Part shown: piece by piece, positions 1-64,000 of the stretch | Layout: each line of letters starts with the position of its first letter | Numbering within the stretch: position 1 is the first letter of the stretch | The notes under the pieces: model-generated | What the model was told of the DNA's origin: nothing | Databases searched by the model: none | The model's input: the letters and a program-made list of their open reading frames with translations, nothing else | Program-made: the position numbers and the translations under genes | Source: Williamsia sp. DF01-3 | GTDB lineage: Bacteria; Actinomycetota; Actinomycetes; Mycobacteriales; Mycobacteriaceae | Length of the DNA: 64,000 nucleotides | Direction: 5' to 3' | NCBI RefSeq assembly: GCF_023051145.1 | Contig: NZ_JALKFS010000005.1 | Span: 5,101,733-5,165,732, forward strand

Positions 1-1
1 G

Positions 2-103
2 CGGCTGTTCGACGGTTTCGACGCCGGGACCCCACAGCTCGAACTCGAGCGGGTCCTGGAGGCTCCCGGAGTGGCCCACCTGCGCTACCGGGTCAAACGG
101 TGA
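2..103 (+). CDS. C-terminal end of a dihydrofolate reductase-family protein (partial)
   Basis: Only the last 33 codons are inside the window; the gene begins upstream of base 1. The frame reads RLFDGFDAGTPQLELER and ends in ...LRYRVKR before TGA at 101-103. This closely resembles the C-terminus of the RibD-C/dihydrofolate reductase fold proteins common in actinobacteria, where a GG(x)RLFD(G) strand is followed by a short LRYRV strand. The catalytic part is not visible, so the substrate cannot be named. It converges on the response regulator gene that ends at 129. Confidence 0.55.
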   Translation, partial: RLFDGFDAGTPQLELERVLEAPGVAHLRYRVKR

Positions 104-128
104 CAGCTCGGACACATCAACACTGAGG

Positions 129-788
129 TCAGCCGGGTTCTGTGTCCAGACCGTTCTCGATGGCGTAGCGCGTGAGCTCGACCCGGTTGCCCAACTGCAG
201 TTTGCGTAGCGTCGCCTGCACATGGTTCTCCACCGTGCGGTGGCTGAGCGACAGTTTCGACGCAATCTGCTTGGCGCTGAGACCCTTCGCGACGTATCGG
301 AGCACCTCTGTCTCACGGTCGGTGAGAGCAGGTGCGTCAACGCCGCGGTCTGGGTCTCGTGCAATTCGCCGGTACTCGCCCAGGACCAGGCCGGCCAGCC
401 CAGGGGTGAAGACTGCCTGGCCGGCAGCTGTCGCCCGAACGGCCGACAACAGCTCTTCTTTCGACGCGCTCTTGACCAGATATCCGCTGGCCCCGGCCTT
501 GACCGCTTCGAGAACATCGTCGCGTTCATCGGACGCCGACAGCACAAGAACCCGCGTGGCAGGTGACGCCTCGAGGAGACGCACCGTCGCCTGAGCGCCG
601 TTGCCGTCGGGCAGCTGCATGTCCATCAGCACCACATCCGGGCGAACGGCCTCCCCGCGCCGGGCAGCCGAATCCACGCTGTCCGCGGTGGCGACCACCT
701 CGAACCCCGCGTCGGAGAGGTCACGCGCCACCCCGTCTCGCCACATCGGGTGGTCGTCGACCACCATCACCCGCAACACATCAGGCAT
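129..788 (-). CDS. NarL/LuxR-family two-component response regulator
   Basis: A 219-residue cytoplasmic response regulator. The receiver domain (about 5-120) has the acidic pair D11-D12, phospho-acceptor D56 in VVLMDMQLP and K106 in GYLVKSAS. A LuxR-type helix-turn-helix follows (about 155-210, LTDRETEVLRYVAKGLSAKQ). The ATG at 788 was chosen because it overlaps the stop of the upstream kinase gene (bases 781-788) and is followed directly by the receiver fold; the open frame further upstream runs through the kinase gene in another frame. It is co-transcribed with the kinase and should be its phosphorylation partner. The pair resembles the actinobacterial MacRS-type systems, but target genes cannot be read from the sequence. 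Confidence 0.93.
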   Translation of the reverse strand: MPDVLRVMVVDDHPMWRDGVARDLSDAGFEVVATADSVDSAARRGEAVRPDVVLMDMQLPDGNGAQATVRLLEASPATRVLVLSASDERDDVLEAVKAGASGYLVKSASKEELLSAVRATAAGQAVFTPGLAGLVLGEYRRIARDPDRGVDAPALTDRETEVLRYVAKGLSAKQIASKLSLSHRTVENHVQATLRKLQLGNRVELTRYAIENGLDTEPG

Positions 789-2019
789 GAGCAGAACCCC
801 TCCGTTGATCGTCTGCGGACCGGCTCGCGTTCCCGCCTGCCATCCGTTTGGACACCTCGAGCTCCCATTCGGTTCCCTCCCCCGGTGCTGTGTCGAGCCG
901 GGCCGTGCCCCCGAGCGCCTCGATCCGCGCCACGATCGACTCCGACACACCCATCCGCCCCTCCGCCACAGCCTGTGACAGCCGGCCCTCGGCGATGCCT
1001 CGTCCGTCGTCGCGGATACTCACCACCACCTGTTCACCGAGATCTTCGATGAGCACGTAGGCGCGCACACCGGGGCCTGCGTGCAGGCGAACATTCTCGA
1101 GGGCGTTGACCACGGCGGCCTCCAACTCCACGGCAAGCCGGTGATCCACCGGTACCGGCTCACCCGGCTCGCTGATGGTGACGAGGTCGCCCGCGTGGGG
1201 CCGGAGCAGCATACGTAGATCGATCTCCGCAGGCTCACCGGGAACCAAGGCCGGTTCGATGTCGGCGATCAGGCGGCGCAGCGATCGCTCCTGCTGGCCG
1301 GCGAGCTCAGCCAATTGAGCTGTCTCGCCGCCGATCTCGGACCCGCGCCGACTGATCAGCGCGAGCACCTGGAGTACGCCGTCGTGTACCTGGCGGCTCA
1401 GCCTGGCGCGCTCGTCGGCGGCGGCTGCCACGCGCATGGCCTGTTCGATCCGGACGTGATTGCGGCGAGCGGTCACCGAGGCCAGACCCACCCCCACTCC
1501 CACGGCCAGCAAGACGACCACGGTCGCGTCCCGCCCGACGTTGAGGTCGTAGCCCCCTTTGGCCACCGCGCTGGCGACCCGCACCGCCAGCCCGAAAGCT
1601 GCACCGATCAACGGGCCGCCGAGGATGGCCGCGGACACCACCGCGTTGGTCGCCCACAGCGTGGTCGGAAACGACTGGTTCGACGCAGCCCAGTCGGGAG
1701 AGGCGATGAACCTGGTGGCGACGATCAGCGCACACACCACCACCAGCTCGATCCCCACCCAGAGCCATCGGCGGCCGGTGCCCTTGAGATAGAGGATGGT
1801 GCTCACACCGGTCCAGAAGGTCAGGATCGCGAAGAGGAACCAGCTCCAGGCAACGCGGTCGTAGTCGCCGAAAACGGCGAGCTGGAAACCCAAGGCGTAG
1901 ATGTAGCTCAGGAGGCGAAAGACCTGCGCCGCCCGCCACATCGGCGCCACCGGGTCGGCGTCGTCGGTGGTGGCGTCACGCCGGGTGAGGGACCCGAGCC
2001 GCCCAGGACGGTACGTCAT
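781..2019 (-). CDS. membrane sensor histidine kinase (MacS-like)
   Basis: A 412-residue sensor kinase. Several hydrophobic segments fill about residues 30-180, followed by a HisKA_3-type dimerisation box with phospho-acceptor H212 (SRQVHDGVLQVLALI). The C-terminal ATPase domain has an N-box (NALENVRLHAG) and a G-box (DDGRGI). The short loops between membrane helices suggest sensing within the membrane and not through a large external domain. The start is the ATG at 2019, 8 bases after the stop of the upstream permease gene; an internal ATG at residue 27 is possible. The stop overlaps the start of the response regulator gene. The domain plan fits the MacS family of actinobacterial kinases; the stimulus is unknown. 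Confidence 0.9.
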   Translation of the reverse strand: MTYRPGRLGSLTRRDATTDDADPVAPMWRAAQVFRLLSYIYALGFQLAVFGDYDRVAWSWFLFAILTFWTGVSTILYLKGTGRRWLWVGIELVVVCALIVATRFIASPDWAASNQSFPTTLWATNAVVSAAILGGPLIGAAFGLAVRVASAVAKGGYDLNVGRDATVVVLLAVGVGVGLASVTARRNHVRIEQAMRVAAAADERARLSRQVHDGVLQVLALISRRGSEIGGETAQLAELAGQQERSLRRLIADIEPALVPGEPAEIDLRMLLRPHAGDLVTISEPGEPVPVDHRLAVELEAAVVNALENVRLHAGPGVRAYVLIEDLGEQVVVSIRDDGRGIAEGRLSQAVAEGRMGVSESIVARIEALGGTARLDTAPGEGTEWELEVSKRMAGGNASRSADDQRRGSAHA

Positions 2020-2027
2020 CACCGAAC

Positions 2028-3326
2028 TCAGCTCGAATCGGCGGTACTGCCCGCTGTCCCACCGGTTTCGGGCTCGCCACGAGCACCGGACGTGCCGGGC
2101 ACCGGCGACTCGTCGACCACATCGCCGCGGACACCGGGAGCATCCTTCTGGTCCCACAGTGGGCCATCGGGCTCGGCCTCGTACATGCGCTCGGCATCGC
2201 CGTGTTTTCGCAAGGCGGCCTCCCGCGCCGCAGCAACACCATGCGCCTCTGCCGTCCGCTCCTGCAACGTCCGTACCGCCGTGTTGAGGAAGGCGATGAT
2301 CGGCACGGCGAGGAGCCCGCCGATGATCCCTGCCGTCACCAGCCCGGCCGCGATACCGAGCACCACGGCGACGGGGTGCAGGCGAACCGATCGTCCGAGC
2401 AGGAACGGTTGCAGCACATGACTTTCCACCTGCATGACCGCAACGACGATCGCGAGCGAGATCGCAGCGGCGACCCAGCCCTGGGTGACCAGCGCGACCA
2501 GCACCGCCAGACTGCCGGTCACGAGCGCGCCGACGATGGGAATGAACGCACCGATGAAGACCAACGACGCCAGCGGTAATGCCAAGGGGACCTGCAGGAT
2601 AGCCAGACCGACGCCGATCCCGATCGCGTCGACCGCCGCCACCACCACGGTCGCCCGCACATAACCGACCAGTGAGCCGAACCCGCGTTGCCCTGCCTCC
2701 CAGACCTTTTCCCGTGATGCCTGCGGAATGGCGAGGGTGAGAAACCGCCATATCTGGCCGCCGCCGTAGAGGAAGAAGATGATCAGGAACAGCATCAGCA
2801 ATGCGCCGGTGACGATCTCGCTCACCGTGGTGGCGGTGGCCAGCGCGCCTGAGGTGACCTTGTCCTCGTTGTCCTGCAGCACCTTGATCGCGTCGTCGCC
2901 GAGGTGGTCGATCTGGTCCTGACTGAGGTTCAGTGGCCCGTCGACGAGCCAACCCCGGCTGTCGTCAATCGTTTTGGTGACCTCGTCGGTCAATTGGGGC
3001 ACACCGTCGATGAACTGCTGCACGACAAAGGTCAGAATCCCGGCGATGGCGCCGATCCCGACGATGAGAGTTCCCACCACCGCCAGGGACCGCGGTATCC
3101 CCCGCCGGTTGAGCCAGTCCACCACCGGAACAAGCAGCGCGGTACCCAGGACCGCGAGCCCGATCGGGACGACGACCTCTTCGAAAGACTGGATCACCCG
3201 CATCAAGGCGTAGAGGGCGGCACCGATGACCAACAGGCGCCATGCCCATTCCGCGGCAGCCCGCACGACCGGATGTACCTGAAGTCGATCGACTACACCG
3301 CTGTCCTGGGTCTTTCCATCGCTCAC
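2028..3326 (-). CDS. AI-2E family transporter (PF01594-type membrane protein)
   Basis: A membrane protein of 432 residues with the arrangement of the AI-2E/PurR-regulated permease family: paired N-terminal helices (RLLVIGAALYALMRV, VVPIGLAVLGTALLVPVVDWL), a central soluble stretch rich in charged residues, then a block of glycine-rich helices ending near AVRTLQERTAEAHG. A hydrophilic tail rich in Ser, Gly and Pro follows. The GTG at 3326 is preferred because upstream codons run into the intergenic region and are not family-like. Members export small metabolites or act as Na+/H+ antiporters; the substrate here is not known. It is the first gene of an operon with the kinase and regulator downstream, which may sense a consequence of its activity. 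Confidence 0.88.
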   Translation of the reverse strand: MSDGKTQDSGVVDRLQVHPVVRAAAEWAWRLLVIGAALYALMRVIQSFEEVVVPIGLAVLGTALLVPVVDWLNRRGIPRSLAVVGTLIVGIGAIAGILTFVVQQFIDGVPQLTDEVTKTIDDSRGWLVDGPLNLSQDQIDHLGDDAIKVLQDNEDKVTSGALATATTVSEIVTGALLMLFLIIFFLYGGGQIWRFLTLAIPQASREKVWEAGQRGFGSLVGYVRATVVVAAVDAIGIGVGLAILQVPLALPLASLVFIGAFIPIVGALVTGSLAVLVALVTQGWVAAAISLAIVVAVMQVESHVLQPFLLGRSVRLHPVAVVLGIAAGLVTAGIIGGLLAVPIIAFLNTAVRTLQERTAEAHGVAAAREAALRKHGDAERMYEAEPDGPLWDQKDAPGVRGDVVDESPVPGTSGARGEPETGGTAGSTADSS

Positions 3327-3441
3327 CCGGGCAACACTAGACCCGAAACACCGTCTACGCGGGCAACTGAAGTCGTCGGCAGTACACCGTCTGGCCGACC
3401 ATTTCCGAACCGTGGCGCACCCGCCCGATAAGGTGCTGGAC

Positions 3442-4599
3442 ATGACGGCGACGCGCGGGGCCCGCCGCCGGTTCTGGTGGGTGCGTTGGGTGGTTCTCGC
3501 CCTCGTCCTGGTGGTACTGGCCGTTGAGGCCTACCTGGTGTGGCCGAAACTGAAGGAAACCTGGGTCCACATCGATGACATCGAGTGGGAATGGGTGGTG
3601 CTCTGCATCCTTGCCTCCATGTTGTCGATGGACAGCTTCGCGCAGGTCCAACGTGCACTCCTGCGGTCCGCAGGCCTCAAGATCAAGCAGTGGCAATCGC
3701 TTTCAGTGATCCTTGCCGCCAACTCGTTGAGTCAGACCATGCCCGGCGGCCAGGTGATGGCGCCGGCCTTCACGTACCGCCAGACCCGCAAGTGGGGCGC
3801 CACGCCTGTCGTGGCCTCCTGGCAGGTTGTGATGTCGGGACTGCTCATGGGGGTCGGCCTGGCGGTTCTCGGGCTGGGCGGCGCCCTGCTTGCCGGCGCC
3901 AAGACGAGCCCGTTCTCCATCATCTTCTCGATCAGCGGTTTCATCGCGTTCGCTCTCGTGGCCCAGTACATCGCCCGGCATCCGGAGTCGATCGAGGGAA
4001 TCGGTGTCTCGATCCTGCGGTGGATCAATCATCTGCGCGACAAAGCCGCAGACCACGGAGTGGTCCGGTGGCGCGAAATCCTGGTGCAGCTGCGCGCGGT
4101 GCAACTCAAACCCAGGGACACGTCCATCGCCTTCGGCTGGTCGCTGTTCAACTGGGTCGCCGACGTCGCGTGTCTGGCATTCGCCTGTTACGCCGTCGGC
4201 GGACAGCCGAGCATCGCCGGTCTGATGGTCGCCTACGCGGCGAGCAAGGCGGTCGGGACCGCCATCCCCCTTCTCCCGGGTGGGCTCGGGGTGGTGGACG
4301 GCGTGCTGGTTCCGGCGCTGACCTCCGCCGGCATGGGCGCCGCTGAGTCGGTGACCGCCGTGCTGGTCTACCGGATGGTCAGCTACCTGCTGGTCGCACT
4401 GATCGGCTGGGTGGTGATCTTCGTTATGTTCCGGGGCACCTATCGCGACGAAGAGAACGTCGACTTCATGGAGAAAGAGGTCGACGCCCAGCTCCAGGAC
4501 AGCACGTCAACGGACCACAACCTGGGCACTTCTGACCCCGACCCGCCTGTCGTCCATCCGTCCGACGACAAGCCCGATTCCCCCGATTCGGTTCGCTGA
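3442..4599 (+). CDS. lysylphosphatidylglycerol synthase-type transmembrane (YbhN-like) protein
   Basis: A 385-residue integral membrane protein of the UPF0104/LPG_synthase_TM type. It has about eight hydrophobic segments and the family stretch NSLSQTMPGGQVMAPAFTYR, near residue 100, followed by the late glycine-rich GTAIPLLPGGLGVVDG. The family includes the flippase half of MprF/LysX proteins; the stand-alone form lacks the aminoacyltransferase domain, as here. The C-terminus is a polar Asp/Pro/Ser tail of about 50 residues predicted to lie in the cytoplasm. The ATG at 3442 follows AAGGTG at a suitable distance; an in-frame codon 10 residues upstream has no comparable site. It is divergent from the permease operon. 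Confidence 0.85.
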   Translation: MTATRGARRRFWWVRWVVLALVLVVLAVEAYLVWPKLKETWVHIDDIEWEWVVLCILASMLSMDSFAQVQRALLRSAGLKIKQWQSLSVILAANSLSQTMPGGQVMAPAFTYRQTRKWGATPVVASWQVVMSGLLMGVGLAVLGLGGALLAGAKTSPFSIIFSISGFIAFALVAQYIARHPESIEGIGVSILRWINHLRDKAADHGVVRWREILVQLRAVQLKPRDTSIAFGWSLFNWVADVACLAFACYAVGGQPSIAGLMVAYAASKAVGTAIPLLPGGLGVVDGVLVPALTSAGMGAAESVTAVLVYRMVSYLLVALIGWVVIFVMFRGTYRDEENVDFMEKEVDAQLQDSTSTDHNLGTSDPDPPVVHPSDDKPDSPDSVR

Positions 4600-4629
4600 G
4601 CCGCTCGGCAAAACGCTACGGTGGCCTCT

Positions 4630-5034
4630 ATGCGCCGATTGTTCACCGCCTCAGCAGACTTCTTCGCGGTGCTGGTCTTCGCTTTCATCGGCCGGATGAA
4701 CCATGCCGAAGGCCTGTCGCTTCACGGACTGTTCAGCACCACCTGGCCCTTTGCCCTGGGCGCAGCGATCGGATGGTCGCTCGCCTACCTGTACGCGCAC
4801 ATGCGCGCCGATCACGGCTTCGATTACCCGTTCCACCCCGAGCGCGTGTTCCCTGACGGAGTCCTGGTGTGGATCGGCGCCGTGGCCATCGGCATGATCC
4901 TGCGCCAGCAATTTCATCAGGGTGTGGCGCTCAGCTTCATCATCGTGGCAACCATCGTGCTCGGTGTCTTCCTGCTCGGCTGGCGCGCGGCACGCATGGT
5001 GCTCTCCCGACGTCGCCAGACGGTCACCACCTGA
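4630..5034 (+). CDS. DUF3054 family membrane protein
   Basis: A small membrane protein of 134 residues with four hydrophobic helices. It matches the DUF3054 pattern: an N-terminal FFAVLVFAFIGRMNH, a central WPFALGAAIGW and YPFHPERVFPDGVLVW, and a final LGWRAARMVLSRRR. Its function is unknown; members are common in mycobacteria and relatives. The ATG at 4630 is preferred over a GTG three codons upstream. Its last 11 bases overlap the ancestral end of the convergent sigma-factor gene (5024-5034). It follows the YbhN-like gene after 30 bases on the same strand and may be co-transcribed with it. Confidence 0.85.
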   Translation: MRRLFTASADFFAVLVFAFIGRMNHAEGLSLHGLFSTTWPFALGAAIGWSLAYLYAHMRADHGFDYPFHPERVFPDGVLVWIGAVAIGMILRQQFHQGVALSFIIVATIVLGVFLLGWRAARMVLSRRRQTVTT

Positions 5035-5925
5035 CGGCCTCGTCAGGGGATATCGACGACGACAACGCAGCGACCGCGTGCAGCTTGTCGGGGTTCCTGA
5101 CGAACAGCAGCGTGTTGATCCCGTCGGCCCCGATGTCGAACGACAACACGGTGTCGGGCCGCCATCCCGAATGGTGATCACAGCCGGTGATCCGTTGACC
5201 TCCACCAGCGTCGAATAGGCGCCGGCGGCGAACTTCTCGAGTGTCCCGAGAACGAACCTCGCCACCTTGGCGCGACCGATGATGGGCACCCGCGCGGCGC
5301 TGACCACACCGCCGCCGTCGCTGACCGCCGTCACCTGCGCGGTGAGCACCGACTCGAGTGCGGCCAGATCCCCCGACTGCGCGGCGGTGAGGAACGCGCC
5401 CAGGATCTGCGCCTGCTGGTCCGGGTCCGCCGGTATCGCCCTCTCGACAGCGATGTGGTCCCGGGCCCGGCGCACGAGTTGTCGGGCGTTGGCCTCGCTG
5501 GTGACCAGCAGCTCGGCGATGTCGCGGTACGGGTAGTCGAAGGCTTCACGCAGGACGTACGCCGCGCGCTCCTTGGGAGCCAGACGTTCGAGTAACCGCA
5601 CCACGGCCAACTCGAGCGCCTCCGCTCGTTCGGCGCCCAGTGCCGGATCGTCGGTGGTCGATACGGGTTCGGGCAACCACGGTCCGATGTAGGTCTCCCG
5701 GGTCGCCCTCGCGGACGTCAGCGCGTTGATGGCCAATCGGGTCGCTGTGGTCGTCAGGAATGCCCCCGGATCGCGAACGGCCGATCGATCGGTTCGAGAC
5801 CACCGCAGCCATGTGTCTTGCACCACATCATCGGCGTCCGATGCTGTACCCATCATCCGGTAGGCGATCCCGAACAAACGAGGTCTGACCTGCTCGAACT
5901 CGGCCAGTCCCGCTTCCTGCGCCAT
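5024..5925 (-). pseudogene. sigJ: ECF41-type (SigJ-like) sigma factor with a C-terminal frameshift
   Basis: Sigma-70 region 2 (about residues 8-75, including MMGTASDADDVVQDTW) and region 4 (about 110-165) are intact. They are followed by a SnoaL-like extension. Three hallmarks of the ECF41 group are visible: WLPEP between regions 2 and 4, a DGGG motif in the extension, and NPDKL near the end. NPDKL lies in a different frame: near base 5161 one base is missing, so after ITIRDG the natural frame runs on antisense across the neighbouring gene instead of reaching the ancestral TGA at 5024-5026. Adding one base gives 300 residues, the usual family length. It may be real truncation of the regulatory extension or a sequence error. 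It is divergent from an NmrA-like gene, the typical ECF41 partner. Confidence 0.85.
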
Positions 5926-5997
5926 ATGACGTCACCCTTTCGTGCCAGGCCGTTCCTCGGCTGGTGAACGCTCGAGGTACATCTGCCCGCTTGAGCT

Positions 5998-6024
5998 TGT
6001 CACATTCGCCCGTGGCTGCCGGTC
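5998..6024 (+). promoter_or_regulatory. candidate ECF41 sigma promoter
   Basis: TGTCACA at 5998-6004, a 16-base spacer, and GGTC at 6021-6024 lie between the ECF41 sigma gene and the NmrA-like gene. The recognised ECF41 promoter is TGTCACA with a CGTC element 15-16 bases downstream. The -35 match is exact and the -10 differs by one base. It points toward the gene starting at 6064. Confidence 0.6.
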
Positions 6025-6063
6025 TTTGACTGCGAGAGGATCACCACGACGAAGGGCTTGAGC

Positions 6064-6804
6064 ATGACGACTTATCTGGTCACCGGAGCAACCGGCCGGA
6101 TCGGTGTCCCCACCACCAACCGCCTGCGGCAAGCGGGGCACGACGTGAAAGCGCTCAGCAGGCGCGCGGGCGACGGCATGGTCACCGGAGATCTCAGGAC
6201 CGGCGTCGGCATCGCCGAGGCCATGGGCGGGGTCGACACCGTCATCCACCTGGCCACCACCAACGGGGCCGGCGACATCGAGGTCGCGCGGAATCTCGTG
6301 AGTGCGGCGGCCGAGGCCCACGTCGAACACATCGTCCTGCTGTCGATCGTCGGCATCGACAAGATCCCCTTCGGCTTCTACCGTCAGCGACTCGAGATCG
6401 AGGCGATCGCCGCCGCCGGTCCGGTCCCACTGACAATCCAGCGGGCCACCCAGTTCCATCCGTTCGTCGAGCAGATGTTCCTGGCCCAGCGTTTCTCGCC
6501 GGTTCTACTGTCCCCGTCGATCAGTTTTCAGCCCATCGCAACCGATGAGGTCGCCGCCCGGCTGGTCGACCTGGCGGCCGGCGATCCGATGGGACGCGTC
6601 GACGACATCGGCGGGCCGGAGCAGCGGGCGGTGCGCGACCTGCTGGCCGAGTGGAAACAAGTGACGGGTCGCCGCCGCCCCGACCTCCCGGTGCGGCTTC
6701 CGGGCAAGACCTTCACGGCATTTCGGAATGGCGAGAACCTGGTTCCCGGAACACCTTTCGGGCTCGAAACGTTCTCCCAGTACCTGACGGCCAAGTACAG
6801 CTGA
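6064..6804 (+). CDS. NmrA-like NAD(P)-binding oxidoreductase/epimerase
   Basis: A 246-residue Rossmann protein. The N-terminal TYLVTGATGRIG is the nucleotide-binding glycine motif, and the arrangement fits atypical SDRs of the NmrA/NAD(P)H-binding class that lack the YxxxK catalytic pair. The C-terminal half contains the substrate-side loops (QRATQFHPFVEQMFL). ECF41 sigma factors typically control a neighbouring carboxymuconolactone decarboxylase, oxidoreductase or epimerase, so this is the likely regulated gene. An ECF41-like promoter sits 40 bases upstream of the ATG. The TTG two codons earlier is a less likely start. The substrate is unknown. Confidence 0.85.
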   Translation: MTTYLVTGATGRIGVPTTNRLRQAGHDVKALSRRAGDGMVTGDLRTGVGIAEAMGGVDTVIHLATTNGAGDIEVARNLVSAAAEAHVEHIVLLSIVGIDKIPFGFYRQRLEIEAIAAAGPVPLTIQRATQFHPFVEQMFLAQRFSPVLLSPSISFQPIATDEVAARLVDLAAGDPMGRVDDIGGPEQRAVRDLLAEWKQVTGRRRPDLPVRLPGKTFTAFRNGENLVPGTPFGLETFSQYLTAKYS

Positions 6805-6816
6805 ACCAGGCGGCCT

Positions 6817-7464
6817 TCAGTTCTCGGTGGGCGGGCGGTAGGCCACCGCATCGCGGGCCACCGCTTGGTACCGCTTGATGACCTGCTCCTCGCTTGCCGG
6901 CCCCGTGGGCCGGAACCACATCGCGACCGCCGTGCAGGCGGTGACGACAAACCGGGACGCCTCGATCGGGTTGGTGGTGAGGAAGACTCCGCGCTTCACG
7001 CCGTCCGCCACCACTCTGTCGAAAATCCGTTGCTGCGCATCGCGATTGGCGATGACACGCTCCAGTGCCACGGCGTCGAGGCTGCGCAGCTCGGAATTTC
7101 CGATGTAACTCTCGAGTGGATTCTCGGCATGCACGCCCACATGCGTGCGGACGATCGCATCGAGCCGGTCCGCCGGATTCGCGGGGGCATCGAGCAGTGC
7201 CTTCTCGGTGCTCTCCACCAGCGCCTCACCACCGCGGACCAAAATGGTGACCAGCAGATCGTGTTTCGATCCGAAATGGTTGTAGATGCTCCCTGCGCTG
7301 AGACCGGCGAATCCTGCGATGTCCCGGACCGACGTCCCGTGGTAGCCGCGCGCAGCGATCATCTGCACCGCGGCGCTGAGGATCGCCTGCGCAGTGGGAT
7401 CATCACCCTGCCGGACCGCAGCAGTGGTGAATTGCGGGTCGGTTCCCCTCGGACGCTCGGTCAT
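6817..7464 (-). CDS. TetR/AcrR-family transcriptional regulator
   Basis: A 215-residue one-component regulator. The N-terminal TetR helix-turn-helix covers about residues 25-72 (ILSAAVQMIAARGYHGTSV, then GLSAGSIYNHFGSKHDLL). The C-terminal ligand domain has a KstR2-like or FadR-like look but cannot be assigned. It lies divergent from the acyl-CoA ligase gene at 7724 and probably represses that catabolic cluster, with an acyl-CoA as the natural type of inducer. A perfect 6-2-6 inverted repeat at 7687-7700 in the shared upstream region is a candidate binding site. Its stop lies 12 bases from the convergent NmrA-like gene. Confidence 0.92.
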   Translation of the reverse strand: MTERPRGTDPQFTTAAVRQGDDPTAQAILSAAVQMIAARGYHGTSVRDIAGFAGLSAGSIYNHFGSKHDLLVTILVRGGEALVESTEKALLDAPANPADRLDAIVRTHVGVHAENPLESYIGNSELRSLDAVALERVIANRDAQQRIFDRVVADGVKRGVFLTTNPIEASRFVVTACTAVAMWFRPTGPASEEQVIKRYQAVARDAVAYRPPTEN

Positions 7465-7686
7465 CAGGCTCCCTTCACAGGCGATCTCTCGTACACCGCC
7501 CCGGGCCGGGCACCGATGACAACACGGCCGCCGGTGAACGGTCAGTCAGTGCCCAGTTGGCGGCGACAACAACCCGGCAAACGCAAGACTAGCAACCATC
7601 ACGTGCGAAAAAGCCCTCGAAGCAGCAGATCAGCGCCAGACCGGCAAAGCGCTGCGCGCCCGTCCCGACATCGGCTACGGTGCCGC

Positions 7687-7700
7687 TGAACACTTGTTCA
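7687..7700. promoter_or_regulatory. inverted repeat, candidate TetR operator
   Basis: TGAACA-CT-TGTTCA is a perfect 6-2-6 palindrome 24 bases before the acyl-CoA ligase start and in the region shared with the divergent TetR gene. Its size and place fit a TetR operator. No second copy was noticed nearby. Confidence 0.35.
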
Positions 7701-7723
7701 CCAGCTTGACGTCGAGGAGCAGC

Positions 7724-9292
7724 ATGAGCACTTTCGAGACCACGACGGTGGCGGCGGCACCCGGACGGCGTATGTCCCACGGAGATCAGCTCGCTCGCAA
7801 CGCAAGGAAAGTTCCCGACCGCGTAGCCTTCGAGTACAACGGCCATTCTCTGAGCTACCGCGAACTCGATGCCCGCACCAACCGGCTGGCCCGGGGATTG
7901 CAGTCCCTCGGAGTCGAACGCGGCGACCGGGTCGCCGTGCTGATGCTCAACCGGCTCGAGCTGATCGAGACCTACTTCGCCGTACTGAAGCTCGGTGCGA
8001 TCGTCGTGCCGGTCAATTTCAGGCTGTCGGTGGCCGAGATCGTCTATGTTCTCGACGATTCGGACGCCACGGTGTTGTTCGCCGACCATCTGCTGGCGCC
8101 CAGGGCCGCGCAGGCAACAGGATCGCGCACCCTTGTCGTCAGCGGCGGTGACCACGAGGATGTCGAGCAGGCAATCGATTACGACACCCTCCTGGAGACC
8201 GATGACGGCTCGCTCGACATCGACGTCGACGAGAACGAGCCCGCTTTCATCATGTACACCTCGGGAACAACCGGGAAGCCCAAGGGCGCGGTACTCACCC
8301 ACATGAACCTGCTGATGAACACCATCAACGTCTGCCTCGAGCAGGGGGTGAGCGGTGACGGCGAAGTCGGGTTGTCCGGCTTGCCGTTGTTCCACATCGG
8401 CGGATTGTCGGGGATGCTCGCCTACGTCTTCGTCGGTGGCACATCGATTCTCATCGATGTCCTGAACTTCGACCCCGTCAAGGCGCTCGAGACCATGTCG
8501 GAGCGAGGGGTGGTCGCCGGGTACTTCGTCCCCACACAGTGGAAAGCCATCTGCGAGGCCGCACTGGCCAGAAAGCTCGACTACTCGCTCGAACGCATCG
8601 CCTGGGGTGCCTCGGCCGCTCCTCCGTCGGTGTTGAAGGCCATGTCCGACGCGTTCGGCGACGTGCCGGTCTTCAACGTCTTCGGCCAGACCGAGATGAG
8701 TTCTGCCACTTGTATTCTGCGCGGAGAGGATGCACTCCGGAAGAACGGCTCGGTGGGTAAGCCCCTGATGAATGTCGAAGTACGTCTGGTGGACCCCGAT
8801 ATGAACGACGTGCCGGTCGGCCAGGTCGGTGAGATCGTCTACCGCGGCCCCACCGTCATGAAGGAATACTGGCGTAACCCCGATGCCACCGCAGATGCCA
8901 TGCGGGGCGGCTGGTTTCATTCCGGTGACCTGTGCGTGATGGATGACGAGGGCTACATCAAGGTGGTCGACCGGACCAAGGACATGGTCAATTCCGGCGG
9001 GGAGAACATCTACTGCGCCGAGGTCGAGGACGCCATCGACTCGCACAGCAAGGTCTCCGAGGTCGCTGTGGTGGCCAAACCTCACCCCCGATGGGTCGAG
9101 ACCCCTGTGGCAGTCATCGTTCCCTCGGACCCCGCAGACCCGCCCACCCTGGAAGAGATCTCCGAGCACTGCAAGTCGCTGATCGCGTCGTACAAGAAGC
9201 CGACGGAGATCCTGGTGGTCGATGCCCTGCCCCGCAACGCCGTGGGCAAGGTGCAGAAGTTCAAACTGCGCGATCAGCTGGCGCAACCCTAG
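7724..9292 (+). CDS. acyl-CoA synthetase (AMP-forming, class I adenylate-forming enzyme)
   Basis: A 522-residue enzyme that activates a carboxylic acid with ATP and CoA. The phosphate-binding loop YTSGTTGKPKGAVLTH lies near residue 185, the adenine motif VFGQTEMSS near 325, and the hinge/A8 region GWFHSGDLCVMDDEGYIKVVDR then the C-terminal domain with the catalytic lysine in NAVGKVQKFKLR. The ATG at 7724 follows GAGGAG; an upstream in-frame codon lacks a ribosome-binding site. It is the first gene of a run of four same-strand catabolic genes and should supply the CoA ester to the acyl-CoA dehydrogenase at 10368. Chain length or aromatic specificity cannot be read. Confidence 0.93.
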   Translation: MSTFETTTVAAAPGRRMSHGDQLARNARKVPDRVAFEYNGHSLSYRELDARTNRLARGLQSLGVERGDRVAVLMLNRLELIETYFAVLKLGAIVVPVNFRLSVAEIVYVLDDSDATVLFADHLLAPRAAQATGSRTLVVSGGDHEDVEQAIDYDTLLETDDGSLDIDVDENEPAFIMYTSGTTGKPKGAVLTHMNLLMNTINVCLEQGVSGDGEVGLSGLPLFHIGGLSGMLAYVFVGGTSILIDVLNFDPVKALETMSERGVVAGYFVPTQWKAICEAALARKLDYSLERIAWGASAAPPSVLKAMSDAFGDVPVFNVFGQTEMSSATCILRGEDALRKNGSVGKPLMNVEVRLVDPDMNDVPVGQVGEIVYRGPTVMKEYWRNPDATADAMRGGWFHSGDLCVMDDEGYIKVVDRTKDMVNSGGENIYCAEVEDAIDSHSKVSEVAVVAKPHPRWVETPVAVIVPSDPADPPTLEEISEHCKSLIASYKKPTEILVVDALPRNAVGKVQKFKLRDQLAQP

Positions 9293-9318
9293 ACATTTCA
9301 CGACCCGACAGGAGAACC

Positions 9319-10335
9319 ATGGGACGCACACAAGACGGCGGCAACTGGTCACTGGCCTGGACCCCGCCGGACTACACCGTCGACGAGAAGGGCAAGCGCG
9401 TTGGTTACGTCAACACCTCACAGCCCAACAACTGGGGCCGCTGGGGCGAGGACGATCAGCGCGGAACCGCCAACTTCATCACCCCGGACATGGTCAAAGC
9501 CGCTGCGGCGCTGGTTCGTACGGGACAGACGGTCAGTTGCGCGATTCCGCTGGACGCTTCCGGCCCGGTCCACCCGAGTCGGCCTGGGGTGGTGCACCTG
9601 TTCGGCTACACCGGCGCCGACTTCACGGTCGGCTCACAGCTCCAGCTGATCGCGCCCCGCATCCAGGGTGCCGACGACTACATCTTCATGCCACTGCAGG
9701 GCAGCACGCAGTGGGACAGCCTGGCGCACATCTGTTCTGACGACGTCATGTACAACGGCTACTGGATCGGGAACACCGAGTCCGGCGGCGGTGCGGGCCG
9801 CAACTCCATCCATCAGCTGAAGACCTCCCTCGCCGGCCGCGGTGTCCTGCTCGACCTCGCCCGGTGGCAGGGCGCCGACCGGCTGGAACCCGGGGTCGCG
9901 ATCACCCCCCGCGACCTCGACGCCTGTGCCGCCGAGCAAGGGGTCACGGTGGGCACCGGCGACATCTTGCTGCTACGCACCGGGCATGTTCCCTGGTTCT
10001 ATTCGCTTGCAGACAAATCCGAGTTCTGGACGGCCGGATCGCCCGGGCTCGGACGCGACTGCGTGGAGTGGATCCACCGCAAGGAGATCGCCGCCGTGGC
10101 ACTGGACAACATCGCCACCGAGGTCGAGCCCGCCGAGGACCCGAGCGACCGACTGTATCCACTGCACATCCGGTTGATCCGCGACCTCGGACTCACCTTG
10201 GGTGAGGTGTGGTGGCTCGACGACCTCGCCGAGGTATGTGCAGCCGAGGGCCGCTACGAGTTCTTCTTGTCCGCCCCGCCGCTGAACGTCACCAATGCCG
10301 TCGGCTCGCCGTTGAACCCCATCGCGATCCTGTAA
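9319..10335 (+). CDS. cyclase family protein (kynurenine formamidase-like fold)
   Basis: A 338-residue soluble protein of the PF04199 cyclase family, metal-dependent hydrolases that act on amides, lactones or cyclic ketones. In the usual HxGTHxDxPxH metal motif this protein has GSTQWDSLAHI, keeping the Asp and last His but not the first His pair. That variant occurs in the long actinobacterial members. RGVLLDLARW and GDILLLRTGH are further family stretches. The ATG at 9319 follows AGGAGAACC. It starts 26 bases after the acyl-CoA ligase and is likely in its operon. The substrate is unknown. Confidence 0.85.
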   Translation: MGRTQDGGNWSLAWTPPDYTVDEKGKRVGYVNTSQPNNWGRWGEDDQRGTANFITPDMVKAAAALVRTGQTVSCAIPLDASGPVHPSRPGVVHLFGYTGADFTVGSQLQLIAPRIQGADDYIFMPLQGSTQWDSLAHICSDDVMYNGYWIGNTESGGGAGRNSIHQLKTSLAGRGVLLDLARWQGADRLEPGVAITPRDLDACAAEQGVTVGTGDILLLRTGHVPWFYSLADKSEFWTAGSPGLGRDCVEWIHRKEIAAVALDNIATEVEPAEDPSDRLYPLHIRLIRDLGLTLGEVWWLDDLAEVCAAEGRYEFFLSAPPLNVTNAVGSPLNPIAIL

Positions 10336-10367
10336 CCGCCCACTCACCGATCAGCAAGGACAATTCA

Positions 10368-11639
10368 GTGGATTTCGACCTGCCCGAATCGATCACGCAG
10401 ACACTCAGGGAGATCGACGAGTTCATCGAGGCGGAGCTCAAGCCTCTGCAAGAGGCCGAAGACAACATGAGGTTCTTCGACCATCGGCGCGAGTACGCAC
10501 GCACGGATTTCGAGGGCGGTGGGGTGCCGCGCCGGGAGTGGGAAGAGCTCCTCGGCCAGATGCATCGGCTCGCCGATGACGCCGGCTGGCTGCGGTATGC
10601 GCTGCCCGCCGAGGTCGGTGGTCGTGACGGCTCGAACTTCGACATGGCCGTCATCCGGGAACATCTGGCACACAAGGGTTTGGGTCTGCACAACGACCTG
10701 CAGAACGAGTCGTCCATCGTCGGGAACTTCCCGTTCGCCCACATGTTGATGCAGTTCGGCACCCCTGAGCAGCGTGAGGAGTTCCTCGAACCCATGATCC
10801 GCGGGGAGGCCCGCATCGGCTTCGGTCTCACCGAACCCGACCACGGGAGCGACGCCACGTGGATGGAGACCACCGCCCGGCGCGATGGTGACGACTGGGT
10901 AATCAACGGCGGCAAGCGATTCAACTCCGGCATGCACAACGCCACCCACGATGTGGTGTTCGCGCGCACCTCGGGCAAGGACGGGGATGCCCGCGGCATC
11001 ACGGCATTCTTCGTTCCCACCGACCTGCCCGGCTTCTCCGTCGATTTCCAGTGGTGGACGTTCAACATGCCCACAGACCACGCCGAGGTCACCATCAGTG
11101 ATGTGCGGGTGCCGAATTCGGCGATCTTCGGTGCCGAAGGCGAAGGCCTTGCGGTCGCGCAGACGTTTGTCCACGAGAATCGGATCCGGCAGGCCGCCTC
11201 CGGAGTCGGTGCGGCTCAGTACTGCATCGACCGCAGCGTAGAGTACGCGCGCAAGCGGATCACGTTCGGCGCTCCGCTGTCGAGCAGGCAGGCCATCCAG
11301 TTCCCACTCGTCGAACTGCACACCGAGGCCGAGATGGTTCGCGGCCTCGTCCGCAAGACTGCCTGGGAGTTGGACCGATTGCCGCACATGCAGATCAGCG
11401 ACAAGGTGTCGATGTGCAATTACCGGGCCAACAGGCTGGTCTGCGACGCCGCCGATCGCGCCATCCAGGTGCACGGCGGAATGGGATACACCCGCCACAT
11501 GCCGTTCGAACACATCTATCGGCACCACCGTCGGTACCGGATCACCGAAGGCTCCGAAGAGGTTCAGATCCGCAAGGTGGCCGGCTACCTGTTCGGATTC
11601 GCCGGACCCGACAAGATCAAGACCGACAAGCAGGCGTGA
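10368..11639 (+). CDS. acyl-CoA dehydrogenase (ACAD10/11-like)
   Basis: A 423-residue FAD enzyme that would introduce an alpha-beta double bond into an acyl-CoA. The FAD and substrate motifs GFGLTEPDHGSDATWMET and later QVHGGMGYTRHMPFEHIYRHHR are clear. The translation starts at GTG 10368 (VDFDLPESI), preceded by AAGGAC. The N-terminal extension resembles the long mycobacterial FadE proteins associated with aminoglycoside-phosphotransferase-like partners. The stop overlaps an alternative GTG start of the next gene, so the two are probably translationally coupled, like the fused kinase and dehydrogenase domains of eukaryotic ACAD10/11. Confidence 0.92.
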   Translation: MDFDLPESITQTLREIDEFIEAELKPLQEAEDNMRFFDHRREYARTDFEGGGVPRREWEELLGQMHRLADDAGWLRYALPAEVGGRDGSNFDMAVIREHLAHKGLGLHNDLQNESSIVGNFPFAHMLMQFGTPEQREEFLEPMIRGEARIGFGLTEPDHGSDATWMETTARRDGDDWVINGGKRFNSGMHNATHDVVFARTSGKDGDARGITAFFVPTDLPGFSVDFQWWTFNMPTDHAEVTISDVRVPNSAIFGAEGEGLAVAQTFVHENRIRQAASGVGAAQYCIDRSVEYARKRITFGAPLSSRQAIQFPLVELHTEAEMVRGLVRKTAWELDRLPHMQISDKVSMCNYRANRLVCDAADRAIQVHGGMGYTRHMPFEHIYRHHRRYRITEGSEEVQIRKVAGYLFGFAGPDKIKTDKQA

Positions 11640-11644
11640 ATCCG

Positions 11645-13006
11645 ATGGAACCCGGCACCGACGACATCGGGTTACGCCTCACCGAACGACTGACAACTGT
11701 TCTCGGCCAACCGGTCCGGATCGAGCAGCTGCAGCGGCTGACAGCCGGGGCGAACAGTGAGACGTGGTCGTTCGAGGCACACCGCGGCGCGGATGTGGAG
11801 CGAATGGTGCTGCGTCGTCAACCCGGTGGTGGCCACGGCCCGATGGGTATGACGAGGGAGGCCGAGGCCATCGCAGCCGCGCACGCTGCCGGCGTCCCGG
11901 TACCTCGGGTGGTGGACTACGCCGATGACGGTGAAGCACTGGGCGCACCGTACCTGATCGCCGACCACATCGACGGCGAGACCATTCCGCGGAAGATCCT
12001 GCGCGACAACCGCTATGCCGACGCCCGCACCTCGATGGCATCGGAGCTCGGTCGGACGCTGGCCGGGATCCATTCCATCCCGCTTGGCTCGGTGCCGGCC
12101 TTGCGCAGTGCCCCGACTGCGGATCTCGACCATCTGCGCACCCTCTACCTCGACCTGGACACACCGTCGGCCGTCACCGAGATCGCGTTGGCGTGGCTGG
12201 CCGCTCACCAACCCGAACCGGTCGGGGAAGCGGTGGTGCACGGCGACTTCCGCAACGGCAACCTGATCGTCGACGAAGGAGGGCTGGCCGCCGTCCTGGA
12301 CTGGGAACTCACCCACATCGGCGATCCCAGGGAAGACCTGGGCTGGCTTCTGGTCAAGTGCTGGCGCTTCGGTACCGAACCCGAGGTCGGTGGTTTCGGT
12401 TCGATCGACGAGCTGCTGGACGGTTATGCCGAGATCAGCGGGTCGCGGCCCGACACCGACGCGGTTCGCTGGTGGCAGATCTACCGCACGGCATGGTGGG
12501 GAATCGGTTGCGCCCAGATGGCGCAGCGACACCTGTCGGGCGAGGTCCGGTCGGTGGAACTCGCTGCCATCGGTCGGCGGGTCTGCGAGCAGGAGCACGA
12601 CCTGTTGCTCGCCCTCGGTCACCCGGCCGACCCCGCTCCGACCGAGTTGACCGAACTGCCGTGGACCGAGTTACACGGCAGACCGACCACCCCGGAACTC
12701 CTCGGTGCGGTCACCGAGTTCCTCCGCGCGTCCGTGATGACCGCCTCCGACCCGGCTCTCGCATTCCAGGCCCGCGTCGCCGCCAATGTGCTCGACATCG
12801 TCGAGCGTGAATTGACCTACGGGGGCGTCCAGCAGCAACGCCGGCGAAGTCGCCTCTCCGACCTCGGCTTCGACACCGAGGCCGAGTTGGCCCTGGCGAT
12901 CCGCTCCGGGTCCATTGGTGCCGACGACCCGGCCGTGGTCGCCGCCACACGCGCCGCTGTGACGGATCGTCTGATGGTGGCCAACCCGCGATATCTGAAC
13001 ACGTAG
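11645..13006 (+). CDS. phosphotransferase (APH/ACAD10 type) fused to a DUF6285-like domain
   Basis: A 453-residue protein. Residues about 30-320 form an aminoglycoside phosphotransferase-like kinase fold with the Brenner loop VVHGDFRNGNLIV and the metal motif LDWELTHIGDPREDLG. Residues about 345-450 (VTEFLRASVMTASDPALAF and VAANVLDIVERELTYGG) match the DUF6285 pattern, often a separate small gene downstream of such kinases; here it is fused. The family phosphorylates hydroxyacyl-CoAs so that they can be dehydrated, which fits the adjacent dehydrogenase. The start is ATG 11645; the GTG at 11636 overlapping the previous stop is an alternative. Confidence 0.88.
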   Translation: MEPGTDDIGLRLTERLTTVLGQPVRIEQLQRLTAGANSETWSFEAHRGADVERMVLRRQPGGGHGPMGMTREAEAIAAAHAAGVPVPRVVDYADDGEALGAPYLIADHIDGETIPRKILRDNRYADARTSMASELGRTLAGIHSIPLGSVPALRSAPTADLDHLRTLYLDLDTPSAVTEIALAWLAAHQPEPVGEAVVHGDFRNGNLIVDEGGLAAVLDWELTHIGDPREDLGWLLVKCWRFGTEPEVGGFGSIDELLDGYAEISGSRPDTDAVRWWQIYRTAWWGIGCAQMAQRHLSGEVRSVELAAIGRRVCEQEHDLLLALGHPADPAPTELTELPWTELHGRPTTPELLGAVTEFLRASVMTASDPALAFQARVAANVLDIVERELTYGGVQQQRRRSRLSDLGFDTEAELALAIRSGSIGADDPAVVAATRAAVTDRLMVANPRYLNT

Positions 13007-13076
13007 GACCGGCGCGAGCGCGTTCGGCAATGGCTCTCGCTCGTCGTGCGGTCTGCAGTTTGCGGTGGTGGCAGGG

Positions 13077-14062
13077 TCACAACACCACCGGCACCGACCC
13101 GATTCGGCGCCCGTCACGGTCGAGCACGGAGCCGAGTCTCTTCGAGGTCTCGAGCGTGACAGACCGGTCCACCACTGTCAGCCCCGGCACCCGTCGCTCC
13201 AGTTCGTGTTCGAACTGCGACAGCTCACTGATGTGGTGCAGCCACACGGTCATGATCACGTTTGCGGTCCCGGTCACCTCGCAGCAGACGCGTACCTGAG
13301 GAAAGGCGTCGAGCGACTCGACCAGGGTGTCGAGGGCGCGTGAGTTCCCGCGGGCCCAGACGTTGGCGGTCACCGGCCACGCGCTGTAGGCATGCGCCAC
13401 CTCGCAGCGGATCGACAGGATTCTTTCTGCCATCAGCCGGGTCAACCGCCTCCGTACGGTCGGGGCACTGAGTCCGGTCAGGTTGGCGAGGTCGACGGCG
13501 GATCGGCGGCCGTCGGTGGCCAGGGCAGCCATCAGTTCCAGGTCCGCCTCGTCCGGCTCGTGTGTCATCGGCACGGGCGCGGGTCGGTACTGGGCCAGCG
13601 CCGTCTCTTGTGTGTCGGACAGCGCGTGCACCCGCCAGCGCTCGCTCTCGCCGTGCACACGCATGACCACGCGGGTGCGGGTCCGGGCCGAACCATCGGT
13701 ATCTGCCAGCCGCTGAACCCAGTCGCCGAGGAAACCGAGGTCGGGCACCATCACCGTCAACAGCAGGTCGCTGTCACCGGCAGTGCGTTGGATGGTCGCC
13801 ACGTGGCGATCCCGGATCAATTCGTCGAGTAGGCCTTTCGGGCGCGCCGCGGTGTGTACTTCCACAAATGCGCTGCAGCACTTGTCGAGGTACGCACCCC
13901 CGGGTACGTCACGATCCATGCGAGCCCGTTCTCCACCAGGCGGTCCCACCGCCGCGAGGCGGTTGCCGCACTGATTCCGAGTACGTCCCCGACGGCTCCC
14001 CACGGTGCGCGCGGCGCAACCTGCAGCGCATGCACGATCTGATCATCGATGTCGTCGGTCAC
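13077..14062 (-). pseudogene. tandem-domain Lrp/AsnC-family regulator with an internal frameshift
   Basis: Two Lrp-like units are encoded in series. The first has a helix-turn-helix (DIDDQIVHALQVAPRAPWG, then DVLGISAATASRRWDRL) in one frame. The frame is lost after WIVTYPG, at a run of five C on the + strand (13897-13901). The following ligand domain (CCSAFVEVHTAARP), second helix-turn-helix (LMAALATDGRRSAVDLANL) and second ligand domain continue in the next frame. One extra C restores a single reading frame of 328 residues, the usual length of double Lrp regulators. The start is GTG 14062 or ATG 14080. It is divergent from the opine-type dehydrogenase, its probable target. The homopolymer context makes a sequencing error possible. 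Confidence 0.82.
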
Positions 14063-14196
14063 AGCACAATCGTGCAACATGAGAGCAAAATTTTTCAGTC
14101 GACGCCGGAGCCGAGACGCCGGCGGGTCGCGATTGTAGTTTTCTCGCATCGTAATTGGAGCCGCGCAAGCGGCACGATGAGAGACGAGGAACGGGT

Positions 14197-15297
14197 ATGA
14201 AGGTTTGTGTCATCGGTGGTGGCCACGGCGCCTATGCCGCGGCTGCAGAACTGACCGAGAACGATCACCATGTGACGTGGTGGCGCCGGGAGCAGAGTGC
14301 TTTCGACGCCCTCACGTCGGTGGGTCACCTCGATATCAAAGACCATCGCGGAGAACGCCGGATCCCGGTCGACGGTGGCGGCATATCGGTGACTGCCGAT
14401 CTCCGTGATGCAGTCGCCGCGGCTGATGTGATCGTCATCCCGATACCCGCTTTCGCACATGATGATCTCGCCACCGCCCTTGCCCCACATCTGCAGGACG
14501 GGCAGGTCGTGTACCTGCCGCCAGGTAGCTTCGGTTCGCTCATTTTTGCTCGCGCACTGCATGATTCGGGGAATGCGGCCGATGTTGCCTTCGCGGAGAC
14601 CGGTACGCTCCCCTACCTTGCCCGCAAGTACGGCGAGTCCAGGGTGGTCGTGAGCGGGTATGCCACCCGTCTACCCACCGGGGTGTTCCCGGCACGCCAC
14701 ACCGACCGGGCACTTGCCACCTTGGCCGAGGTCTACCCTTCGGTGGAACGAGTCGAGGACGCACTCAGCGGAGCGCTCATGAATGCCGGGCCGATCATCC
14801 ACCCCCCGCTGATCCTCATGAATGCTGGCCCATTGGAACATTTCCCGGCCTGGGACATCCACAACGAGGGCACTCAGGATTCGATCCGCAGGGTCACATC
14901 CGCACTGGATGCAGAGCGCATCGCCGTACGACGGGCCCTGGGTTACGCGGCCCCACATTTCCCTCTCGCGGACCACTACTCGGCCGACGGCGACGAGTGG
15001 ATGTACGGGAATGCGGCACACGAAAAGCTCACGGACAGTGGCGATTGGCGCGAGAAGATCGATTTGCACACGCACCGCTACATGACCGAAGACGTGGAGA
15101 TCGGGCTGGCGCTGCTGTCGTCGGTCGGCCACTGGGCATCGGTGCCCACACCGGTCGCCGACGGCCTGCTCGCCCTCGCGGGTGCGATCACCGGACGCGC
15201 CACCGGTACCGGTGGCCGCACACTCGACGCGCTCGGCCTGTCCGACCTCGATCGCGACTCGATGTCGGACTTCCTGCGGAACGGATTCTCTCGGTGA
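14197..15297 (+). CDS. NAD/NADP octopine/nopaline dehydrogenase family protein
   Basis: A 366-residue dehydrogenase. The N-terminal Rossmann motif VCVIGGGHGAYAAAAEL binds NAD(P). The C-terminal helical domain has the octopine dehydrogenase signature around GALMNAGPIIHPPLILMNAG and a conserved His-containing AHEKLTD segment. The family reversibly joins an amino acid and a keto acid, or oxidises related N-carboxyalkyl amino acids. ATG 14197 follows GACGAGG. The stop overlaps the GTG of the next gene (GTGA), so the pair is coupled. The upstream intergenic region has A/T-rich patches (AAAATTTT near 14090) that suit Lrp binding. Confidence 0.88.
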   Translation: MKVCVIGGGHGAYAAAAELTENDHHVTWWRREQSAFDALTSVGHLDIKDHRGERRIPVDGGGISVTADLRDAVAAADVIVIPIPAFAHDDLATALAPHLQDGQVVYLPPGSFGSLIFARALHDSGNAADVAFAETGTLPYLARKYGESRVVVSGYATRLPTGVFPARHTDRALATLAEVYPSVERVEDALSGALMNAGPIIHPPLILMNAGPLEHFPAWDIHNEGTQDSIRRVTSALDAERIAVRRALGYAAPHFPLADHYSADGDEWMYGNAAHEKLTDSGDWREKIDLHTHRYMTEDVEIGLALLSSVGHWASVPTPVADGLLALAGAITGRATGTGGRTLDALGLSDLDRDSMSDFLRNGFSR

Positions 15298-16283
15298 CCA
15301 TTTCGAATGTCGCGATAGTGGGCGCCGGGCGCATGGGCCAGGGAATCGCGGCGGCACTCGCGTTCGGGCACGTCGCGGTGTCCGTCGTGGACCTCCGCGA
15401 CCGCGGCGACGGCACAGGGTCGTACCTGCAGGCGGTGGAGGCGTCGATCCGCTCCATGCTGGAGCGAAAGGTCATCCTCGGGCTCTTGCACCCCACAGAC
15501 CTGGAAGAAGTGCTCGATCGGGTCACGGTCGTGTCGGCACCGGACGCCCTGACCGCGATGTCTTCTGCCCAGCTGGTGTTCGAGGCCGTCCCGGAGATCA
15601 TGGAGGTCAAACGCGTTGCCCTGTCGTGGATCGAGAACACCGTCGAAGACGATGTACCGATCGCCTCCACGACGTCGAGCTTCCTCGTGACCGACCTCTA
15701 CGAGTTCGTCTCCCACCCAGAGCGGTTCCTGAACGCACACTGGCTCAATCCCGCCGACCTCATCCCCCTGGTGGAGATCAGCGCCGGCGTCCACACGAGC
15801 GAGCTGGCGGTCGAGGCCACGCGGGAACTGTTGATCGCCATCGGCAAGACCCCGGTGACCTGCTCGCCTTCGCCTGGCTACATCGTGCCGCGCCTGCAGG
15901 CGCTGGTGATGAACGAGGCGGCCAGGATGGTGGCCGAAGGTGTTGCCAGTGCCGAAGACATCGACCGTGCGGTCCGAATCGGTTTCGGCGCCCGCTTCTC
16001 GGTTCTGGGGCTACTCGAGTTCATCGACTGGGGTGGGTGCGACATCTTGTACCACGCGTCGAACTATTTGAGAGGTGAACTGGGCGAACGATTTTCGCCT
16101 GCCGAACTCGTCGAGTCGAACATGGCATCCGGTCGTCGAGGTATCTCCGACGGGCAGGGATTCTATACTTTTGACCCGCTCACCGTCGACGAGTACCAGG
16201 CCCGCCGGACCGCCGAGTTCGCCCGCATCCTCGACGCTTTGGGTGAACTCCCGCGCTACGGGGACCTCGTTCCCGCGACTTAG
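15294..16283 (+). CDS. 3-hydroxyacyl-CoA dehydrogenase family protein
   Basis: A 329-residue enzyme with the NAD motif VAIVGAGRMGQGIAAALAF at the N-terminus, the catalytic His in FLNAHWLNPADLIPLVEI, and the C-terminal dimerisation domain including GYIVPRLQALVMNEA. This is the 3-hydroxybutyryl-CoA/L-gulonate dehydrogenase layout. The substrate replaces the common HFFNP with HWLNP, seen in subfamilies that act on other hydroxy acids, so the acyl-CoA preference is not certain. It starts at GTG 15294 inside the stop of the opine-type dehydrogenase gene. An inverted repeat 20 bases past its stop may end the transcript. Confidence 0.88.
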   Translation: MTISNVAIVGAGRMGQGIAAALAFGHVAVSVVDLRDRGDGTGSYLQAVEASIRSMLERKVILGLLHPTDLEEVLDRVTVVSAPDALTAMSSAQLVFEAVPEIMEVKRVALSWIENTVEDDVPIASTTSSFLVTDLYEFVSHPERFLNAHWLNPADLIPLVEISAGVHTSELAVEATRELLIAIGKTPVTCSPSPGYIVPRLQALVMNEAARMVAEGVASAEDIDRAVRIGFGARFSVLGLLEFIDWGGCDILYHASNYLRGELGERFSPAELVESNMASGRRGISDGQGFYTFDPLTVDEYQARRTAEFARILDALGELPRYGDLVPAT

Positions 16284-16303
16284 TCGAGCGCACAGCAACT
16301 CTC

Positions 16304-16342
16304 AGGACAGCGTCTGCCCGGCGTTGCGCTCGACGCTGTCCT
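16304..16342 (+). terminator. inverted repeat, probable terminator
   Basis: AGGACAGCGTC (16304-16314) pairs perfectly with GACGCTGTCCT (16332-16342) across a 17-base loop, 20 bases after the hydroxyacyl-CoA dehydrogenase stop. No U-run follows, as is common in high-GC actinobacteria. Confidence 0.55.
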
Positions 16343-16512
16343 GATGGCCCGACGCCGCGATGACCAACCCTGCAGCCAAGGTGGCTGCGCAGTAAGGCTT
16401 TTCCCTATTCGCAGCGCGCCGCGATGCGCGCATCATCGATCCATCCGCCAGACCCGGACCCTGGCACGTTCGCCAGACCCGGCATTTTTCATCAGTCACG
16501 AGGAGCATAGAC

Positions 16513-17874
16513 ATGGTGGCCACAAATCATCCAGTCGCACAAGCCGGCGAAGACCGCCGCGAAGGAGCCACTCGCATCGGGGTGGCCTCCGGCGCCGGAA
16601 CCATCCTGGAGTTCTACGACTTCGCCATCTACGGCACCGCCACCGCACTGGTGTTCAACAAGGTGTATTTCAACGTCGACGACCCGTGGTTCGGCACGTT
16701 CCTCGGCTTCGCCACGTTCGCGGTCGGGTTCATCATGGCCCCGATCGGCGCGGTGATCTTCGGGTACTACGGTGACAGATTCGGCCGGCGAACCGCACTG
16801 ACCACTGCATTTCTCCTGATGGGAGGGGCAACTCTGGTGATGGGCATCCTGCCCGACAGCAACGCCATCGGTGTGGCCGCACCCATCATCCTGATATTCC
16901 TGCGCATGGTGCACGGCATCTCACGAGGCGGCGAGATCGGCGGGGCAACCCTGCTCGCCGCCGAACACGCACCCCGCGAGCGCCGAGGACTCTATGGCGC
17001 CTTTGTCACGCTGGGCTCGCCGGTCGGCGGAATCCTGGCCAACCTGTCGTTCGCGCTCGTCCTGCTGCTCCCCATGGAAGATGTGATCGCGTGGGGCTGG
17101 CGGATCCCGTTCCTGGCCGGCGGCCTGGTGCTCGCGATCGGGATCTGGACCCGGGTGAAGATCAGCGAGACACCCGATTTCGTGGCGACCACCTCCGAAG
17201 AAGACGTCGACGCCCCCAAGGCGCTCGCGGTTGTCAAGGAGAACTGGAAGCGCGTGGGACTCGCGGCGGGTATGAACATCGGCCAGAACTGCTACGCGTT
17301 TCTGCTGTTCACGTTCATGCTCTCGTTCCTGACCGAGTCATCCCCCGGCCGTGGCTTCGTCCGCTCAGAGGTTGTCCTCGGAATCACCGTCGCCCTTGCG
17401 TGCCACGCCGCAACCGTCGTACTGGGCAGCTATCTGTCCGACCGGATCGGACGCAAACCCGTGATCGGGTTCGGCATGGTCACCGCACTGTTGTTCGCGC
17501 CGTACCTCTTCTGGGTCACCGAGAACGGGTCGTTCACCGCATGCATCACGGTCATCTCGATCGGGTTCGCGTTGACCGGATTCGTCTATGGACCAATCCT
17601 CACCACGTTTGCCGAGCTCTTCCCGGTGAGCCAGCGCTACAGCGGGATCGGCATCGGCTTCCAGGTCGGGGCGGTGCTGGGCGGCGGTTTCGCTCCGATG
17701 ATCGCCAACCGACTGGTGAGCGCATCGGGCAGCGTGATCCCGGTCGGCTTCTACGCCGCAGCCTTGATGGCGGTGAGTCTGGTGTGCCTGCTGTCGATCA
17801 AGGAGAGCGCTCCGGTGATCAAGGACCGCCGCGAGGCGCGCCGCCAGGCGGACGCCCTGGCCAGGACCCGCTGA
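16513..17874 (+). CDS. MFS transporter, metabolite:H+ symporter (MHS) type
   Basis: A 453-residue permease with 12 predicted membrane helices. The MHS signature is strong: GTILEFYDFAIYGTATAL at the first helix, the loop GYYGDRFGRRTAL between helices 2 and 3, RMVHGISRGGEIGGATLLAAEHAP, and YLSDRIGRKPVIG in the second half. Family members take up organic acids, osmolytes or aromatic acids with protons. It lies 229 bases after the dehydrogenase pair on the same strand and likely imports the substrate of that cluster, which fits an acid but does not identify it. It converges on the penicillin-binding lipoprotein gene with 11 bases between the stops. Confidence 0.92.
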   Translation: MVATNHPVAQAGEDRREGATRIGVASGAGTILEFYDFAIYGTATALVFNKVYFNVDDPWFGTFLGFATFAVGFIMAPIGAVIFGYYGDRFGRRTALTTAFLLMGGATLVMGILPDSNAIGVAAPIILIFLRMVHGISRGGEIGGATLLAAEHAPRERRGLYGAFVTLGSPVGGILANLSFALVLLLPMEDVIAWGWRIPFLAGGLVLAIGIWTRVKISETPDFVATTSEEDVDAPKALAVVKENWKRVGLAAGMNIGQNCYAFLLFTFMLSFLTESSPGRGFVRSEVVLGITVALACHAATVVLGSYLSDRIGRKPVIGFGMVTALLFAPYLFWVTENGSFTACITVISIGFALTGFVYGPILTTFAELFPVSQRYSGIGIGFQVGAVLGGGFAPMIANRLVSASGSVIPVGFYAAALMAVSLVCLLSIKESAPVIKDRREARRQADALARTR

Positions 17875-17885
17875 GCGGTCCGGGA

Positions 17886-19532
17886 CTACTGCGGATGAAC
17901 CCGGGGTGTCAGGAAGCGTTGCGCCACAGCAAGTGCCGCGGTACCCGACCGCTCGCCCTCGCAGTAGACGACAAAGACCTTGCTGCCCGAGATGCCGACA
18001 AACCAGCCCGGACCCTGCGGGCCGTTGGTGCCCACGAGCGCTCGCATCCCGGAGGCATTCGTCAGGTCGCTGGCATCACCCGTGGTGGCGGTGTCGCGCA
18101 TGGCCTTGCCGACCGTGCCGAGCACCGCAGGATCCACGGTCCCGAGCTCTCCCCCGGAGACCCGACCCGGTTGTCCCACGATGATGGACGGGGCGATCGA
18201 ACTGCCGCGGGCTATCGCCACCCCGAGCGTCGCCATGTTCAGCGCGGACACGGTGAGGTCCTCGGAACGGAACGTCACCGGTTTTGCGTCGATGCCCTGA
18301 CCTCCGCCCTCGGGCCGGACACCGGGAATGGTGAAGTCCACGTCGAGGCCGAGTTGGGCCAGCAATGCGGCCGCCTTCGAATCATCGGATCCGGCAACCT
18401 CGTTGATGACCTTGGCGGCCGGGCCCAACGTTGTGCCTGCCGGATACTGCCTGCCGATGGTGATGCCGTGTTCGGTGGCAAGGTCGTTGCGCGTGGACGC
18501 ACGGATCGCTCCGGTCTTGGCGTCGAGCACCAGGATGCTTGCCGGTTGCGCGACCTCGACGACGGCGTCTAGGGCGTCCAACTGGGTGATCGGGTCGATG
18601 GTGGTGGGCACGTTCGGACCGGCTGGCCCCTGCTCACCGGCGAGCTGCAACGGCTTCTGGCCGGGCGCCAGCATCTGGACCGCCCACCCGGATGTGGCGT
18701 CGCGGATGGCCTGCCAGTAGTCGTGGACGCCGTCGAGTACCGGCGAATCGAGTCGCCGGTCGATCAGGACCAGCTGCGGCACCTTCCGGATCGACACTCC
18801 GGGCACCGACTTCGGGTCGCCGGCCAGCGCCACCATGTCCGACTCGCGTACGGATACGACGGTGACGGGCTGATTACCCGAATCGCGGAGCTGCTGGGTC
18901 ATCACGGCCGGGGTGACCAGTGGCGCGAGCGGGGCAATGATCCCGGCAAGCGCCGTGGTTGCTGCCCCCAGATCGCGGGTGGCGCCGGGGTCGATAACGA
19001 TCTCGTTGATCGTCTGCAGGTTCAGCATCGGCTTGCCGGAGCGGTCGAGTACCACCGGCGAGGGCCGTGCGTCGGTGCGGATGTTCCGGAGACTTCCCCC
19101 TGCGGGCATGTCGTCGGCGAGTAATTCGGGTTGCCAGTTCACCCTCCAGCCGAGGGACAGCTTGCGCGCCGAGCCGGCCGTCTTCGTGGTGAACTCGCGC
19201 TCGTTGCCGAGTTGCCAGGTGGTCTCGAGGTCGAAGGTCGCCGTGCCGTCGGTGTACTCCTGGGCATGCCCCACCTTCACATCGACCTTCTGTGCCGACA
19301 TCCCCGTGAGGGTGGCCTGCAGCGCGGTGCCGGCCGGCCCCGGCGCCGATGTGAACCCGGCCGCAGCCGTCGAATCCTGGTCTTCCATCGCGGCGGCGAA
19401 CTGGTTCAGCATCGCCGCGGCGCCGGTGTCGAGTTCCTTGCCGAAGGCGCCACACGACGTGGCGGCAAGCGCGCAGACGAGCGCAAGAACTGCAATGGCC
19501 GCGGAACGGCCGGGGGAACGACGCATAGTCAC
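17886..19532 (-). CDS. penicillin-binding lipoprotein with NTF2-like N-terminus, catalytic motifs degenerate
   Basis: A 548-residue exported lipoprotein. The signal peptide ends in a lipobox, LAATSC. An NTF2-like MecA_N domain follows (about 35-155), then a dimer-type domain, then a transpeptidase-like domain from about 340. The layout matches mycobacterial penicillin-binding lipoproteins such as Rv2864c. The SxxK site expected after YPAG reads TTLGPAAK, the SxN site reads SALN, and no KTG is found where ALVGTNGPQGPGW stands. On this reading the active-site serine is absent, so it may be a structural partner in peptidoglycan synthesis and not an enzyme. GTG 19532 sits 8 bases after CAGGAG; ATG 19526 is the alternative. 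Confidence 0.85.
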   Translation of the reverse strand: MTMRRSPGRSAAIAVLALVCALAATSCGAFGKELDTGAAAMLNQFAAAMEDQDSTAAAGFTSAPGPAGTALQATLTGMSAQKVDVKVGHAQEYTDGTATFDLETTWQLGNEREFTTKTAGSARKLSLGWRVNWQPELLADDMPAGGSLRNIRTDARPSPVVLDRSGKPMLNLQTINEIVIDPGATRDLGAATTALAGIIAPLAPLVTPAVMTQQLRDSGNQPVTVVSVRESDMVALAGDPKSVPGVSIRKVPQLVLIDRRLDSPVLDGVHDYWQAIRDATSGWAVQMLAPGQKPLQLAGEQGPAGPNVPTTIDPITQLDALDAVVEVAQPASILVLDAKTGAIRASTRNDLATEHGITIGRQYPAGTTLGPAAKVINEVAGSDDSKAAALLAQLGLDVDFTIPGVRPEGGGQGIDAKPVTFRSEDLTVSALNMATLGVAIARGSSIAPSIIVGQPGRVSGGELGTVDPAVLGTVGKAMRDTATTGDASDLTNASGMRALVGTNGPQGPGWFVGISGSKVFVVYCEGERSGTAALAVAQRFLTPRVHPQ

Positions 19533-19678
19533 AATTTTCACTCCTGTAACAGGGTAAATGGCACCAATGTAGTTTCCGACTTGCTTACGAGACCGTCACA
19601 ATCGAGTAACTACCCTTAAATCAGCTGCTTTTCGGCCCTATTCGTCCATTTTTGCGACGACGACCGAGCAGGCGGAAG

Positions 19679-20431
19679 ATGGATGGGGTGAGTCTCCATC
19701 AACTGGTCCGCGCTGACGACCGACCCACCACCCGCATCGACTGGCTCGATTCGAGGCACAGCTTTTCCTTCGGCGACAACTACGACCCGGCCAACACACA
19801 TCACGGTGTGCTGTTGGTCAGCAACGACGACCGCGTCGCCCCGCAGCAGGGCTTCGACACCCATCCTCATCGGGACATGGAAATCGTCACGTGGGTGCTG
19901 TCGGGGTCGCTGGTGCATCAGGACTCGATGGGCCATTCCGGCGTCATCTATCCGGGGCTCGCCCAGCGGATGAGTGCGGGCACCGGTATCCGGCATTCCG
20001 AACGCAACGACACCTGGCAACTGCACCAGGGAACCGGAGTCGACCCCGTGCACTTCGTGCAGATGTGGGTGCTACCCGACGAGGCCGGCATCGAGCCCGG
20101 CTACGACCAACTCGACATCGGCGATCAGTTGCAGTCGGGCGGGCTCGTCACCGTGGCGTCGGGTATGCCGAAGTACGACTCGGCGATCCGGATCGCGAAC
20201 CGCTCGGCTGCCCTGCACGTGGCCCGGCTCTCGGCCGGCCAATCGATCACCTTGCCGGACCTGCCGTGGGGCCACGTCTTCGTGGCGTCGGGGTCTGTGG
20301 ATCTCGAATCCACCGGCCAGGCGCACGCCGGCGACGCAGTCCGGATCACCGATGGGGGCGGCGAGAGACTCACCGCCACCACCGACGCCGAGGTCCTGAT
20401 CTGGGAGATGCACACCGCCTTGGGTCGGTGA
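19679..20431 (+). CDS. pirin family protein
   Basis: A 250-residue bicupin. The N-terminal cupin has the pirin metal motif: DTHPHRDMEIVTWVLSGSL, then GTGIRHSERN, giving three His and one Glu. The C-terminal cupin (about 150-245) is less conserved. Bacterial pirins bind iron and some act as quercetin 2,3-dioxygenases; the in vivo role is usually unclear. ATG 19679 is used; a GTG three codons later (VSLHQLVRADDR) is equally family-like. It is divergent from the penicillin-binding lipoprotein gene and converges on the sulfonate ABC operon across a repeat region. Confidence 0.9.
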   Translation: MDGVSLHQLVRADDRPTTRIDWLDSRHSFSFGDNYDPANTHHGVLLVSNDDRVAPQQGFDTHPHRDMEIVTWVLSGSLVHQDSMGHSGVIYPGLAQRMSAGTGIRHSERNDTWQLHQGTGVDPVHFVQMWVLPDEAGIEPGYDQLDIGDQLQSGGLVTVASGMPKYDSAIRIANRSAALHVARLSAGQSITLPDLPWGHVFVASGSVDLESTGQAHAGDAVRITDGGGERLTATTDAEVLIWEMHTALGR

Positions 20432-20445
20432 CCTGGAGGTTCGCA

Positions 20446-20459
20446 CCGCCCGCGGGCGG
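20446..20459 (+). terminator. GC palindrome downstream of the pirin gene
   Basis: CCGCCCGCGGGCGG is a perfect 14-base palindrome starting 15 bases after the pirin stop. It may act as a terminator, but no loop or U-run is evident. Confidence 0.3.
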
Positions 20460-20626
20460 AGCGCAACCGGTTCGACAGGGCGAGCATCCCTGAAAACCCA
20501 CCACAAACGCCCCCGTCAACGTGCACGAACGGGAATATGCCCTCGATGCAAGGCCTCGGGGACGATCTTGGTGGAGAACAGCAACAACAGCCCGAATGTT
20601 TCTTCCCCCACCTACTCCCGCACCTG

Positions 20627-20670
20627 TTTGTGCCTCCCGCCCGTGTTTGAACACGGGCGTGAGGCACAAA
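20627..20670. terminator. long hairpin, repeat copy 1
   Basis: Arms TTTGTGCCTC and GAGGCACAAA enclose arms CGCCCGTGTT and AACACGGGCG around a 2-base centre, with one C/T mismatch between the two stem blocks. This gives 20 paired bases in 44. It reads the same from both strands and so could terminate both convergent genes. Confidence 0.6.
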
Positions 20671-20945
20671 GCCGTGCGTCGGCGAGCGACGATCCCTCAA
20701 GGACGCACACCGCCCTCACCCCGCCCGGCGGACGGCCCGCGTGCTCTGGACAGAGGAGCGAGGGAGCGCAGCAACCGAGTCGACGAAGGAAGAGCACGCG
20801 ACCCAGGCCGTCCGCCCGCGAGCGAAGCGAGCCAACAAGCAGAGCGGACGGGAATACGCCCTCGACGCAAGGTCTCGGGGTCGATTTTGGTGGAGGACAG
20901 CAAACAATGGCCTGAATGTCTCTCCCCCACCTACTCCCGCACCTG

Positions 20946-20989
20946 TTTGTGCCTCACGCCCGTGTTTGAACACGGGCGCGAGGCACAAA
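20946..20989. terminator. long hairpin, repeat copy 2
   Basis: The same two stem blocks as the hairpin in copy 1 occur here, with the mismatched pair now A/C. Both stem blocks are unchanged while nearby bases of the repeat differ, which suggests the hairpin matters. Confidence 0.6.
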
Positions 20990-21153
20990 GCCGTGCGCCA
21001 GCAAAACAACTTCCTAGAGAATGCACACCGCCTCAGCCCGCCCGGCGGACGGCCCGCGTGCTCTGGACCGAGGAGCGAGGGAGCATAGCGACCGAGTCGA
21101 CGAAGGAAGAGCACGCGACACAGGCCGTCCGCCCGCGAGCGAAGCGAGCCAAT

Positions 21154-21948
21154 CTACACAGCAGCCGCAGCCTTCACCGCGTGACTGACTTCCGACCTCA
21201 ATGCGTTGTATTCGGACGAACTCCTGAGTGCTTCGGCATCGACGTCGCGTCGCGGTAGATCGACCTCGATGTCGAGTGCTATCCGGCCCGGACGCCTGGT
21301 CAAGACCACGATCCGGGATCCAAGGAACACTGCTTCCTCGGCACTGTGGGTGACGAACACCGAGGTTCGGCCGGTTTCGGTGCTCACCGCACGCACGTCT
21401 TCTTGCAATCGCTCCCGCGTGAGAGCGTCGAGCGCGGCGAACGGCTCATCGAGAAGGAACAGCGGGTTCTCGGCGGCCAGCGCGCGGGCGATGGCCACCC
21501 GCTGTTGTTGTCCGCCCGAGATCTCCCAGATCCGCCGATCGGCGGTGCCTTCCAGACCGACTCGTTCAAGTAGTTGGTCCCGTCGGCCGGGCCGGTCCGA
21601 TTTGGCGACACCGGCGTATCTCAGCGCCAGGTCGATGTTGCCGCCGACGGTCCGCCAGGGAAAGAGGCGCGGTTGCTGGAACACGACTCCCGCCGAGTCA
21701 CCCGGGGTGGGTGCGCGGCCGAGCACGTCGACGCGACCGTCGGTGGGCCTCTCGAATCCCGCGATCAGCCGCAGAAGCGTGCTTTTGCCACACCCCGAGG
21801 CCCCGACCAGGACGAGGAACTCCCCGGCCGGGACATCGAGGGAGACCGGACCGACCGCGGTGACGGTGTCCGAACCCTTGCCGTAGCGGTGCGAGACGTT
21901 GTCGAGCCGGATCGCACCCGACGTCGAGGCGTTACTGTGCGAAGGCAC
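21154..21948 (-). CDS. tauB: sulfonate/taurine ABC transporter ATP-binding protein
   Basis: A 264-residue ATPase of the nitrate/sulfonate/taurine class. Walker A is GASGCGKST, the signature is ISGGQQQRVAIARAL, Walker B is LFLLDEPF, and the His switch is VFVTHSAEEA. The Q-loop segment VVFQQPRLFPW is typical of SsuB/TauB. GTG 21948 overlaps the end of the binding-protein gene by 17 bases; codons further upstream are antisense to no family feature. It is last in the operon permease, binding protein, ATPase. The gene symbol reflects the similarity of the binding protein to TauA; ssuB would be an equal choice. The stop abuts the tandem repeat. Confidence 0.88.
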   Translation of the reverse strand: MPSHSNASTSGAIRLDNVSHRYGKGSDTVTAVGPVSLDVPAGEFLVLVGASGCGKSTLLRLIAGFERPTDGRVDVLGRAPTPGDSAGVVFQQPRLFPWRTVGGNIDLALRYAGVAKSDRPGRRDQLLERVGLEGTADRRIWEISGGQQQRVAIARALAAENPLFLLDEPFAALDALTRERLQEDVRAVSTETGRTSVFVTHSAEEAVFLGSRIVVLTRRPGRIALDIEVDLPRRDVDAEALRSSSEYNALRSEVSHAVKAAAAV

Positions 21949-22987
21949 CGGGCAAACCTTCGACGTAGATCGCCTGCTGCAGTTGCTCGAGGGTGGGCGC
22001 CTTGTCGATCTGCTTCTGCTCCACCAGGAACTCTGCGGCACTGAGCAGGTTGTTGGCGAGGTTGCCGACAGACCCCGGGGTGCCGAGCCACTGCGGTGAC
22101 GCGATCGATTCCGGGGTCAGGTACACACCCTGCTTCAGCTGGCCGAGTGCCTCATCTGCGCTTATCCCCAGTTCGGGTGCGATGAACCCGGCCGCTGCGG
22201 CGGGATCGGACTTGATGAGCTCGAGAGCGCGGGCCTGCACCTTGCGCCATGCGTTGACCGCTTCCGGGTCGCTCTCGATCAGTTTGTTCGACACCACGCC
22301 GAGATCCAGTGTGGGATTGCCTGATTCACCGATGGCCCGGCTGGTGACGAGATCTTTGCCGGTCTTGCGCAGCTCGTCGAGCGTCGGCAGCCAGGTGTAG
22401 GCGGCGTCGATGTCGCCGCGTTCCCATGCCGCCAGGATCGCCTGGGGCTGCAGGTCGACGATCTTGACGTCGCTCGCTTTGAGACCGGCCTGCTCGAGTG
22501 CGACCAGCAGACTGTAGTGAGCTGTGGACGCGAGCGCAGTTCCGATGGTCTTACCACGCAGATCGGCGACGCTGTTGATGTTCGTGCCGTTGCGGGCGAC
22601 GAGCGCCTCGTTGTCACCGGCGACATCCAGGACGAACGCAACCTTGTAGCCGATCGGTGAGGCGCCGGATAGTCCGCGGGCCACCGGGCTCGACCCGATT
22701 GCGCCGATGTCGATCGAGTTGCCGATGAACGCCTGGTTGATGGTGGCTCCGGACTCGAACTTCGTCCACTTGATGGTGTGGTCGGGCAGCGCTTGCTCGA
22801 GCCACTTCTGGTTCTTCACGATGAGGTCGCCGCTGGGGAAGGCCTGATATCCGATGGTGATGGCCTTGCCGCTGTCGCTGTCGTCGGAGCAGGCGGCGAG
22901 GCCGAGCGTCAGGGTCAGAGCCGCGAGCGCGGCGACCACGGTTGTCCATCGTCGACGCAGGCGTCCGGGCAGGGCTGTATCACTCAT
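21932..22987 (-). CDS. tauA: taurine/sulfonate ABC transporter substrate-binding lipoprotein
   Basis: A 351-residue exported lipoprotein. The signal peptide ends in a lipobox (GLAAC) near residue 33. The mature part begins AITIGYQAFPSGDLIV and has the NMT1/SsuA-like fold with FIGNSIDIGAIGSSPVARGL and WERGDIDAAYTWLP, both typical of TauA-type binding proteins. The ATG at 22987 is the first codon of the signal peptide. It captures a sulfonate outside the membrane and delivers it to the permease encoded upstream in the operon. Taurine versus other alkanesulfonates cannot be decided here. Confidence 0.88.
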   Translation of the reverse strand: MSDTALPGRLRRRWTTVVAALAALTLTLGLAACSDDSDSGKAITIGYQAFPSGDLIVKNQKWLEQALPDHTIKWTKFESGATINQAFIGNSIDIGAIGSSPVARGLSGASPIGYKVAFVLDVAGDNEALVARNGTNINSVADLRGKTIGTALASTAHYSLLVALEQAGLKASDVKIVDLQPQAILAAWERGDIDAAYTWLPTLDELRKTGKDLVTSRAIGESGNPTLDLGVVSNKLIESDPEAVNAWRKVQARALELIKSDPAAAAGFIAPELGISADEALGQLKQGVYLTPESIASPQWLGTPGSVGNLANNLLSAAEFLVEQKQIDKAPTLEQLQQAIYVEGLPGAFAQ

Positions 22988-23045
22988 GTTCGTTCGGGTT
23001 CTTTCTCTCTGTGGGACTTGCTGTATGGAGTTCAGGCGGCGTTGG

Positions 23046-23921
23046 TCAGGCGCGACCACGCCAGGGCACGGTCTTGCGCTCGATGAGTTGCAGCAGACCG
23101 TCGATGATGAGCCCCGAGGTACCGATGGCGACGATGCCCACCAGCACCACCGGAGTGTTGTTGTAATTGGCGGCATCTCGCACCATCCCGCCGATGCCCG
23201 GCAGACCGTTGACCAACTCGGCCGCGACCAACGATGAGTAGGCGACACCGACAGCGAGGCGGATCCCGGTGAAGGTCTCCGGCAGTGCCGACGGCACCAC
23301 CACATCCTTGATCACGTCGAACTTGCTGCCGCCCAGCGCTTTTGCTGCTTCGGTGAGACTTTGTGGTGCTGCCAGCACCGCGGATGTGGTGGCGACGGCC
23401 ACGGGAGGGAACGCAGCGATGGCCAGCAAGGTGATCTTGGGTTCTTCGTTGATGCCCAGCCAGATGATGAGCAGGGAGAAGTAGGCCAACGGTGGCAGGG
23501 TGCGCAGGAACGTGATCCACGGTTCGAAGACCGCGCGGACCTTGCCGAACGTACCCATCAGCAAGCCGAAGGCGATACCGACGGCGATGCCGATCACGGT
23601 GCCGTATGCGATTCGTTCGAGGCTGATCAGGAGGTGCTCGTACAGGTATTTGCCGGCGTAGCCCCGCACCCCGTCGTTGGTCGTCGAGGTCTGGACGAAG
23701 GCATCCCACACCGCGCTCGGGGCCGGAACGAGGGTCTCGTTCCAGATCTTCAGGCTCACCACGAGCTGCCACAACCCGACGAAGATGATCAGCGACAGGA
23801 CCGGCAAGCTGATGCGCGACAACACCTTCGAGCTGCGCCGCCCACGGGGTGACGATGCCGGAGTGATGGCCCGGTCGCCGTCCTGATCGGTCGGTTCGGA
23901 GATGGCTGGCACTACTGACAC
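23046..23921 (-). CDS. tauC: sulfonate/taurine ABC transporter permease
   Basis: A 291-residue inner-membrane permease with about six helices. The EAA loop that contacts the ATPase is visible as EAAKALGGSKFDVIKDVVVPSALP. It begins at GTG 23921, preceded by AGGGG. It is the first structural gene of the operon, 151 bases after a short cysteine-rich leader ORF on the same strand. The SsuC/TauC family supports import of organosulfur compounds together with the binding protein and ATPase that follow. Confidence 0.88.
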   Translation of the reverse strand: MSVVPAISEPTDQDGDRAITPASSPRGRRSSKVLSRISLPVLSLIIFVGLWQLVVSLKIWNETLVPAPSAVWDAFVQTSTTNDGVRGYAGKYLYEHLLISLERIAYGTVIGIAVGIAFGLLMGTFGKVRAVFEPWITFLRTLPPLAYFSLLIIWLGINEEPKITLLAIAAFPPVAVATTSAVLAAPQSLTEAAKALGGSKFDVIKDVVVPSALPETFTGIRLAVGVAYSSLVAAELVNGLPGIGGMVRDAANYNNTPVVLVGIVAIGTSGLIIDGLLQLIERKTVPWRGRA

Positions 23922-24072
23922 TGCAAAACCCCTGGTGACATGGAGGCTCGTATCGAGCGGAAGACGATCGGTCCCCGAGACGGCCGGGGGCCGCGCCGGG
24001 AGAATCGATCAAGAGGGACGGGAGAACGCGCTCCGGCGACGGCCGACCAGCCGCAACCGCGCTCGAACCTGG

Positions 24073-24147
24073 CTACCGACAACAGCTCTGGGCGCTGACG
24101 CGGCACAGATCCACCGCAAGCCGTCGCACCAGGGTCGTCGTGAACAC
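24073..24147 (-). CDS. leaderless cysteine-rich leader peptide upstream of the sulfonate operon
   Basis: A 24-codon ORF, GTG at 24147 to TAG at 24073. It ends VDLCRVSAQSCCR, with three Cys codons of which two are adjacent (TGT TGT). The RR...DLCRVSA pattern is that of leader peptides found upstream of sulfur-uptake genes in actinobacteria. A -10-like TACTGT (24154-24159 on the minus strand) ends 6 bases before the GTG, so transcription would start at the start codon and the mRNA would be leaderless. Scarce charged tRNA-Cys would stall ribosomes at the CysCys pair and could relieve termination before the permease gene. The attenuator fold in the following 151 GC-rich bases was not resolved. 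Confidence 0.75.
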   Translation of the reverse strand: MFTTTLVRRLAVDLCRVSAQSCCR

Positions 24148-24462
24148 TGCGTCACAGTAGCCCCGCCGACATCGGGCAGGACGAGATACAGTTAGCCCGC
24201 TCGCAACTCTTTACCCCCTGGCGGGCATGTAGTAGGCCCGACATCGGCCGACTGGCTCTCAACTGGTCCACACACGGACATCACAGGCGGTGAGCGGGCG
24301 TGCGTCCGCCGTTGCGACTCGTCCGCGGGGCGTGTGGCGATGGATCGCATCTTCATGCTAAAAATCTTTAGCTCCAGATAGTGGGCCTCAGCTAGCCGCC
24401 AACCTGCACCACAGCGCGACGGTTCTACAACTCTGTCCGCACGTTGGCCGAGGAGGTTCTAC
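24148..24462. other. intergenic region between the sulfonate leader and the PAS-ANTAR gene
   Basis: No gene is supported. The minus-strand end holds the -10-like TACTGT of the leader ORF. GCTAAA-AATC-TTTAGC, a perfect 6-4-6 inverted repeat at 24357-24372, lies 91 bases before the PAS-ANTAR gene and is A/T-rich for this genome. The rest shows nothing recognisable. Confidence 0.5.
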
Positions 24463-25137
24463 ATGGAAAACAATCCCACCGATGGCCAGTCCATCGAGCA
24501 CGTCCTGGGTGGCACCCCACACACAGTGGGAAGTTTCCGCTTCTACGCGAGGGAACGGCGTTGGGAGTGGTCCGATGAGGTCGCCGCGATTCACGGGTAC
24601 CGTCCCGGCGAGGTGAATCCGACCACGCAATTCCTGCTCGACCACAAACATCCCGACGACCGCGAGCGGGTTGCCCAGGCCATCGACGGCCTGGTCCGGG
24701 ACGGACGGCCCTTTAGCAGCCGTCACCGGATCATCGACCGCGACGGACGGGTTCGGCACGTGCTGGTCATCGGAGACCAGATGCTGGACGAGTCGGGCGC
24801 CGTGACCGGCACCGAGGGCTTCTACGTCGACCTCTCCGACGGCCACGACAGCGAGCTCAAAGAGACGATGGACGCGGCGGTCAAGAACTTCGCAGCATCG
24901 CGGGCCGTGATCGAGCAGGCGAAGGGCATGTTGATGCTGGTCTACGGCATCCCGGCCGACCGGGCTTTCGACGTCCTGACCTGGCGCTCACAGCAGACGA
25001 ACACAAAACTGCGAACCCTGGCCCAGAACATCGTCGCCGCTGCCTCCGGCGAGGTCACCATCGACGACACAGCGCGCCAGAGATTCGATCACCTGCTGCT
25101 CAACGCCCATCAGGATGCCGCACCGGCCGTCGGCTGA
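24463..25137 (+). CDS. PAS and ANTAR domain-containing protein
   Basis: A 224-residue cytoplasmic regulator. A PAS fold covers about 20-130 (GSFRFYARERRWEWSDEVAA, HKHPDDRERV, GRVRHVLVIGD). An ANTAR RNA-binding helix bundle follows at about 140-200 (RAVIEQAKGMLMLVYGI...AFDVL), containing the conserved Ala/Lys/Gly positions. ANTAR proteins act as antiterminators on paired hairpins in target mRNAs; PAS gives the signal input. No ligand residue can be named. It stands alone between the sulfonate operon and the peptidase. A second ANTAR protein with a GAF sensor lies 3.3 kb away. Confidence 0.92.
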   Translation: MENNPTDGQSIEHVLGGTPHTVGSFRFYARERRWEWSDEVAAIHGYRPGEVNPTTQFLLDHKHPDDRERVAQAIDGLVRDGRPFSSRHRIIDRDGRVRHVLVIGDQMLDESGAVTGTEGFYVDLSDGHDSELKETMDAAVKNFAASRAVIEQAKGMLMLVYGIPADRAFDVLTWRSQQTNTKLRTLAQNIVAAASGEVTIDDTARQRFDHLLLNAHQDAAPAVG

Positions 25138-25168
25138 CGAAAACCGGCTCTAGTGCCAGGATGGTCTG

Positions 25169-27177
25169 GTGACTTCTTCCACCGATACCCCCTCCATCAC
25201 CGCCGACGCGTCGGACCCCAGGTCCGGGATCGACCTCAGCTGGGTCGATGAATCGGTGCGTCCGCAGGATGACCTGTTCGAGCACGTCAACGGGGCATGG
25301 TTGCGCGAGCACGTCATCCCCGACGACCGTCCCGTCGACGGCGCGTTCCATGTGCTCCGCGACCGCGCCGAAGAGAACGTCCGCGACCTGATCACCGAAT
25401 GCGCGGAGAACGATCCAGCGCCGGGGAGTGACGCCCAGAAGATCGGCGACCTGTTCGCCAGTTTCATGGACGAGTCCCGCATCAACGAAGTGGGCATCTC
25501 GCCGATTCGCGGCGACCTCGACGATCTGGCCGCTGCCGCGGACCGTACCGAGCTGGCCCGACTCGTCGGTGCGCAGCAACGCCGTGGCATCGGCGGGCTC
25601 TTCGGGTATTACGTCGACACCGACGCCAAGCAGTCCGATCGGTACTTGATCCACATCACGCAGTCCGGGATCGGTCTGCCCGACGAGTCCTACTACCGCG
25701 AAGACAACCACGCCGAGACCGTGGCCGCCTATCGCGCACACGTGGAGAAGATGTTTGCACTCGCCGGCTTCGACGACGCGGCAGCGCGTGCGGCAACGGT
25801 TGTGGATCTGGAGACGGCCATTGCCGCGCAGCACTGGGACGTGGTTCGTCGCCGCGACGCCGACCTGTCCTACAACCTGCGCTCCTTTGCCGAATTGACC
25901 GACCAGGCAGCAGGCTTCGACGTCGAATCCTGGATCTCGGGGCTGCACACCGAACCTGCGACCACATTCGGCGAAGTAGTGGTCGGGCAGCCGACCTTCG
26001 TCGAAGGTGTGGCGGCGTTGTGGGCAGACCGCGACCTCGACGAGTGGAAGACCTGGGCGCAGTGGCGTCTTTTGCATTCGGCATCGCCGTACCTGTCCGA
26101 CGAGTTCGTCGCCGAGAACTTCGCCTTCTTCGGCAAGACCCTGACCGGTTCGGAGGTGATCCGCGACCGCTGGAAGCGCGGGGTCGGGCTGGTGGAGCAG
26201 TGCCTGGGCTTCGCCGTCGGGAAACTGTATGTGGCCAAGCACTTCCCGCCCGAGGCCAAGGCCCGGATGGACGTCTTGATCGACAACCTCGTCAAGGCGT
26301 ATCGCCGTAACATCAGCGACCTCGACTGGATGAGCCCGCAGACCCGCGAGAAGGCACTGGTCAAGCTCGAGAAGTTCACCCCGAAGATCGGTTATCCGGC
26401 GACCTGGCGCGACTACTCATCGCTACGCATCGAACGCGACGACCTGTTCGGCAACATCGCTCGCGCAAGCGCTACGAAGAAGACCGGGAGTTCGCGAAGA
26501 TCGGCGCCCCGGTGGACCACGACGAGTGGTTCATGACCCCGCAGACGGTCAACGCCTACTACAACCCCGGCATGAACGAGATCGTCTTCCCCGCGGCAAT
26601 CTTGCAACCGCCGTTCTTCGATCCCGAGGCCGACGATGCGGCGAATTACGGCGGCATCGGCGCAGTCATCGGTCACGAGATCGGGCACGGGTTCGACGAT
26701 CAAGGTGCCAAGTACGACGGCGACGGCAACCTGGTCGACTGGTGGACCGACGACGATCGTGCCGAGTTCGGTACCCGCACACGCAAACTCATCGACCAGT
26801 ACGGCACCTTCACCCCCAAGGGCCTCGACGAGAAGTACAAGGTCAACGGCGAGTTCACCATCGGCGAGAACATCGGTGACCTCGGCGGGCTGTCGATCTC
26901 GTTGGTGGCGTATCAGATCGCGTTGGACGGCAAGCCGGCCCCGGTGATCGACGGACTGACCGGTCTGCAGCGGGTGTTCTACGGGTGGGCTCAGGTCTGG
27001 CGCACCAAAACCCGTGAGGCCGAGGCGATCCGCCGGTTGTCGATCGACCCGCATTCACCGCCGGAGTTCCGCTGCAACGGGGTGATCAGCAACATCGACG
27101 CCTTCTACGACGCCTTCGATGTCAGCCCCGACGACGCCCTGTATCTCGACGACGGGGACCGCGTCCGCATCTGGTGA
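25169..27177 (+). pseudogene. M13-family zinc metallopeptidase (Zmp1-like) with a frameshift
   Basis: A neprilysin-type endopeptidase. The N-terminal half (DDLFEHVNGAWL, ESYYREDNHAETV) is in one frame. Near base 26470, after NIARAS, one base is missing and the protein continues RYEEDREFAK in the next frame. It keeps NAYYNPGMNEIVFPAAI, zinc site HEIGH in VIGHEIGHGFDDQG, and the third ligand region ENIGDLGG. Restoring one base gives 669 residues, close to the roughly 660 of mycobacterial Zmp1. As sequenced, translation stops at 26536 without the zinc site. Start is GTG 25169. All catalytic residues are intact, so a sequence error or very recent mutation is likely. The gene ends before a hairpin at 27187. 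Confidence 0.85.
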
Positions 27178-27186
27178 CCCCAGCAC

Positions 27187-27253
27187 CCCGATTTTGGTGG
27201 GTTCCGGTGAGCGCGACCTGCGGGTTCACTCGCCCGAACCCACCAAGATCGGG
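27187..27253. terminator. bidirectional terminator hairpin
   Basis: CCCGATTTTGGTGGGTTC (27187-27204) pairs with GAACCCACCAAGATCGGG (27236-27253), 18 bases with one G-U wobble, around a 31-base loop. It fills the gap between the convergent M13 peptidase and L,D-transpeptidase genes. Confidence 0.65.
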
Positions 27254-27256
27254 TGT

Positions 27257-28171
27257 CTACGGCGTGGTGAAGTCGGTGAGGCCGTCGGTGGCGTCGACGG
27301 TTCCGCCGATGGTGTTCTGCACGATGACGGGTGCGCCCTTGGGCGCGTTCTCGAAGAACCAGCGGCCGTCCTCGGTGCTCACGTTGAGGCAGCCGTGCGA
27401 GACGTTGGTGTTGCCTTGCTGTCCCACCGACCAGGGCGCAGCATGCACGAAGATGCCGCTGTTGGAGATGCGCGTCGCATATTCGACGTAGGTGCGGTAG
27501 CCGTCGGGCGAATCGACCGGCACACCGTAGGTCGAGGAGTCCATGTACATGTCGGCGAATCGTTCGCCCACGGTGTAGACCCCGTTGGGGGTCGGGTTGT
27601 CGTTCGACCCCATCGACATCGGCATCGTGCGCACCACGTCACCGTCGACGGCCACGGTGATGGTGTGGGTGTTGTCGTCGGCAGTGGCCACCCATGACTC
27701 GCCGATCGTGAATTTCGATGTGGCACTACCGGCTTCGACAGTCACGTCGGTGCCGGCGGGCCAGAATCCCTCGGGCTTCCACCGAACCTCTTTGTGGTCC
27801 ACCCAGTAGAGGTACCCCTCCACTTCCGGACTGGTGGTGACTCGGATGGCCTTCTCGGCGGTCTTCTTGTCGTCGATGGCGTCTTGGAACCTGATCACCA
27901 CGGGCTGCGCCACGCCGACGGTCTCACCGTCAGCGGGATCGAGCGACGGCGTGGAGAAGTTCGCGCGGCCGAGTGGGCGGTCTTCGCTGGGCGAGGTGCT
28001 CGGGGTGGTGCTGGGGGCCGAGGGCGTGGAAACGCCCGGGACCTCGGGGCCACCGGGCCACAGGGGATCCGCCCCTGTGGGGGACGCAGAGATGCCCACA
28101 CACAGCGCCGCCCCCGCCAAGGCGACCGTCAGTCGGCCGAGGCCGCGACGGCTGGTTGTGTTGATCTGCAT
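27257..28171 (-). CDS. L,D-transpeptidase with Ig-like domain
   Basis: A 304-residue secreted cell-wall enzyme. An N-terminal signal sequence (RLTVALAGAALCVGISASPTGA) has no lipobox. A Pro/Ser/Thr-rich spacer and an Ig-like domain (about 80-165, LDPADGETVGVAQPVVIRF) come next, then the YkuD catalytic domain with H in GIFVHAAPWS and the nucleophile C261 in VSHGCLN. It would form 3-3 crosslinks in peptidoglycan or anchor proteins and is carbapenem-type sensitive by family. ATG 28171 follows GAAGGAATT. It converges on the M13 peptidase. Confidence 0.92.
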   Translation of the reverse strand: MQINTTSRRGLGRLTVALAGAALCVGISASPTGADPLWPGGPEVPGVSTPSAPSTTPSTSPSEDRPLGRANFSTPSLDPADGETVGVAQPVVIRFQDAIDDKKTAEKAIRVTTSPEVEGYLYWVDHKEVRWKPEGFWPAGTDVTVEAGSATSKFTIGESWVATADDNTHTITVAVDGDVVRTMPMSMGSNDNPTPNGVYTVGERFADMYMDSSTYGVPVDSPDGYRTYVEYATRISNSGIFVHAAPWSVGQQGNTNVSHGCLNVSTEDGRWFFENAPKGAPVIVQNTIGGTVDATDGLTDFTTP

Positions 28172-28349
28172 GCAATTCCTTCGGTTGATCCCCCCGCGCG
28201 CCAGAACGCCAACATACTCGACAGCGTGTCCTTTGTTCAACGGCCGGGCCGGTTGTGAGAGTCGCCGTTCACATCGTCATCTCGGCAAGTATTCCCACGT
28301 CGCAGCTATTTACGGGGCAGTATGATCACGTCAGTCGAGACGCGGCAAT

Positions 28350-28373
28350 TTGACATCGGAAAGTAAGCTTTCC
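28350..28373 (+). promoter_or_regulatory. possible promoter element with an inverted repeat
   Basis: TTGACA at 28350-28355 is followed immediately by GGAAAG-TAAG-CTTTCC (28358-28373), a perfect 6-4-6 inverted repeat. A clear -10 was not found. It is 38 bases upstream of the GAF-ANTAR start and may be an operator. Confidence 0.3.
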
Positions 28374-28410
28374 CTGTCGTCGGGAAACGGCATTGCGAGG
28401 ATGAGGTCAC

Positions 28411-29118
28411 ATGGAGTCACAGCAGATCTACCCACCGTCCACCGCCCTGTCGGCCCAGATGGCCGACGTGGCGCGGCTTTTGCGGTCGGAGAGTAAAGAC
28501 ACCGAGTCCATTTTGCATGCTATCTCAAAGTCGGCCGTTGAGTCGGTTCCCGGCGCGGAATACGCCAGTGTCACACTCGTGACGGGCAAAGGCCATGTCC
28601 AGACACCCGTGATGATCGGTGACCTGGCAGGCAAGTCGGACGAATTGCAGCAGGAACTCGGAGAAGGTCCCTGCATCCGCTCGGCACTCAGCGAAGAAAC
28701 CGTGCGTATCGACGACATGGCAACCGACTCCCGCTGGCCTGCGTTCGCCGCCGGCGCCAACGAGCTCGGCATCAAATCGATGATCTGCTTCTGTCTCTAC
28801 ATCGAGAACGAGAACTTCGGCGCCCTCAATCTGCACAGTTCGACGCCGAATGCGTTCGACGACGAGTCGGTGTCGATCGGTTCACTGTTCGCCGCGCACG
28901 CCGCGATCGCGTTCTCGGCCGTCCGCGAACGTGACCAGATCCGTGCCGCCCTCACCAACCGCGACATCATCGGTCAGGCCAAGGGCATGATCATGGAACG
29001 GTACGGACTCGACCCCGACGAGGCCTTCCGCCTGCTGGCACGACTGTCGCAGGATGCCAACGTCAAGCTCGCGGAGATCGCCCTTCAGGTGGTCACCGCC
29101 GGACCCGACGCCCACTGA
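28411..29118 (+). CDS. GAF and ANTAR domain-containing protein
   Basis: A 235-residue cytoplasmic regulator. A GAF domain spans about 30-175 (YASVTLVTGKGHVQTPV, ELGEGPCIRSAL, GIKSMICFCLYIENENFGALNLHS). The C-terminal ANTAR domain follows (about 180-232, ALTNRDIIGQAKGMIMERYG...AFRLLARLSQ). The GAF domain would bind a small molecule and switch the RNA-binding ANTAR helices. The GPC motif and the Cys in CFCLYI may give redox sensitivity, which is inference. It is divergent from the L,D-transpeptidase gene and convergent with the hydrolase gene at 29153. Confidence 0.92.
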   Translation: MESQQIYPPSTALSAQMADVARLLRSESKDTESILHAISKSAVESVPGAEYASVTLVTGKGHVQTPVMIGDLAGKSDELQQELGEGPCIRSALSEETVRIDDMATDSRWPAFAAGANELGIKSMICFCLYIENENFGALNLHSSTPNAFDDESVSIGSLFAAHAAIAFSAVRERDQIRAALTNRDIIGQAKGMIMERYGLDPDEAFRLLARLSQDANVKLAEIALQVVTAGPDAH

Positions 29119-29152
29119 CCCAACAGCGGGGACCGGTTTCCGACGACTCGGC

Positions 29153-30004
29153 TCACCGACCCAGGAAGTCGAGTACCGCTCCCTCGAAGGCCTTCTTGGC
29201 CTCGATCATCACCCAGTGGCCGCAGTTGGGAAAAATGTGCAGTTCGGCGTTCGGGATCAGCCGCATGGGCACCATCGACATGTCCGGCGGACTCACCCGA
29301 TCGTCGCGACCCCAGGTGAGCAGGGTCGGGCAGGACACCTTGTGCATCATCGACCAGTAGGGCGGCGTGTCCGATGCGGCCATGAACTGTTGCTGCATGG
29401 CGAAAGCTGCTGAGCCGTACATCATCTGCGCGGTCTCCTGTGCGTCCGGGTTGATCGCCGCTTCCCAGCGCTCCTCGATGAGTTCGTCGGTGATGAGCGC
29501 GGGGTCGTAGACCATACCGGTCAGCCACCGCACCAGCTTGTCCCGGTCGGGCCCGTCGGTGAACTCCTGCAACAACCGCAGTCCTTCGCTGGGACTGGAG
29601 CTGAAGACGTTCGGGCCGACGCCCCCGATCGTCACGAGCTTGCTGACCCGCTCGGGCTTCTTGATGGCGAGGTTGACCCCGACCACACCACCCATGGAAT
29701 TGCCGATAACCGGCGCTGATTCGATGCCGAGAGCATCCATGAACCGGATGACCGACGATCCTGCGGTGAGCACGGGGTGCCCTTTGACCGCGTCGCTGAC
29801 CCCGAAGCCCGGGAACTCGAGCACGTAGCAATGATGGGTCTCGGCGAAGACGCCGATGTTGCCACGGTAGTTGCGCCAGCCGGTGACACCTGGTCCCGAA
29901 CCGTGTAGCAGGATCAGCGGCGGACCCGATCCCGCTTCGTGGTACCGCAGCACCCCTTGGTCGGTCTGCAGTTCCCTTTTGCTCTCTTCATATGTCACGT
30001 CCAC
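29153..30004 (-). CDS. alpha/beta hydrolase, meta-cleavage product hydrolase-like
   Basis: A 283-residue alpha/beta hydrolase. The oxyanion region LLHGSGPGVTGWRNY, nucleophile elbow GNSMGG, acid in LLTWGRDDRVSP and catalytic His in NCGHWVMIE form a complete triad. The GSGPG motif and overall length resemble BphD/HsaD-type C-C hydrolases, which cut meta-cleavage products of aromatic or steroid rings. No ring-cleavage dioxygenase lies nearby, so the substrate remains open. The start is GTG 30004 (a GTG two codons later is possible). It is the last gene on the minus strand below the TetR gene and branched-chain-type importer. Confidence 0.88.
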   Translation of the reverse strand: MDVTYEESKRELQTDQGVLRYHEAGSGPPLILLHGSGPGVTGWRNYRGNIGVFAETHHCYVLEFPGFGVSDAVKGHPVLTAGSSVIRFMDALGIESAPVIGNSMGGVVGVNLAIKKPERVSKLVTIGGVGPNVFSSSPSEGLRLLQEFTDGPDRDKLVRWLTGMVYDPALITDELIEERWEAAINPDAQETAQMMYGSAAFAMQQQFMAASDTPPYWSMMHKVSCPTLLTWGRDDRVSPPDMSMVPMRLIPNAELHIFPNCGHWVMIEAKKAFEGAVLDFLGR

Positions 30005-30067
30005 CGCTTTAGATTAGAACGTGTTCCTGTTTCGCGGGTGGGCACGGTCGGTTCTCGTCGCGACGAG

Positions 30068-30760
30068 TCATCGCGTTGCGAGTGACTCGTCGATCGCATG
30101 GAGTTGCCGGACCTCCACCGAACGCAGTACCGCGAGTGACGCCGTCACCGCCAGGTCGCATGCCGCGTCGATTCCCGCGCCGGACACGATCACCGCGCGG
30201 TACGCCACGTCCAGGCTCATCCCGAGGAGCAGCGAGGCCAGGGTGTCGGCGCTGGCCTGCACCTCCACCCCTCGTTCGGCGTAGTTGGCGCGGAGTCGTT
30301 GAGCAATCCGCGGTTCCAGGGCTGCGAACAGCCTGCGCCCGGGGACGTTGTCGTCGGCGCGGTTGGTGAGCAGTACCCGAAATCCCTCGGGCTGTTTCCG
30401 CGCGTACTCGAACAGCGACTCGACCGAATACTTCGCCCGGTCACCGTAGGCCATGGTTTCACCCTTGTCGTACGCGGCGAACATCCATGCGGTCAGCGCG
30501 TTCAGCTCCCGGTCGATGACTGCGTCCACGAGCCCGTCACGAGAACCGAAGTGCGCGTACAGGGTCACCCGCGAGGTGCCACCCCGGTCGGCGATCATGT
30601 CCATCGTTGCGCGTTCGGCGCCGACGTCCGCAATCACCGACAGCGCGGCGTCTAGCAACTCGGAGTCGGTGGGACGGTTCCGAGTGCTGCGGGCAGCGGC
30701 TTTCGCTGCGTTCGGCTCGGCAGGAGATCCACCACGCTTCTGGCTGCTCGCCTTCGGCAC
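30068..30760 (-). CDS. TetR/AcrR-family transcriptional regulator
   Basis: A 230-residue TetR regulator starting at GTG 30760, which follows GGAGG by 7 bases. An ATG at 30796 would add 12 residues. After a basic Ser/Ala-rich N-terminus, the helix-turn-helix covers roughly residues 30-80 (ELLDAALSVIADVGAERATM, then GGTSRVTLYAHFGSRDGLVDAV). The C-terminal domain is unassigned. It follows livF by 11-47 bases on the same strand and precedes the hydrolase gene, so it may control this importer-hydrolase transcript from within. Confidence 0.9.
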   Translation of the reverse strand: MPKASSQKRGGSPAEPNAAKAAARSTRNRPTDSELLDAALSVIADVGAERATMDMIADRGGTSRVTLYAHFGSRDGLVDAVIDRELNALTAWMFAAYDKGETMAYGDRAKYSVESLFEYARKQPEGFRVLLTNRADDNVPGRRLFAALEPRIAQRLRANYAERGVEVQASADTLASLLLGMSLDVAYRAVIVSGAGIDAACDLAVTASLAVLRSVEVRQLHAIDESLATR

Positions 30761-30807
30761 TGCCCCTCCTCCACGCGAATCTGACGCAGCATCCACCGAA
30801 TCGGTGT

Positions 30808-31670
30808 CTAGTGCGTGGCCGCGACGTCGCCGTCGACCCGGCCGAAGTATGCCGCCTCCACCTTGTCTCGTTGTCCGCGGAGGTCACTTGCGGGTCCGGA
30901 CAGTGCAACCCGGCCATGGTGCAGCACTATCGCTGAGTCGGCGATCGCGAGAGCGAGGTCGATGTGTTGCTCCACCAGGACCACCGCCATGTCCTGCTCG
31001 TCGGCGATGGTGCGCAGACGTGGCAGCAGATCTTTCACCGCGATCGGCGACAGTCCCAGGCTGAGTTCGTCGATGAGCAACACCTTCGGTCTGGCCAGGA
31101 GCGCCTTGGCCAGGGCCAGCATCTGCTGCTCCCCACCCGAGAGATTGCCGCAGCGACGACCTTTGAGGGTTTTGAGCTTCGGGAAGTACTCGAAGACGTC
31201 ACTCAGCTCGGCACCGTTCTTGCGTTTTGACAAACGAAGGTTGTCCGAGACCGTGAGCTTGTGGAACACACCACGGTTGTCCGGCACCATCGTCACCCCG
31301 CGGCGGGCGTTGCGCTCGACCCGTTTGTCCAGCGGCTGTCCGAGTGCGGTGACCTTGCCCGACAACACGGGTAGCGCGCCGATCGTCGCGAGCAGGGTGG
31401 TGGTCTTTCCGGCGCCGTTGGGCCCGAGCAGCGCCAGTATCTCCCCGCGCGCAGGCTGGCGTTGAAATCGCGGACGGCCGGCACACCGCCGTATCCGACG
31501 TTGAGGCCCTCGATGGTCAGAACCGGATCGCCGGATCCGGTTGTGGGGGCGCGCTTGTCGGATCCCGCTGCATGCGCCCCGGCAGGACGTGTCGCGGGAG
31601 TGCCGGGCAACGACGGGTCGTTGCCTGAGGGAGTTGTCCCAGATTGATTTGTCCCAGATGAATTCGTCAC
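30808..31670 (-). pseudogene. livF: branched-chain-type ABC transporter ATP-binding protein (LivF-like) with a frameshift
   Basis: An ATPase of the LivF class. The first 60 or so residues are an unusual Ser/Thr/Gly-rich extension, then LTIEGLNVGYGGVPAVRDF. After SLRAG, at a run of four C on the + strand (31443-31446), one base is missing. The next frame then carries EILALLGPNGAGKTTTLL (Walker A), LSGGEQQMLALAKAL and VLLIDELSLGLSP. With a fifth C the protein is intact at 287 residues. The homopolymer suggests sequencing error; if real, the ATPase is lost. GTG 31670 overlaps the livG stop (GTGA). Confidence 0.85.
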
Positions 31671-32500
31671 TGTGCCGTACCTTTCTGCAGTACAGGCGAA
31701 GCCGCGGACTGTCCGTTTTCGTCGATCTCTACTTCGGCCTCCACCTCGGCACTGCCCAGGTATGCCGACACGACCTTGGGGTCGTCGCGAATCTCTTGAG
31801 GAGGACCCGCAGCGATGACCTTGCCGAAGTCGAGCACGTACAGGCGATGGCACACGTCGAGGACGAGTGACATGTCGTGATCGATGAGCAGGACACCGAT
31901 TCCGCTGGCGGCGATCCGGCGCAGCTCGTCGCCGAAGTCACGACTCTCATGAGTGTCCAGACCTGCGGCCGGCTCGTCGAGGAGCACCATGCTGGTGCCT
32001 CCGACGAGCGCCCGGGCCACACCGACCAATTTCTGCTGGCCCAAAGCCAGTTCACTCGGACGCTTGTCGGCGGCCTCGGTCAGACCCACCATCGCGAGCG
32101 CGTCGCCGATCGTGTCGGCCGGCGGCCTGGAGCCGGTGAGTACGTCGGTGACGAGCGCCTTGAGTCCCGGTTTCTGCACCGCGACCGCAAGGTTCTCGGC
32201 CACGGTCAGATCGGCGAACAGCTCACCCGCCTGCCAGGTTCGGGCCATTCCCGTCCCCCGCCGCCGGTGTGGAGGGCGTCCGTCGATCCGGACGCCCGCC
32301 ATCGACACCTCGCCGGTCGACTTGGTGAAACCGGTGACGGCGTCGACGAAGGTGGTCTTGCCTGCGCCGTTCGGACCGATCAGTCCGACGATCTCGCCGG
32401 CGCCTACCTCGAGGGTGATGTTGTCATTGGCGACGACGCCGCCGTACCGCACCGACAGATTGCGGGCCTGCAGCAGTGCGCCTTGTGCTTCAGCCGACAT
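31667..32500 (-). CDS. livG: branched-chain-type ABC transporter ATP-binding protein (LivG-like)
   Basis: A 277-residue ATPase. Walker A is GPNGAGKTTFVDAVTGF, the signature region reads ELALGQQKLVGVARAL (a variant of LSGGQ usual for some LivG proteins), and Walker B is MVLLDEPAAGLD. The C-terminus carries an acidic tail after the family end (GSAEVEAEVEIDENG). ATG 32500 lies inside the 3' end of the permease gene (overlap 32490-32500), and its stop overlaps livF. It powers the fused permease LivHM. Confidence 0.92.
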   Translation of the reverse strand: MSAEAQGALLQARNLSVRYGGVVANDNITLEVGAGEIVGLIGPNGAGKTTFVDAVTGFTKSTGEVSMAGVRIDGRPPHRRRGTGMARTWQAGELFADLTVAENLAVAVQKPGLKALVTDVLTGSRPPADTIGDALAMVGLTEAADKRPSELALGQQKLVGVARALVGGTSMVLLDEPAAGLDTHESRDFGDELRRIAASGIGVLLIDHDMSLVLDVCHRLYVLDFGKVIAAGPPQEIRDDPKVVSAYLGSAEVEAEVEIDENGQSAASPVLQKGTAQ

Positions 32501-34511
32501 GGGAGCTCGCTTTCGGTTCGGATGTTGCGACCGACGACGTGTCCGGTCCGGATGTGTTGTTGTTCCGGTTCTTTCCGGTCCTCGCCCTGATGTGGTCGAC
32601 GGTCTCCCTGACGGCTCCGACGACGCCGACGGGGTTCAGCACAGCCATCAGCAGCAGGCTACCGGCAGCGATAATCTGGTAGTACTGACCGAAATCGATT
32701 GTCTGGGTGAGGAACACGTATCCCACGCCCAAGGGGCCGATGATGCCGGCGATGAAGGCACCCGACACCGACGTGATCCCGCCGACGTAGGTCATCGCCA
32801 ACAGGGTCAGCCCGATGATCACCGTGAACGACGCCGCCGACAGCTGTCCGCGGCTGTATCCGATGAGGCATCCACCCACCCCGGCCAGGAATGCCGAGAG
32901 GGCGAAGCCGAGCAATTTTGTTGCGGCGACGTTGATTCCGACCGAGGCGGCGGCCCGCTCATTCGAACGCACGGCCAGGAAGGCGCGTCCGGTGGCGCCT
33001 GCCATGAAACGCATCACGATGAGGGTCAGCACGGTCACCACCACGAGGACCATCATCGAGAACTCAATGGTCGTGAGTTCCGAACCTTGGCGCACCGACA
33101 GGTCCCAGCCGAACAACTTCGGATCTGAGATCAGGTTGCCTTCGAACGGGGTGATCGACGGGTTGTTGAACACGAAACTCTGGATCGCCAGCGCCGCGGC
33201 CAGCGTCACCACTGCGAGCTGGGCACCGCGAATGCGCAGGGCGGGAACGCCGACGACTACTCCGAGCGCGGTGGCGATCAGCGCCGAGAGCAGGATGCTC
33301 AGCGGGAACGGAACGCCCCAGTTCGTCGTCACCTTCGACAGGGCAAACCCTGCCGAACCCGCGAACGCCATGCTCGCCAGTGAGATCTGACCGAGATAGC
33401 CGGTCAGCAACACCAGCGACAGCGCAATCAGCGACAGGATCATCGACGTCACGATTCCGAAACGCCAACTGCCGGAGGTCAACAGCACCGCCGCCACCAC
33501 GGCACCGATCGTCAGCACAACAGGGATCGGACGGATCTTCGGAATGAAGACCGCGGGCATCTTGGCTTCACCGAGCGAGCCACGAGACGGGATCTTGCCG
33601 CCCAGCAGGAACAGCGCGATCACCACGACGATGAACGGCACGGCGTCGCCGACACCGGTCTGCGCCCATGTCGGCCACCACTCCAGGGTGCCGGCCCACA
33701 GGATGACGGCCTGGAACGCACCGAGCACAAGGCCTGCGACACAGGCGACCCCGAACGACGTCAGCCTTCCGACGAGTGCGACGGCCAGTGCCGGGATGAT
33801 GTAGAACGTGTAGCTCGTCGCATCCAAGCCGATGGTGTACGCACCGAGCACCACGATGAGACCTGAGGCCGCACCGGTGATGACCCACACGATGGCGGCG
33901 AGCCGGTCGGGCGAGTACCCCGCGAGTCGTGCCGCGAGTTCGTCTTCGGAGCCGGCGCGGGTGGCCACCCCGAAGGTGGTCAGACTGAAGTAGGCCCAGA
34001 AGAGCAGCGCGATGATTATCGCCACGACTGCGAGCAGAAGGTCACTGAGGTTGATGACGGCTCCGGCCAGCTCGAAGGTGGTCTGCGGCAGGATCGGCAG
34101 TGCCATCAGCGATTCGGTGTCGAATCGCAGGTCCACGAGCGCCTGGAGGAACAGCATGAGGCCGACCGATGCGACGACCTGCGCCAGCACCGGGGCCCGG
34201 CGCAAAGGCCGGAAGATGAGGTAGTGCGCGATCAGCGCCCACAGCGCAGCAGAGGCCACACCGATCACGATGGCGAGGACCATCGGCGTCGGACTGTCTT
34301 CACTGCCGAGGCTGATGCTCCCGATCGGGAGGACAAACGTTCCGTCGGTGCGCAGTGCGGCAACCACGTACACCGCCCACAGGGCGATGGAACCCTGCGC
34401 GAAGTTGATGACACCCGTGGCTGCATAGATGCCCACCAGCGATGTGGCGAACACGGAGTAGACCGACCCGACCGCCAGGCCGAGGACGACGAATTGAAGG
34501 AATTGACTCAT
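32490..34511 (-). CDS. fused branched-chain-type ABC permease (LivH-LivM in one chain)
   Basis: A 673-residue membrane protein. Residues 1-295 are a LivH-type permease (SVYSVFATSLVGIYAATGVINFAQG, LAARLAGYSPDRLAAIVW), and about 325-640 a LivM-type permease (LLTGYLGQISLASMAFAGSAGFALS, GRAFLAVRSNERAAASVGI). A polar linker and a Ser/Asn-rich tail flank the second half. Separate LivH and LivM are the rule; the fusion is a less common actinobacterial form. It serves the binding protein encoded upstream (34657-35926), though the substrate may be an aromatic acid, amide or other acid in place of an amino acid. A strong hairpin precedes the gene. Confidence 0.92.
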   Translation of the reverse strand: MSQFLQFVVLGLAVGSVYSVFATSLVGIYAATGVINFAQGSIALWAVYVVAALRTDGTFVLPIGSISLGSEDSPTPMVLAIVIGVASAALWALIAHYLIFRPLRRAPVLAQVVASVGLMLFLQALVDLRFDTESLMALPILPQTTFELAGAVINLSDLLLAVVAIIIALLFWAYFSLTTFGVATRAGSEDELAARLAGYSPDRLAAIVWVITGAASGLIVVLGAYTIGLDATSYTFYIIPALAVALVGRLTSFGVACVAGLVLGAFQAVILWAGTLEWWPTWAQTGVGDAVPFIVVVIALFLLGGKIPSRGSLGEAKMPAVFIPKIRPIPVVLTIGAVVAAVLLTSGSWRFGIVTSMILSLIALSLVLLTGYLGQISLASMAFAGSAGFALSKVTTNWGVPFPLSILLSALIATALGVVVGVPALRIRGAQLAVVTLAAALAIQSFVFNNPSITPFEGNLISDPKLFGWDLSVRQGSELTTIEFSMMVLVVVTVLTLIVMRFMAGATGRAFLAVRSNERAAASVGINVAATKLLGFALSAFLAGVGGCLIGYSRGQLSAASFTVIIGLTLLAMTYVGGITSVSGAFIAGIIGPLGVGYVFLTQTIDFGQYYQIIAAGSLLLMAVLNPVGVVGAVRETVDHIRARTGKNRNNNTSGPDTSSVATSEPKASSHVG

Positions 34512-34584
34512 GGGTCGTTGCCCACCTCACTGTGTGGATCTGCGTGACAAGGCGAATGTGCGCGTGATCAAGCCATCAAGGCCA

Positions 34585-34623
34585 GGGGGTGGATCACTCG
34601 AGAGTCTCGAGTGATCCACCCCC
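34585..34623 (-). terminator. 19-bp hairpin between the binding-protein and permease genes
   Basis: GGGGGTGGATCACTCGAGA (34585-34603) pairs perfectly with TCTCGAGTGATCCACCCCC (34605-34623) around a single centre base. It lies between the binding-protein stop and the permease start on the same strand. Such a stem can partly end transcription or protect the upstream mRNA, giving more binding protein than permease. Confidence 0.7.
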
Positions 34624-34656
34624 CCAGTGGCTTGTGCTGTGGTGGAGCGGGTTCGA

Positions 34657-35926
34657 CTAGCTGGCGCCCGGGATGGCCTGCAGTGCAGCCGGGTTGGGCT
34701 GAGTCAGTCCGCCGCCGACGGGCTCGGTCTTCTTGTCACCGACCACCTCGAACACGAACATCTCGGTGGTGCAGTTCGGCGAGGTCGCCTTGCCACAGCT
34801 GAGCTTCGGGCCCAACCAGCTCTGGTAGTCGGTCACGCCCTTGAGTGCGGCGAGGATCGACGGTCCGGTGTATTCGGCCGGCTTGGCGGTGTTCAGCGTC
34901 CGGGCGAAGTCGACGAACGTCGAGAAGGTGCCGTAGGCATAGAAACCACCGGAGTCGCCCGCCTCGTCCACGTACTTCTTGGTGATGTCCAGGTTCTCCT
35001 GCATCTCGGCCGGGGCCGAGTCCTTTGCCGGCTCGAGCCAGATCGGCGAATAGGTCTGGGCACCGACAGCCTGTGCACCCATCGTCTCGATGAACTCGGT
35101 GCAGGCAGCGAGGAACATGGTGTTCTTGAAGCCGACGGACTTCAGCGACTGCGCGAGCTTGGTGCAGTTGGCGTCGGTCTGCGACGTCATCAGACCACCG
35201 GCATCGGGGTTACCGGAGTTGATCGTGGATGCCAGTGCGGTGTAGTTCGGGTTGGTCGGCGAGTAGTAGACGCTCTTCACGTCCAGGCCGAGCTGCTGGC
35301 CCAGCGGCATCAGGATGCGCTCGAATGTCTGCCGTGCGGCCGCGACGTCCACATTGGCCAACGTCAGGGAGTTCTTTCCCTGCGCCTTGAGCGACTGCAT
35401 CACGCCCACCAGGGAAGGACGCCTGCGGCGGACCGAAGTAGACGCGGTTGTCCGCCGACGAACCGGTCACCGAATCGAACGGGATCTGGCCGACGAGTGG
35501 GATGTTCGCCGACTTGAGGATGGGAAGTGCAGCACTGGACGCGGCGTCGTAGCCGTCGATGACCGCGGAGACACCCGCTTGCACAAGCTGATTGGCGCAA
35601 CCGATGGTCGACTCGGGCGCGGACACGTCGACCGCGCAACTGGTGACCTCGATCGGATGGCCGTCGACACCGCCGAGCGACTCGTTGATGTACTTGACCG
35701 CGGCCTTCTGGCCGACCTCTACTCCTGGCTGGGTGATCGGACCGTTCGACGGATTGAGGAATCCGACCTTGATCGGAGTGCCGGTCGCCTTGGTACCGCT
35801 CTCCGACGGGGCGGCCGCAGTGGTGCCGCCTTCGTCGGACCCGCTGTCGTCGCTACAGGAGACGACGGAAAAGACACACGCCGCCGCGACAAATGCTGCC
35901 GCCATCCGGCTCGTTCTCTTGCGCAT
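34657..35926 (-). pseudogene. branched-chain-type ABC substrate-binding lipoprotein with a frameshift
   Basis: A type I periplasmic-binding protein. ATG 35926 opens a signal peptide with lipobox VVSC; the mature part has IKVGFLNPSNGPITQPG and later GVSAVIDGYDAASSAALPIL. Near 35411-35418, after PPQASF, the frame shifts. One surplus base (or two missing) separates it from LVGVMQSLKAQGKNSL and the remaining C-terminal lobe, which ends IPGAS at 34657. Removing one base gives 422 residues, a normal length. It is the first gene of the importer operon. As read, the protein lacks most of its second lobe and could not bind ligand. Confidence 0.83.
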
Positions 35927-36244
35927 TTCAATGCCTTTCCCGGCGGCATGTGGCCACGGCTGACAAGCCCGGGCCAGGCCCTCCGAGTTACACGGGATGT
36001 GCGCCGGATGCGAATGCATTCGGCGTGCCCAGTCCGGGGTGTGATCTGGGCCACTCGAAAAGTAGCCCTTGCCTTACAAAGGTGTCAAGGTGAATTCGGG
36101 AGCAATTCGGTAGCAGAAATAGGCCTGTTGATAAACCTCGAACCCGCCCGAAATGCCCGACTCTGAGCTATAACCGTGCAGCTTGACGCGGTGCGCGCGG
36201 AGCGGCGCACTGGAAAGAGTGGGGTCGCCACATAAAATGTCACG
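35927..36244. other. intergenic region upstream of the branched-chain-type importer
   Basis: It holds the minus-strand promoter listed separately (36059-36088) and a 130-base 5' leader to the binding-protein gene. No ORF with a ribosome-binding site, and no known riboswitch, was recognised. Confidence 0.5.
36059..36088 (-). promoter_or_regulatory. sigA-type promoter of the branched-chain-type importer
   Basis: On the minus strand TTGACA (36083-36088) is followed after 18 bases by TACTTT (36059-36064). The direction and place, about 130 bases before the binding-protein start, fit the operon promoter. The spacer contains CCTTTGTAAGG, a possible short operator. Confidence 0.55.
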
Positions 36245-36845
36245 CTGAGTTATTCACGTTTTGCGGCGATCGGCGACAGCCAGACCGAAGGAATGTGCGA
36301 CGGCGACGATGTCACCGGATACCGCGGATGGGCCGACCGGCGTGCCGAACGCCTGTCCCAGGACAACCCCGATTTCCGTTATGCCTATCGCGCGGCGGAT
36401 CGAGTCACGACTTCTGGCAGTCAATCAGATGATGCGCGAGTTCGCCGACAGCTACGACTTCGTTCTCGTCGACCTCGTCGACGCCCCAGTGCTTCTCGAC
36501 CCGAGGTCCTGGTCACCCGACCGGTTGCACGCGTCTGCCTTCGGTCATGATCGGTTTGCGGCCGGAGCCGCGTATGCACTGAATCTTGCTGATGGCGAAC
36601 CTGATTGGGGCGCCCCCTTGCCCCCACGTCCCGAGCTGACCGCAGCCCAGGTCATCGCCCGCGAAGCACTATGGGCCCGAACGTTTTTCATTCCCTGGAT
36701 CATCCGGCGCATGCGGGGCAGGTCACTCGGCGACGGGTTGACGCCCAAACGGCCCGATTTGACCCCCGTCCGGCCACCCCCCGACGGGTACGACAACGGC
36801 CCGGCCCCCTTGCGGGAACCGGGCCGTGACGAGCTGAGTCGCTGA
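36245..36845 (+). pseudogene. SGNH/GDSL hydrolase remnant with lost start and internal deletion
   Basis: The N-terminal frame reads SRFAAIGDSQTEGMCDGDD, the GDS block of SGNH hydrolases, beginning at a CTG codon (36245) where a start codon would be expected. It runs to about DNPDFRYAY near base 36385. The C-terminal block, LLAVNQMMREFADSYDF and then WSPDRLHASAFGHDRFAAGAAYAL with the Asp-x-x-His catalytic pair, continues in another frame to 36845. Block III and its surroundings, roughly 60-90 residues, are missing between them. The gene is therefore broken by more than a single-base change, unlike other frameshifted genes here. Confidence 0.75.
36796..36827 (-). terminator. terminator hairpin after fadB
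   Basis: ACGGCCCGG (36796-36804) pairs with CCGGGCCGT (36819-36827). On the minus strand it lies 50 bases after the fadB stop and is followed by TTGTCGT. It also lies inside the end of the SGNH remnant. Confidence 0.5.
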
Positions 36846-36876
36846 CCTGTCGGTCAGCCCTCGATCACTTGGAGCG

Positions 36877-39054
36877 TCAGTACTTCTCGCCCTTGGCTGC
36901 CTTGTCGACGAGCGACTGCGGCGGCTCGAAATGCTTGCCGTACTTCGACGCCAGATCACGTGCGCGGTCGACGAAGCCCTGCAGGCCACCCTCGTACTGG
37001 TTGATGTACTGGATCACGCCGCCTGTCCAGGCGGGGAATCCGATACCGAAGATCGAGCCGATGTTCGCATCGGCCACGGTCTCCAGCACACCCTCGTCGA
37101 AGCACTTCACGGTCTCGAGGGCCTCGGCGAAGAGCATCCGCTCCTTCATGTCCTCGAAGGGGATCTCCTTGGTGCCCGAGTTGAACGCCTCACGCAGACC
37201 CGGCCAGATGCGGACGCGCTTGCCGTTCTCGTCGTACTCGTAGAAGCCCTTGCCGCCGGAGCGTCCGGGACGACCGAGGTCGTCGACCATCTTGTCCACC
37301 ACGGCATTGGAACCGTGCTGGGGAACCGGCTTGCCCTCGTTGGCGAGTGCCTTCTCGGTCTCCTTGCGGATCTTCTGCGGCAGGGTCAGCGTGAGCTCGT
37401 CCATGAGCTGCAGCGGCGGAGCCGGGTAACCGGCCTGTGCGCCCGCCTGCTCGATGAACGTGGGCTCCACGCCTTCGCCGACAGCCGCGATGGCCTCGTT
37501 GATGAAGGTGCCGATGACCCGCGAGGTGAAGAATCCACGACTGTCGTTGACGACGATCGGGGTCTTGCGGATCTGCAGGGTGTAGTCGATGACCTTTGCC
37601 AGCACGGCGTCAGAGGTCTTGGCGCCCTTGATGATTTCCACCAGAGGCATCTTGTCGACCGGCGAGAAGAAGTGGATTCCGATGAAGTCCTCGGACCGCT
37701 TCACACCTTCGGCAAGACTGGTGATGGGCAGCGTGGAGGTGTTGGATCCGAGGACCGCGTCGGGCTCGACGATGTCTTCGATCTCCTGGAACACCTGGTG
37801 CTTGACCTCGACCGACTCGAAGGCCGCCTCGATCACCAGGTCGACACCCTTGAAGTCGGCCGCATCGGTGGTCGGGGTGATGCGGGCGAGCAGCGCGTCG
37901 GACTTCTCCTGGGTGGTCTTTCCACGCGAGAGAGCCTTCTCCTCCAGCTTGACCGAGTAGTTCTTGCCCTTCTCGGCGGCCTCGATGTTGATGTCCTTGA
38001 GGACGACCTCGATGCCGGCCTTGGCCGAGACATACGCGATGGCCGCACCCATCATGCCGGCGCCGATGACACCGACCTTCTTGGCGGTGTACTTCTCGAA
38101 GCCCTCGGGACGGGATGCGCCACCGTTGATGGCCTGCAGGTCGAAGAAGAACGCCTTGATCATGTTCTGTGCGACCTGGCCGGTCACCAGCGACACGAAG
38201 TAGCGCGTCTCCACGATGTCCGCCGTGTCGACGTCGACGTATGCGCCCTCGATGGCGGCAGCCATGATGGCACGCGGCGCCGGCATCGGGGCACCCTTGA
38301 GCTGCTTGCGCAGGAGGGCGGGCATGGCCGGGAGCATCTGGGCCAGCGACGGGCTGGTCGGTGAGCCGCCCGGCATCTTGTAGCCCTTTGTGTCCCACGG
38401 CTGTGCCGCTTCGGGATTCGCCGAGATCCACGCCTTCGCAGCGGGGATCAGTTCGTCGACCGAACCGACGACCTCATCCACGAGACCGGTTTCCTTCGCC
38501 TTGGTGGCGTTGAAACTCGGGCCCTGCAGCAGCACATTCATCAACGCGTTCTGGAGGCCGAGGAGACGAACCGTACGGACCACGCCGCCGCCGCCGGGCA
38601 GCAGACCCAGGGTGACCTCGGGCAGACCGATCTTGATTCCCTTGACGTCGGCAGCGATGCGGTAGTGGGTGTGCAGCGCGATCTCGAGGCCGCCACCGAG
38701 TGCGGCACCGTTGATGGCCGCGACGACGGGCTTGCCGAGGGTCTCGAGCCGGCGCAGCACCGCCTTCATCCCGTTGGTGTGGTTGGTGATCTGGGTGGCC
38801 AGCTCAGCCTTGTCCGTGCCTTTACGGTCGGACGTCATGTCCTTGAGGTCGCCGCCGGCGAAGAAGGTCTTCTTCGCCGAGGTCAGCACAACACCGGTGA
38901 TGCTGTCTTTTTCGGCCTCGAGCCGGTCGACGGTCGCGGCCATCGACGAGGTGTAGAGGTCGTTCATCGTGTTGGCGCCCTGGTTCGGGTCGTCCATGGT
39001 GAGCACAACGACGCCGTCGCCGTCCTGCTCCCAGCCGATCATGTTGTCAGTCAT
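36877..39054 (-). CDS. fadB: fatty acid oxidation multifunctional enzyme, alpha subunit (enoyl-CoA hydratase/3-hydroxyacyl-CoA dehydrogenase)
   Basis: A 725-residue enzyme, close to the 720 of mycobacterial FadB. Residues 1-190 form the crotonase domain (FAGGDLKDM, GAALGGGLEIALHTHYRIA, GLPEVTLGLLPGGGGVVRTV). The NAD-binding domain begins near 335 (KVGVIGAGMMGAAIAYV), with the catalytic His in FIGIHFFSPVDKMPLVEI. Two C-terminal 3HCDH domains follow (GRPGRSGGKGFYEYDENG). It performs the second and third steps of beta-oxidation and pairs with the thiolase FadA, encoded 46 bases upstream, in an alpha2-beta2 trifunctional complex in mycobacteria. Confidence 0.95.
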   Translation of the reverse strand: MTDNMIGWEQDGDGVVVLTMDDPNQGANTMNDLYTSSMAATVDRLEAEKDSITGVVLTSAKKTFFAGGDLKDMTSDRKGTDKAELATQITNHTNGMKAVLRRLETLGKPVVAAINGAALGGGLEIALHTHYRIAADVKGIKIGLPEVTLGLLPGGGGVVRTVRLLGLQNALMNVLLQGPSFNATKAKETGLVDEVVGSVDELIPAAKAWISANPEAAQPWDTKGYKMPGGSPTSPSLAQMLPAMPALLRKQLKGAPMPAPRAIMAAAIEGAYVDVDTADIVETRYFVSLVTGQVAQNMIKAFFFDLQAINGGASRPEGFEKYTAKKVGVIGAGMMGAAIAYVSAKAGIEVVLKDINIEAAEKGKNYSVKLEEKALSRGKTTQEKSDALLARITPTTDAADFKGVDLVIEAAFESVEVKHQVFQEIEDIVEPDAVLGSNTSTLPITSLAEGVKRSEDFIGIHFFSPVDKMPLVEIIKGAKTSDAVLAKVIDYTLQIRKTPIVVNDSRGFFTSRVIGTFINEAIAAVGEGVEPTFIEQAGAQAGYPAPPLQLMDELTLTLPQKIRKETEKALANEGKPVPQHGSNAVVDKMVDDLGRPGRSGGKGFYEYDENGKRVRIWPGLREAFNSGTKEIPFEDMKERMLFAEALETVKCFDEGVLETVADANIGSIFGIGFPAWTGGVIQYINQYEGGLQGFVDRARDLASKYGKHFEPPQSLVDKAAKGEKY

Positions 39055-39100
39055 AGGTATTCAAAGCTCTTTCTGGCGAAGGGGGAAGAAGTCCGGGAGG

Positions 39101-40309
39101 TCAGACACGCTCGATGATGGTGGCAACACCCATGCCGCCACCGATGCACAAGGTGATCAGGCCGTAGCGGCCGCCGGTGCGCTCGAGCTCGTCGAGCACG
39201 GTGCCCACCAGCATTGCGCCGGTTGCGCCGAGCGGGTGGCCCATCGCGATGGCACCGCCGTTGACGTTGGTCTTCTCGTGCGGGATCTTCAGATCCTTGA
39301 GCCACTTCATGACAACCGAGGCGAACGCCTCGTTCAGCTCGAACACGTCGATGTCCTCGACGGTGAGTCCGGCCTTCTTGAGCACCAGCTCGGTGGCCGG
39401 GGTGGGTCCGGTGAGCATGATCGTGGGGTCGCTGCCGGTCTGTGCGGTGGCCACGACGCGGGCGCGCGGGGTGAGGCCGGCGCGCTTGCCCGCTTCTTCG
39501 CTGCCGACCAGCACCAGAGCTGACCCGTCGACGATGCCGGACGAGTTGCCGCCGGTGTGAACGTGATTGATCTTCTCCACGTTGACGTACTTCTGCAGCG
39601 CCACGTCATCGAAGCCGGTCATCGCGGCCAGGCCCTCGAAGGCCGACTTCAGCTTGCCCAGGCTCTCGACAGTGCTGCCGGGACGACGGTGCTCGTCGTG
39701 GTCGAGCAGCGTGACGCCGTTGATGTCCTTGACCGGCACAACCGACTTGGCGAAGTATCCGCCCGACCATGCGGCCTCGGCGCGCGCCTGCGACTCGGCG
39801 GCGTACGCGTCGACGTCTTCACGGGAGAAGCCTTCGATGGTGGCGATCAGGTCTGCGCCGATGCCCTGCGGGGCGATGTAGAGGTCGTACGCCGTGGCGG
39901 GGTCGGTGAACATCGCGCCGCCGTCGCTGCCCATGGGCACGCGCGACATGGACTCGACGCCGCCGGCGATGACCAGGTTGTCCCAGCCCGACGCGACCTT
40001 CTGGGCCGCGAGGTTGGTGGCTTCGAGACCGGAGGCGCAGAAGCGGTTGATCTGGGTGCCCGGCACGGTGTCCGGCAGTCCTGCCACGAGGGCGGCGGTA
40101 CGCGGGATGACCGCACCCTGCTCGCCGACGGGGGAAACCACACCGAGGACCACGTCGTCGATGTCGGCGGGATCCATGTCCGGGAAGCGGACCTTGAGTT
40201 CGTTGATGAGGCCGACGATGAGGTCGACGGGCTTCACGCTGTGCAGCGAGCCCTTACGCTGCTTGCCACGAGGCGTACGAATGGCCTCGTAGATGTATGC
40301 ATCAGTCAC
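39101..40309 (-). CDS. fadA: acetyl-CoA C-acyltransferase (thiolase), beta subunit of the fatty acid oxidation complex
   Basis: A 402-residue thiolase. The nucleophile is C91 in [16 protein letters not shown], with the second-half motifs [18 protein letters not shown] and CIGGGMG supplying the catalytic His and Cys. It cleaves 3-ketoacyl-CoA to acetyl-CoA and a shortened acyl-CoA. GTG 40309 follows AAGGAAA by a suitable gap and is preferred over the upstream ATG at 40327. It is first in the fadA-fadB operon and divergent from the double-TetR gene, which is the likely regulator. Confidence 0.95.
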
Positions 40310-40467
40310 GCTGAGGTTTCCTTTCAAATGAACTGCGATGTTCGCGGGCGCTCGCCTCGCTGATATTCCTCCAGCTACATGAGGCTAACGCGCTGTAACT
40401 TATTTGACCATACCCCGAGTACAGAGCAGCATTCAATAGCGCCTCCATGAGCTAGGGTGGATTCACA

Positions 40468-41712
40468 ATGTCCACCAACCCCGACGTCACACCCGTCTCG
40501 CGCCCCCAGCGCCAGAGTCGGCCCGCCGATCGCAAGCGCCAGCTGGTCGACCGCGCGGCCGAACTGTTCCTGGCGCGCGGGTACGACCACGTCTCGGTGG
40601 CGGACATCGCCAAAGCCGCGGGCGTCACGGGCCCCTCCATCTACCGTCACTTCGCCGACAAACAGGCGATCCTGTTCGCCGCGGTGATGTCGGGCGTCGA
40701 GGACATCGAGCAATGCACCGACGCGGCCCTCTCCCCCGCGGCGGACGGCCGGATCCCGATCGGCAAGTCCATCGAGAAGCTGTGTGCGCTCGGGGTCACC
40801 AATCCGAACTCGGCAGCGCTCTGGCGTTGGTCCACCGCCCACCTGTCCCCAGAGCAGAACGACGAGGTCGCCCGGCGCACCCGCACCGTGCTGCACCGGT
40901 GGTCGGGGGCGGTCTTCGGTCACCGCACCGACCTGTCCCCACGTGATGTCGACCAACTGGCGTGGACCATCCTCAGCGTCAACGGCAGTGTGTCCGTACA
41001 CCGCACCCGCATCTCGAACTCACGCGCCATCGCACGTCTGGTGACGCTGGTCGGCCGGGTGGTGGAGATGACCCCCGATCACGCGGCCGCCATCGCACCT
41101 CCGCCTGCGGGTCTCGCCGAGCCCGCCGGCCGACGCGACGAGATCCTCGACGCGGCCGCCGAACTGTTCCGGCGGCGCGGATTCGCCACCGTGGGTGTCG
41201 ACGAGATCGGCGAGGCCGTGGGGATCACCGGCCCCAGTGTCTACAAGCACTTTCCGAGCAAACAAGCGATCCTGATCGCGATCAGCCAGCGCAGCGCCAA
41301 CCGCCTCGAGGCCAGCGCGATCGCCGCGTACTCGGTGGCCGACAACCCCGCAGCCCTGCTGTCCCTGCTCGTCGACTCCTACATCCAGGTCCTCACGTCC
41401 ACTCCGGACCTGTCGGTCTCGTTCAACAGCCGCAGCGTCCTCGAAGGTTTCGACAATGGCGAACTCATCCTCTACCAACGCCGGTACGTGGCACGATGGG
41501 TGAACCTGGTCGAGCAGATCGAGACCGACCTTCCAGGCCCGGAGGCCGCACTGACCGTGCACGCAGCACTGACCATCGCCAATGACGCCATGCGCTTGCG
41601 TCGCAACTGGACTCGGCCCGAGATGCCTGCGTTGCTCGCGTACCTGATGAAAGGCGTACTGGGCCTGCCCGTGGTTTCGGCAACCGACCCCTCTCGGACG
41701 CCGATGTCATGA
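40468..41712 (+). CDS. tandem double-TetR transcriptional regulator
   Basis: A 414-residue chain made of two complete TetR units. The first DNA-binding domain is at about 20-70 (RQLVDRAAELFLARGYDHVSV, GVTGPSIYRHFADKQAIL); the second at about 225-275 (RRDEILDAAAELFRRRGFAT, GITGPSVYKHFPSKQAIL). Each is followed by its own helical effector domain. One chain could thus mimic a TetR dimer. It is divergent from fadAB and probably represses it in response to an acyl-CoA. ATG 40468 lies 10 bases after TAGGGT, which may be a -10 element giving a very short leader. Its stop overlaps the cyclase gene start (ATGA). Confidence 0.92.
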   Translation: MSTNPDVTPVSRPQRQSRPADRKRQLVDRAAELFLARGYDHVSVADIAKAAGVTGPSIYRHFADKQAILFAAVMSGVEDIEQCTDAALSPAADGRIPIGKSIEKLCALGVTNPNSAALWRWSTAHLSPEQNDEVARRTRTVLHRWSGAVFGHRTDLSPRDVDQLAWTILSVNGSVSVHRTRISNSRAIARLVTLVGRVVEMTPDHAAAIAPPPAGLAEPAGRRDEILDAAAELFRRRGFATVGVDEIGEAVGITGPSVYKHFPSKQAILIAISQRSANRLEASAIAAYSVADNPAALLSLLVDSYIQVLTSTPDLSVSFNSRSVLEGFDNGELILYQRRYVARWVNLVEQIETDLPGPEAALTVHAALTIANDAMRLRRNWTRPEMPALLAYLMKGVLGLPVVSATDPSRTPMS

Positions 41713-42662
41713 CCGACGAGTCGGATGTCTCCGCTGAAGCGATCGAATCGCTGCTGCTCGGCGGTAAGCGACTGTTCACCCGTGAAGACGTCACCGCCGC
41801 ACTCAACATCCCGACCGAGTTCGCCGACCGGGTGTGGACCGCTTTCGGGTTCGCCATGGACAAGACCGACGAACCCCTCTTCACCGCCGACGACGTCCAG
41901 GCCTTGCAACTCGTCCATGGCCTCGACGAGGCACAGCCCGAGGAGTTCGAGATCGGGATGGCACGTGCTCTCGGCCAGACGATGTCCCGGCTGGCCGAAT
42001 GGCAGGCACACCACATCGCCGAACGGATGCGCGCCGCCGACAGTCCGGACCTCGCCCAGATGCTCCAGGCTGTCCAGCGGGTGCAGATCCTGATCTGGCG
42101 CCGCCACCTGTCTGCCGCGCTGCAGAATGCGCTCTCGATGAGTGAGGGCGAAAATCGCACCATGGCAATCGGTTTCGTCGACATCGTCGGCTACACCAGT
42201 CTCTCACGCAAGATCGGGATGGAAGAACTCGACGATCTCCTCGAGACGTTCGAGACGAACGCGTTCGAGGTCATCAACTCGCGCGGTGGTCACGTGGTCA
42301 AGACGCTCGGCGATGCGGTGATGTTCTCCACCGAGGATCCGGTGGCGGGCGCCGAGATCGCCATTGCGTTGCAACACCTCTCGGCCGAACACGGCTTGCC
42401 ACCGCTGCGGGTGGGGGTTGCCCTCGGAACCGTGTTGACACGACTCGGCGACGTCTTCGGCGAGCCCGTGAACATCGCCGCTCGCCTCACCAGCTCGGCG
42501 CGGCCGGGCACAGTACTCACCGACACGACGTTCGCGAACGCGGTCGAGGACGAGCGGTTCTTCTTCAAGTCCGTCGGCCCGCTCAATGTGCGGGGCTACA
42601 AGCGGTTACGTGCGCGCAGCCTGGAACCGAACCGGAAACCGGCGAACATCACCGAGTCCTGA
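41709..42662 (+). CDS. class III adenylate cyclase
   Basis: A 317-residue soluble cyclase. An N-terminal regulatory region (1-145) of the type seen in actinobacterial pH- or lipid-responsive cyclases precedes the catalytic domain. All canonical residues are present. The metal-binding residues are D158 (GFVDIVGYTS) and D202. K198 (VKTLGDAVMF) and D248 (GDVFGEPVNIAARL) are the adenine-selecting pair, which predicts ATP and not GTP. The transition-state residues are N255 and R259. It is translationally coupled to the double-TetR gene, tying cAMP synthesis to control of fatty acid oxidation, although the logic is inferred. Confidence 0.93.
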   Translation: MTDESDVSAEAIESLLLGGKRLFTREDVTAALNIPTEFADRVWTAFGFAMDKTDEPLFTADDVQALQLVHGLDEAQPEEFEIGMARALGQTMSRLAEWQAHHIAERMRAADSPDLAQMLQAVQRVQILIWRRHLSAALQNALSMSEGENRTMAIGFVDIVGYTSLSRKIGMEELDDLLETFETNAFEVINSRGGHVVKTLGDAVMFSTEDPVAGAEIAIALQHLSAEHGLPPLRVGVALGTVLTRLGDVFGEPVNIAARLTSSARPGTVLTDTTFANAVEDERFFFKSVGPLNVRGYKRLRARSLEPNRKPANITES

Positions 42663-42691
42663 CCGTTCGATCGTCCACGACGTCGCGGCCT

Positions 42692-43501
42692 TCACTTGGA
42701 CAGGACTGCCTTGAGAAACGTCTTGGTCCGTTCCTGCTGGGGGTTGGTGAAGATGTCGACCGGGTCGCCTTCTTCCACGATCTTGCCCGCGTCGAACACC
42801 AGGACGCGGTCGGCCACGTCGCGGGCGAAACCCATCTCATGAGTCACGATCAACATCGTGATCTCCGTCGTCTCGGCGATCGTGCGCAACACCCCGAGCA
42901 CATCGGCCACGAGTTCGGGATCGAGCGCCGAAGTCACCTCGTCGAGCAGCAAGACGTCGGGGTCCATGGCCAATGCCCGCGCGATCGCCACGCGCTGCTG
43001 CTGACCGCCGGAAAGCTTTGTCGGATGTGCGTTCTCCTTGTCCGACAGTCCTACGGTCTCGAGCAGTTCGCGCGCCCTGCTGGTCGCTTCCGATTTGCTC
43101 AGGCCCAGCACATGGATCGGGGCCTCGGTGATGTTCTGCAGCACAGTCATGTTGGGGAACAGATTGAAATGCTGGAACACCATGCCGATCTTGGCACGCA
43201 CCACACGCAGGTGCTTCTCGGACGCACGAACCAGTTTGTCCCCCTTGTATTGGTGGGTCAGCGGTGCGCCGTCGACCCAGATCACTCCGCCGTCCAGCGT
43301 CTCCAGGGTCATCAGCAACCTGAGGATGGTCGTCTTGCCGGAGCCGCTGGGACCGATCAGGGCCACCCGTTCGCCCCGGGTGACCCGGAAGTCCAGATGG
43401 TCGAGCACCACATGGTCGCCGTATTTCTTGACGACCTTGTCGAACAGGATCATCGGTGTGTTGTTGTCGCGCGCCGAGCCCGACGTGCCCTCAGTAGGCA
43501 A
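42692..43501 (-). CDS. ehuA: ectoine/hydroxyectoine ABC transporter ATP-binding protein EhuA
   Basis: A 269-residue polar-amino-acid-type ATPase. Walker A is GPSGSGKTTILRLL, the signature LSGGQQQRVAIARAL, Walker B VLLLDEVTSALD, and the His switch IVTHEMGFA. The start of the fold, ILFDKVVKKYGDHVVLD, and the insert ASEKHLRVVRAKIGMVFQH closely follow EhuA proteins. The start is TTG 43501, overlapping the ehuD stop and preceded by GGAG; ATG 43453 would begin exactly at the conserved fold and is a good alternative. It is last in the ehuB-ehuC-ehuD-ehuA operon and drives uptake of the compatible solutes ectoine and hydroxyectoine. Confidence 0.88.
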   Translation of the reverse strand: MPTEGTSGSARDNNTPMILFDKVVKKYGDHVVLDHLDFRVTRGERVALIGPSGSGKTTILRLLMTLETLDGGVIWVDGAPLTHQYKGDKLVRASEKHLRVVRAKIGMVFQHFNLFPNMTVLQNITEAPIHVLGLSKSEATSRARELLETVGLSDKENAHPTKLSGGQQQRVAIARALAMDPDVLLLDEVTSALDPELVADVLGVLRTIAETTEITMLIVTHEMGFARDVADRVLVFDAGKIVEEGDPVDIFTNPQQERTKTFLKAVLSK

Positions 43502-44135
43502 GGTGCTTCTCCAGTCTTCTGATCAGGACGGATGTGGGGTAACTGGCGATGAGGAAGATGACCCCGGCCATGGTGATCGGTTCGAGGTACTGAAAGGTCT
43601 TGGCGCCGTACTGCTGCGCTGCGGTGACCATTTCGACCACGGTGATGGCGAAGAGGAACGGGGTGTCCTTGAACATCGAGATCGCGTAGTTCCCCAGCGC
43701 GGGTGTGGTCTTGCGGATTGCCTGTGGCAACACCACAGCCCGCCACTTGCGCACCGTCGGGAGCGACAGTGCGTGCGCTGCCTCCCACTGGCCCGGTGGT
43801 ACCGCGTCGATGCCGGCGCGATAGACCTCGGCCATGTAGGTGGAGTAGTGGATACCGAGTACAGCGATGCCGATCTGCAACGCGGAGAACTGCGGCAGCA
43901 GGTAGTACGCGAACAGCAGTTGCACCACGAGTGGGGTGAGCCGGATGAACTCGGTGACCATGCGCAACGGAACCGTCACCGCTTTGGGAGCACTGTGCCG
44001 CACCACCGCAATGGCCAATCCCAGCACCGCCGCGATCAGGAAGCCCAGCACGGTGGCCAGCAACGTGATCCGGAACCCTTCGAGCAGCACCGGCAGCGAA
44101 TCGAACGCCCGATCCCAGCTCCACTGCGCATTCAT
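43491..44135 (-). CDS. ehuD: ectoine/hydroxyectoine ABC transporter permease EhuD
   Basis: A 214-residue inner-membrane permease with about five helices and the EAA loop QWEAAHALSLPTVRKWRAVVLPQAIR. FAYYLLPQFSALQIGIAVLGIHYSTYMAEVYR is characteristic of the polar amino acid family and follows EhuD. ATG 44135 overlaps the ehuC stop (ATGA). It forms the membrane channel with EhuC. Confidence 0.88.
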   Translation of the reverse strand: MNAQWSWDRAFDSLPVLLEGFRITLLATVLGFLIAAVLGLAIAVVRHSAPKAVTVPLRMVTEFIRLTPLVVQLLFAYYLLPQFSALQIGIAVLGIHYSTYMAEVYRAGIDAVPPGQWEAAHALSLPTVRKWRAVVLPQAIRKTTPALGNYAISMFKDTPFLFAITVVEMVTAAQQYGAKTFQYLEPITMAGVIFLIASYPTSVLIRRLEKHLAY

Positions 44136-44863
44136 CGGCCCACCCCGATGCTCTCGCCGGGCCGCTCAGGGCGCAGCCGCAGGACCTCGCGCATCGATGG
44201 GCCCGCCCCGAGACGCGACTTCGCGCGGACCTCGAGCAGGTTCATCACCAGCGTCAGCACGTAGGCGATGCAGAAGTACAGAACCAGACCGATCCCGAAC
44301 GCGAACACCGTGTCGCCGGTCCCTCGTCGGAGCTGTTCGATCTGATACGTGAGATCCTGCAGCAGAACGAAACTGGCCAGCGCGCTGCCCTTCAGCAACT
44401 GGATCAGCAGGTTGTTCAGCGGCGGCAACATCTGAACCCAGGCCTGCGGGAAGATGATGCGGTGCAACCGCTGCCACGGCGAGAAGTTGAGCGCCACAGC
44501 GCCTTCCCACTGGGTGGCAGGTACCGCCGCAATGGATCCACGGACCACTTCGGCGCCGTATGCGCCGTAGTTCAGGCCCAAGGCGAGAATCCCACAGAAC
44601 ATCGCTTCGAGCTGAAATCCGAGCAGGGGCAACACGTAGAAGAGCCAGAACAACTGCACCAGCAGGGAGGTGCCTCGAAAGAACTCCACTATGGTGCGGG
44701 AGACACCCCTGACCAGCACGTACTTGTTCCCCGCGGCGAGACCGAGCAGGAGGGCGAGCACAAAGGCAAGCGCAGCGCCGCCGAGCGTCAGGTAGATCGT
44801 CGTGAGGATGCCTTCCTGGATGCGAGGCCATGCATCCAGGAAGGTGTCGAAGTTCTCACCCAC
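44132..44863 (-). CDS. ehuC: ectoine/hydroxyectoine ABC transporter permease EhuC
   Basis: A 243-residue permease. The EAA-type loop QWEGAVALNFSPWQRLHRIIFPQAWV and the segments VEFFRGTSLLVQLFWLFYVLPLLG and LNYGAYGAEVVRGSI match EhuC. The C-terminus carries a basic Arg-rich cytoplasmic tail. It starts at GTG 44863, 24 bases after the ehuB stop. It pairs with EhuD. Confidence 0.88.
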   Translation of the reverse strand: MGENFDTFLDAWPRIQEGILTTIYLTLGGAALAFVLALLLGLAAGNKYVLVRGVSRTIVEFFRGTSLLVQLFWLFYVLPLLGFQLEAMFCGILALGLNYGAYGAEVVRGSIAAVPATQWEGAVALNFSPWQRLHRIIFPQAWVQMLPPLNNLLIQLLKGSALASFVLLQDLTYQIEQLRRGTGDTVFAFGIGLVLYFCIAYVLTLVMNLLEVRAKSRLGAGPSMREVLRLRPERPGESIGVGR

Positions 44864-44887
44864 GGAGGGATACCGCTCCGGTCGGGA

Positions 44888-45781
44888 TCAAACGCCCTCA
44901 CACAGTTGGGCAGTGGTCAGGTTGGGATCGGGCAGTTCTTCTTCTGTGAAGCCGAACTCGCCGACCAGATCCAAGTACTTCTGCGGATCCGACGTGATCT
45001 TCGCCAGTTCGGCGTTGTACGCCTCGAGCAACTCTTTGTCATCGGTGCGGAACACCGTGGCACCGGCACCCACCTGCGGCTTTCCGTCGATGTTCGCCAC
45101 GAAGGACTCGGTGACGTCAACCGGCGCGCCCGGGTTGTTGGTCTTCATCCAATTGAGTGAGATGGCGGTCAGCGCAAAGACGTCCGCACGACCCGACGTG
45201 ACGGCATCCATTCCGTCCTGCGGCGTGGCCACCTGCGTGCTCTCGATCCCCAGGGACTCGGCGTAGTCCGACTCGACCGCACCGGTCATGGTGGCCAATC
45301 GGGCGCCGCTGTCTTTCACCGACTGCATGTCTTTGAGCCCCTTGGGATTGCCCTGCGTGACCATCAGTGCGGTGGTGTAGTTGAACTCGGGATCGCCGAA
45401 AGCGGCCTGCTCGCAGCGTTGCGGCAAGATCGACATGCCGGCGCTCACGACATCGAACCGATTGGCCTGCAATCCGGGTATGAGAGAACCGAAATCGGCG
45501 TTCACACCCTCGACGGTCTCGATTCCCAGGTTCCCGAAGATCTCTCGGTGCAGTGCCACCGTGGCACCGGTCAGATTGCCGTCCTGCTCGAACGAGTAAG
45601 GCGCCTCACCCGCGAACCCCACGGTGACAACACCCTTGTCCTTGAGTTCCTGCAGGTGGTTCGAGTCGTCACCGGAATCGGTCGACGTGCACGCCGCCAT
45701 GGTTCCCGCAGTGAGGGTGACCACGGCGAATGTGATTGCACACCTGCTGGTTACACGCTTGCTCAACACGTTCAATGCCAT
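44888..45781 (-). CDS. ehuB: ectoine/hydroxyectoine ABC transporter substrate-binding lipoprotein EhuB
   Basis: A 297-residue SBP_bac_3-type lipoprotein. The signal peptide ends in lipobox GTMAAC. The mature fold starts VVTVGFAGEAPYSF, with NADFGSLIPGLQANRFDVVSAGMSILPQRCEQ and FALTAISLNWM. The FGSLIPGLQ...RFDV...ILPQRC pattern is typical of EhuB, whose aromatic cage binds ectoine. ATG 45781 follows GAAGG. It is first in the importer operon. No ectoine breakdown genes follow, so the role here is probably osmoprotection. Confidence 0.88.
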   Translation of the reverse strand: MALNVLSKRVTSRCAITFAVVTLTAGTMAACTSTDSGDDSNHLQELKDKGVVTVGFAGEAPYSFEQDGNLTGATVALHREIFGNLGIETVEGVNADFGSLIPGLQANRFDVVSAGMSILPQRCEQAAFGDPEFNYTTALMVTQGNPKGLKDMQSVKDSGARLATMTGAVESDYAESLGIESTQVATPQDGMDAVTSGRADVFALTAISLNWMKTNNPGAPVDVTESFVANIDGKPQVGAGATVFRTDDKELLEAYNAELAKITSDPQKYLDLVGEFGFTEEELPDPNLTTAQLCEGV

Positions 45782-46061
45782 CTGTCTGGCCTTCCGCTCA
45801 CTGTCGGGTGCGCAGACAGGCAACCGCCGACACGCAGGTACCCTCCCCGCCGACGAACGCCATGCCACCCACCCGACTACTGCAGTCTCATCGTTCTCTC
45901 CGGTTGGGTGAACGTAACACCTTTCGATGCATCACCGATGAGTGTCGGAATATTCTGATGCCCGAGAATCGGTGTGGGCGCGTCCCAGCCATCGGCAGGC
46001 GACCACCGAAAAGTCACCCGGCACGGACCCGATTCATTACCAACGCGAAAGAGCGTGGGTA

Positions 46062-47129
46062 TCAGTGCCGACTCTCGTACACGGTCACTTCACTCGCCTT
46101 GATCACCAGGAACACCTCATCGTCGGCAACGAGTCCCAGCTCGGTGACAGCCGACCACGTCACGGTCGCGGTGAGGATCGTCCCGTCAGCAACCCGGGCG
46201 TCGATCCGTGCGAGATCGCCCTGCGGAACGAGTTGCACAACAACGGCCTTCACGGCGTTACGCGGGCTGCCGCTGGGCCGATCGCGATAGACGGCGACAG
46301 CGCGCGGCGAAAAGGCCGCCATCACAGCAGTTCCCGGTGCTATCGGCGTATCGAGCAATCCGGAGACCGCAAAGCCGGCAGCTTCCAGGACGTCACCGTT
46401 CCAGACTCCGCTCACCAGATTGAGTCCGGCGAGTTGCGCCGAGAACTGGTTGATCGGGCTGGCCAGCAAGTCACGGACCGGGCCACGCGCCACGATCCGG
46501 CCCTCGGCCAAGATGATCGCCGAGTCAGCGAGCGTCACGGCGTCAGCGACATCGTGGGTCACCAGCACCGTGATCCGCGCGCGGTCCGCGAGAATCTGTC
46601 GGAGCATCGACCGGATGCGGTGGACCACATCCACATCGAGTGCACTGAACGGCTCGTCGAGCAGCAGCACCGACGGCTCGGTGGCAAGCGCGCGCGCCAG
46701 CGACACCCTCTGTGACTGACCTCCGGACAGTTGCGCCGGCTTGCGATCCGCGAGTTCGGTGGCGCCGACGGCGTCGAGCCACTTGTCGGTGCGAGCCCTG
46801 ATCTGAGCTCTTGGCAGGCGCCTCGCCGACGGTCCGAACGCCACGTTCTGCCTCACGGTGAGGTGCGGGAACAACAGTCCCTGCTGCGTCAGCATCGACA
46901 CGTCGCGTCGGTGTGGAGGCATGAAAGTGTTGCTGCCGAACAATTCTCGCGATCCCAGGGCTATTCGTCCGGCACCCGGCCTCGACAATCCGGCCAGCAG
47001 ATTCATCAGTGTGCTCTTGCCGGCACCGTTGGGGCCCATGACGGCGACGGTATGCCCCTGCGGAACAGTCAGTTCGACGTCGATGGCCGGCAGCTCATTG
47101 CGCAGCGACGCGATCAGATCGCCTGTCAC
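46062..47129 (-). CDS. modC: molybdate ABC transporter ATP-binding protein ModC
   Basis: A 355-residue ATPase. Walker A is [17 protein letters not shown], the signature [15 protein letters not shown], Walker [13 protein letters not shown] and the His switch LVTHDVADA. The C-terminal part (about 290-350, [20 protein letters not shown]) is a TOBE-like oxyanion-binding domain usual for ModC. GTG 47129 overlaps the modB stop. It is last in the modulator-modA-modB-modC operon. Confidence 0.9.
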
Positions 47130-47932
47130 AGCACAGCCGTCCGCCGCGAATCGCGCACGTGCACGGCCACCACGACGAGCAACGCGACCACGACGAGGAC
47201 CACGGAGAGCGGAAGCGCCTGCTCCGGTTGACTGATCGACTCCACGTAGATCGCCAACGGCGCAGTCTGGGTGACACCCTGGAGATTGCCCGCGAACGTG
47301 ATCGTCGCGCCGAACTCGCCGAGCGCACGGGCGAACGCCAGCACCATTCCGGAGAGCAGCGCCGGAAACACCAGTGGCATGGTCACTTTCCACAGGGTGC
47401 GGGTGGGCGACGCCCCGAGCGTGGCCGCCACCTGTTCGTATCGCGCCCCGACGGTGCGCAGCGCTCCCTCCAGACTGATGACGAGAAAGGGAAGTGCCAC
47501 GAAGGTCTGCGCCAGCACCACTGCCGAGGTGGTGAATGCGATGTCGATTCCGAGGGCCGAAAGACGTTCGCCCACCAGGCCGAATTTCCCGAAGGCGTAG
47601 AGGAGACCGATTCCCCCGACCACCGGCGGCAGGACCAGCGGTAGCAGCACCACCGAACGCACCACGCGCACGGTGCTGCCACCGCGCCGCGCGAACACGA
47701 TCGACATCGGAACGCCCAGAAGGATGCACAGGACGGTACTGATCGCGGCCGTCTGCACACTCAACGCCAGTGCGTCCACGGACGATTCGGAGGTGACGTT
47801 GTCCCAGAAGTCGTCCCAGGGAGTGTTCACCGCCAATGCGATGGGCGGCAGCATCACCAGTGCGATACCGAGGGCGGCCGGCACATACAACCATGCCGGA
47901 ACGGCCTTGAGACCGGATTGCGAAGCCTTCAC
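47126..47932 (-). CDS. modB: molybdate ABC transporter permease ModB
   Basis: A 268-residue permease with about six helices. Signature segments are [21 protein letters not shown] and the EAA-type loop [31 protein letters not shown], followed by [14 protein letters not shown], highly typical of ModB. GTG 47932 overlaps the modA stop (GTGA). Confidence 0.92.
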
Positions 47933-48717
47933 GTCGCCGGCCCGAAGCCCATTCGTTCGAGTACCGCCGCCCCCTGCGCACCCGTGACCATGTCGACGAA
48001 TTGCTTTGCCAGAGGCGCGTTCTCCGACTCGGCTACTGCCCCGATGGGATATGCGTTGACCACCGCGGCAAGGGCGGGGTCGGCGACGGTGGTGACCGAG
48101 TCACCCGCGCCGACTGCGTCGGTGACGTACACCAGTCCCGCGTCGGCCTGCCCCGTCTGGACCTTGCTGAGCACCCCGGTCACCGCCGTTTCCTCGCTCA
48201 CCGGCTTGATGTCGATGCCGGTGTTCTCCTCGACCAGGGCCGCGGCACTGCCACAGGGCACACTCACCGAGCAGATGACAGTCGTGACACCGTCTTTCGT
48301 CACGTCGGCCAGGGTACGGATGTTCTTCGGATTCCCCGGGGCGGTGACGATGGTGAGCACATTGGTGGCGAAGATCTGCGGATCAGCCACCTTCTCGCCC
48401 AGTTTCGCCATACTCTTCTCGTCGGCCGTGGCCACGACGTCCGCATCGGCGCCCTGTTCGATCTGCGTGACAAGCGCCTGGGAGCCGTCGAAGTTCAGGG
48501 AGACGTCGACGCCGCCGTGCGTCTCGGAGAACTCGTCGGCCAATGCCGTGAAGCTGTTCTTCAACGAGGCCGCGGCGAACACGGTGAGGCCGGCTTCGTC
48601 GACTTGTCCGCCTTCTGTGCCGCTGGTCGAGCACCCTGCGAGCACCACGGCGGCAGCGAACACCAAGCTGAGCGACTCGGAGAGTCGAGCCGATGTGGTG
48701 GATCTCCGCCTGCCCAT
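47929..48717 (-). CDS. modA: molybdate ABC transporter substrate-binding lipoprotein ModA
   Basis: A 262-residue exported lipoprotein. The signal peptide ends in lipobox VLAGC. The mature part begins [16 protein letters not shown], then [26 protein letters not shown], the classic ModA oxyanion-binding loops; the C-terminal third has [13 protein letters not shown]. It captures molybdate or tungstate. ATG 48717 overlaps the TGA of the upstream regulator gene (TGATG). Confidence 0.92.
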
Positions 48718-49118
48718 CACCTGCTCCTGGTCTCGACGATGACCGTGGTGGCCTTGACCACCGCTGTCGCGACCTCCCCGGGCCGTAGCCCGAGTTCGTT
48801 CACGGCGTCGGTGCTCATCAGCGAAGTCACCTCGAACGGGCCACACTGCAAGGTCACCTGGCTCATCACCGGGTCGGAGCGAACGTCAGTGACCAGGCCC
48901 ACGAATCGGTTACGGGCCGAACGCGCCACCGGTGCATCGGTCGACACGACGCCGGGTGCCCGGTCTCGCGCGACCTTGGCCAGGTCGGCGCCGTCGACCA
49001 CCTGACGGCCGCTGCCGTCGACATGGGCGGGTAGCTGTCCCCCGCTGATCATCCGGCGCACCGTGTCGTCGCTGAGGCCGAGGAGTTCTGCCGCCTGTCG
49101 AATCTTGAGATCGCCCAC
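48717..49118 (-). CDS. molybdenum-dependent regulator: helix-turn-helix plus TOBE (molbindin) domain
   Basis: A 133-residue protein. An excisionase/MerR-like helix-turn-helix lies at the N-terminus (LKIRQAAELLGLSDDTVRRMISGGQLPAH), and a single TOBE domain follows (about 70-130, NRFVGLVTDVRSDPVMSQVTLQ, AVNELGLRPGEVATAVVKATTVIVE). TOBE domains bind molybdate, so this should sense it and regulate the operon it heads, acting like a compact ModE. GTG 49118 begins just before the conserved helix-turn-helix; an ATG at 49169 would add 17 residues. Its stop overlaps modA. Confidence 0.9.
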   Translation of the reverse strand: MGDLKIRQAAELLGLSDDTVRRMISGGQLPAHVDGSGRQVVDGADLAKVARDRAPGVVSTDAPVARSARNRFVGLVTDVRSDPVMSQVTLQCGPFEVTSLMSTDAVNELGLRPGEVATAVVKATTVIVETRSR

Positions 49119-49269
49119 CTGACGATGGTCCGCCGCATGTGCGGCGCTGTCAATCAAATCCAGCCGCATCCGCGGATCCAGAGTCCATTCGGCGCCGGCG
49201 CGATGAGTTCTGGCGGCGCCGGGTGTCTACCTTCCCGAGATCCCTTTCCACACTTCCGAGGAGCCAAAA

Positions 49270-50076
49270 ATGCCAGTTCCCACCCACTCCGACGGCGTTG
49301 CGGTCTGGTTCGACCTGTCGAGTACCGACCCCGCCGCTGCCGCGGACTTCTACGGCCGACTGTTCGGCTGGGACCACACCGAGATGGACGAGCGCTTCGG
49401 CGGGTATTCGCAGTTCACCCACAAGGGCAAGCTGATCGCCGGCCTCGGTCCGAAACCTGATCCGGGTATGCCGGACTTCTGGTGCACCTACTTTCAGACC
49501 TCTGACATCGAGGCCACCGTCAAAACCGTCGCCGCTTCGGGAGGCAGCGTGTTCCAAGACCCGATGGAGATACCGGAGCAGGGCACCATGGCGATCGTGA
49601 TGGATCCGGGCGGCGACCCCGAGACAGGCGCAAACCCGCACGGCGCGGTGTTCGGACTGTGGCAACCAGGACAGCACACCGGATTCGAGCTGCACATGGA
49701 GACCGGTGCCGCAACGTATTTCGAGCTCCAGACCACCGGCTACACACGAGCCGTCGAGTTCTACGGCGAGGTGCTCGGCAATCCCGTCGTCAGCCTCGGG
49801 GACACGGACGAGTTCCGCTACAGCCAGCTGAGTCTTCCCGACAGGGCGCCGGGCGAAGGCTATGCCGGGATCATGGACGCATCCGGCTACCTGCCGTCCG
49901 AGGTCCCATCGCACTGGGCTATCTACATCGGCACCGACAACGTCGACGCAACCGTCGACAAGGCCGTCGAACTCGGCGGGGCCGTCGTTGCCGCGCCCGA
50001 GGACACCCCGTACGGGCGACTCGCCACGATCGGCGACCCGTTCGGGGCGATGATCAAACTGCAGCAGGTCGCCTGA
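49270..50076 (+). CDS. double VOC (glyoxalase-fold) protein, Cfp30B-like
   Basis: A 268-residue protein with two vicinal-oxygen-chelate domains: about 8-125 (VAVWFDLSSTDPAAAADFYGRLFGWD) and about 140-265 (YFELQTTGYTRAVEFYGEVLG, then HWAIYIGTDNVDATVDKAVELGG). Length and layout match mycobacterial Rv0577/Cfp30B, described as a methylglyoxal-related or cell-surface antigen protein. The activity is not certain from sequence. ATG 49270 is preceded by GAGGAGCC. It is divergent from the molybdate operon and 215 bases before the DrrAB-type genes. Confidence 0.9.
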   Translation: MPVPTHSDGVAVWFDLSSTDPAAAADFYGRLFGWDHTEMDERFGGYSQFTHKGKLIAGLGPKPDPGMPDFWCTYFQTSDIEATVKTVAASGGSVFQDPMEIPEQGTMAIVMDPGGDPETGANPHGAVFGLWQPGQHTGFELHMETGAATYFELQTTGYTRAVEFYGEVLGNPVVSLGDTDEFRYSQLSLPDRAPGEGYAGIMDASGYLPSEVPSHWAIYIGTDNVDATVDKAVELGGAVVAAPEDTPYGRLATIGDPFGAMIKLQQVA

Positions 50077-50181
50077 GACAACGGCCGGGTGCGGGCCTCG
50101 GCGACGAAGTCCGACACGGGGCGACGGAACTTCGCCGTCGCAGACGAATACAAGATGAACGAACCACCGGGGGACGAGCCC

Positions 50182-50229
50182 TTGACTTCAAGCGCACTTG
50201 AACATGAACCATCAGATCACCTGATCAGG
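50182..50229 (+). promoter_or_regulatory. promoter-operator candidate upstream of the DrrAB-type exporter
   Basis: TTGACT (50182-50187) resembles a -35 and overlaps TTCAAG-CGCA-CTTGAA (50187-50202), a perfect 6-4-6 inverted repeat. CCTGATCAGG (50220-50229) is a second perfect palindrome. They lie 60-110 bases before the exporter start. No divergent regulator is adjacent. Confidence 0.4.
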
Positions 50230-50291
50230 ACAGAAGACCATCGGAAGCCGGATTTGTCTGATTCGGTATCCATCCACCAGAGGAGTGTTCC

Positions 50292-51338
50292 GTGACCCAG
50301 CTCGGCGATAAAAGCGCTGGCCCGATGTCAGAGTCGGTGGATACGGTTACCCGCATGACAACTGCCACGGGGGCCACCGACCTAGCGATCGAAGCCATCG
50401 ACCTGGTCAAAGAATTCGACGGTGTTCGCGCCGTCGACGGAGTTAGTTTTTCAGTTCCACCGGGGTCCGTCCTGGGACTGCTCGGGCCCAACGGCGCGGG
50501 CAAGACCACCACGGTCCGCATGATGACAACACTGAGTCAGCCGACGTCGGGCACTGCTCGCATCGCCGGATATGACGTACGGGAGAACCCGGATCTCGTC
50601 CGCAGCAACATGGGCCTCACCGGTCAGGCTGCGACGGTCGACGAATTGCTCACCGGCCGCGAGAACCTGTGGATGATTGGCAGCCTCTACGGTCTTCCCC
50701 GCAAGGACGTACGCCGGTCCGGCGACCAACTGCTCGAGCAGTTCTCCCTGACCGACGCTGCGGACCGCGTGGTCAAGACCTACTCGGGAGGTATGCGCCG
50801 CCGGCTCGACCTCGCGGTCAGCCTCCTGGCCTCGCCGCCGGTGCTCTTCCTGGACGAGCCCACCACCGGCCTCGACCCGCGCAGCCGCCAGGAACTCTGG
50901 GACGTGCTGCGATCGCTGGTGAACGACGGAACCACACTGCTGCTCACCACGCAGTATCTCGAAGAGGCCGACCAGCTCGCCGACGACATCGTTGTCATCG
51001 ACAGGGGCAAGATCATTGCCGCCGGCACGCCACTACAACTCAAGGAACAGGCCGGGCAGGCCAGTCTGGTCATCACGGTCTCGCATGCCGACGATCTCGA
51101 AGAAGCCACCCGGTTGCTGCGCGAGAACAGCGGCGAGGTGTTCGTCGAGGAGTCCGCACGGCAGCTCACCGCGAGCGCCGATGGACTCGCCGACCTGACC
51201 CGGATCGCCGGGATCTTCGAACGCAGCGAGATCGCAGTCGACGACATCGGACTCACCCGCCCGAGCCTGGACGACGTCTTCCTCTCCCTCACCGGACACC
51301 GCGCCGAGGACGCCGACAACGAGGAGAACAAGTCATGA
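50292..51338 (+). CDS. DrrA-type ABC exporter ATP-binding protein
   Basis: A 348-residue ATPase of the daunorubicin-resistance DrrA family. Walker A is GPNGAGKTTTVRMM, the signature YSGGMRRRLDLAVSL, Walker B VLFLDEPTTGLDPRSRQ and the His switch TTQYLEEADQLAD. The C-terminal extension typical of the family covers about 245-340 (RPSLDDVFLSLTGH). GTG 50292 sits after AGAGGA; the first 30 residues are not conserved and a later start is possible. Its stop overlaps the permease start (ATGA). It powers export of a hydrophobic compound, not identified here. Confidence 0.92.
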   Translation: MTQLGDKSAGPMSESVDTVTRMTTATGATDLAIEAIDLVKEFDGVRAVDGVSFSVPPGSVLGLLGPNGAGKTTTVRMMTTLSQPTSGTARIAGYDVRENPDLVRSNMGLTGQAATVDELLTGRENLWMIGSLYGLPRKDVRRSGDQLLEQFSLTDAADRVVKTYSGGMRRRLDLAVSLLASPPVLFLDEPTTGLDPRSRQELWDVLRSLVNDGTTLLLTTQYLEEADQLADDIVVIDRGKIIAAGTPLQLKEQAGQASLVITVSHADDLEEATRLLRENSGEVFVEESARQLTASADGLADLTRIAGIFERSEIAVDDIGLTRPSLDDVFLSLTGHRAEDADNEENKS

Positions 51339-52189
51339 CCACCACCACCTCACCCGCCGACACCGGCCGCTCCACCCCGAAATCCGCTGCAGGCCGGCCT
51401 GATCTGGTCCGAGAATCCCTGGTCATGGTGCGGCGCAACCTGTTACACACCAAGCGCCAGCCAGAGATGCTGTCCGACGTCACGGTGCAGCCGATCATGT
51501 TCGTGCTGTTGTTCGCGTACGTGTTCGGTGCGTCGATCAGTCCTGGCTCCGGATTCGACTACAAAGAGTGGCTGTTGCCCGGCATCATGGGCCAGACCAT
51601 TGCCTTCTCTGCGTTCATCGTCGCGCTCGGCCTCACCAACGATCTGGAGAAAGGCATCATCGACCGCTTCCGGTCGTTGCCGATGGCACGCTCGTCCGTT
51701 CTGGTCGGACGTTCGGTTGCCGCGCTGATCCACTCCTCGATCGGCATCGTGGTCATGGCCATCACGGGTCTGCTCATCGGATGGCGAATCCACGAAGGCA
51801 TCGCCAAGGCCGCGTTGGCTTTTGCTCTGGTGCTCGTGTTCGGGTTCGCCATGATCTGGTTCGGCATCCTGATCGGTTCGGTGATGCGGTCGCCAGAAGC
51901 GGTCAACGGCGTGATGTTCACCTTGCTGTTCCCGATCACGTTCTTGTCCAACGCTTTTGTGCCCACAGAGCCCATGCCCACCTGGTTGCGCACCATCGCG
52001 GAGTGGAACCCGATCTCGTCGCTCGTCCAGGCGATGCGCGAATTGTGGGGCAATGGGCCGGCAGCGCCGGCCGGTGCTCCGTGGCCGCTTCAGAACCCGG
52101 AGCTCTCCACGGTGCTCTGGTCGGTGGCACTCACGCTGATCTTCGCGCCGTTCGCGTTGCGTGCTTACCGCAAGCGCACCACGGACTAG
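51335..52189 (+). CDS. DrrB-type ABC-2 exporter permease
   Basis: A 284-residue ABC-2 membrane protein with about six helices. Family segments are VQPIMFVLLFAYVFGASI, LLPGIMGQTIAFSAFIVALGL, the loop DLEKGIIDRFRSLPMARSSVLVGR, and FPITFLSNAFVPTEPMPTWL. It forms the exporter with the DrrA-type ATPase. It ends before a bidirectional terminator, facing the ROK gene. Confidence 0.92.
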   Translation: MTTTTSPADTGRSTPKSAAGRPDLVRESLVMVRRNLLHTKRQPEMLSDVTVQPIMFVLLFAYVFGASISPGSGFDYKEWLLPGIMGQTIAFSAFIVALGLTNDLEKGIIDRFRSLPMARSSVLVGRSVAALIHSSIGIVVMAITGLLIGWRIHEGIAKAALAFALVLVFGFAMIWFGILIGSVMRSPEAVNGVMFTLLFPITFLSNAFVPTEPMPTWLRTIAEWNPISSLVQAMRELWGNGPAAPAGAPWPLQNPELSTVLWSVALTLIFAPFALRAYRKRTTD

Positions 52190-52210
52190 CAACACCCTGT
52201 GAGCACATCG

Positions 52211-52234
52211 AGCGGGCCGGTGATCCGGCCCGCT
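52211..52234. terminator. bidirectional intrinsic terminator
   Basis: AGCGGGCCGG (52211-52220) and CCGGCCCGCT (52225-52234) pair perfectly around TGAT and are followed by TTGATTGCGTTT. The hairpin separates the convergent exporter permease and ROK genes. Confidence 0.75.
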
Positions 52235-52244
52235 TGATTGCGTT

Positions 52245-53594
52245 TCACAGACTCCGGGACAGAGCCTCGATCGGGTCGCTGTAGATCGCATCAAGCGAAA
52301 CCGCGCCGGCGGCCTGCTGCTGCACGGTGGCACCCGACCGTGACACGCGCACGTCGCGCCGTTCGGACACGGAGGTCTCGCGAACAGCTCTGGCCACCAC
52401 GGGCAGAGTCGAAGGCGCATCCGTGAACGCCTGCCCGCCCAGGACAACGTGGTCGGGGTTGAAGATGTCAGAGATGAGGCCGACCGCACGGCCGAGTACT
52501 TCGGCCCGCTCGGTCAGGATGGCGCGGGCCACGTCGTTGCCTGCGGCAGCGAGCTGGTGCACGTCTTCGACGGTCTCGATGGTCAACCCCGCAGCGATCG
52601 CGGCGTCGACCACACCGGTGTCGCTCACGGTCGGTTCGAGGCGACCGGTGCGGTGGGGGTCGAGGAGTTCGGTGCGGCCCGCGGGGAAATGTCCGATCTC
52701 CGGCGGCCCGGCGGTGGGTGTGTACACGCTTCCACCGACTGTGAAGGCGATACCAACCGTTTCCCGGGCGTAGAAGTAGACGAAGCTGCCGCCTTCTTGA
52801 CCTGGATCGACCAGCAGTTCCGCTTGGGGGTTGAGCAGGAGTTCCGCGGCAGCCATCGCCTCGACGTGCGACGCCACCGAGATGGGCAGACCGATCACCG
52901 ACGCCAGTACTTCACCGACGGGTGCGGACTGCCAGTTCAACCGGGAATGGCTCACACGTCCGCCGTTGTCGACCCTGCCGGCCAGCGCCACCCCGGCCCA
53001 GAGCACACGCTTGTTCTGCCAGCGGGAGAGGAAACGTTTCGCGCTCAATCCGATCGACGTCAAGGTCTGCTCGGGGGTGTCGGCAGCCGGGGTCGGGATC
53101 TGGATGGCGCCCACCACGCGGTGAAACAGGTCGTGGGTGGTGATCGAGGTGACCTTGAGACCGATGTGAATGCCCACCGTCAGGTATTCGGCGGTGTTCA
53201 GCTCGAACGGGAGGCGGGGACGACCGATTGCGCCCGCAGGTGCGAGGTCGGCGCGCTCGCGCAGTAGCCCGGCCTTCAGCAGGGCGCTGACCTGACGGTT
53301 CACCGTCGAGATACTCAACCCCGATGCGGCCGATGCCGCGTCGCGGAACACCGGGCCGTGCAGCCGGGCCGCTCGCAGGACAACTGCCGCCGGTTTGGTC
53401 GACAGATGAAGCTGAGGTGTCGCGACGTGGATCCCGGCGCGGGTTCCGCCGAACTTCGCGGGCGCCTTCTGGCCGAGCGCAGGCTGCGGATGAGCGGGCC
53501 GAGCAGGCGAAGCAACCCGCGAACCAGCTAGCGCATTGGGTCGAGCGGACGGGCGAACAGGTGTTGCTATGCGGTGGTCAAGTGTTGCAGTCAT
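52245..53594 (-). CDS. ROK-family transcriptional regulator
   Basis: A 449-residue protein with a winged helix-turn-helix (about 70-115, LRAARLHGPVFRDAASAASGLSISTVNRQVSALLKAGLL) followed by a ROK sugar-kinase-like domain (about 135-430, YLTVGIHIGLKVTSITT, GVALAGRVDNGG). The N-terminal 60 residues are basic and disordered. The cysteine-rich zinc site of classical ROK kinases (CxCGxxGC) is absent, as in many ROK repressors of actinobacteria. It lies behind a cysteine leader and is divergent from ssuD-sfnG-sfnB, so it is probably the regulator of that sulfur-scavenging locus. The effector is unknown. Confidence 0.9.
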   Translation of the reverse strand: MTATLDHRIATPVRPSARPNALAGSRVASPARPAHPQPALGQKAPAKFGGTRAGIHVATPQLHLSTKPAAVVLRAARLHGPVFRDAASAASGLSISTVNRQVSALLKAGLLRERADLAPAGAIGRPRLPFELNTAEYLTVGIHIGLKVTSITTHDLFHRVVGAIQIPTPAADTPEQTLTSIGLSAKRFLSRWQNKRVLWAGVALAGRVDNGGRVSHSRLNWQSAPVGEVLASVIGLPISVASHVEAMAAAELLLNPQAELLVDPGQEGGSFVYFYARETVGIAFTVGGSVYTPTAGPPEIGHFPAGRTELLDPHRTGRLEPTVSDTGVVDAAIAAGLTIETVEDVHQLAAAGNDVARAILTERAEVLGRAVGLISDIFNPDHVVLGGQAFTDAPSTLPVVARAVRETSVSERRDVRVSRSGATVQQQAAGAVSLDAIYSDPIEALSRSL

Positions 53595-53664
53595 CGAAGG
53601 TCCTCATCGAGTTGTCGCCTCCAGGACCAACGATGGCCGGGGCGGGGAGATGTCTGAGAGAAAT

Positions 53665-53678
53665 GCCGCGAGCGCGGC
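53665..53678 (-). promoter_or_regulatory. hairpin after the cysteine leader, attenuator candidate
   Basis: GCCGC (53665-53669) pairs with GCGGC (53674-53678) around GAGC. On the minus strand it begins 8 bases after the leader stop and is followed by ATTTCTCT, which resembles a weak terminator upstream of the ROK gene. Confidence 0.4.
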
Positions 53679-53686
53679 GGTTCGGG

Positions 53687-53788
53687 TCAGGACATTCGAC
53701 AACAGAGGACACGAGCGAAAGGCAGACGACATCCCAGCGCGGTGGTCACATAGGTGACCTCCGGGATGTGGTGGCCGTTGCTCGTCAT
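53687..53788 (-). CDS. leaderless cysteine-rich leader peptide upstream of the ROK gene
   Basis: A 33-codon ORF from ATG 53788 to TGA 53687. It ends ALGCRLPFARVLCCRMS, with a Cys codon and then an adjacent TGT TGT pair near the stop. A strong promoter (TGGACA, 17 bases, TACTTT) ends 7 bases before the ATG, so the transcript would begin at the start codon and be leaderless. This is the architecture of the polycysteine short ORFs that act as cysteine-responsive attenuators in mycobacteria. The ROK gene starts 92 bases downstream after a small hairpin. The N-terminal sequence has no known similarity. Confidence 0.65.
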   Translation of the reverse strand: MTSNGHHIPEVTYVTTALGCRLPFARVLCCRMS

Positions 53789-53795
53789 GAAGGTC

Positions 53796-53824
53796 AAAGT
53801 AGCAGCGGCGCCGACACCTGTCCA
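53796..53824 (-). promoter_or_regulatory. sigA-type promoter for the leaderless cysteine leader
   Basis: On the minus strand TGGACA (53819-53824), a 17-base spacer and TACTTT (53796-53801) place the transcription start at base 53788, the first base of the leader ATG. Confidence 0.65.
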
Positions 53825-54049
53825 ACGGACCGGGGTCGTGGACGTGACGATCTGAGCGCAGGTGGACACCGCGCTCACCGGCGAGAATAGCCCCGCGGCA
53901 GCGTGATCGCCGACTTGGAATCACACCGATCCGAACCCTGGGACCTCCGCGTCGACGCCGCCCACACTGTGTTCGAAACTCCGGGCTTTGGCGTCGTCGA
54001 CCACGGGTCGATCCAGACGAACCGCCAGACAAACAGAAAGGCGTCCTCC

Positions 54050-55228
54050 GTGTCCCTGCATTTCCACTGGTTCCTGCCGACGTATGGCGACTCACGGAAT
54101 CTGATGGCGGGTGGTCACGGTTCTGACATGTCCGGAGATCGGCCCGCCGATCTGCGTTATCTCAATCAGCTCGCCGGCGCCGCCGAGGTCAACGGATTCG
54201 AAGCCGTCCTGACGCCCACCGGCTTGTGGTGCGAGGATGCGTGGTTGTCCACCGCGATGCTGTTGGAGACAACCGACACCCTCAAGTTCCTCGTCGCCCT
54301 GCGACCGGGGCTGACCAGCCCCACCCTGTCGGCACAGATGTCGGCGACCTATCAGTGGCAGTCGAAGGGACGGCTCCTGCTCAACGTGGTCACCGGAGGT
54401 GAATCGTCGGAACAGCGCGCTTTCGGCGACTTCCTGTCCAAGGAGGCCCGGTACGAGCGTTGCGGCGAGTACCTCGACATCATCCGGCAGTTGTGGACCT
54501 CCGACGGCCCGGTGGACTTCACGGGCAAGCATCTGCGGGTCGAGGGCGCGAATCTGGCCCGCAAGCCCGACCCGCTTCCGCCGGTGTTCTTCGGGGGTTC
54601 CTCCCCGGCGGCGGGAACCGTCGCTTCCAAGTACGCCGACACCTATCTGACCTGGGGTGAAAAACCGGACGCCGTCGCCGAGAAGCTCAACTGGATCCGC
54701 GGGCTCGCCGCGGACGAAGGTCGCGAACTGTCCTACGGCATCCGGCTGCACGTGATCTCGCGGGACACCGCAGAACAGGCCTGGGCCGAAGCCGACCGGC
54801 TCCTCGGTGCACTCGACCCTCAGGTGGTCGCCGGAGCCCAGCAAAACCTCGCCCGTTCCGAATCAGAAGGACAGCGGCGGATGCTCGAACTGCATGGTGG
54901 AGGCGCCGCGTTCAGCAGCGGTACCGATGCCCGCTCGCTGGAGATCTACCCGAACCTCTGGACGGGCGTCGGTCTCGTCCGAGGCGGAGCCGGCACGGCG
55001 CTGGTCGGCTCGCACGATGAGGTCGCAGACCGTATCGCGGAGTATGCGGCTCTGGGGCTCGATCACTTCATCCTGTCCGGCTATCCCCACGTGGAAGAGG
55101 CCTACCACTTCGGAGAGGGCGTGCGCCCGAGGCTCATCCGGCGCGGCCTGCTCAGTGCCGATGACCGGGCGTCCGAGCCTGTCCGGGGAGCCTTCCTGCC
55201 GTCGTTGTCGCCGGCCGGCGCCTCCTGA
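54050..55228 (+). CDS. ssuD: FMNH2-dependent alkanesulfonate monooxygenase
   Basis: A 392-residue luciferase-fold enzyme that converts an alkanesulfonate to aldehyde and sulfite. SsuD segments include FHWFLPTYGDSRNL at the start, FEAVLTPTGLWCEDAWL, FLVALRPGLTSPTLSAQM, LLLNVVTGGE and PPVFFGGSSPAAG. A C-terminal Pro/Ala tail is beyond the usual end. GTG 54050 follows AAAGG; the open frame continues 49 codons upstream without family sequence. It is the first gene of the sulfur locus. The preferred sulfonate may be methanesulfonate (MsuD role), given the next two genes. No flavin reductase is encoded nearby. Confidence 0.92.
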   Translation: MSLHFHWFLPTYGDSRNLMAGGHGSDMSGDRPADLRYLNQLAGAAEVNGFEAVLTPTGLWCEDAWLSTAMLLETTDTLKFLVALRPGLTSPTLSAQMSATYQWQSKGRLLLNVVTGGESSEQRAFGDFLSKEARYERCGEYLDIIRQLWTSDGPVDFTGKHLRVEGANLARKPDPLPPVFFGGSSPAAGTVASKYADTYLTWGEKPDAVAEKLNWIRGLAADEGRELSYGIRLHVISRDTAEQAWAEADRLLGALDPQVVAGAQQNLARSESEGQRRMLELHGGGAAFSSGTDARSLEIYPNLWTGVGLVRGGAGTALVGSHDEVADRIAEYAALGLDHFILSGYPHVEEAYHFGEGVRPRLIRRGLLSADDRASEPVRGAFLPSLSPAGAS

Positions 55229-55301
55229 GCCGCTGCGCCTTCACCCAAGCCGCCCTCACCCAAGCCGATTGTCCCCTCCCGCAGAACCATTGGAGCAAAC
55301 C

Positions 55302-56420
55302 GTGAGCACCGAACACATCGCCGATCAGATCAAGTTCGCCTACTGGGTCCCCAACGTCAGTGGCGGCCTGGTGACCAGCGACATCGAACAGCGAACGAGC
55401 TGGGACTTCGAGTACAACAAGAAGCTCGCACAGACCGCAGAGAACAACGGCTTCGAGTACGCCCTGTCTCAGGTGCGGTACATGGCGTCCTACGGTGCCG
55501 AGTTCCAGCACGAATCAACAGCTTTCAGCCTCGCACTGTTGGGGGCGACCGAAAAGCTCAAGGTCATCGCCGCCATCCACCCCGGCCTGTGGCATCCGGC
55601 GGTGCTGGCCAAGTTCGGGGCCACCGCCGACCACCTGTCGGGCGGGCGGTTCGCCATCAACGTCGTGTCGGGATGGTTCGCCGGAGAGTTCAAGGCGCTG
55701 GGTGAGCCCTGGCTCGAGCACGACGAGCGTTACCGGAGAAGTGCCGAGTTCCTCGAGGTCATCCGCAAGATCTGGACCGAGGACAATGTCGACTACGGTG
55801 GCGACTTCTACCGGATCCGTGACTTCACCCTCAAGCCCAAGCCGCTCAACACACCCGAGCGCCCCAATCCCGAACTGTTCCAGGGAGGTAACTCCACCGC
55901 GGCCCGCAGCAACGGCGGACGTTTCGCCGACTGGTACTTCTCCAACGGCAAGGACTTCGATGGTGTCACCGAACAAGTCGACGACCTGCGTGCGGTCGCC
56001 AGGGCCCACGACCGCGAGGTGAAGTTCGGGCTGAACGGGTTCATCATCGCCCGCGACACCGAGGCCGAGGCCCGGGACACCCTCCGGGAGATCATCGAGA
56101 AGGCCAATCGTCCTGCAGTGGAGGGGTTCCGGGATTCGGTGCGACAGGCCGGCGCGTCCACCTCGGACGGCAAGGGCATGTGGGCCGAGTCGAGCTTCGA
56201 GGACCTCGTGCAGTACAACGACGGGTTCAAGACCAAGCTGATCGGCACGCCGGAACAGGTCGCCGAGCGAATCGTCGCCTACAAGCGACTCGGCGTCGAT
56301 CTGGTCCTCGGCGGGTTCCTGCACTTCCAGGAAGAGATCGAATACTTCGGTGCGAGGGTGCTGCCGCTGGTTCGTGAACTCGAAGCGGCTGACGCGGAAG
56401 CCGGCGTCGGCGCATCGTGA
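55302..56420 (+). CDS. sfnG: dimethylsulfone monooxygenase
   Basis: A 372-residue luciferase-fold flavin enzyme. The start IKFAYWVPNVSGGLVTSDIEQRT, then FEYALSQVRYMASYGAEFQHE, VIAAIHPGLWHPAVLAKFGA and NVVSGWFAGEFKALGEPWLEHDERYRRS match SfnG closely. It uses reduced flavin and O2 to turn dimethyl sulfone into methanesulfinate and formaldehyde. GTG 55302 follows TTGGAG. Its stop overlaps the next gene (GTGA). Confidence 0.92.
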   Translation: MSTEHIADQIKFAYWVPNVSGGLVTSDIEQRTSWDFEYNKKLAQTAENNGFEYALSQVRYMASYGAEFQHESTAFSLALLGATEKLKVIAAIHPGLWHPAVLAKFGATADHLSGGRFAINVVSGWFAGEFKALGEPWLEHDERYRRSAEFLEVIRKIWTEDNVDYGGDFYRIRDFTLKPKPLNTPERPNPELFQGGNSTAARSNGGRFADWYFSNGKDFDGVTEQVDDLRAVARAHDREVKFGLNGFIIARDTEAEARDTLREIIEKANRPAVEGFRDSVRQAGASTSDGKGMWAESSFEDLVQYNDGFKTKLIGTPEQVAERIVAYKRLGVDLVLGGFLHFQEEIEYFGARVLPLVRELEAADAEAGVGAS

Positions 56421-57640
56421 GCACCGCGATCGCCTCTCGCATCGACACTGCCGAGCAGGCACTGTCGGTGGCCCACGACCTGGCAGCACATTTCGCCACC
56501 GGAGCGGTGGCGCGCGATCGCGACCGCAAACTGCCCTATCGCGAGATCGATCAGCTCTCGGCCAGCGGACTGCTGGCGATCACGGTGCCGAGCCGTTTCG
56601 GTGGTGCAGATCTGCCGCCTAGCATCGTGGCCGAGGTGGTCCGCATCCTTGCGACAGCCGATCCCAACATCGCGCAGATCCCGCACAGCCACTTCGTGTA
56701 TCTGAATCTGCTTCGTCTGGCCGCTGATCCACCGCAACAGCGTGATCTCTTCGAGGCGGTGCTCGGCGGAAGCCGGATCGCGAACGCGCAGTCCGAGCGG
56801 GGCGGCAAGACCGTCGCCGACATCACCACCACGGTCAGAGCGGACCGCGGCGTGCTCCGTCTGGATGGCTCGAAGTACTACTGCACCGGATCGCTGTACG
56901 CCCATACGCTCGCCGTGCTGGCACGGCTCGACGACCCCGACCACAAGACGGGGCTCGAGCACGGCGAGTACGTGGCGTTCATCCCCGTCGACGCCGCCGG
57001 TGTCCGCATCGTCGATGACTGGAACGGACTCGGCCAACGCACCACGGGCAGCGGCACCATCACGTTCGAAGGAGTGTCCCTACGCCGCGACCAGTTGGTC
57101 GCCCGGGCTCGCGCGGTGGGCGCCCCCGCCGGGTACGGCGCGTTTGCCCAGCTGCTGCACGTGGCCATCGACGCCGGCATCGCTCGAGGAGCGCTGTCTG
57201 CCGCAACTGATTTCGTCCGAAACCGCCGTCGCCCCTGGTTCGAGGCAGGTGTCGATCGCGCCATCGACGACCCGTTGGTGATTCAACGCGTCGGCGAGTT
57301 GGCCGTGGAGGTGATCTCCGCCGAGGCAACCCTGAAGAGCGCCGGCGAGGCGGTGGACGCCACGTTCGTCGCCGAGGCCGACGCGTCAGCAGAGCGAGCC
57401 GCCGCCGCTTCGATTGCGGTGGCGACAGCGAAGATCGTTGCCGACCGGGCCTCCAACGAGGTGTCGAGCGCACTCTTCGAGGTGTCAGGAACGCGAAGCG
57501 CCGCAGCAGATCTCGGCCTGGATCACTTCTGGCGCAACGCGCGCACGCACACCTTGCACGACCCGGTGCGGTGGAAGTATCAGCACATCGGTCGTTCGTT
57601 GCTGCACGACACACCACCGCCGCTGCACGGGGTCATCTGA
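56417..57640 (+). CDS. sfnB: SfnB-family acyl-CoA dehydrogenase-like sulfur acquisition oxidoreductase
   Basis: A 407-residue flavoprotein of the acyl-CoA dehydrogenase fold, in the SfnB/DszC/MsuC branch. Family stretches are LAITVPSRFGGADLPPSIVAEV, IANAQSERGGKTVADITTTV, LDGSKYYCTGSLYAHTLAVLA and HTLHDPVRWKYQHIG near the end. The group hydroxylates organosulfur compounds with FMNH2 and O2. MsuC-type members oxidise methanesulfinate to methanesulfonate, and that step would link SfnG to the sulfonate monooxygenase. The specific assignment is inferred. It is coupled to sfnG. Confidence 0.88.
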   Translation: MSTAIASRIDTAEQALSVAHDLAAHFATGAVARDRDRKLPYREIDQLSASGLLAITVPSRFGGADLPPSIVAEVVRILATADPNIAQIPHSHFVYLNLLRLAADPPQQRDLFEAVLGGSRIANAQSERGGKTVADITTTVRADRGVLRLDGSKYYCTGSLYAHTLAVLARLDDPDHKTGLEHGEYVAFIPVDAAGVRIVDDWNGLGQRTTGSGTITFEGVSLRRDQLVARARAVGAPAGYGAFAQLLHVAIDAGIARGALSAATDFVRNRRRPWFEAGVDRAIDDPLVIQRVGELAVEVISAEATLKSAGEAVDATFVAEADASAERAAAASIAVATAKIVADRASNEVSSALFEVSGTRSAAADLGLDHFWRNARTHTLHDPVRWKYQHIGRSLLHDTPPPLHGVI

Positions 57641-57661
57641 AGGACACACGCCGAACGGGTC

Positions 57662-58627
57662 TCAGGTGTCGTCGTTCTTGCGGAACGTGACATCGACGTG
57701 TTCGAAACCCTTGGCTCGCTGAGCCTTTGCTTGACGTGTGTAAGTCTTGCGGTCACCGTGGGTGAGGTCCACGGCATCGGTGAACGGGGTCAGCAACGCC
57801 CTCGGGTAGAGGTGATGCACTCTCACCACGTTGATCTCCGCGGTGAACACCACGGCGATGGAGGTGAGATAGAAGAACGCGAGAAGGCCCAGAACCACGG
57901 CGAACACACTGTTGGTGGTGCTCGCGTTCTTCACCACCTGGGTGACGTACACCGTTCCGAATGTCTGCAACAGCTGCCAGACGATCGCCATCGCGACCGC
58001 GCCCGGCAACACATCGCGATAGCTCACGTCGTTGCTGGTACTCAGGCGGTAGGCGATGGTGAACACCGCCGAGTTGATGACCACTGCCAGAAGACCGATG
58101 GTCACCCCCTCCAAGGCCCCCAGGGGCCCGGGTAGTCCCGCGAAGGTCGACAACACCGCAGTACCCACCAGGGTCATCGCCAGCACGGTCAGCAAGAGCA
58201 GGCTGCGGAACCGGGAGAAGATCGGGTTGGGCCGGTCGTTACGCGGCACCTGCCACACGGTGTTCATCGCGTTTTGGGCCGCCTGGCCGACACCCGAGGC
58301 GCCGTACAGGGCGCCGAGGATGCCGATCACGATTCCTGCTGTGCCACCGCTGAGTTCCTGCGGTTCGCCGAGCTGCGGGCCGATCACCGGGAACTGGCCG
58401 AGCGCCGAATCGAGTACCTTCGCCTGCCACTCGGGATTGTCGTCGAGCACTATGCCGACGCCTGTGGTCAAGAGCAGCAACAAGGGGAACAACGCCAGGA
58501 ACGCGTAGTACGTCATGAGAACGGCGAGATATCCACCCTGATCGTCAGCGTATTTGTAGATCACGGCGATGCCGAAACCCAACACGGGGTGCCGCCTCTG
58601 CAGCTTGTCCAAACGCTCGATCATCAT
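57662..58627 (-). CDS. YihY/BrkB-family inner-membrane protein
   Basis: A 321-residue membrane protein with about six helices. The family hallmarks are GGYLAVLMTYYAFLALFPLLLLL, the YGASGVGQAAQNAMNTVW segment and VLPGAVAMAIVWQLLQTFGTVYV, followed by TNSVFAVVLGLLAFFYL. The function of the family is not settled. The C-terminal 50 residues form a basic cytoplasmic tail. It converges on sfnB with 21 bases between the stops. Confidence 0.92.
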   Translation of the reverse strand: MMIERLDKLQRRHPVLGFGIAVIYKYADDQGGYLAVLMTYYAFLALFPLLLLLTTGVGIVLDDNPEWQAKVLDSALGQFPVIGPQLGEPQELSGGTAGIVIGILGALYGASGVGQAAQNAMNTVWQVPRNDRPNPIFSRFRSLLLLTVLAMTLVGTAVLSTFAGLPGPLGALEGVTIGLLAVVINSAVFTIAYRLSTSNDVSYRDVLPGAVAMAIVWQLLQTFGTVYVTQVVKNASTTNSVFAVVLGLLAFFYLTSIAVVFTAEINVVRVHHLYPRALLTPFTDAVDLTHGDRKTYTRQAKAQRAKGFEHVDVTFRKNDDT

Positions 58628-58693
58628 GCACCCCAGTCGTTGCCTGGCGCGCCATCGCTTGTTGAGCGCAGCGACAACGCTACCCGAGCCAGG

Positions 58694-59497
58694 TCACAGC
58701 AAGCGGTCGAGCAGCCCTTTCGCGTCGTATGGCGCCCTGACCTTTGCGTCGTTGTCGAAGTAGACGAACACATCGCGGTCCACCGCCCGCGCCCGGAACC
58801 GCTCGGCCCACGAATCGAGCGCCTCGTCGGTGTAGCCGCTGGTGTAGAGCTCGGTGTCGCCGTGCAGACGGGCGTAGACGAAGTCGGATGTCATCTCGTC
58901 GATCACGGGGAACTTGCCCGCCGAGTCGGCGAGCACCAGCGCCATGTCGAGCTCGCGCAACAGGTCGGGCAGCTCGGGTGTCATGAAACTCGGATGCCGG
59001 ACCTCGAGGGCATGACGGATCGGCCGCTCCGCGTCGGTTGTGGTCCAGGCCCGGTCGGCGATCCGGTCACTGTGTCCGGTGGAGAGCTCGGCTGCTGCGG
59101 TGGTGGTGCGCGGCAGCAGACGTGCAAACGCGGCCAGTGTGTCTGCGTCGAACGGGAGATTGGGTGGCAGTTGCCAGAGGATCGGCCCCAACTTGGGTCC
59201 GAGTGCCAGCACGCCCGACGCGAAGAAGGTGGCCAGCGGCTGGTCCACGTCGACGAGCCGCTTCATATGGGTGACAAAGCGCGGGCCCTTGACGGAGAAG
59301 AGGAAGTCGTCAGGCGTCTGCTCCGTCCACTTCAGGTAGCTGGTCGGCCGCTGCAGAGAATAGAAGGACCCGTTGAGTTCGACCGAGTTCAGAACCCGGG
59401 AGATGTACTCGAGTTCGCGGCGCTGGACCAGGCCCTCCGGATAGAAGGTTTTTCGCCAGGGTGGATACACCCACCCCGAGGTGCCGACTCGAATCAT
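58694..59497 (-). CDS. DUF72 domain-containing protein
   Basis: A 267-residue protein with the TIM-barrel-like DUF72 fold: IRVGTSGWVYPPWRKTFYPEGL at the start, NSVELNGSFYSLQRPTSYLKW, and FVYARLHGDTELYTSGYTDEAL and VFVYFDNDAKV near the end. The conserved Trp/Tyr and the HG motif suggest a carbohydrate- or nucleic-acid-related enzyme, but no activity is established. ATG 59497 begins at the family start. It is divergent from the SigG-type gene. Confidence 0.9.
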   Translation of the reverse strand: MIRVGTSGWVYPPWRKTFYPEGLVQRRELEYISRVLNSVELNGSFYSLQRPTSYLKWTEQTPDDFLFSVKGPRFVTHMKRLVDVDQPLATFFASGVLALGPKLGPILWQLPPNLPFDADTLAAFARLLPRTTTAAAELSTGHSDRIADRAWTTTDAERPIRHALEVRHPSFMTPELPDLLRELDMALVLADSAGKFPVIDEMTSDFVYARLHGDTELYTSGYTDEALDSWAERFRARAVDRDVFVYFDNDAKVRAPYDAKGLLDRLL

Positions 59498-59620
59498 TCC
59501 CCAACCTCTACACGAGCGGCGGCCATCGCTCGACCGGACACCCGAAAACCGCCCAACCTGGCGCAATCGATGGCTGGAGAACCCTGGTTGTTGTCAGACC
59601 GCTCCCGTAACCTTTTCTCC

Positions 59621-60634
59621 ATGACTATCGAGGCCGCGGTAGATTCTGACTTCCTGGAAGTCACCGAACCGTACCGACGTGAACTGCTTGCACATTGCTA
59701 TCGGATGATGGGTTCACATCACGACGCAGAGGACCTTCTCCAGGAAACTTTCATCCGCGCCTGGCGTGGTTACGACCGGTTCGACGGTCGCGCTTCGGTA
59801 CGTACGTGGCTCTACAAGATCGCCACCAACACCTGCCTCACCGCTCTCGGGTCCAAGCAGCGCCGGCCGCTGCCCTCGGGACTCGGCGGCGAGTCGTCCG
59901 ATCCTCAGGGCGCTCTCCTCGAGGACCACGAGGTGCCATGGCTCGAGCCGTTCGCCGGGTCGGACGAGACGTTGTCGGAGACCGCGGACCCCGCCACCGT
60001 CGTGGGTTCTCGTGAATCCATCCGTTTGGCGTTCATCGCTGCGCTCCAGCATCTCCCCGAGCGCCAGCGCGCGATCCTGATCCTCCGTGATGTACTCCAG
60101 TGGCGCGCTGCCGAGGTCGCCGAGACGCTGGGATTGACCACCGCAACGGTGAACAGCTTGCTCCAGCGCGCCCGCGCCCAGCTCAAAGAGGTTGCACCGG
60201 AACGCGATTCGGTGGTCGAACCCGGAGACGCCGCTCAACGAGAACTCTTGCAGAAGTGGGTCGACGCCTTCGAGGCGTACGACATCGACGCCATCGTCGC
60301 GTTGTTCACCGACAAGGCCATCTGGGAGATGCCACCGTTCATCGGTTGGTACCAGGGCCCGGAGGTCATCGGTACGCTCATCGGTTCCAACTGCCCGGCA
60401 ACCGCAGCGGGCGACATGGTTCTGCTACCGGCGGTGGCCAACGGACAGCCCGCGTTCGGGCTGTACATGCTCGACGCCGACGGTGTGCACAGGCCCTTCC
60501 AATTGCAGGTCCTGGACATCACCGCCGACGGCGTCGGTCATGTGGTGGCTTTCTTCTCCGACACCATGGAGGCCGACTTCGCCCGGTTCGGACTGCCGGC
60601 CGTGCCTCCCGGCCCGTCGGAGTCGGACAAATAA
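59621..60634 (+). CDS. SigG-type RNA polymerase sigma factor with SnoaL-like C-terminal domain
   Basis: A 337-residue ECF sigma factor. Sigma region 2 spans about 15-85 (LLAHCYRMMGSHHDAEDLLQETFIRAWRG), region 4 about 145-200 (LQHLPERQRAILILRDVLQWRAAEV), and a SnoaL-like domain about 210-330 (WVDAFEAYDIDAIVALFTDKAIWEMPPF). This three-part form is typical of SigG-like factors, where the extension replaces a separate anti-sigma. The ATG at 59621 follows CCTTTTCTCC without a strong ribosome-binding site. It converges on a VOC protein gene; ECF factors of this class often control neighbouring small-molecule enzymes. Confidence 0.92.
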   Translation: MTIEAAVDSDFLEVTEPYRRELLAHCYRMMGSHHDAEDLLQETFIRAWRGYDRFDGRASVRTWLYKIATNTCLTALGSKQRRPLPSGLGGESSDPQGALLEDHEVPWLEPFAGSDETLSETADPATVVGSRESIRLAFIAALQHLPERQRAILILRDVLQWRAAEVAETLGLTTATVNSLLQRARAQLKEVAPERDSVVEPGDAAQRELLQKWVDAFEAYDIDAIVALFTDKAIWEMPPFIGWYQGPEVIGTLIGSNCPATAAGDMVLLPAVANGQPAFGLYMLDADGVHRPFQLQVLDITADGVGHVVAFFSDTMEADFARFGLPAVPPGPSESDK

Positions 60635-60640
60635 CCGGTT

Positions 60641-60694
60641 CAGCCCGAGATGCCGAGCTAGCCCGAAATGCTGTCCTAACCCGATATGGCGGAC
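60641..60694. repeat. three 18-base direct repeats between sigma factor and VOC genes
   Basis: CAGCCCGAGATGCCGAGC, TAGCCCGAAATGCTGTCC and TAACCCGATATGGCGGAC run head to tail at 18-base period. The core CCCGA(G/A/T)ATG is kept. The last unit forms the end of the VOC coding region. Confidence 0.6.
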
Positions 60695-61080
60695 TGATCC
60701 ATCCAGGTGACCTCCCACACGTGGCCGTCGAGGTCGAGGAAGCTACGCCCGTACATGAACCCGTGATCCTGCGCGTCCATCCACTTGGAGCCACCGATCT
60801 CCAGTGCCTTGTCGACGAGTGTGTCCACGGCCTCACGGGATTCGGCGGAGATGGCGATCAGCACCTCACGCTCTTTGCTGGTGTCGGCGATGCCTCCGGT
60901 GATGAAGTCCTGGAACCGGGCGGGCGTCATCAGCATGGCGACGGTGAGTTCGTTGATCACCAGGCACAGGGTGTTCTCGTCGCTGAAGGTCTCGTTGAAC
61001 TCGAATCCGAGCTCGCCGAAGAACTTGCGTGTCGCGGGGATGTCGGTGGCGGTTGTGTTGAGGAACAGCATGCGGGACAT
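60676..61080 (-). CDS. VOC family (glyoxalase-fold) protein
   Basis: A 134-residue single VOC domain: MLFLNTTATDIPATRKFFGELGFEFNET at the start and GFMYGRSFLDLDGHVWEVTWMD at the end, with the conserved Glu. The metal ligands near the N-terminus are not obvious, so it may bind without catalysis. ATG 61080 gives the usual length. It faces the SigG-type sigma gene. The last codons overlap a short direct repeat. Confidence 0.88.
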   Translation of the reverse strand: MSRMLFLNTTATDIPATRKFFGELGFEFNETFSDENTLCLVINELTVAMLMTPARFQDFITGGIADTSKEREVLIAISAESREAVDTLVDKALEIGGSKWMDAQDHGFMYGRSFLDLDGHVWEVTWMDQSAISG

Positions 61081-61241
61081 GATGATGACTCCGATCCAGG
61101 GTCGTTTTGTGCATCAAGCGGACACCACAACAGACATCGCCCGCAACAAAAACTCATCGCCCGCCGAAGTTCCGCCTTTCGCCTGATGCCCCGGGGCCGC
61201 CTCGACGCGCATGATCGGGCGATGCGAACCGGTGGGCTGCT

Positions 61242-62477
61242 GTGACAGATGGATGGGATGATCTGACGGCTCGGGGCGCGTGGATGCCCGGGGCCGTGCG
61301 GGCCGAACTGGAGACCGATCCCCACCCCTTGATCGGCCGGCGGAGCAAACGCGACATCGCGATCGACGTACTGATGATCCTGCTGGCCGCCGCGATCGGT
61401 GCTGTCGCCATCAGCCCACGCCTGGACGACATCTCCGGCATGATCGTCGCCGATCTTGCGGTCGGGGTCGCGGGTTGCGTGGCCATGGTGTGGCGGCGCC
61501 GATGGCCGCTGGCTCTGGCAATTGTCACAACGGTCGCCTCCGGATTCACCTCTGCCATCGGCGGGGTGGCTTTGCTGGCGGTCTTCTCGCTCGCCGTCCA
61601 CAAGCCGATGCGTTACGCGGTCTCGGTGGCCCTGGCCAGCTTTGTCACGGCGTTGACGAACCGCTGGCTGTACCCGGAAGGTCAGGAGTCGCTGCTCGCT
61701 GTACTCGTGTTCTGGTCACTGATGGCTGCGGTGGCGGTCGGGTGGGGAACCATGGTCCGCAACCGCCGGCAGCTGTTGATCTCACTGGCCGAGCGTGCGC
61801 GAACCGTCGAGGCCGAGCAGCGCGAGCGGATCGCCAATGCGCGGGCCACCGAACGCGAACGGCTCGCACGGGAGATGCATGACGTGCTCGCCCACCGGAT
61901 GAGCCTGCTGTCCGTGCATGCCGGCGCGCTCGAGTTCAGGCCCGACGCACCACCGGAAGACATCCGCCGGGCGGCCGGGGTGATCCGCGCCGGCGTCCAT
62001 CAGATGCTGGTCGACCTTCGTGACGTGATCGCCATGCTGCGTGAGGACTCCGAGGATTTTGCTCAGCCCACCCGATCGCTGAGCACCTTGCCCACCCTGT
62101 TCGGCGAAGCCGAGGAGGCGGGCAGTCAGATCCGCGCGACCATCGACATCTGCGACCTCGACGACGTCCCGGGTGTGGTCAGCCGGGCCGCCTATCGAAT
62201 TGTTCAGGAGGGCTTGACCAATGCGCGTAAACACGCGGGTGCTGTTCCGGTGACCGTGCACATCAGCGGCGGACCCGGAGATGGGCTGAGTGTGAGAATT
62301 CACCAACCACTGTCGATGGCTGCCAATTCGGCCATCGAACCGATCCCGGGGGCCAAGTCGGGTCTTGTCGGCATCAACGAGCGGGTCACTCTCGCCGGCG
62401 GCGAGTTGTCGTATGGCGTCGTGGAGCGCAACTTCGTGCTGACCGCTCGCCTGCCATGGGAAGCGGGCAGCCTGTGA
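61242..62477 (+). CDS. two-component sensor histidine kinase
   Basis: A 411-residue membrane kinase. Hydrophobic helices lie at about 40-60, 65-85, 88-120, 125-140 and 150-172, followed by HisKA_3 with phospho-acceptor H213 (LAREMHDVLAHRMSLL). The ATPase domain has the N-box (IVQEGLTNARKHAGAVP), but the G1 box between it and SGLVGINERVTLAGG is shortened and lacks the usual DxGxG. This form is common in actinobacterial NarL-partner kinases. The start is GTG 61242; a later Met (residue 15) is possible. Its stop overlaps the response regulator start. Confidence 0.9.
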   Translation: MTDGWDDLTARGAWMPGAVRAELETDPHPLIGRRSKRDIAIDVLMILLAAAIGAVAISPRLDDISGMIVADLAVGVAGCVAMVWRRRWPLALAIVTTVASGFTSAIGGVALLAVFSLAVHKPMRYAVSVALASFVTALTNRWLYPEGQESLLAVLVFWSLMAAVAVGWGTMVRNRRQLLISLAERARTVEAEQRERIANARATERERLAREMHDVLAHRMSLLSVHAGALEFRPDAPPEDIRRAAGVIRAGVHQMLVDLRDVIAMLREDSEDFAQPTRSLSTLPTLFGEAEEAGSQIRATIDICDLDDVPGVVSRAAYRIVQEGLTNARKHAGAVPVTVHISGGPGDGLSVRIHQPLSMAANSAIEPIPGAKSGLVGINERVTLAGGELSYGVVERNFVLTARLPWEAGSL

Positions 62478-63148
62478 GCACCGAGGCCCCATCCACCATT
62501 CGCCTGCTGCTCGTGGACGACGAGTGGCTGGTGCGTGCGGGTCTGCGGACGATGCTGTCGGGGCAGCCGGACATCGACATCGTCGGCGAAGCCGCAGACG
62601 GGTCCACGGTCGCGGCGCTCGCACAGCAGTCCGGCGCCAACGTGGTGCTGATGGACATCCGGATGCCGAAGGTCAACGGGCTCGAGGCCACCATCGCTTT
62701 ACGTTCGATGGCCGAGCCGCCACAGGTGATCATGTTGACCACCTTCGATACCGACGACTTGGTGTTGCGTTCGTTGCAAGCCGGCGCCAGCGGCTTCCTC
62801 CTCAAGGACACCCCGCCCGCCGACCTCATCGCATCTCTGCGCAAAGTTGTTGCGGGCGAGCCGATCCTGTCGCCGTCGATCACCCGCAAATTGATCGTGC
62901 GCTTCACCGACCCCGGTGATCGCCGCACGAAGGCAACAGAACAGTTCGATCTGCTGACCGCCGGCGAGCAGCGCGTGGCCATCGCGGTCGCGCGAGGGAT
63001 GTCGAACGCTGCGATCGCCGAAGAGTTGTTCGTGTCCATCGCCACGGTCAAGAGTCACATCTCGCACATCCTGGAGAAGCTGGCGTTCAACAACAGGGTG
63101 CAGATAGCACTCCTGGTTCACGACGCATTGCCCGGTGAGGTGCTCTGA
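62474..63148 (+). CDS. NarL/LuxR-family response regulator
   Basis: A 224-residue response regulator. The receiver domain has D15-D16, phospho-acceptor D61 in VVLMDIRMPKVNG, and Lys in GFLLKDTPP. The LuxR-type helix-turn-helix is at about 155-215 (FDLLTAGEQRVAIAVARGM, IATVKSHISHILEKL). The canonical TxRE start of the recognition domain reads TAGEQ. GTG 62474 overlaps the kinase stop (GTGA). The pair forms one system; its targets are unknown. Confidence 0.93.
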   Translation: MSTEAPSTIRLLLVDDEWLVRAGLRTMLSGQPDIDIVGEAADGSTVAALAQQSGANVVLMDIRMPKVNGLEATIALRSMAEPPQVIMLTTFDTDDLVLRSLQAGASGFLLKDTPPADLIASLRKVVAGEPILSPSITRKLIVRFTDPGDRRTKATEQFDLLTAGEQRVAIAVARGMSNAAIAEELFVSIATVKSHISHILEKLAFNNRVQIALLVHDALPGEVL

Positions 63149-63257
63149 ACTCGACGTCGCGCGTTCGACCGTCCACGGACACAGGCTTTCCGTCTCGGGG
63201 CAGGCGTTGCAACTCCTGCGCCTGGACACAAAACCTGCGAATTCGTCGCTGCGGCAA

Positions 63258-63875
63258 CTACTTCAAGACCAGTGCGATCGTATCGACCAAGAGGTCGACC
63301 ATCTCGTGCAGAGAGTCGGCGCCGAGCGCGCCGGCCATCTCATCGGAACGCATGCTGATCACCGACTCGACGAGCCGGAACGGCAGGTGTCGACGCGGAT
63401 CGTCGGGGTCACCGAGCACCTCGCCTGCCAGCGCGGCGTAGATCCGCGCCAGATCTGTTCTCGCCTGGCGGAATTCGGCGAAGCGCTCGGTGCGCAGTTC
63501 AGGCAAGAGATACAGGGCGCCGAGGTTCCACCTCGAACCCGCGAGTTGGGCGGCGTCGAATCTGGCAAGCGACTGCAGCCGTTCGAGCGCCGGCTCGCCG
63601 ACGGCCTCTCGCAGCTGCTGCGCCGTGGCCAGCGCCCGCGCCACGGTGTTCTGTAGCAACGCCTCGAGGATGTCGTCCTTGGTCTTGAAGTGATGATAGA
63701 GAGAGGCCTGCCGAATACCGACGGCCTCCGCGATCATCCGGGTGGAGGTACCGGAGTATCCGCGTGTGGTGAAGAGTTCTCCGGCGGCGTCGAGGATCTC
63801 GTCCCGCGCGGTGTCCCCACGGCGACGCTGCTCCACCAACCTCGGGCGACCTGGCCCTGCCGAAACCGAACTCAC
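63258..63875 (-). CDS. TetR/AcrR-family transcriptional regulator
   Basis: A 205-residue TetR regulator. The helix-turn-helix occupies about 20-70 (ARDEILDAAGELFTTRGYSGTSTRMIAEAVGI, QASLYHHFKTKDDILEALL). The effector domain is unassigned. GTG 63875 follows AAGG by about 8 bases; longer in-frame extensions upstream are not family-like. It converges on the response regulator gene across 109 bases of featureless sequence. Whatever it controls probably lies beyond the window. Confidence 0.9.
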   Translation of the reverse strand: MSSVSAGPGRPRLVEQRRRGDTARDEILDAAGELFTTRGYSGTSTRMIAEAVGIRQASLYHHFKTKDDILEALLQNTVARALATAQQLREAVGEPALERLQSLARFDAAQLAGSRWNLGALYLLPELRTERFAEFRQARTDLARIYAALAGEVLGDPDDPRRHLPFRLVESVISMRSDEMAGALGADSLHEMVDLLVDTIALVLK

Positions 63876-64000
63876 ACAGAGCACCTTACTGTCATCCGCC
63901 GCAGCCGATCCGTCGTCGCAGCGCGGCTCGGATGACAAATGGACCTGACCTGGCCAGTGCGCATTCGGAAACACAGTTGTTGCACTCGTTTGCCTCGGGG

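Follow-up and report, generated by a model that had tools for sequence, protein, structure and literature searches.

A leaderless-type two-cysteine leader peptide as a candidate translational attenuator of a ROK-family regulator in Williamsia and related genera

Introduction

Canestrari et al. are said to have shown in 2020 that the leaderless poly-Cys sORFs of Mycobacterium smegmatis attenuate the next gene through a cysteine-dependent ribosome speed. In translational attenuators of the ermC type, a stalled leader ribosome frees the ribosome-binding site of the next gene. The Cys sORFs of M. smegmatis are also described as cysteine-dependent attenuators in the available excerpts of a review and of later work. 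Leaderless, Cys-rich uORFs were reported upstream of Rv0485/Msmeg_0932 and of the cysA2 and nirA genes (Shell et al. 2015, PMC4633059, excerpts). The Rv0485 orthologues in M. marinum and M. bovis displayed high 5'UTR-to-CDS ratios, which the authors of that study read as transcriptional attenuation (PMC4128351, excerpts).

In Rhodococcus qingshengii IGTS8, cultures on dibenzothiophene contained 18- to 33-fold more of a ROK regulator, peg5940, than cultures on sulfate; its gene lies in divergent orientation next to those for a choline sulfatase and a TauD dioxygenase, and MshA (peg5948) was among the proteins that rose. According to the same excerpts, the strain has no homologues of several known global sulfur regulators, and a CymR/Rrf2-type protein was the first candidate (PMC8557817).

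Here, we describe a leader peptide upstream of a ROK gene in Williamsia. Since the Rv0485/Msmeg_0932 site was reported in 2015, the kind of system, and an apparently orthologous mycobacterial site, are already known. New are a peptide family that matches no Pfam or NCBIfam model, its reach, and the predicted RNA lock at the Shine-Dalgarno (SD) region of the ROK gene. No title or abstract on the present peptide outside mycobacteria was found among the literature matches listed; Canestrari 2020 may discuss the leader. We found no mention of ROK in PMC7661421, PMC9426449 and PMC11852219, and none of Rv0485 in PMC11133741. As far as the M. smegmatis poly-Cys attenuators are described in the excerpts, the Williamsia leader has in common with them a short ORF of leaderless type, contiguous Cys codons and a proposed attenuation of the next gene, but differs in having two adjacent Cys codons, a regulator as target and a proposed pairing with the SD.

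Results

The leader ORF and its start

The analyzed DNA, hereafter the window, is a stretch of 64,000 nucleotides from Williamsia sp. DF01-3. On its minus strand, the gene for a ROK-family transcriptional regulator of 449 amino acids (52245..53594; PF00480, E 2.8e-15) is preceded by a leader ORF of 33 codons, MTSNGHHIPEVTYVTTALGCRLPFARVLCCRMS (53687..53788, minus strand), with the ATG at 53788 and the stop codon TGA at 53689-53687. The codons for Cys29 and Cys30, TGT TGT, are located close to the stop (53699..53704, minus strand) and represent the presumed stall site. Reading along the minus strand, the hexamer TGGACA (53824-53819) is followed by 17 bases, the hexamer TACTTT (53801-53796), 7 bases (53795-53789) and the ATG. 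Verification of these coordinates confirmed the arrangement proposed in the first-pass annotation, including the 33-residue ORF and the CysCys pair near the stop, but to call the promoter near-ideal was an overstatement. A consensus scan detected no sigma-70-type promoter, and TACTTT matches TATAAT at three of six positions. Because TGC precedes TACTTT, the -10 element was classified as the extended type, TGCTACTTT (53796..53804, minus strand), which fits better and is located 7 nt 5' of the ATG, at leaderless spacing. The best -35-like hexamer begins with TTG and lies 16-19 nt from the -10 in 46 of 64 non-redundant orthologues; that of the window, TGGACA (53819..53824, minus strand, read from the sequence), is outside this group.

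A simple pattern scan of the window yielded just two leaderless-type ORFs with Cys pairs, the ROK leader and a leader at 24147-24073. No Rfam matches at gathering scores were obtained anywhere in the window. Of 58 leaders, 57 use TGT as the first codon of the Cys pair and one has a non-Cys codon there; the Cys codons in the long high-GC3 mechanical ORFs of the window comprise 18 TGT and 60 TGC.

The set of 64 records consists of 120 loci collapsed to distinct leader-plus-intergenic sequences, and it had been picked with a -10 requirement. The spacing was therefore recounted for distinct stretches found by the peptide alone: all of these (66/66) have TANNNT 5-9 nt before an in-frame ATG or GTG, 61 of them at a spacing of 6-7 nt and 61 with an extended TGn, as compared to 6 of 1,320 random positions in the control. 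This spacing from -10 to ATG is compatible with a start codon at the 5' end of the transcript, and a leaderless start is thus predicted.

Conservation and protein-level selection

ROK-family homologues (E up to 0.001) were identified in 55 of 61 related genomes, and most of the closer homologues were preceded by the same peptide body; 30 named loci were taken from public contigs, mostly of Williamsia and Gordonia. With an E threshold of 0.1, a peptide profile built from 16 selected leaders matched 219 of the 301 genomes from the family. By hand count, 22 of these matches were weak (E 0.006 to 0.1); the other approximately 197, spread over 19 of the 31 genera, had an E of 2e-4 or less. An order-wide sample of 249 genomes yielded 12 matches at E 0.001, all within the same family. 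In the genome of the window itself, a single match is convincing (E 2e-21), and the second best has an E of 0.07. In the fetched loci, many of which repeat, 121 of 122 peptide stretches had a ROK gene no more than 800 nt downstream; for loci fetched by the peptide profile, the count was 48 of 49 stretches. The exception (L138) is located near a contig end.

Absence of the ORF or of the Cys codons at orthologous loci would, according to the first-pass annotation, have spoken against the proposal. The pair is retained: CC was found within the last 12 residues in 58 of the 64 non-redundant leaders, and the other six have one Cys at that place (four leaders), CRMC (one) or CC farther from the end (L125). 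Thus, adjacent Cys codons near the stop and a conserved ORF before the same gene in relatives, both characteristic of leaderless Cys-uORF attenuators, were observed. In L057, L041, L109 and L127 the body is kept and one Cys replaces CysCys, which makes these leaders natural variants with which the function of the pair could be probed.

Single-base codon differences in the leader core of 58 distinct leaders were synonymous in 82.5% of cases as compared to 31% expected, and in 14% and 11% when read in the other two frames; the percentages rest on sequence pairs, so that the counts are not independent. The leader peptide is under protein-level selection. An ORF this short could be a chance ORF in the promoter region, but that explanation is refuted by the conservation in about 197 of 301 genomes, the synonymous change and the leaderless spacing in all 66 stretches, and we give it practically no credence. 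In an alignment of 16 rows, fourteen residues are invariant: eleven in the body, Met1 and CysCys. The body VTYVTxALGxRLP is conserved as protein to an extent that codon counting alone does not explain, which leaves room for a role as an arrest peptide.

Gene neighbourhood and history of the locus

In the window, the ROK gene is divergent from a gene for an SsuD-like alkanesulfonate monooxygenase (54050..55228, plus strand; NF001939, E 2.6e-131, below the cut-off; open from a GTG start placed by eye). This gene is followed on the plus strand by those for the SfnG dimethylsulfone monooxygenase (55302..56420; TIGR04021, above the cut-off) and an SfnB-family sulfur acquisition oxidoreductase (56417..57640; TIGR04022, above the cut-off). 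An SsuD-like gene was observed in divergent orientation beside the leader-bearing ROK gene in 14 loci from Williamsia and near relatives (L031-L039, L041, L056, L057, L109 and L110) and approximately 2 kb off in L102, and was not found in the other searched loci longer than 4,900 bases. An ABC transporter pair convergent to ROK (window 50292-52189, plus strand) is kept in many leader-ROK loci of Williamsia and Gordonia. One of the 14 loci, L031 (NZ_JNYV01000011.1), is titled Kitasatospora arboriphila; its ROK locus is 98% identical to the Williamsia window, with the same sfnB-sfnG-ssuD-ROK-ABC order, and the record looks mislabelled or contaminated.

Elsewhere, the leader-bearing ROK gene occupies the position murB-lprQ-SDR-ROK-mshA (L103, L104, L108, L113 and L165, from several genera, some loci being incomplete). 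The same order is kept in genome G036, taken as Mycobacterium, with a different Cys-rich leader. We take Rv0485 to be the ROK protein adjoining mshA, and this synteny agrees with that assignment. The Williamsia leader and the Rv0485/Msmeg_0932 uORF, as described in excerpts of PMC4633059, are both Cys-rich and of leaderless type and apparently have the same target gene, judged by family, synteny and the tree of homologues. They differ in that the Williamsia leader-bearing ROK gene sits by ssuD/sfnG, the SDR-adjacent paralogue being without the peptide. No copy of the peptide was found at this paralogue in nine Williamsia-genus genomes (L097, L151-L158) and the Gordonia-like L159; leaders of other kinds were looked for by eye in L097 only. 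In genome G000, the ROK paralogue at murB-lprQ-SDR (C5:1306072-1307121, corresponding to L097 8073-9122) lacks this leader, and the leader-bearing copy is by ssuD/sfnG.

All 15 loci read in genus g29, taken as Mycobacterium (L026, L176-L188 and L190), contain a leaderless-type Cys-rich ORF with other bodies, for example MIRFGLTSCLVAHTACCCHAIRCA and MLSSQACMRRACCCCRTPRRA. This search demanded a -10 and at least two Cys, and the ROK gene was present at E 1e-40 in 14 of 16 g29 genomes and in G036. Judged by the A1 profile, which gave weak or no matches in g29 genomes (best 0.013), the Williamsia body is apparently unrelated to that of the Rv0485/Msmeg_0932 uORF. Further leader bodies occur in other genera (L022, L028 and L173), and L192 and L193 retain part of the body, ALGNRLPPIRELC. 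Under the same search conditions, L027, L194 and L170 yielded no leader, and L189 contained only an unconvincing ORF.

The leaders were sorted into a V-type, with Cys in ALGCRLP (Williamsia, Gordonia and relatives), and an E-type, with RELCC and its kin. A branch (93/70) of the 51-row ROK tree separates the V-type leaders from the remaining rows, which include most of the E-type leaders. The peptide body is therefore probably ancestral, having been replaced in g29 and other genera while the Cys codons stayed.

In known arrest peptides, the key residues lie within about 20 residues before the stall site. The leader body (VTYVTxALGxRLPxxRxL) sits within approximately 20 residues before the Cys codons and could likewise work in the ribosome tunnel, either strengthening the CysCys stall or making it responsive to a sulfur metabolite and leaving the RNA switch unchanged. 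The invariant residues of the 16-row alignment, eleven of the fourteen being in the body, the mostly synonymous codon change and the fixed TGT at the first Cys codon are consistent with such a role. However, g29 and some other genera retain the Cys codons without the body, so that the body is dispensable for the basic function, and the Ms5788A family too has a profile (27 positions) longer than its Cys tract. We thus regard the arrest peptide as possible but doubtful. That the peptide is a small trans-acting protein, binding for example ROK or a thiol or metal, would agree with its conserved sequence, with the ROK gene that follows in 121 of 122 stretches and with the single convincing copy in the genome. 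It is very unlikely given that the body has been replaced in several genera, where the Cys codons and the leaderless layout stay.

Pairing between the Cys codons and the ROK ribosome-binding site

The ribosome-binding region of the ROK gene is complementary to the Arg-Val-Leu-Cys-Cys-Arg codons of the leader. In the window, the anti-SD arm consists of GTCCTC (53710-53705) and GTTGTCG (53703-53697) in the Val-Leu-Cys-Cys-Arg codons (53697..53710, minus strand), as supported by the alifold of eight Williamsia leaders and by permutation and pairing tests. The SD arm consists of CGACAAC (53617-53611) and GAGGAC (53605-53600) at the ROK ribosome-binding site (53600..53617, minus strand), as seen in the consensus fold and the window fold. 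RNAalifold of the eight Williamsia leaders gave a consensus of -29.75 kcal/mol, in which GTCCTC pairs with GAGGAC and GTTGTCG with CGACAAC and the hairpin after the stop is enclosed; these are close relatives, and the consensus has no covariation bonus (term +1.64). One MAFFT alignment of 17 Gordonia-like leaders gave no RNAalifold consensus (-0.36), perhaps due to badly aligning intergenic parts. The window segment folded with a z of -2.41, and 6 of 200 shuffles were as good. Its centroid contains GTCCTC:GAGGAC and GTTGTC:GACAAC, nearly all of the helix, whereas the minimum-energy fold contains GTCCTC:GAGGAC but pairs GTCGA (53700-53696) with TCGAT (53610-53606) instead.

Duplexes between a leader and its own SD averaged -14.05 kcal/mol in 32 V-type rows as compared to -12.28 kcal/mol when swapped, and none of 2,000 permutations was as good. 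The 17 E-type rows showed no advantage of the own duplex, with 1,323 of 2,000 permutations as good. When the leader segment was moved through 17 positions, the 35 V-type rows gave their strongest signal at Arg-x-Leu-Cys-Cys (z -4.1), with -2.3 and -2.0 at the flanks; the remaining positions ranged from z -1.3 to +3.2, some being opposite in direction. The pairing probability of Val-Leu-Cys-Cys with the SD was 0.63 on average in 41 V-type leaders and 0.85 in the window, as compared to 0.155 for shuffled intergenic DNA, and was higher for the own sequence in 39 of the leaders. Shuffled DNA also loses the SD, and the E-type rows, with no pairing signal (0.093 vs 0.092 shuffled), are the better control for that. 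The third base of the Arg codon and the base after AGGAC form 8 T:A and 6 G:C pairs among 26 typed rows. Two changes suffice to explain the T:A state on a tree with 29 rows, and with only about two independent double changes the permutation counts overstate the covariation, which we consider to be moderate evidence. The Williamsia rows do not extend this pair.

With a masked ribosome on the Cys codons, the average SD opening modelled for 32 V-type leaders increased from 0.147 to 0.37, and that for the window alone from 0.166 to 0.237. In the V-type leaders, the opening was 0.30-0.38 with the A site placed from six codons before to five codons after the first Cys, as compared to 0.14-0.17 farther upstream. 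In 17 E-type leaders, a ribosome on the Cys codon did not open the SD (0.319 for free RNA, 0.313 with the ribosome). In this model, the SD is opened to the same extent by a ribosome on the stop codon and by one on the Cys codons; that the wait occurs on Cys, as opposed to the stop codon, is something we infer.

Thus, conserved complementarity between leader codons and SD was found in the V-type leaders, including the window, but not in the 17 E-type leaders. The predicted RNA lock is supported for one part of the family, since E-type leaders have neither the pairing nor the SD opening. An extension of the Cys/SD pairing to the E-type failed in the permutation, sliding, ribosome-mask and pairing-probability tests. 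In these leaders the SD must be locked another way or not at all; weak sliding signals had a z of about -2.

The permutation test had 58 rows before identical ones were merged. Leaders without a motif of the R-x-L-C type were omitted from the permutation, sliding, ribosome-mask and pairing tests, and those more than 160 bases from ROK also from the ribosome-mask test. L075 and L114, with an uncertain ROK start, were left out of the duplex, sliding, ribosome-mask and covariation-tree tests; L075 was left out of the hairpin survey and the CATTC count below, and L075, L114 and L134 of the alifold and pairing-probability tests.

At the end of the leader, the codons CGA-ATG face a downstream CATTC in 22 of 37 V-type leaders (first 110 nt after the stop), as compared to a mean of 2.9 in mononucleotide shuffles. 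The Arg codon is CGA in all 37 leaders with Arg-Met near the end, and CGAATG with CATTC(G) could possibly form an extra stem around the stop.

The hairpin after the stop codon

A GC hairpin, GCCGC-GCTC-GCGGC (53665..53678, minus strand), starts 8 bases after the stop, and its stem is unchanged in all eight Williamsia leaders. The first-pass annotation had described it as having a T-rich trail. The stem and its position (53678-53665) were confirmed, but the sequence 3' of it, ATTTCTCTC, is a weak T trail, and a terminator role is poorly supported: one terminator-like site was found as compared to 0.4 expected, and the z of the hairpin is -0.8 in the window and -0.88 on average over 63 loci (mononucleotide shuffles). 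For these reasons, we did not retain the hairpin as a plain terminator.

In a rival explanation, the hairpin would act as a terminator or would make the polymerase pause, with translation of the leader deciding on read-through into ROK. In many leaders from Williamsia and Gordonia, the hairpin begins between +8 and +17 relative to the stop, which together with the terminator-like site and the high 5'UTR-to-CDS ratios of the M. marinum and M. bovis orthologues (PMC4128351, excerpts) would fit such transcription attenuation. However, the T trail is weak, the z is mostly 0 to -2 and the position of the hairpin is inconsistent in the E-type leaders. Moreover, a ribosome held at CysCys leaves the hairpin free to form, so that less ROK is predicted in starvation, opposite to the IGTS8 proteome if the ROK protein of that strain is the orthologue. 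We therefore consider transcription attenuation unlikely, and the better-supported switch is the one in which the Cys codons pair with the ROK SD.

Proposed mechanism

The locus is likely to control its sulfur-linked ROK regulator as a translational attenuator that responds to cysteine. Established from the sequence are the leader ORF and the selection on it, its leaderless spacing from the -10 and the complementarity of its codons to the SD region; ribosome stalling at low cysteine, the direction of control and the ROK targets would be as follows. The transcript would start at or beside the ATG of the leader. With ample Cys-tRNA, the ribosome would pass both UGU codons and depart, and the vacated Val-Leu-Cys-Cys-Arg codons would pair with CGACAAC...GAGGAC, hiding the ribosome-binding site of ROK. 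When cysteine is short, the ribosome would wait at the Cys codons and cover the anti-SD arm, and ROK would be translated. Since the Val-Leu-Cys-Cys codons are predicted to pair with the SD region, a stalled ribosome awaiting Cys-tRNA would free ROK translation, and the regulator would probably be made mainly during cysteine shortage. As a DNA-binding protein, ROK would then act on the adjoining sulfur-scavenging genes, ssuD/sfnG/sfnB in Williamsia and sulfatase/tauD or mshA elsewhere. On a plain reading, the sensing codons of the V-type branch would double as the lock. The proposed logic of freeing the SD is that of the ermC type, from which the ROK leader differs in its leaderless type, in that the signal would be a shortage of Cys-tRNA and not a drug, and in that the stall codons are inside the sequestering arm.

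A sulfatase and TauD precede the leader and ROK in L111, and L103 has TauD, leader-ROK and mshA in this order; among the searched loci longer than 2,500 bases, 20 contained a TauD homologue, repeats included. Because L111 and L103 share its sulfatase/TauD/mshA arrangement, peg5940 of IGTS8, as described in the excerpts of PMC8557817, is apparently an orthologue of the leader-bearing ROK. Both loci are E-type, in which the SD lock was not detected. That cysteine supply would set the level of the regulator, as put forward in the first-pass annotation, fits the evidence for SD sequestration and the published proteomics.

Under this reading, a regulator and not an enzyme is placed under cysteine attenuation, and an Rv0485-type ROK regulator is tied to sulfur starvation. 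ROK with its leader would be a second, concrete candidate sulfur regulator beside the CymR/Rrf2-type protein in the excerpts of the IGTS8 study (PMC8557817), and the locus offers a short predicted RNA lock whose sensing codons are the anti-SD arm. More tentatively, the leaders may form an arrest-peptide family of their own, in which a tunnel-conserved body and UGU-UGU would make the ribosome the cysteine sensor of an old and widely kept ROK, which would serve Williamsia, Gordonia, Rhodococcus and their relatives as a general switch for sulfur starvation. Rv0485 of mycobacteria would then correspond to this switch, its peptide having been renewed. One half of the SD lock in the Williamsia/Gordonia branch would consist of the stall codons, so that sensing and switching would use the same bases.

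Relation to other Cys leaders

The ROK leader peptide had no match among the NCBIfam and Pfam models at E up to 10. It is, like the Ms5788A family (NF042933), a Cys-rich actinobacterial leader, but NF042933 did not match it at E 10 or better, nor above the cut-off. The suggestion that it belongs to a family other than the RR..DLCRV type was thus supported, the first leader of the window matching NF042933 (Ms5788A) and NF042934, weakly and below both cut-offs. This other leaderless-type Cys leader, MFTTTLVRRLAVDLCRVSAQSCCR (24073-24147, minus strand), is located upstream of an apparent sulfonate-type ABC transporter, as judged by eye.
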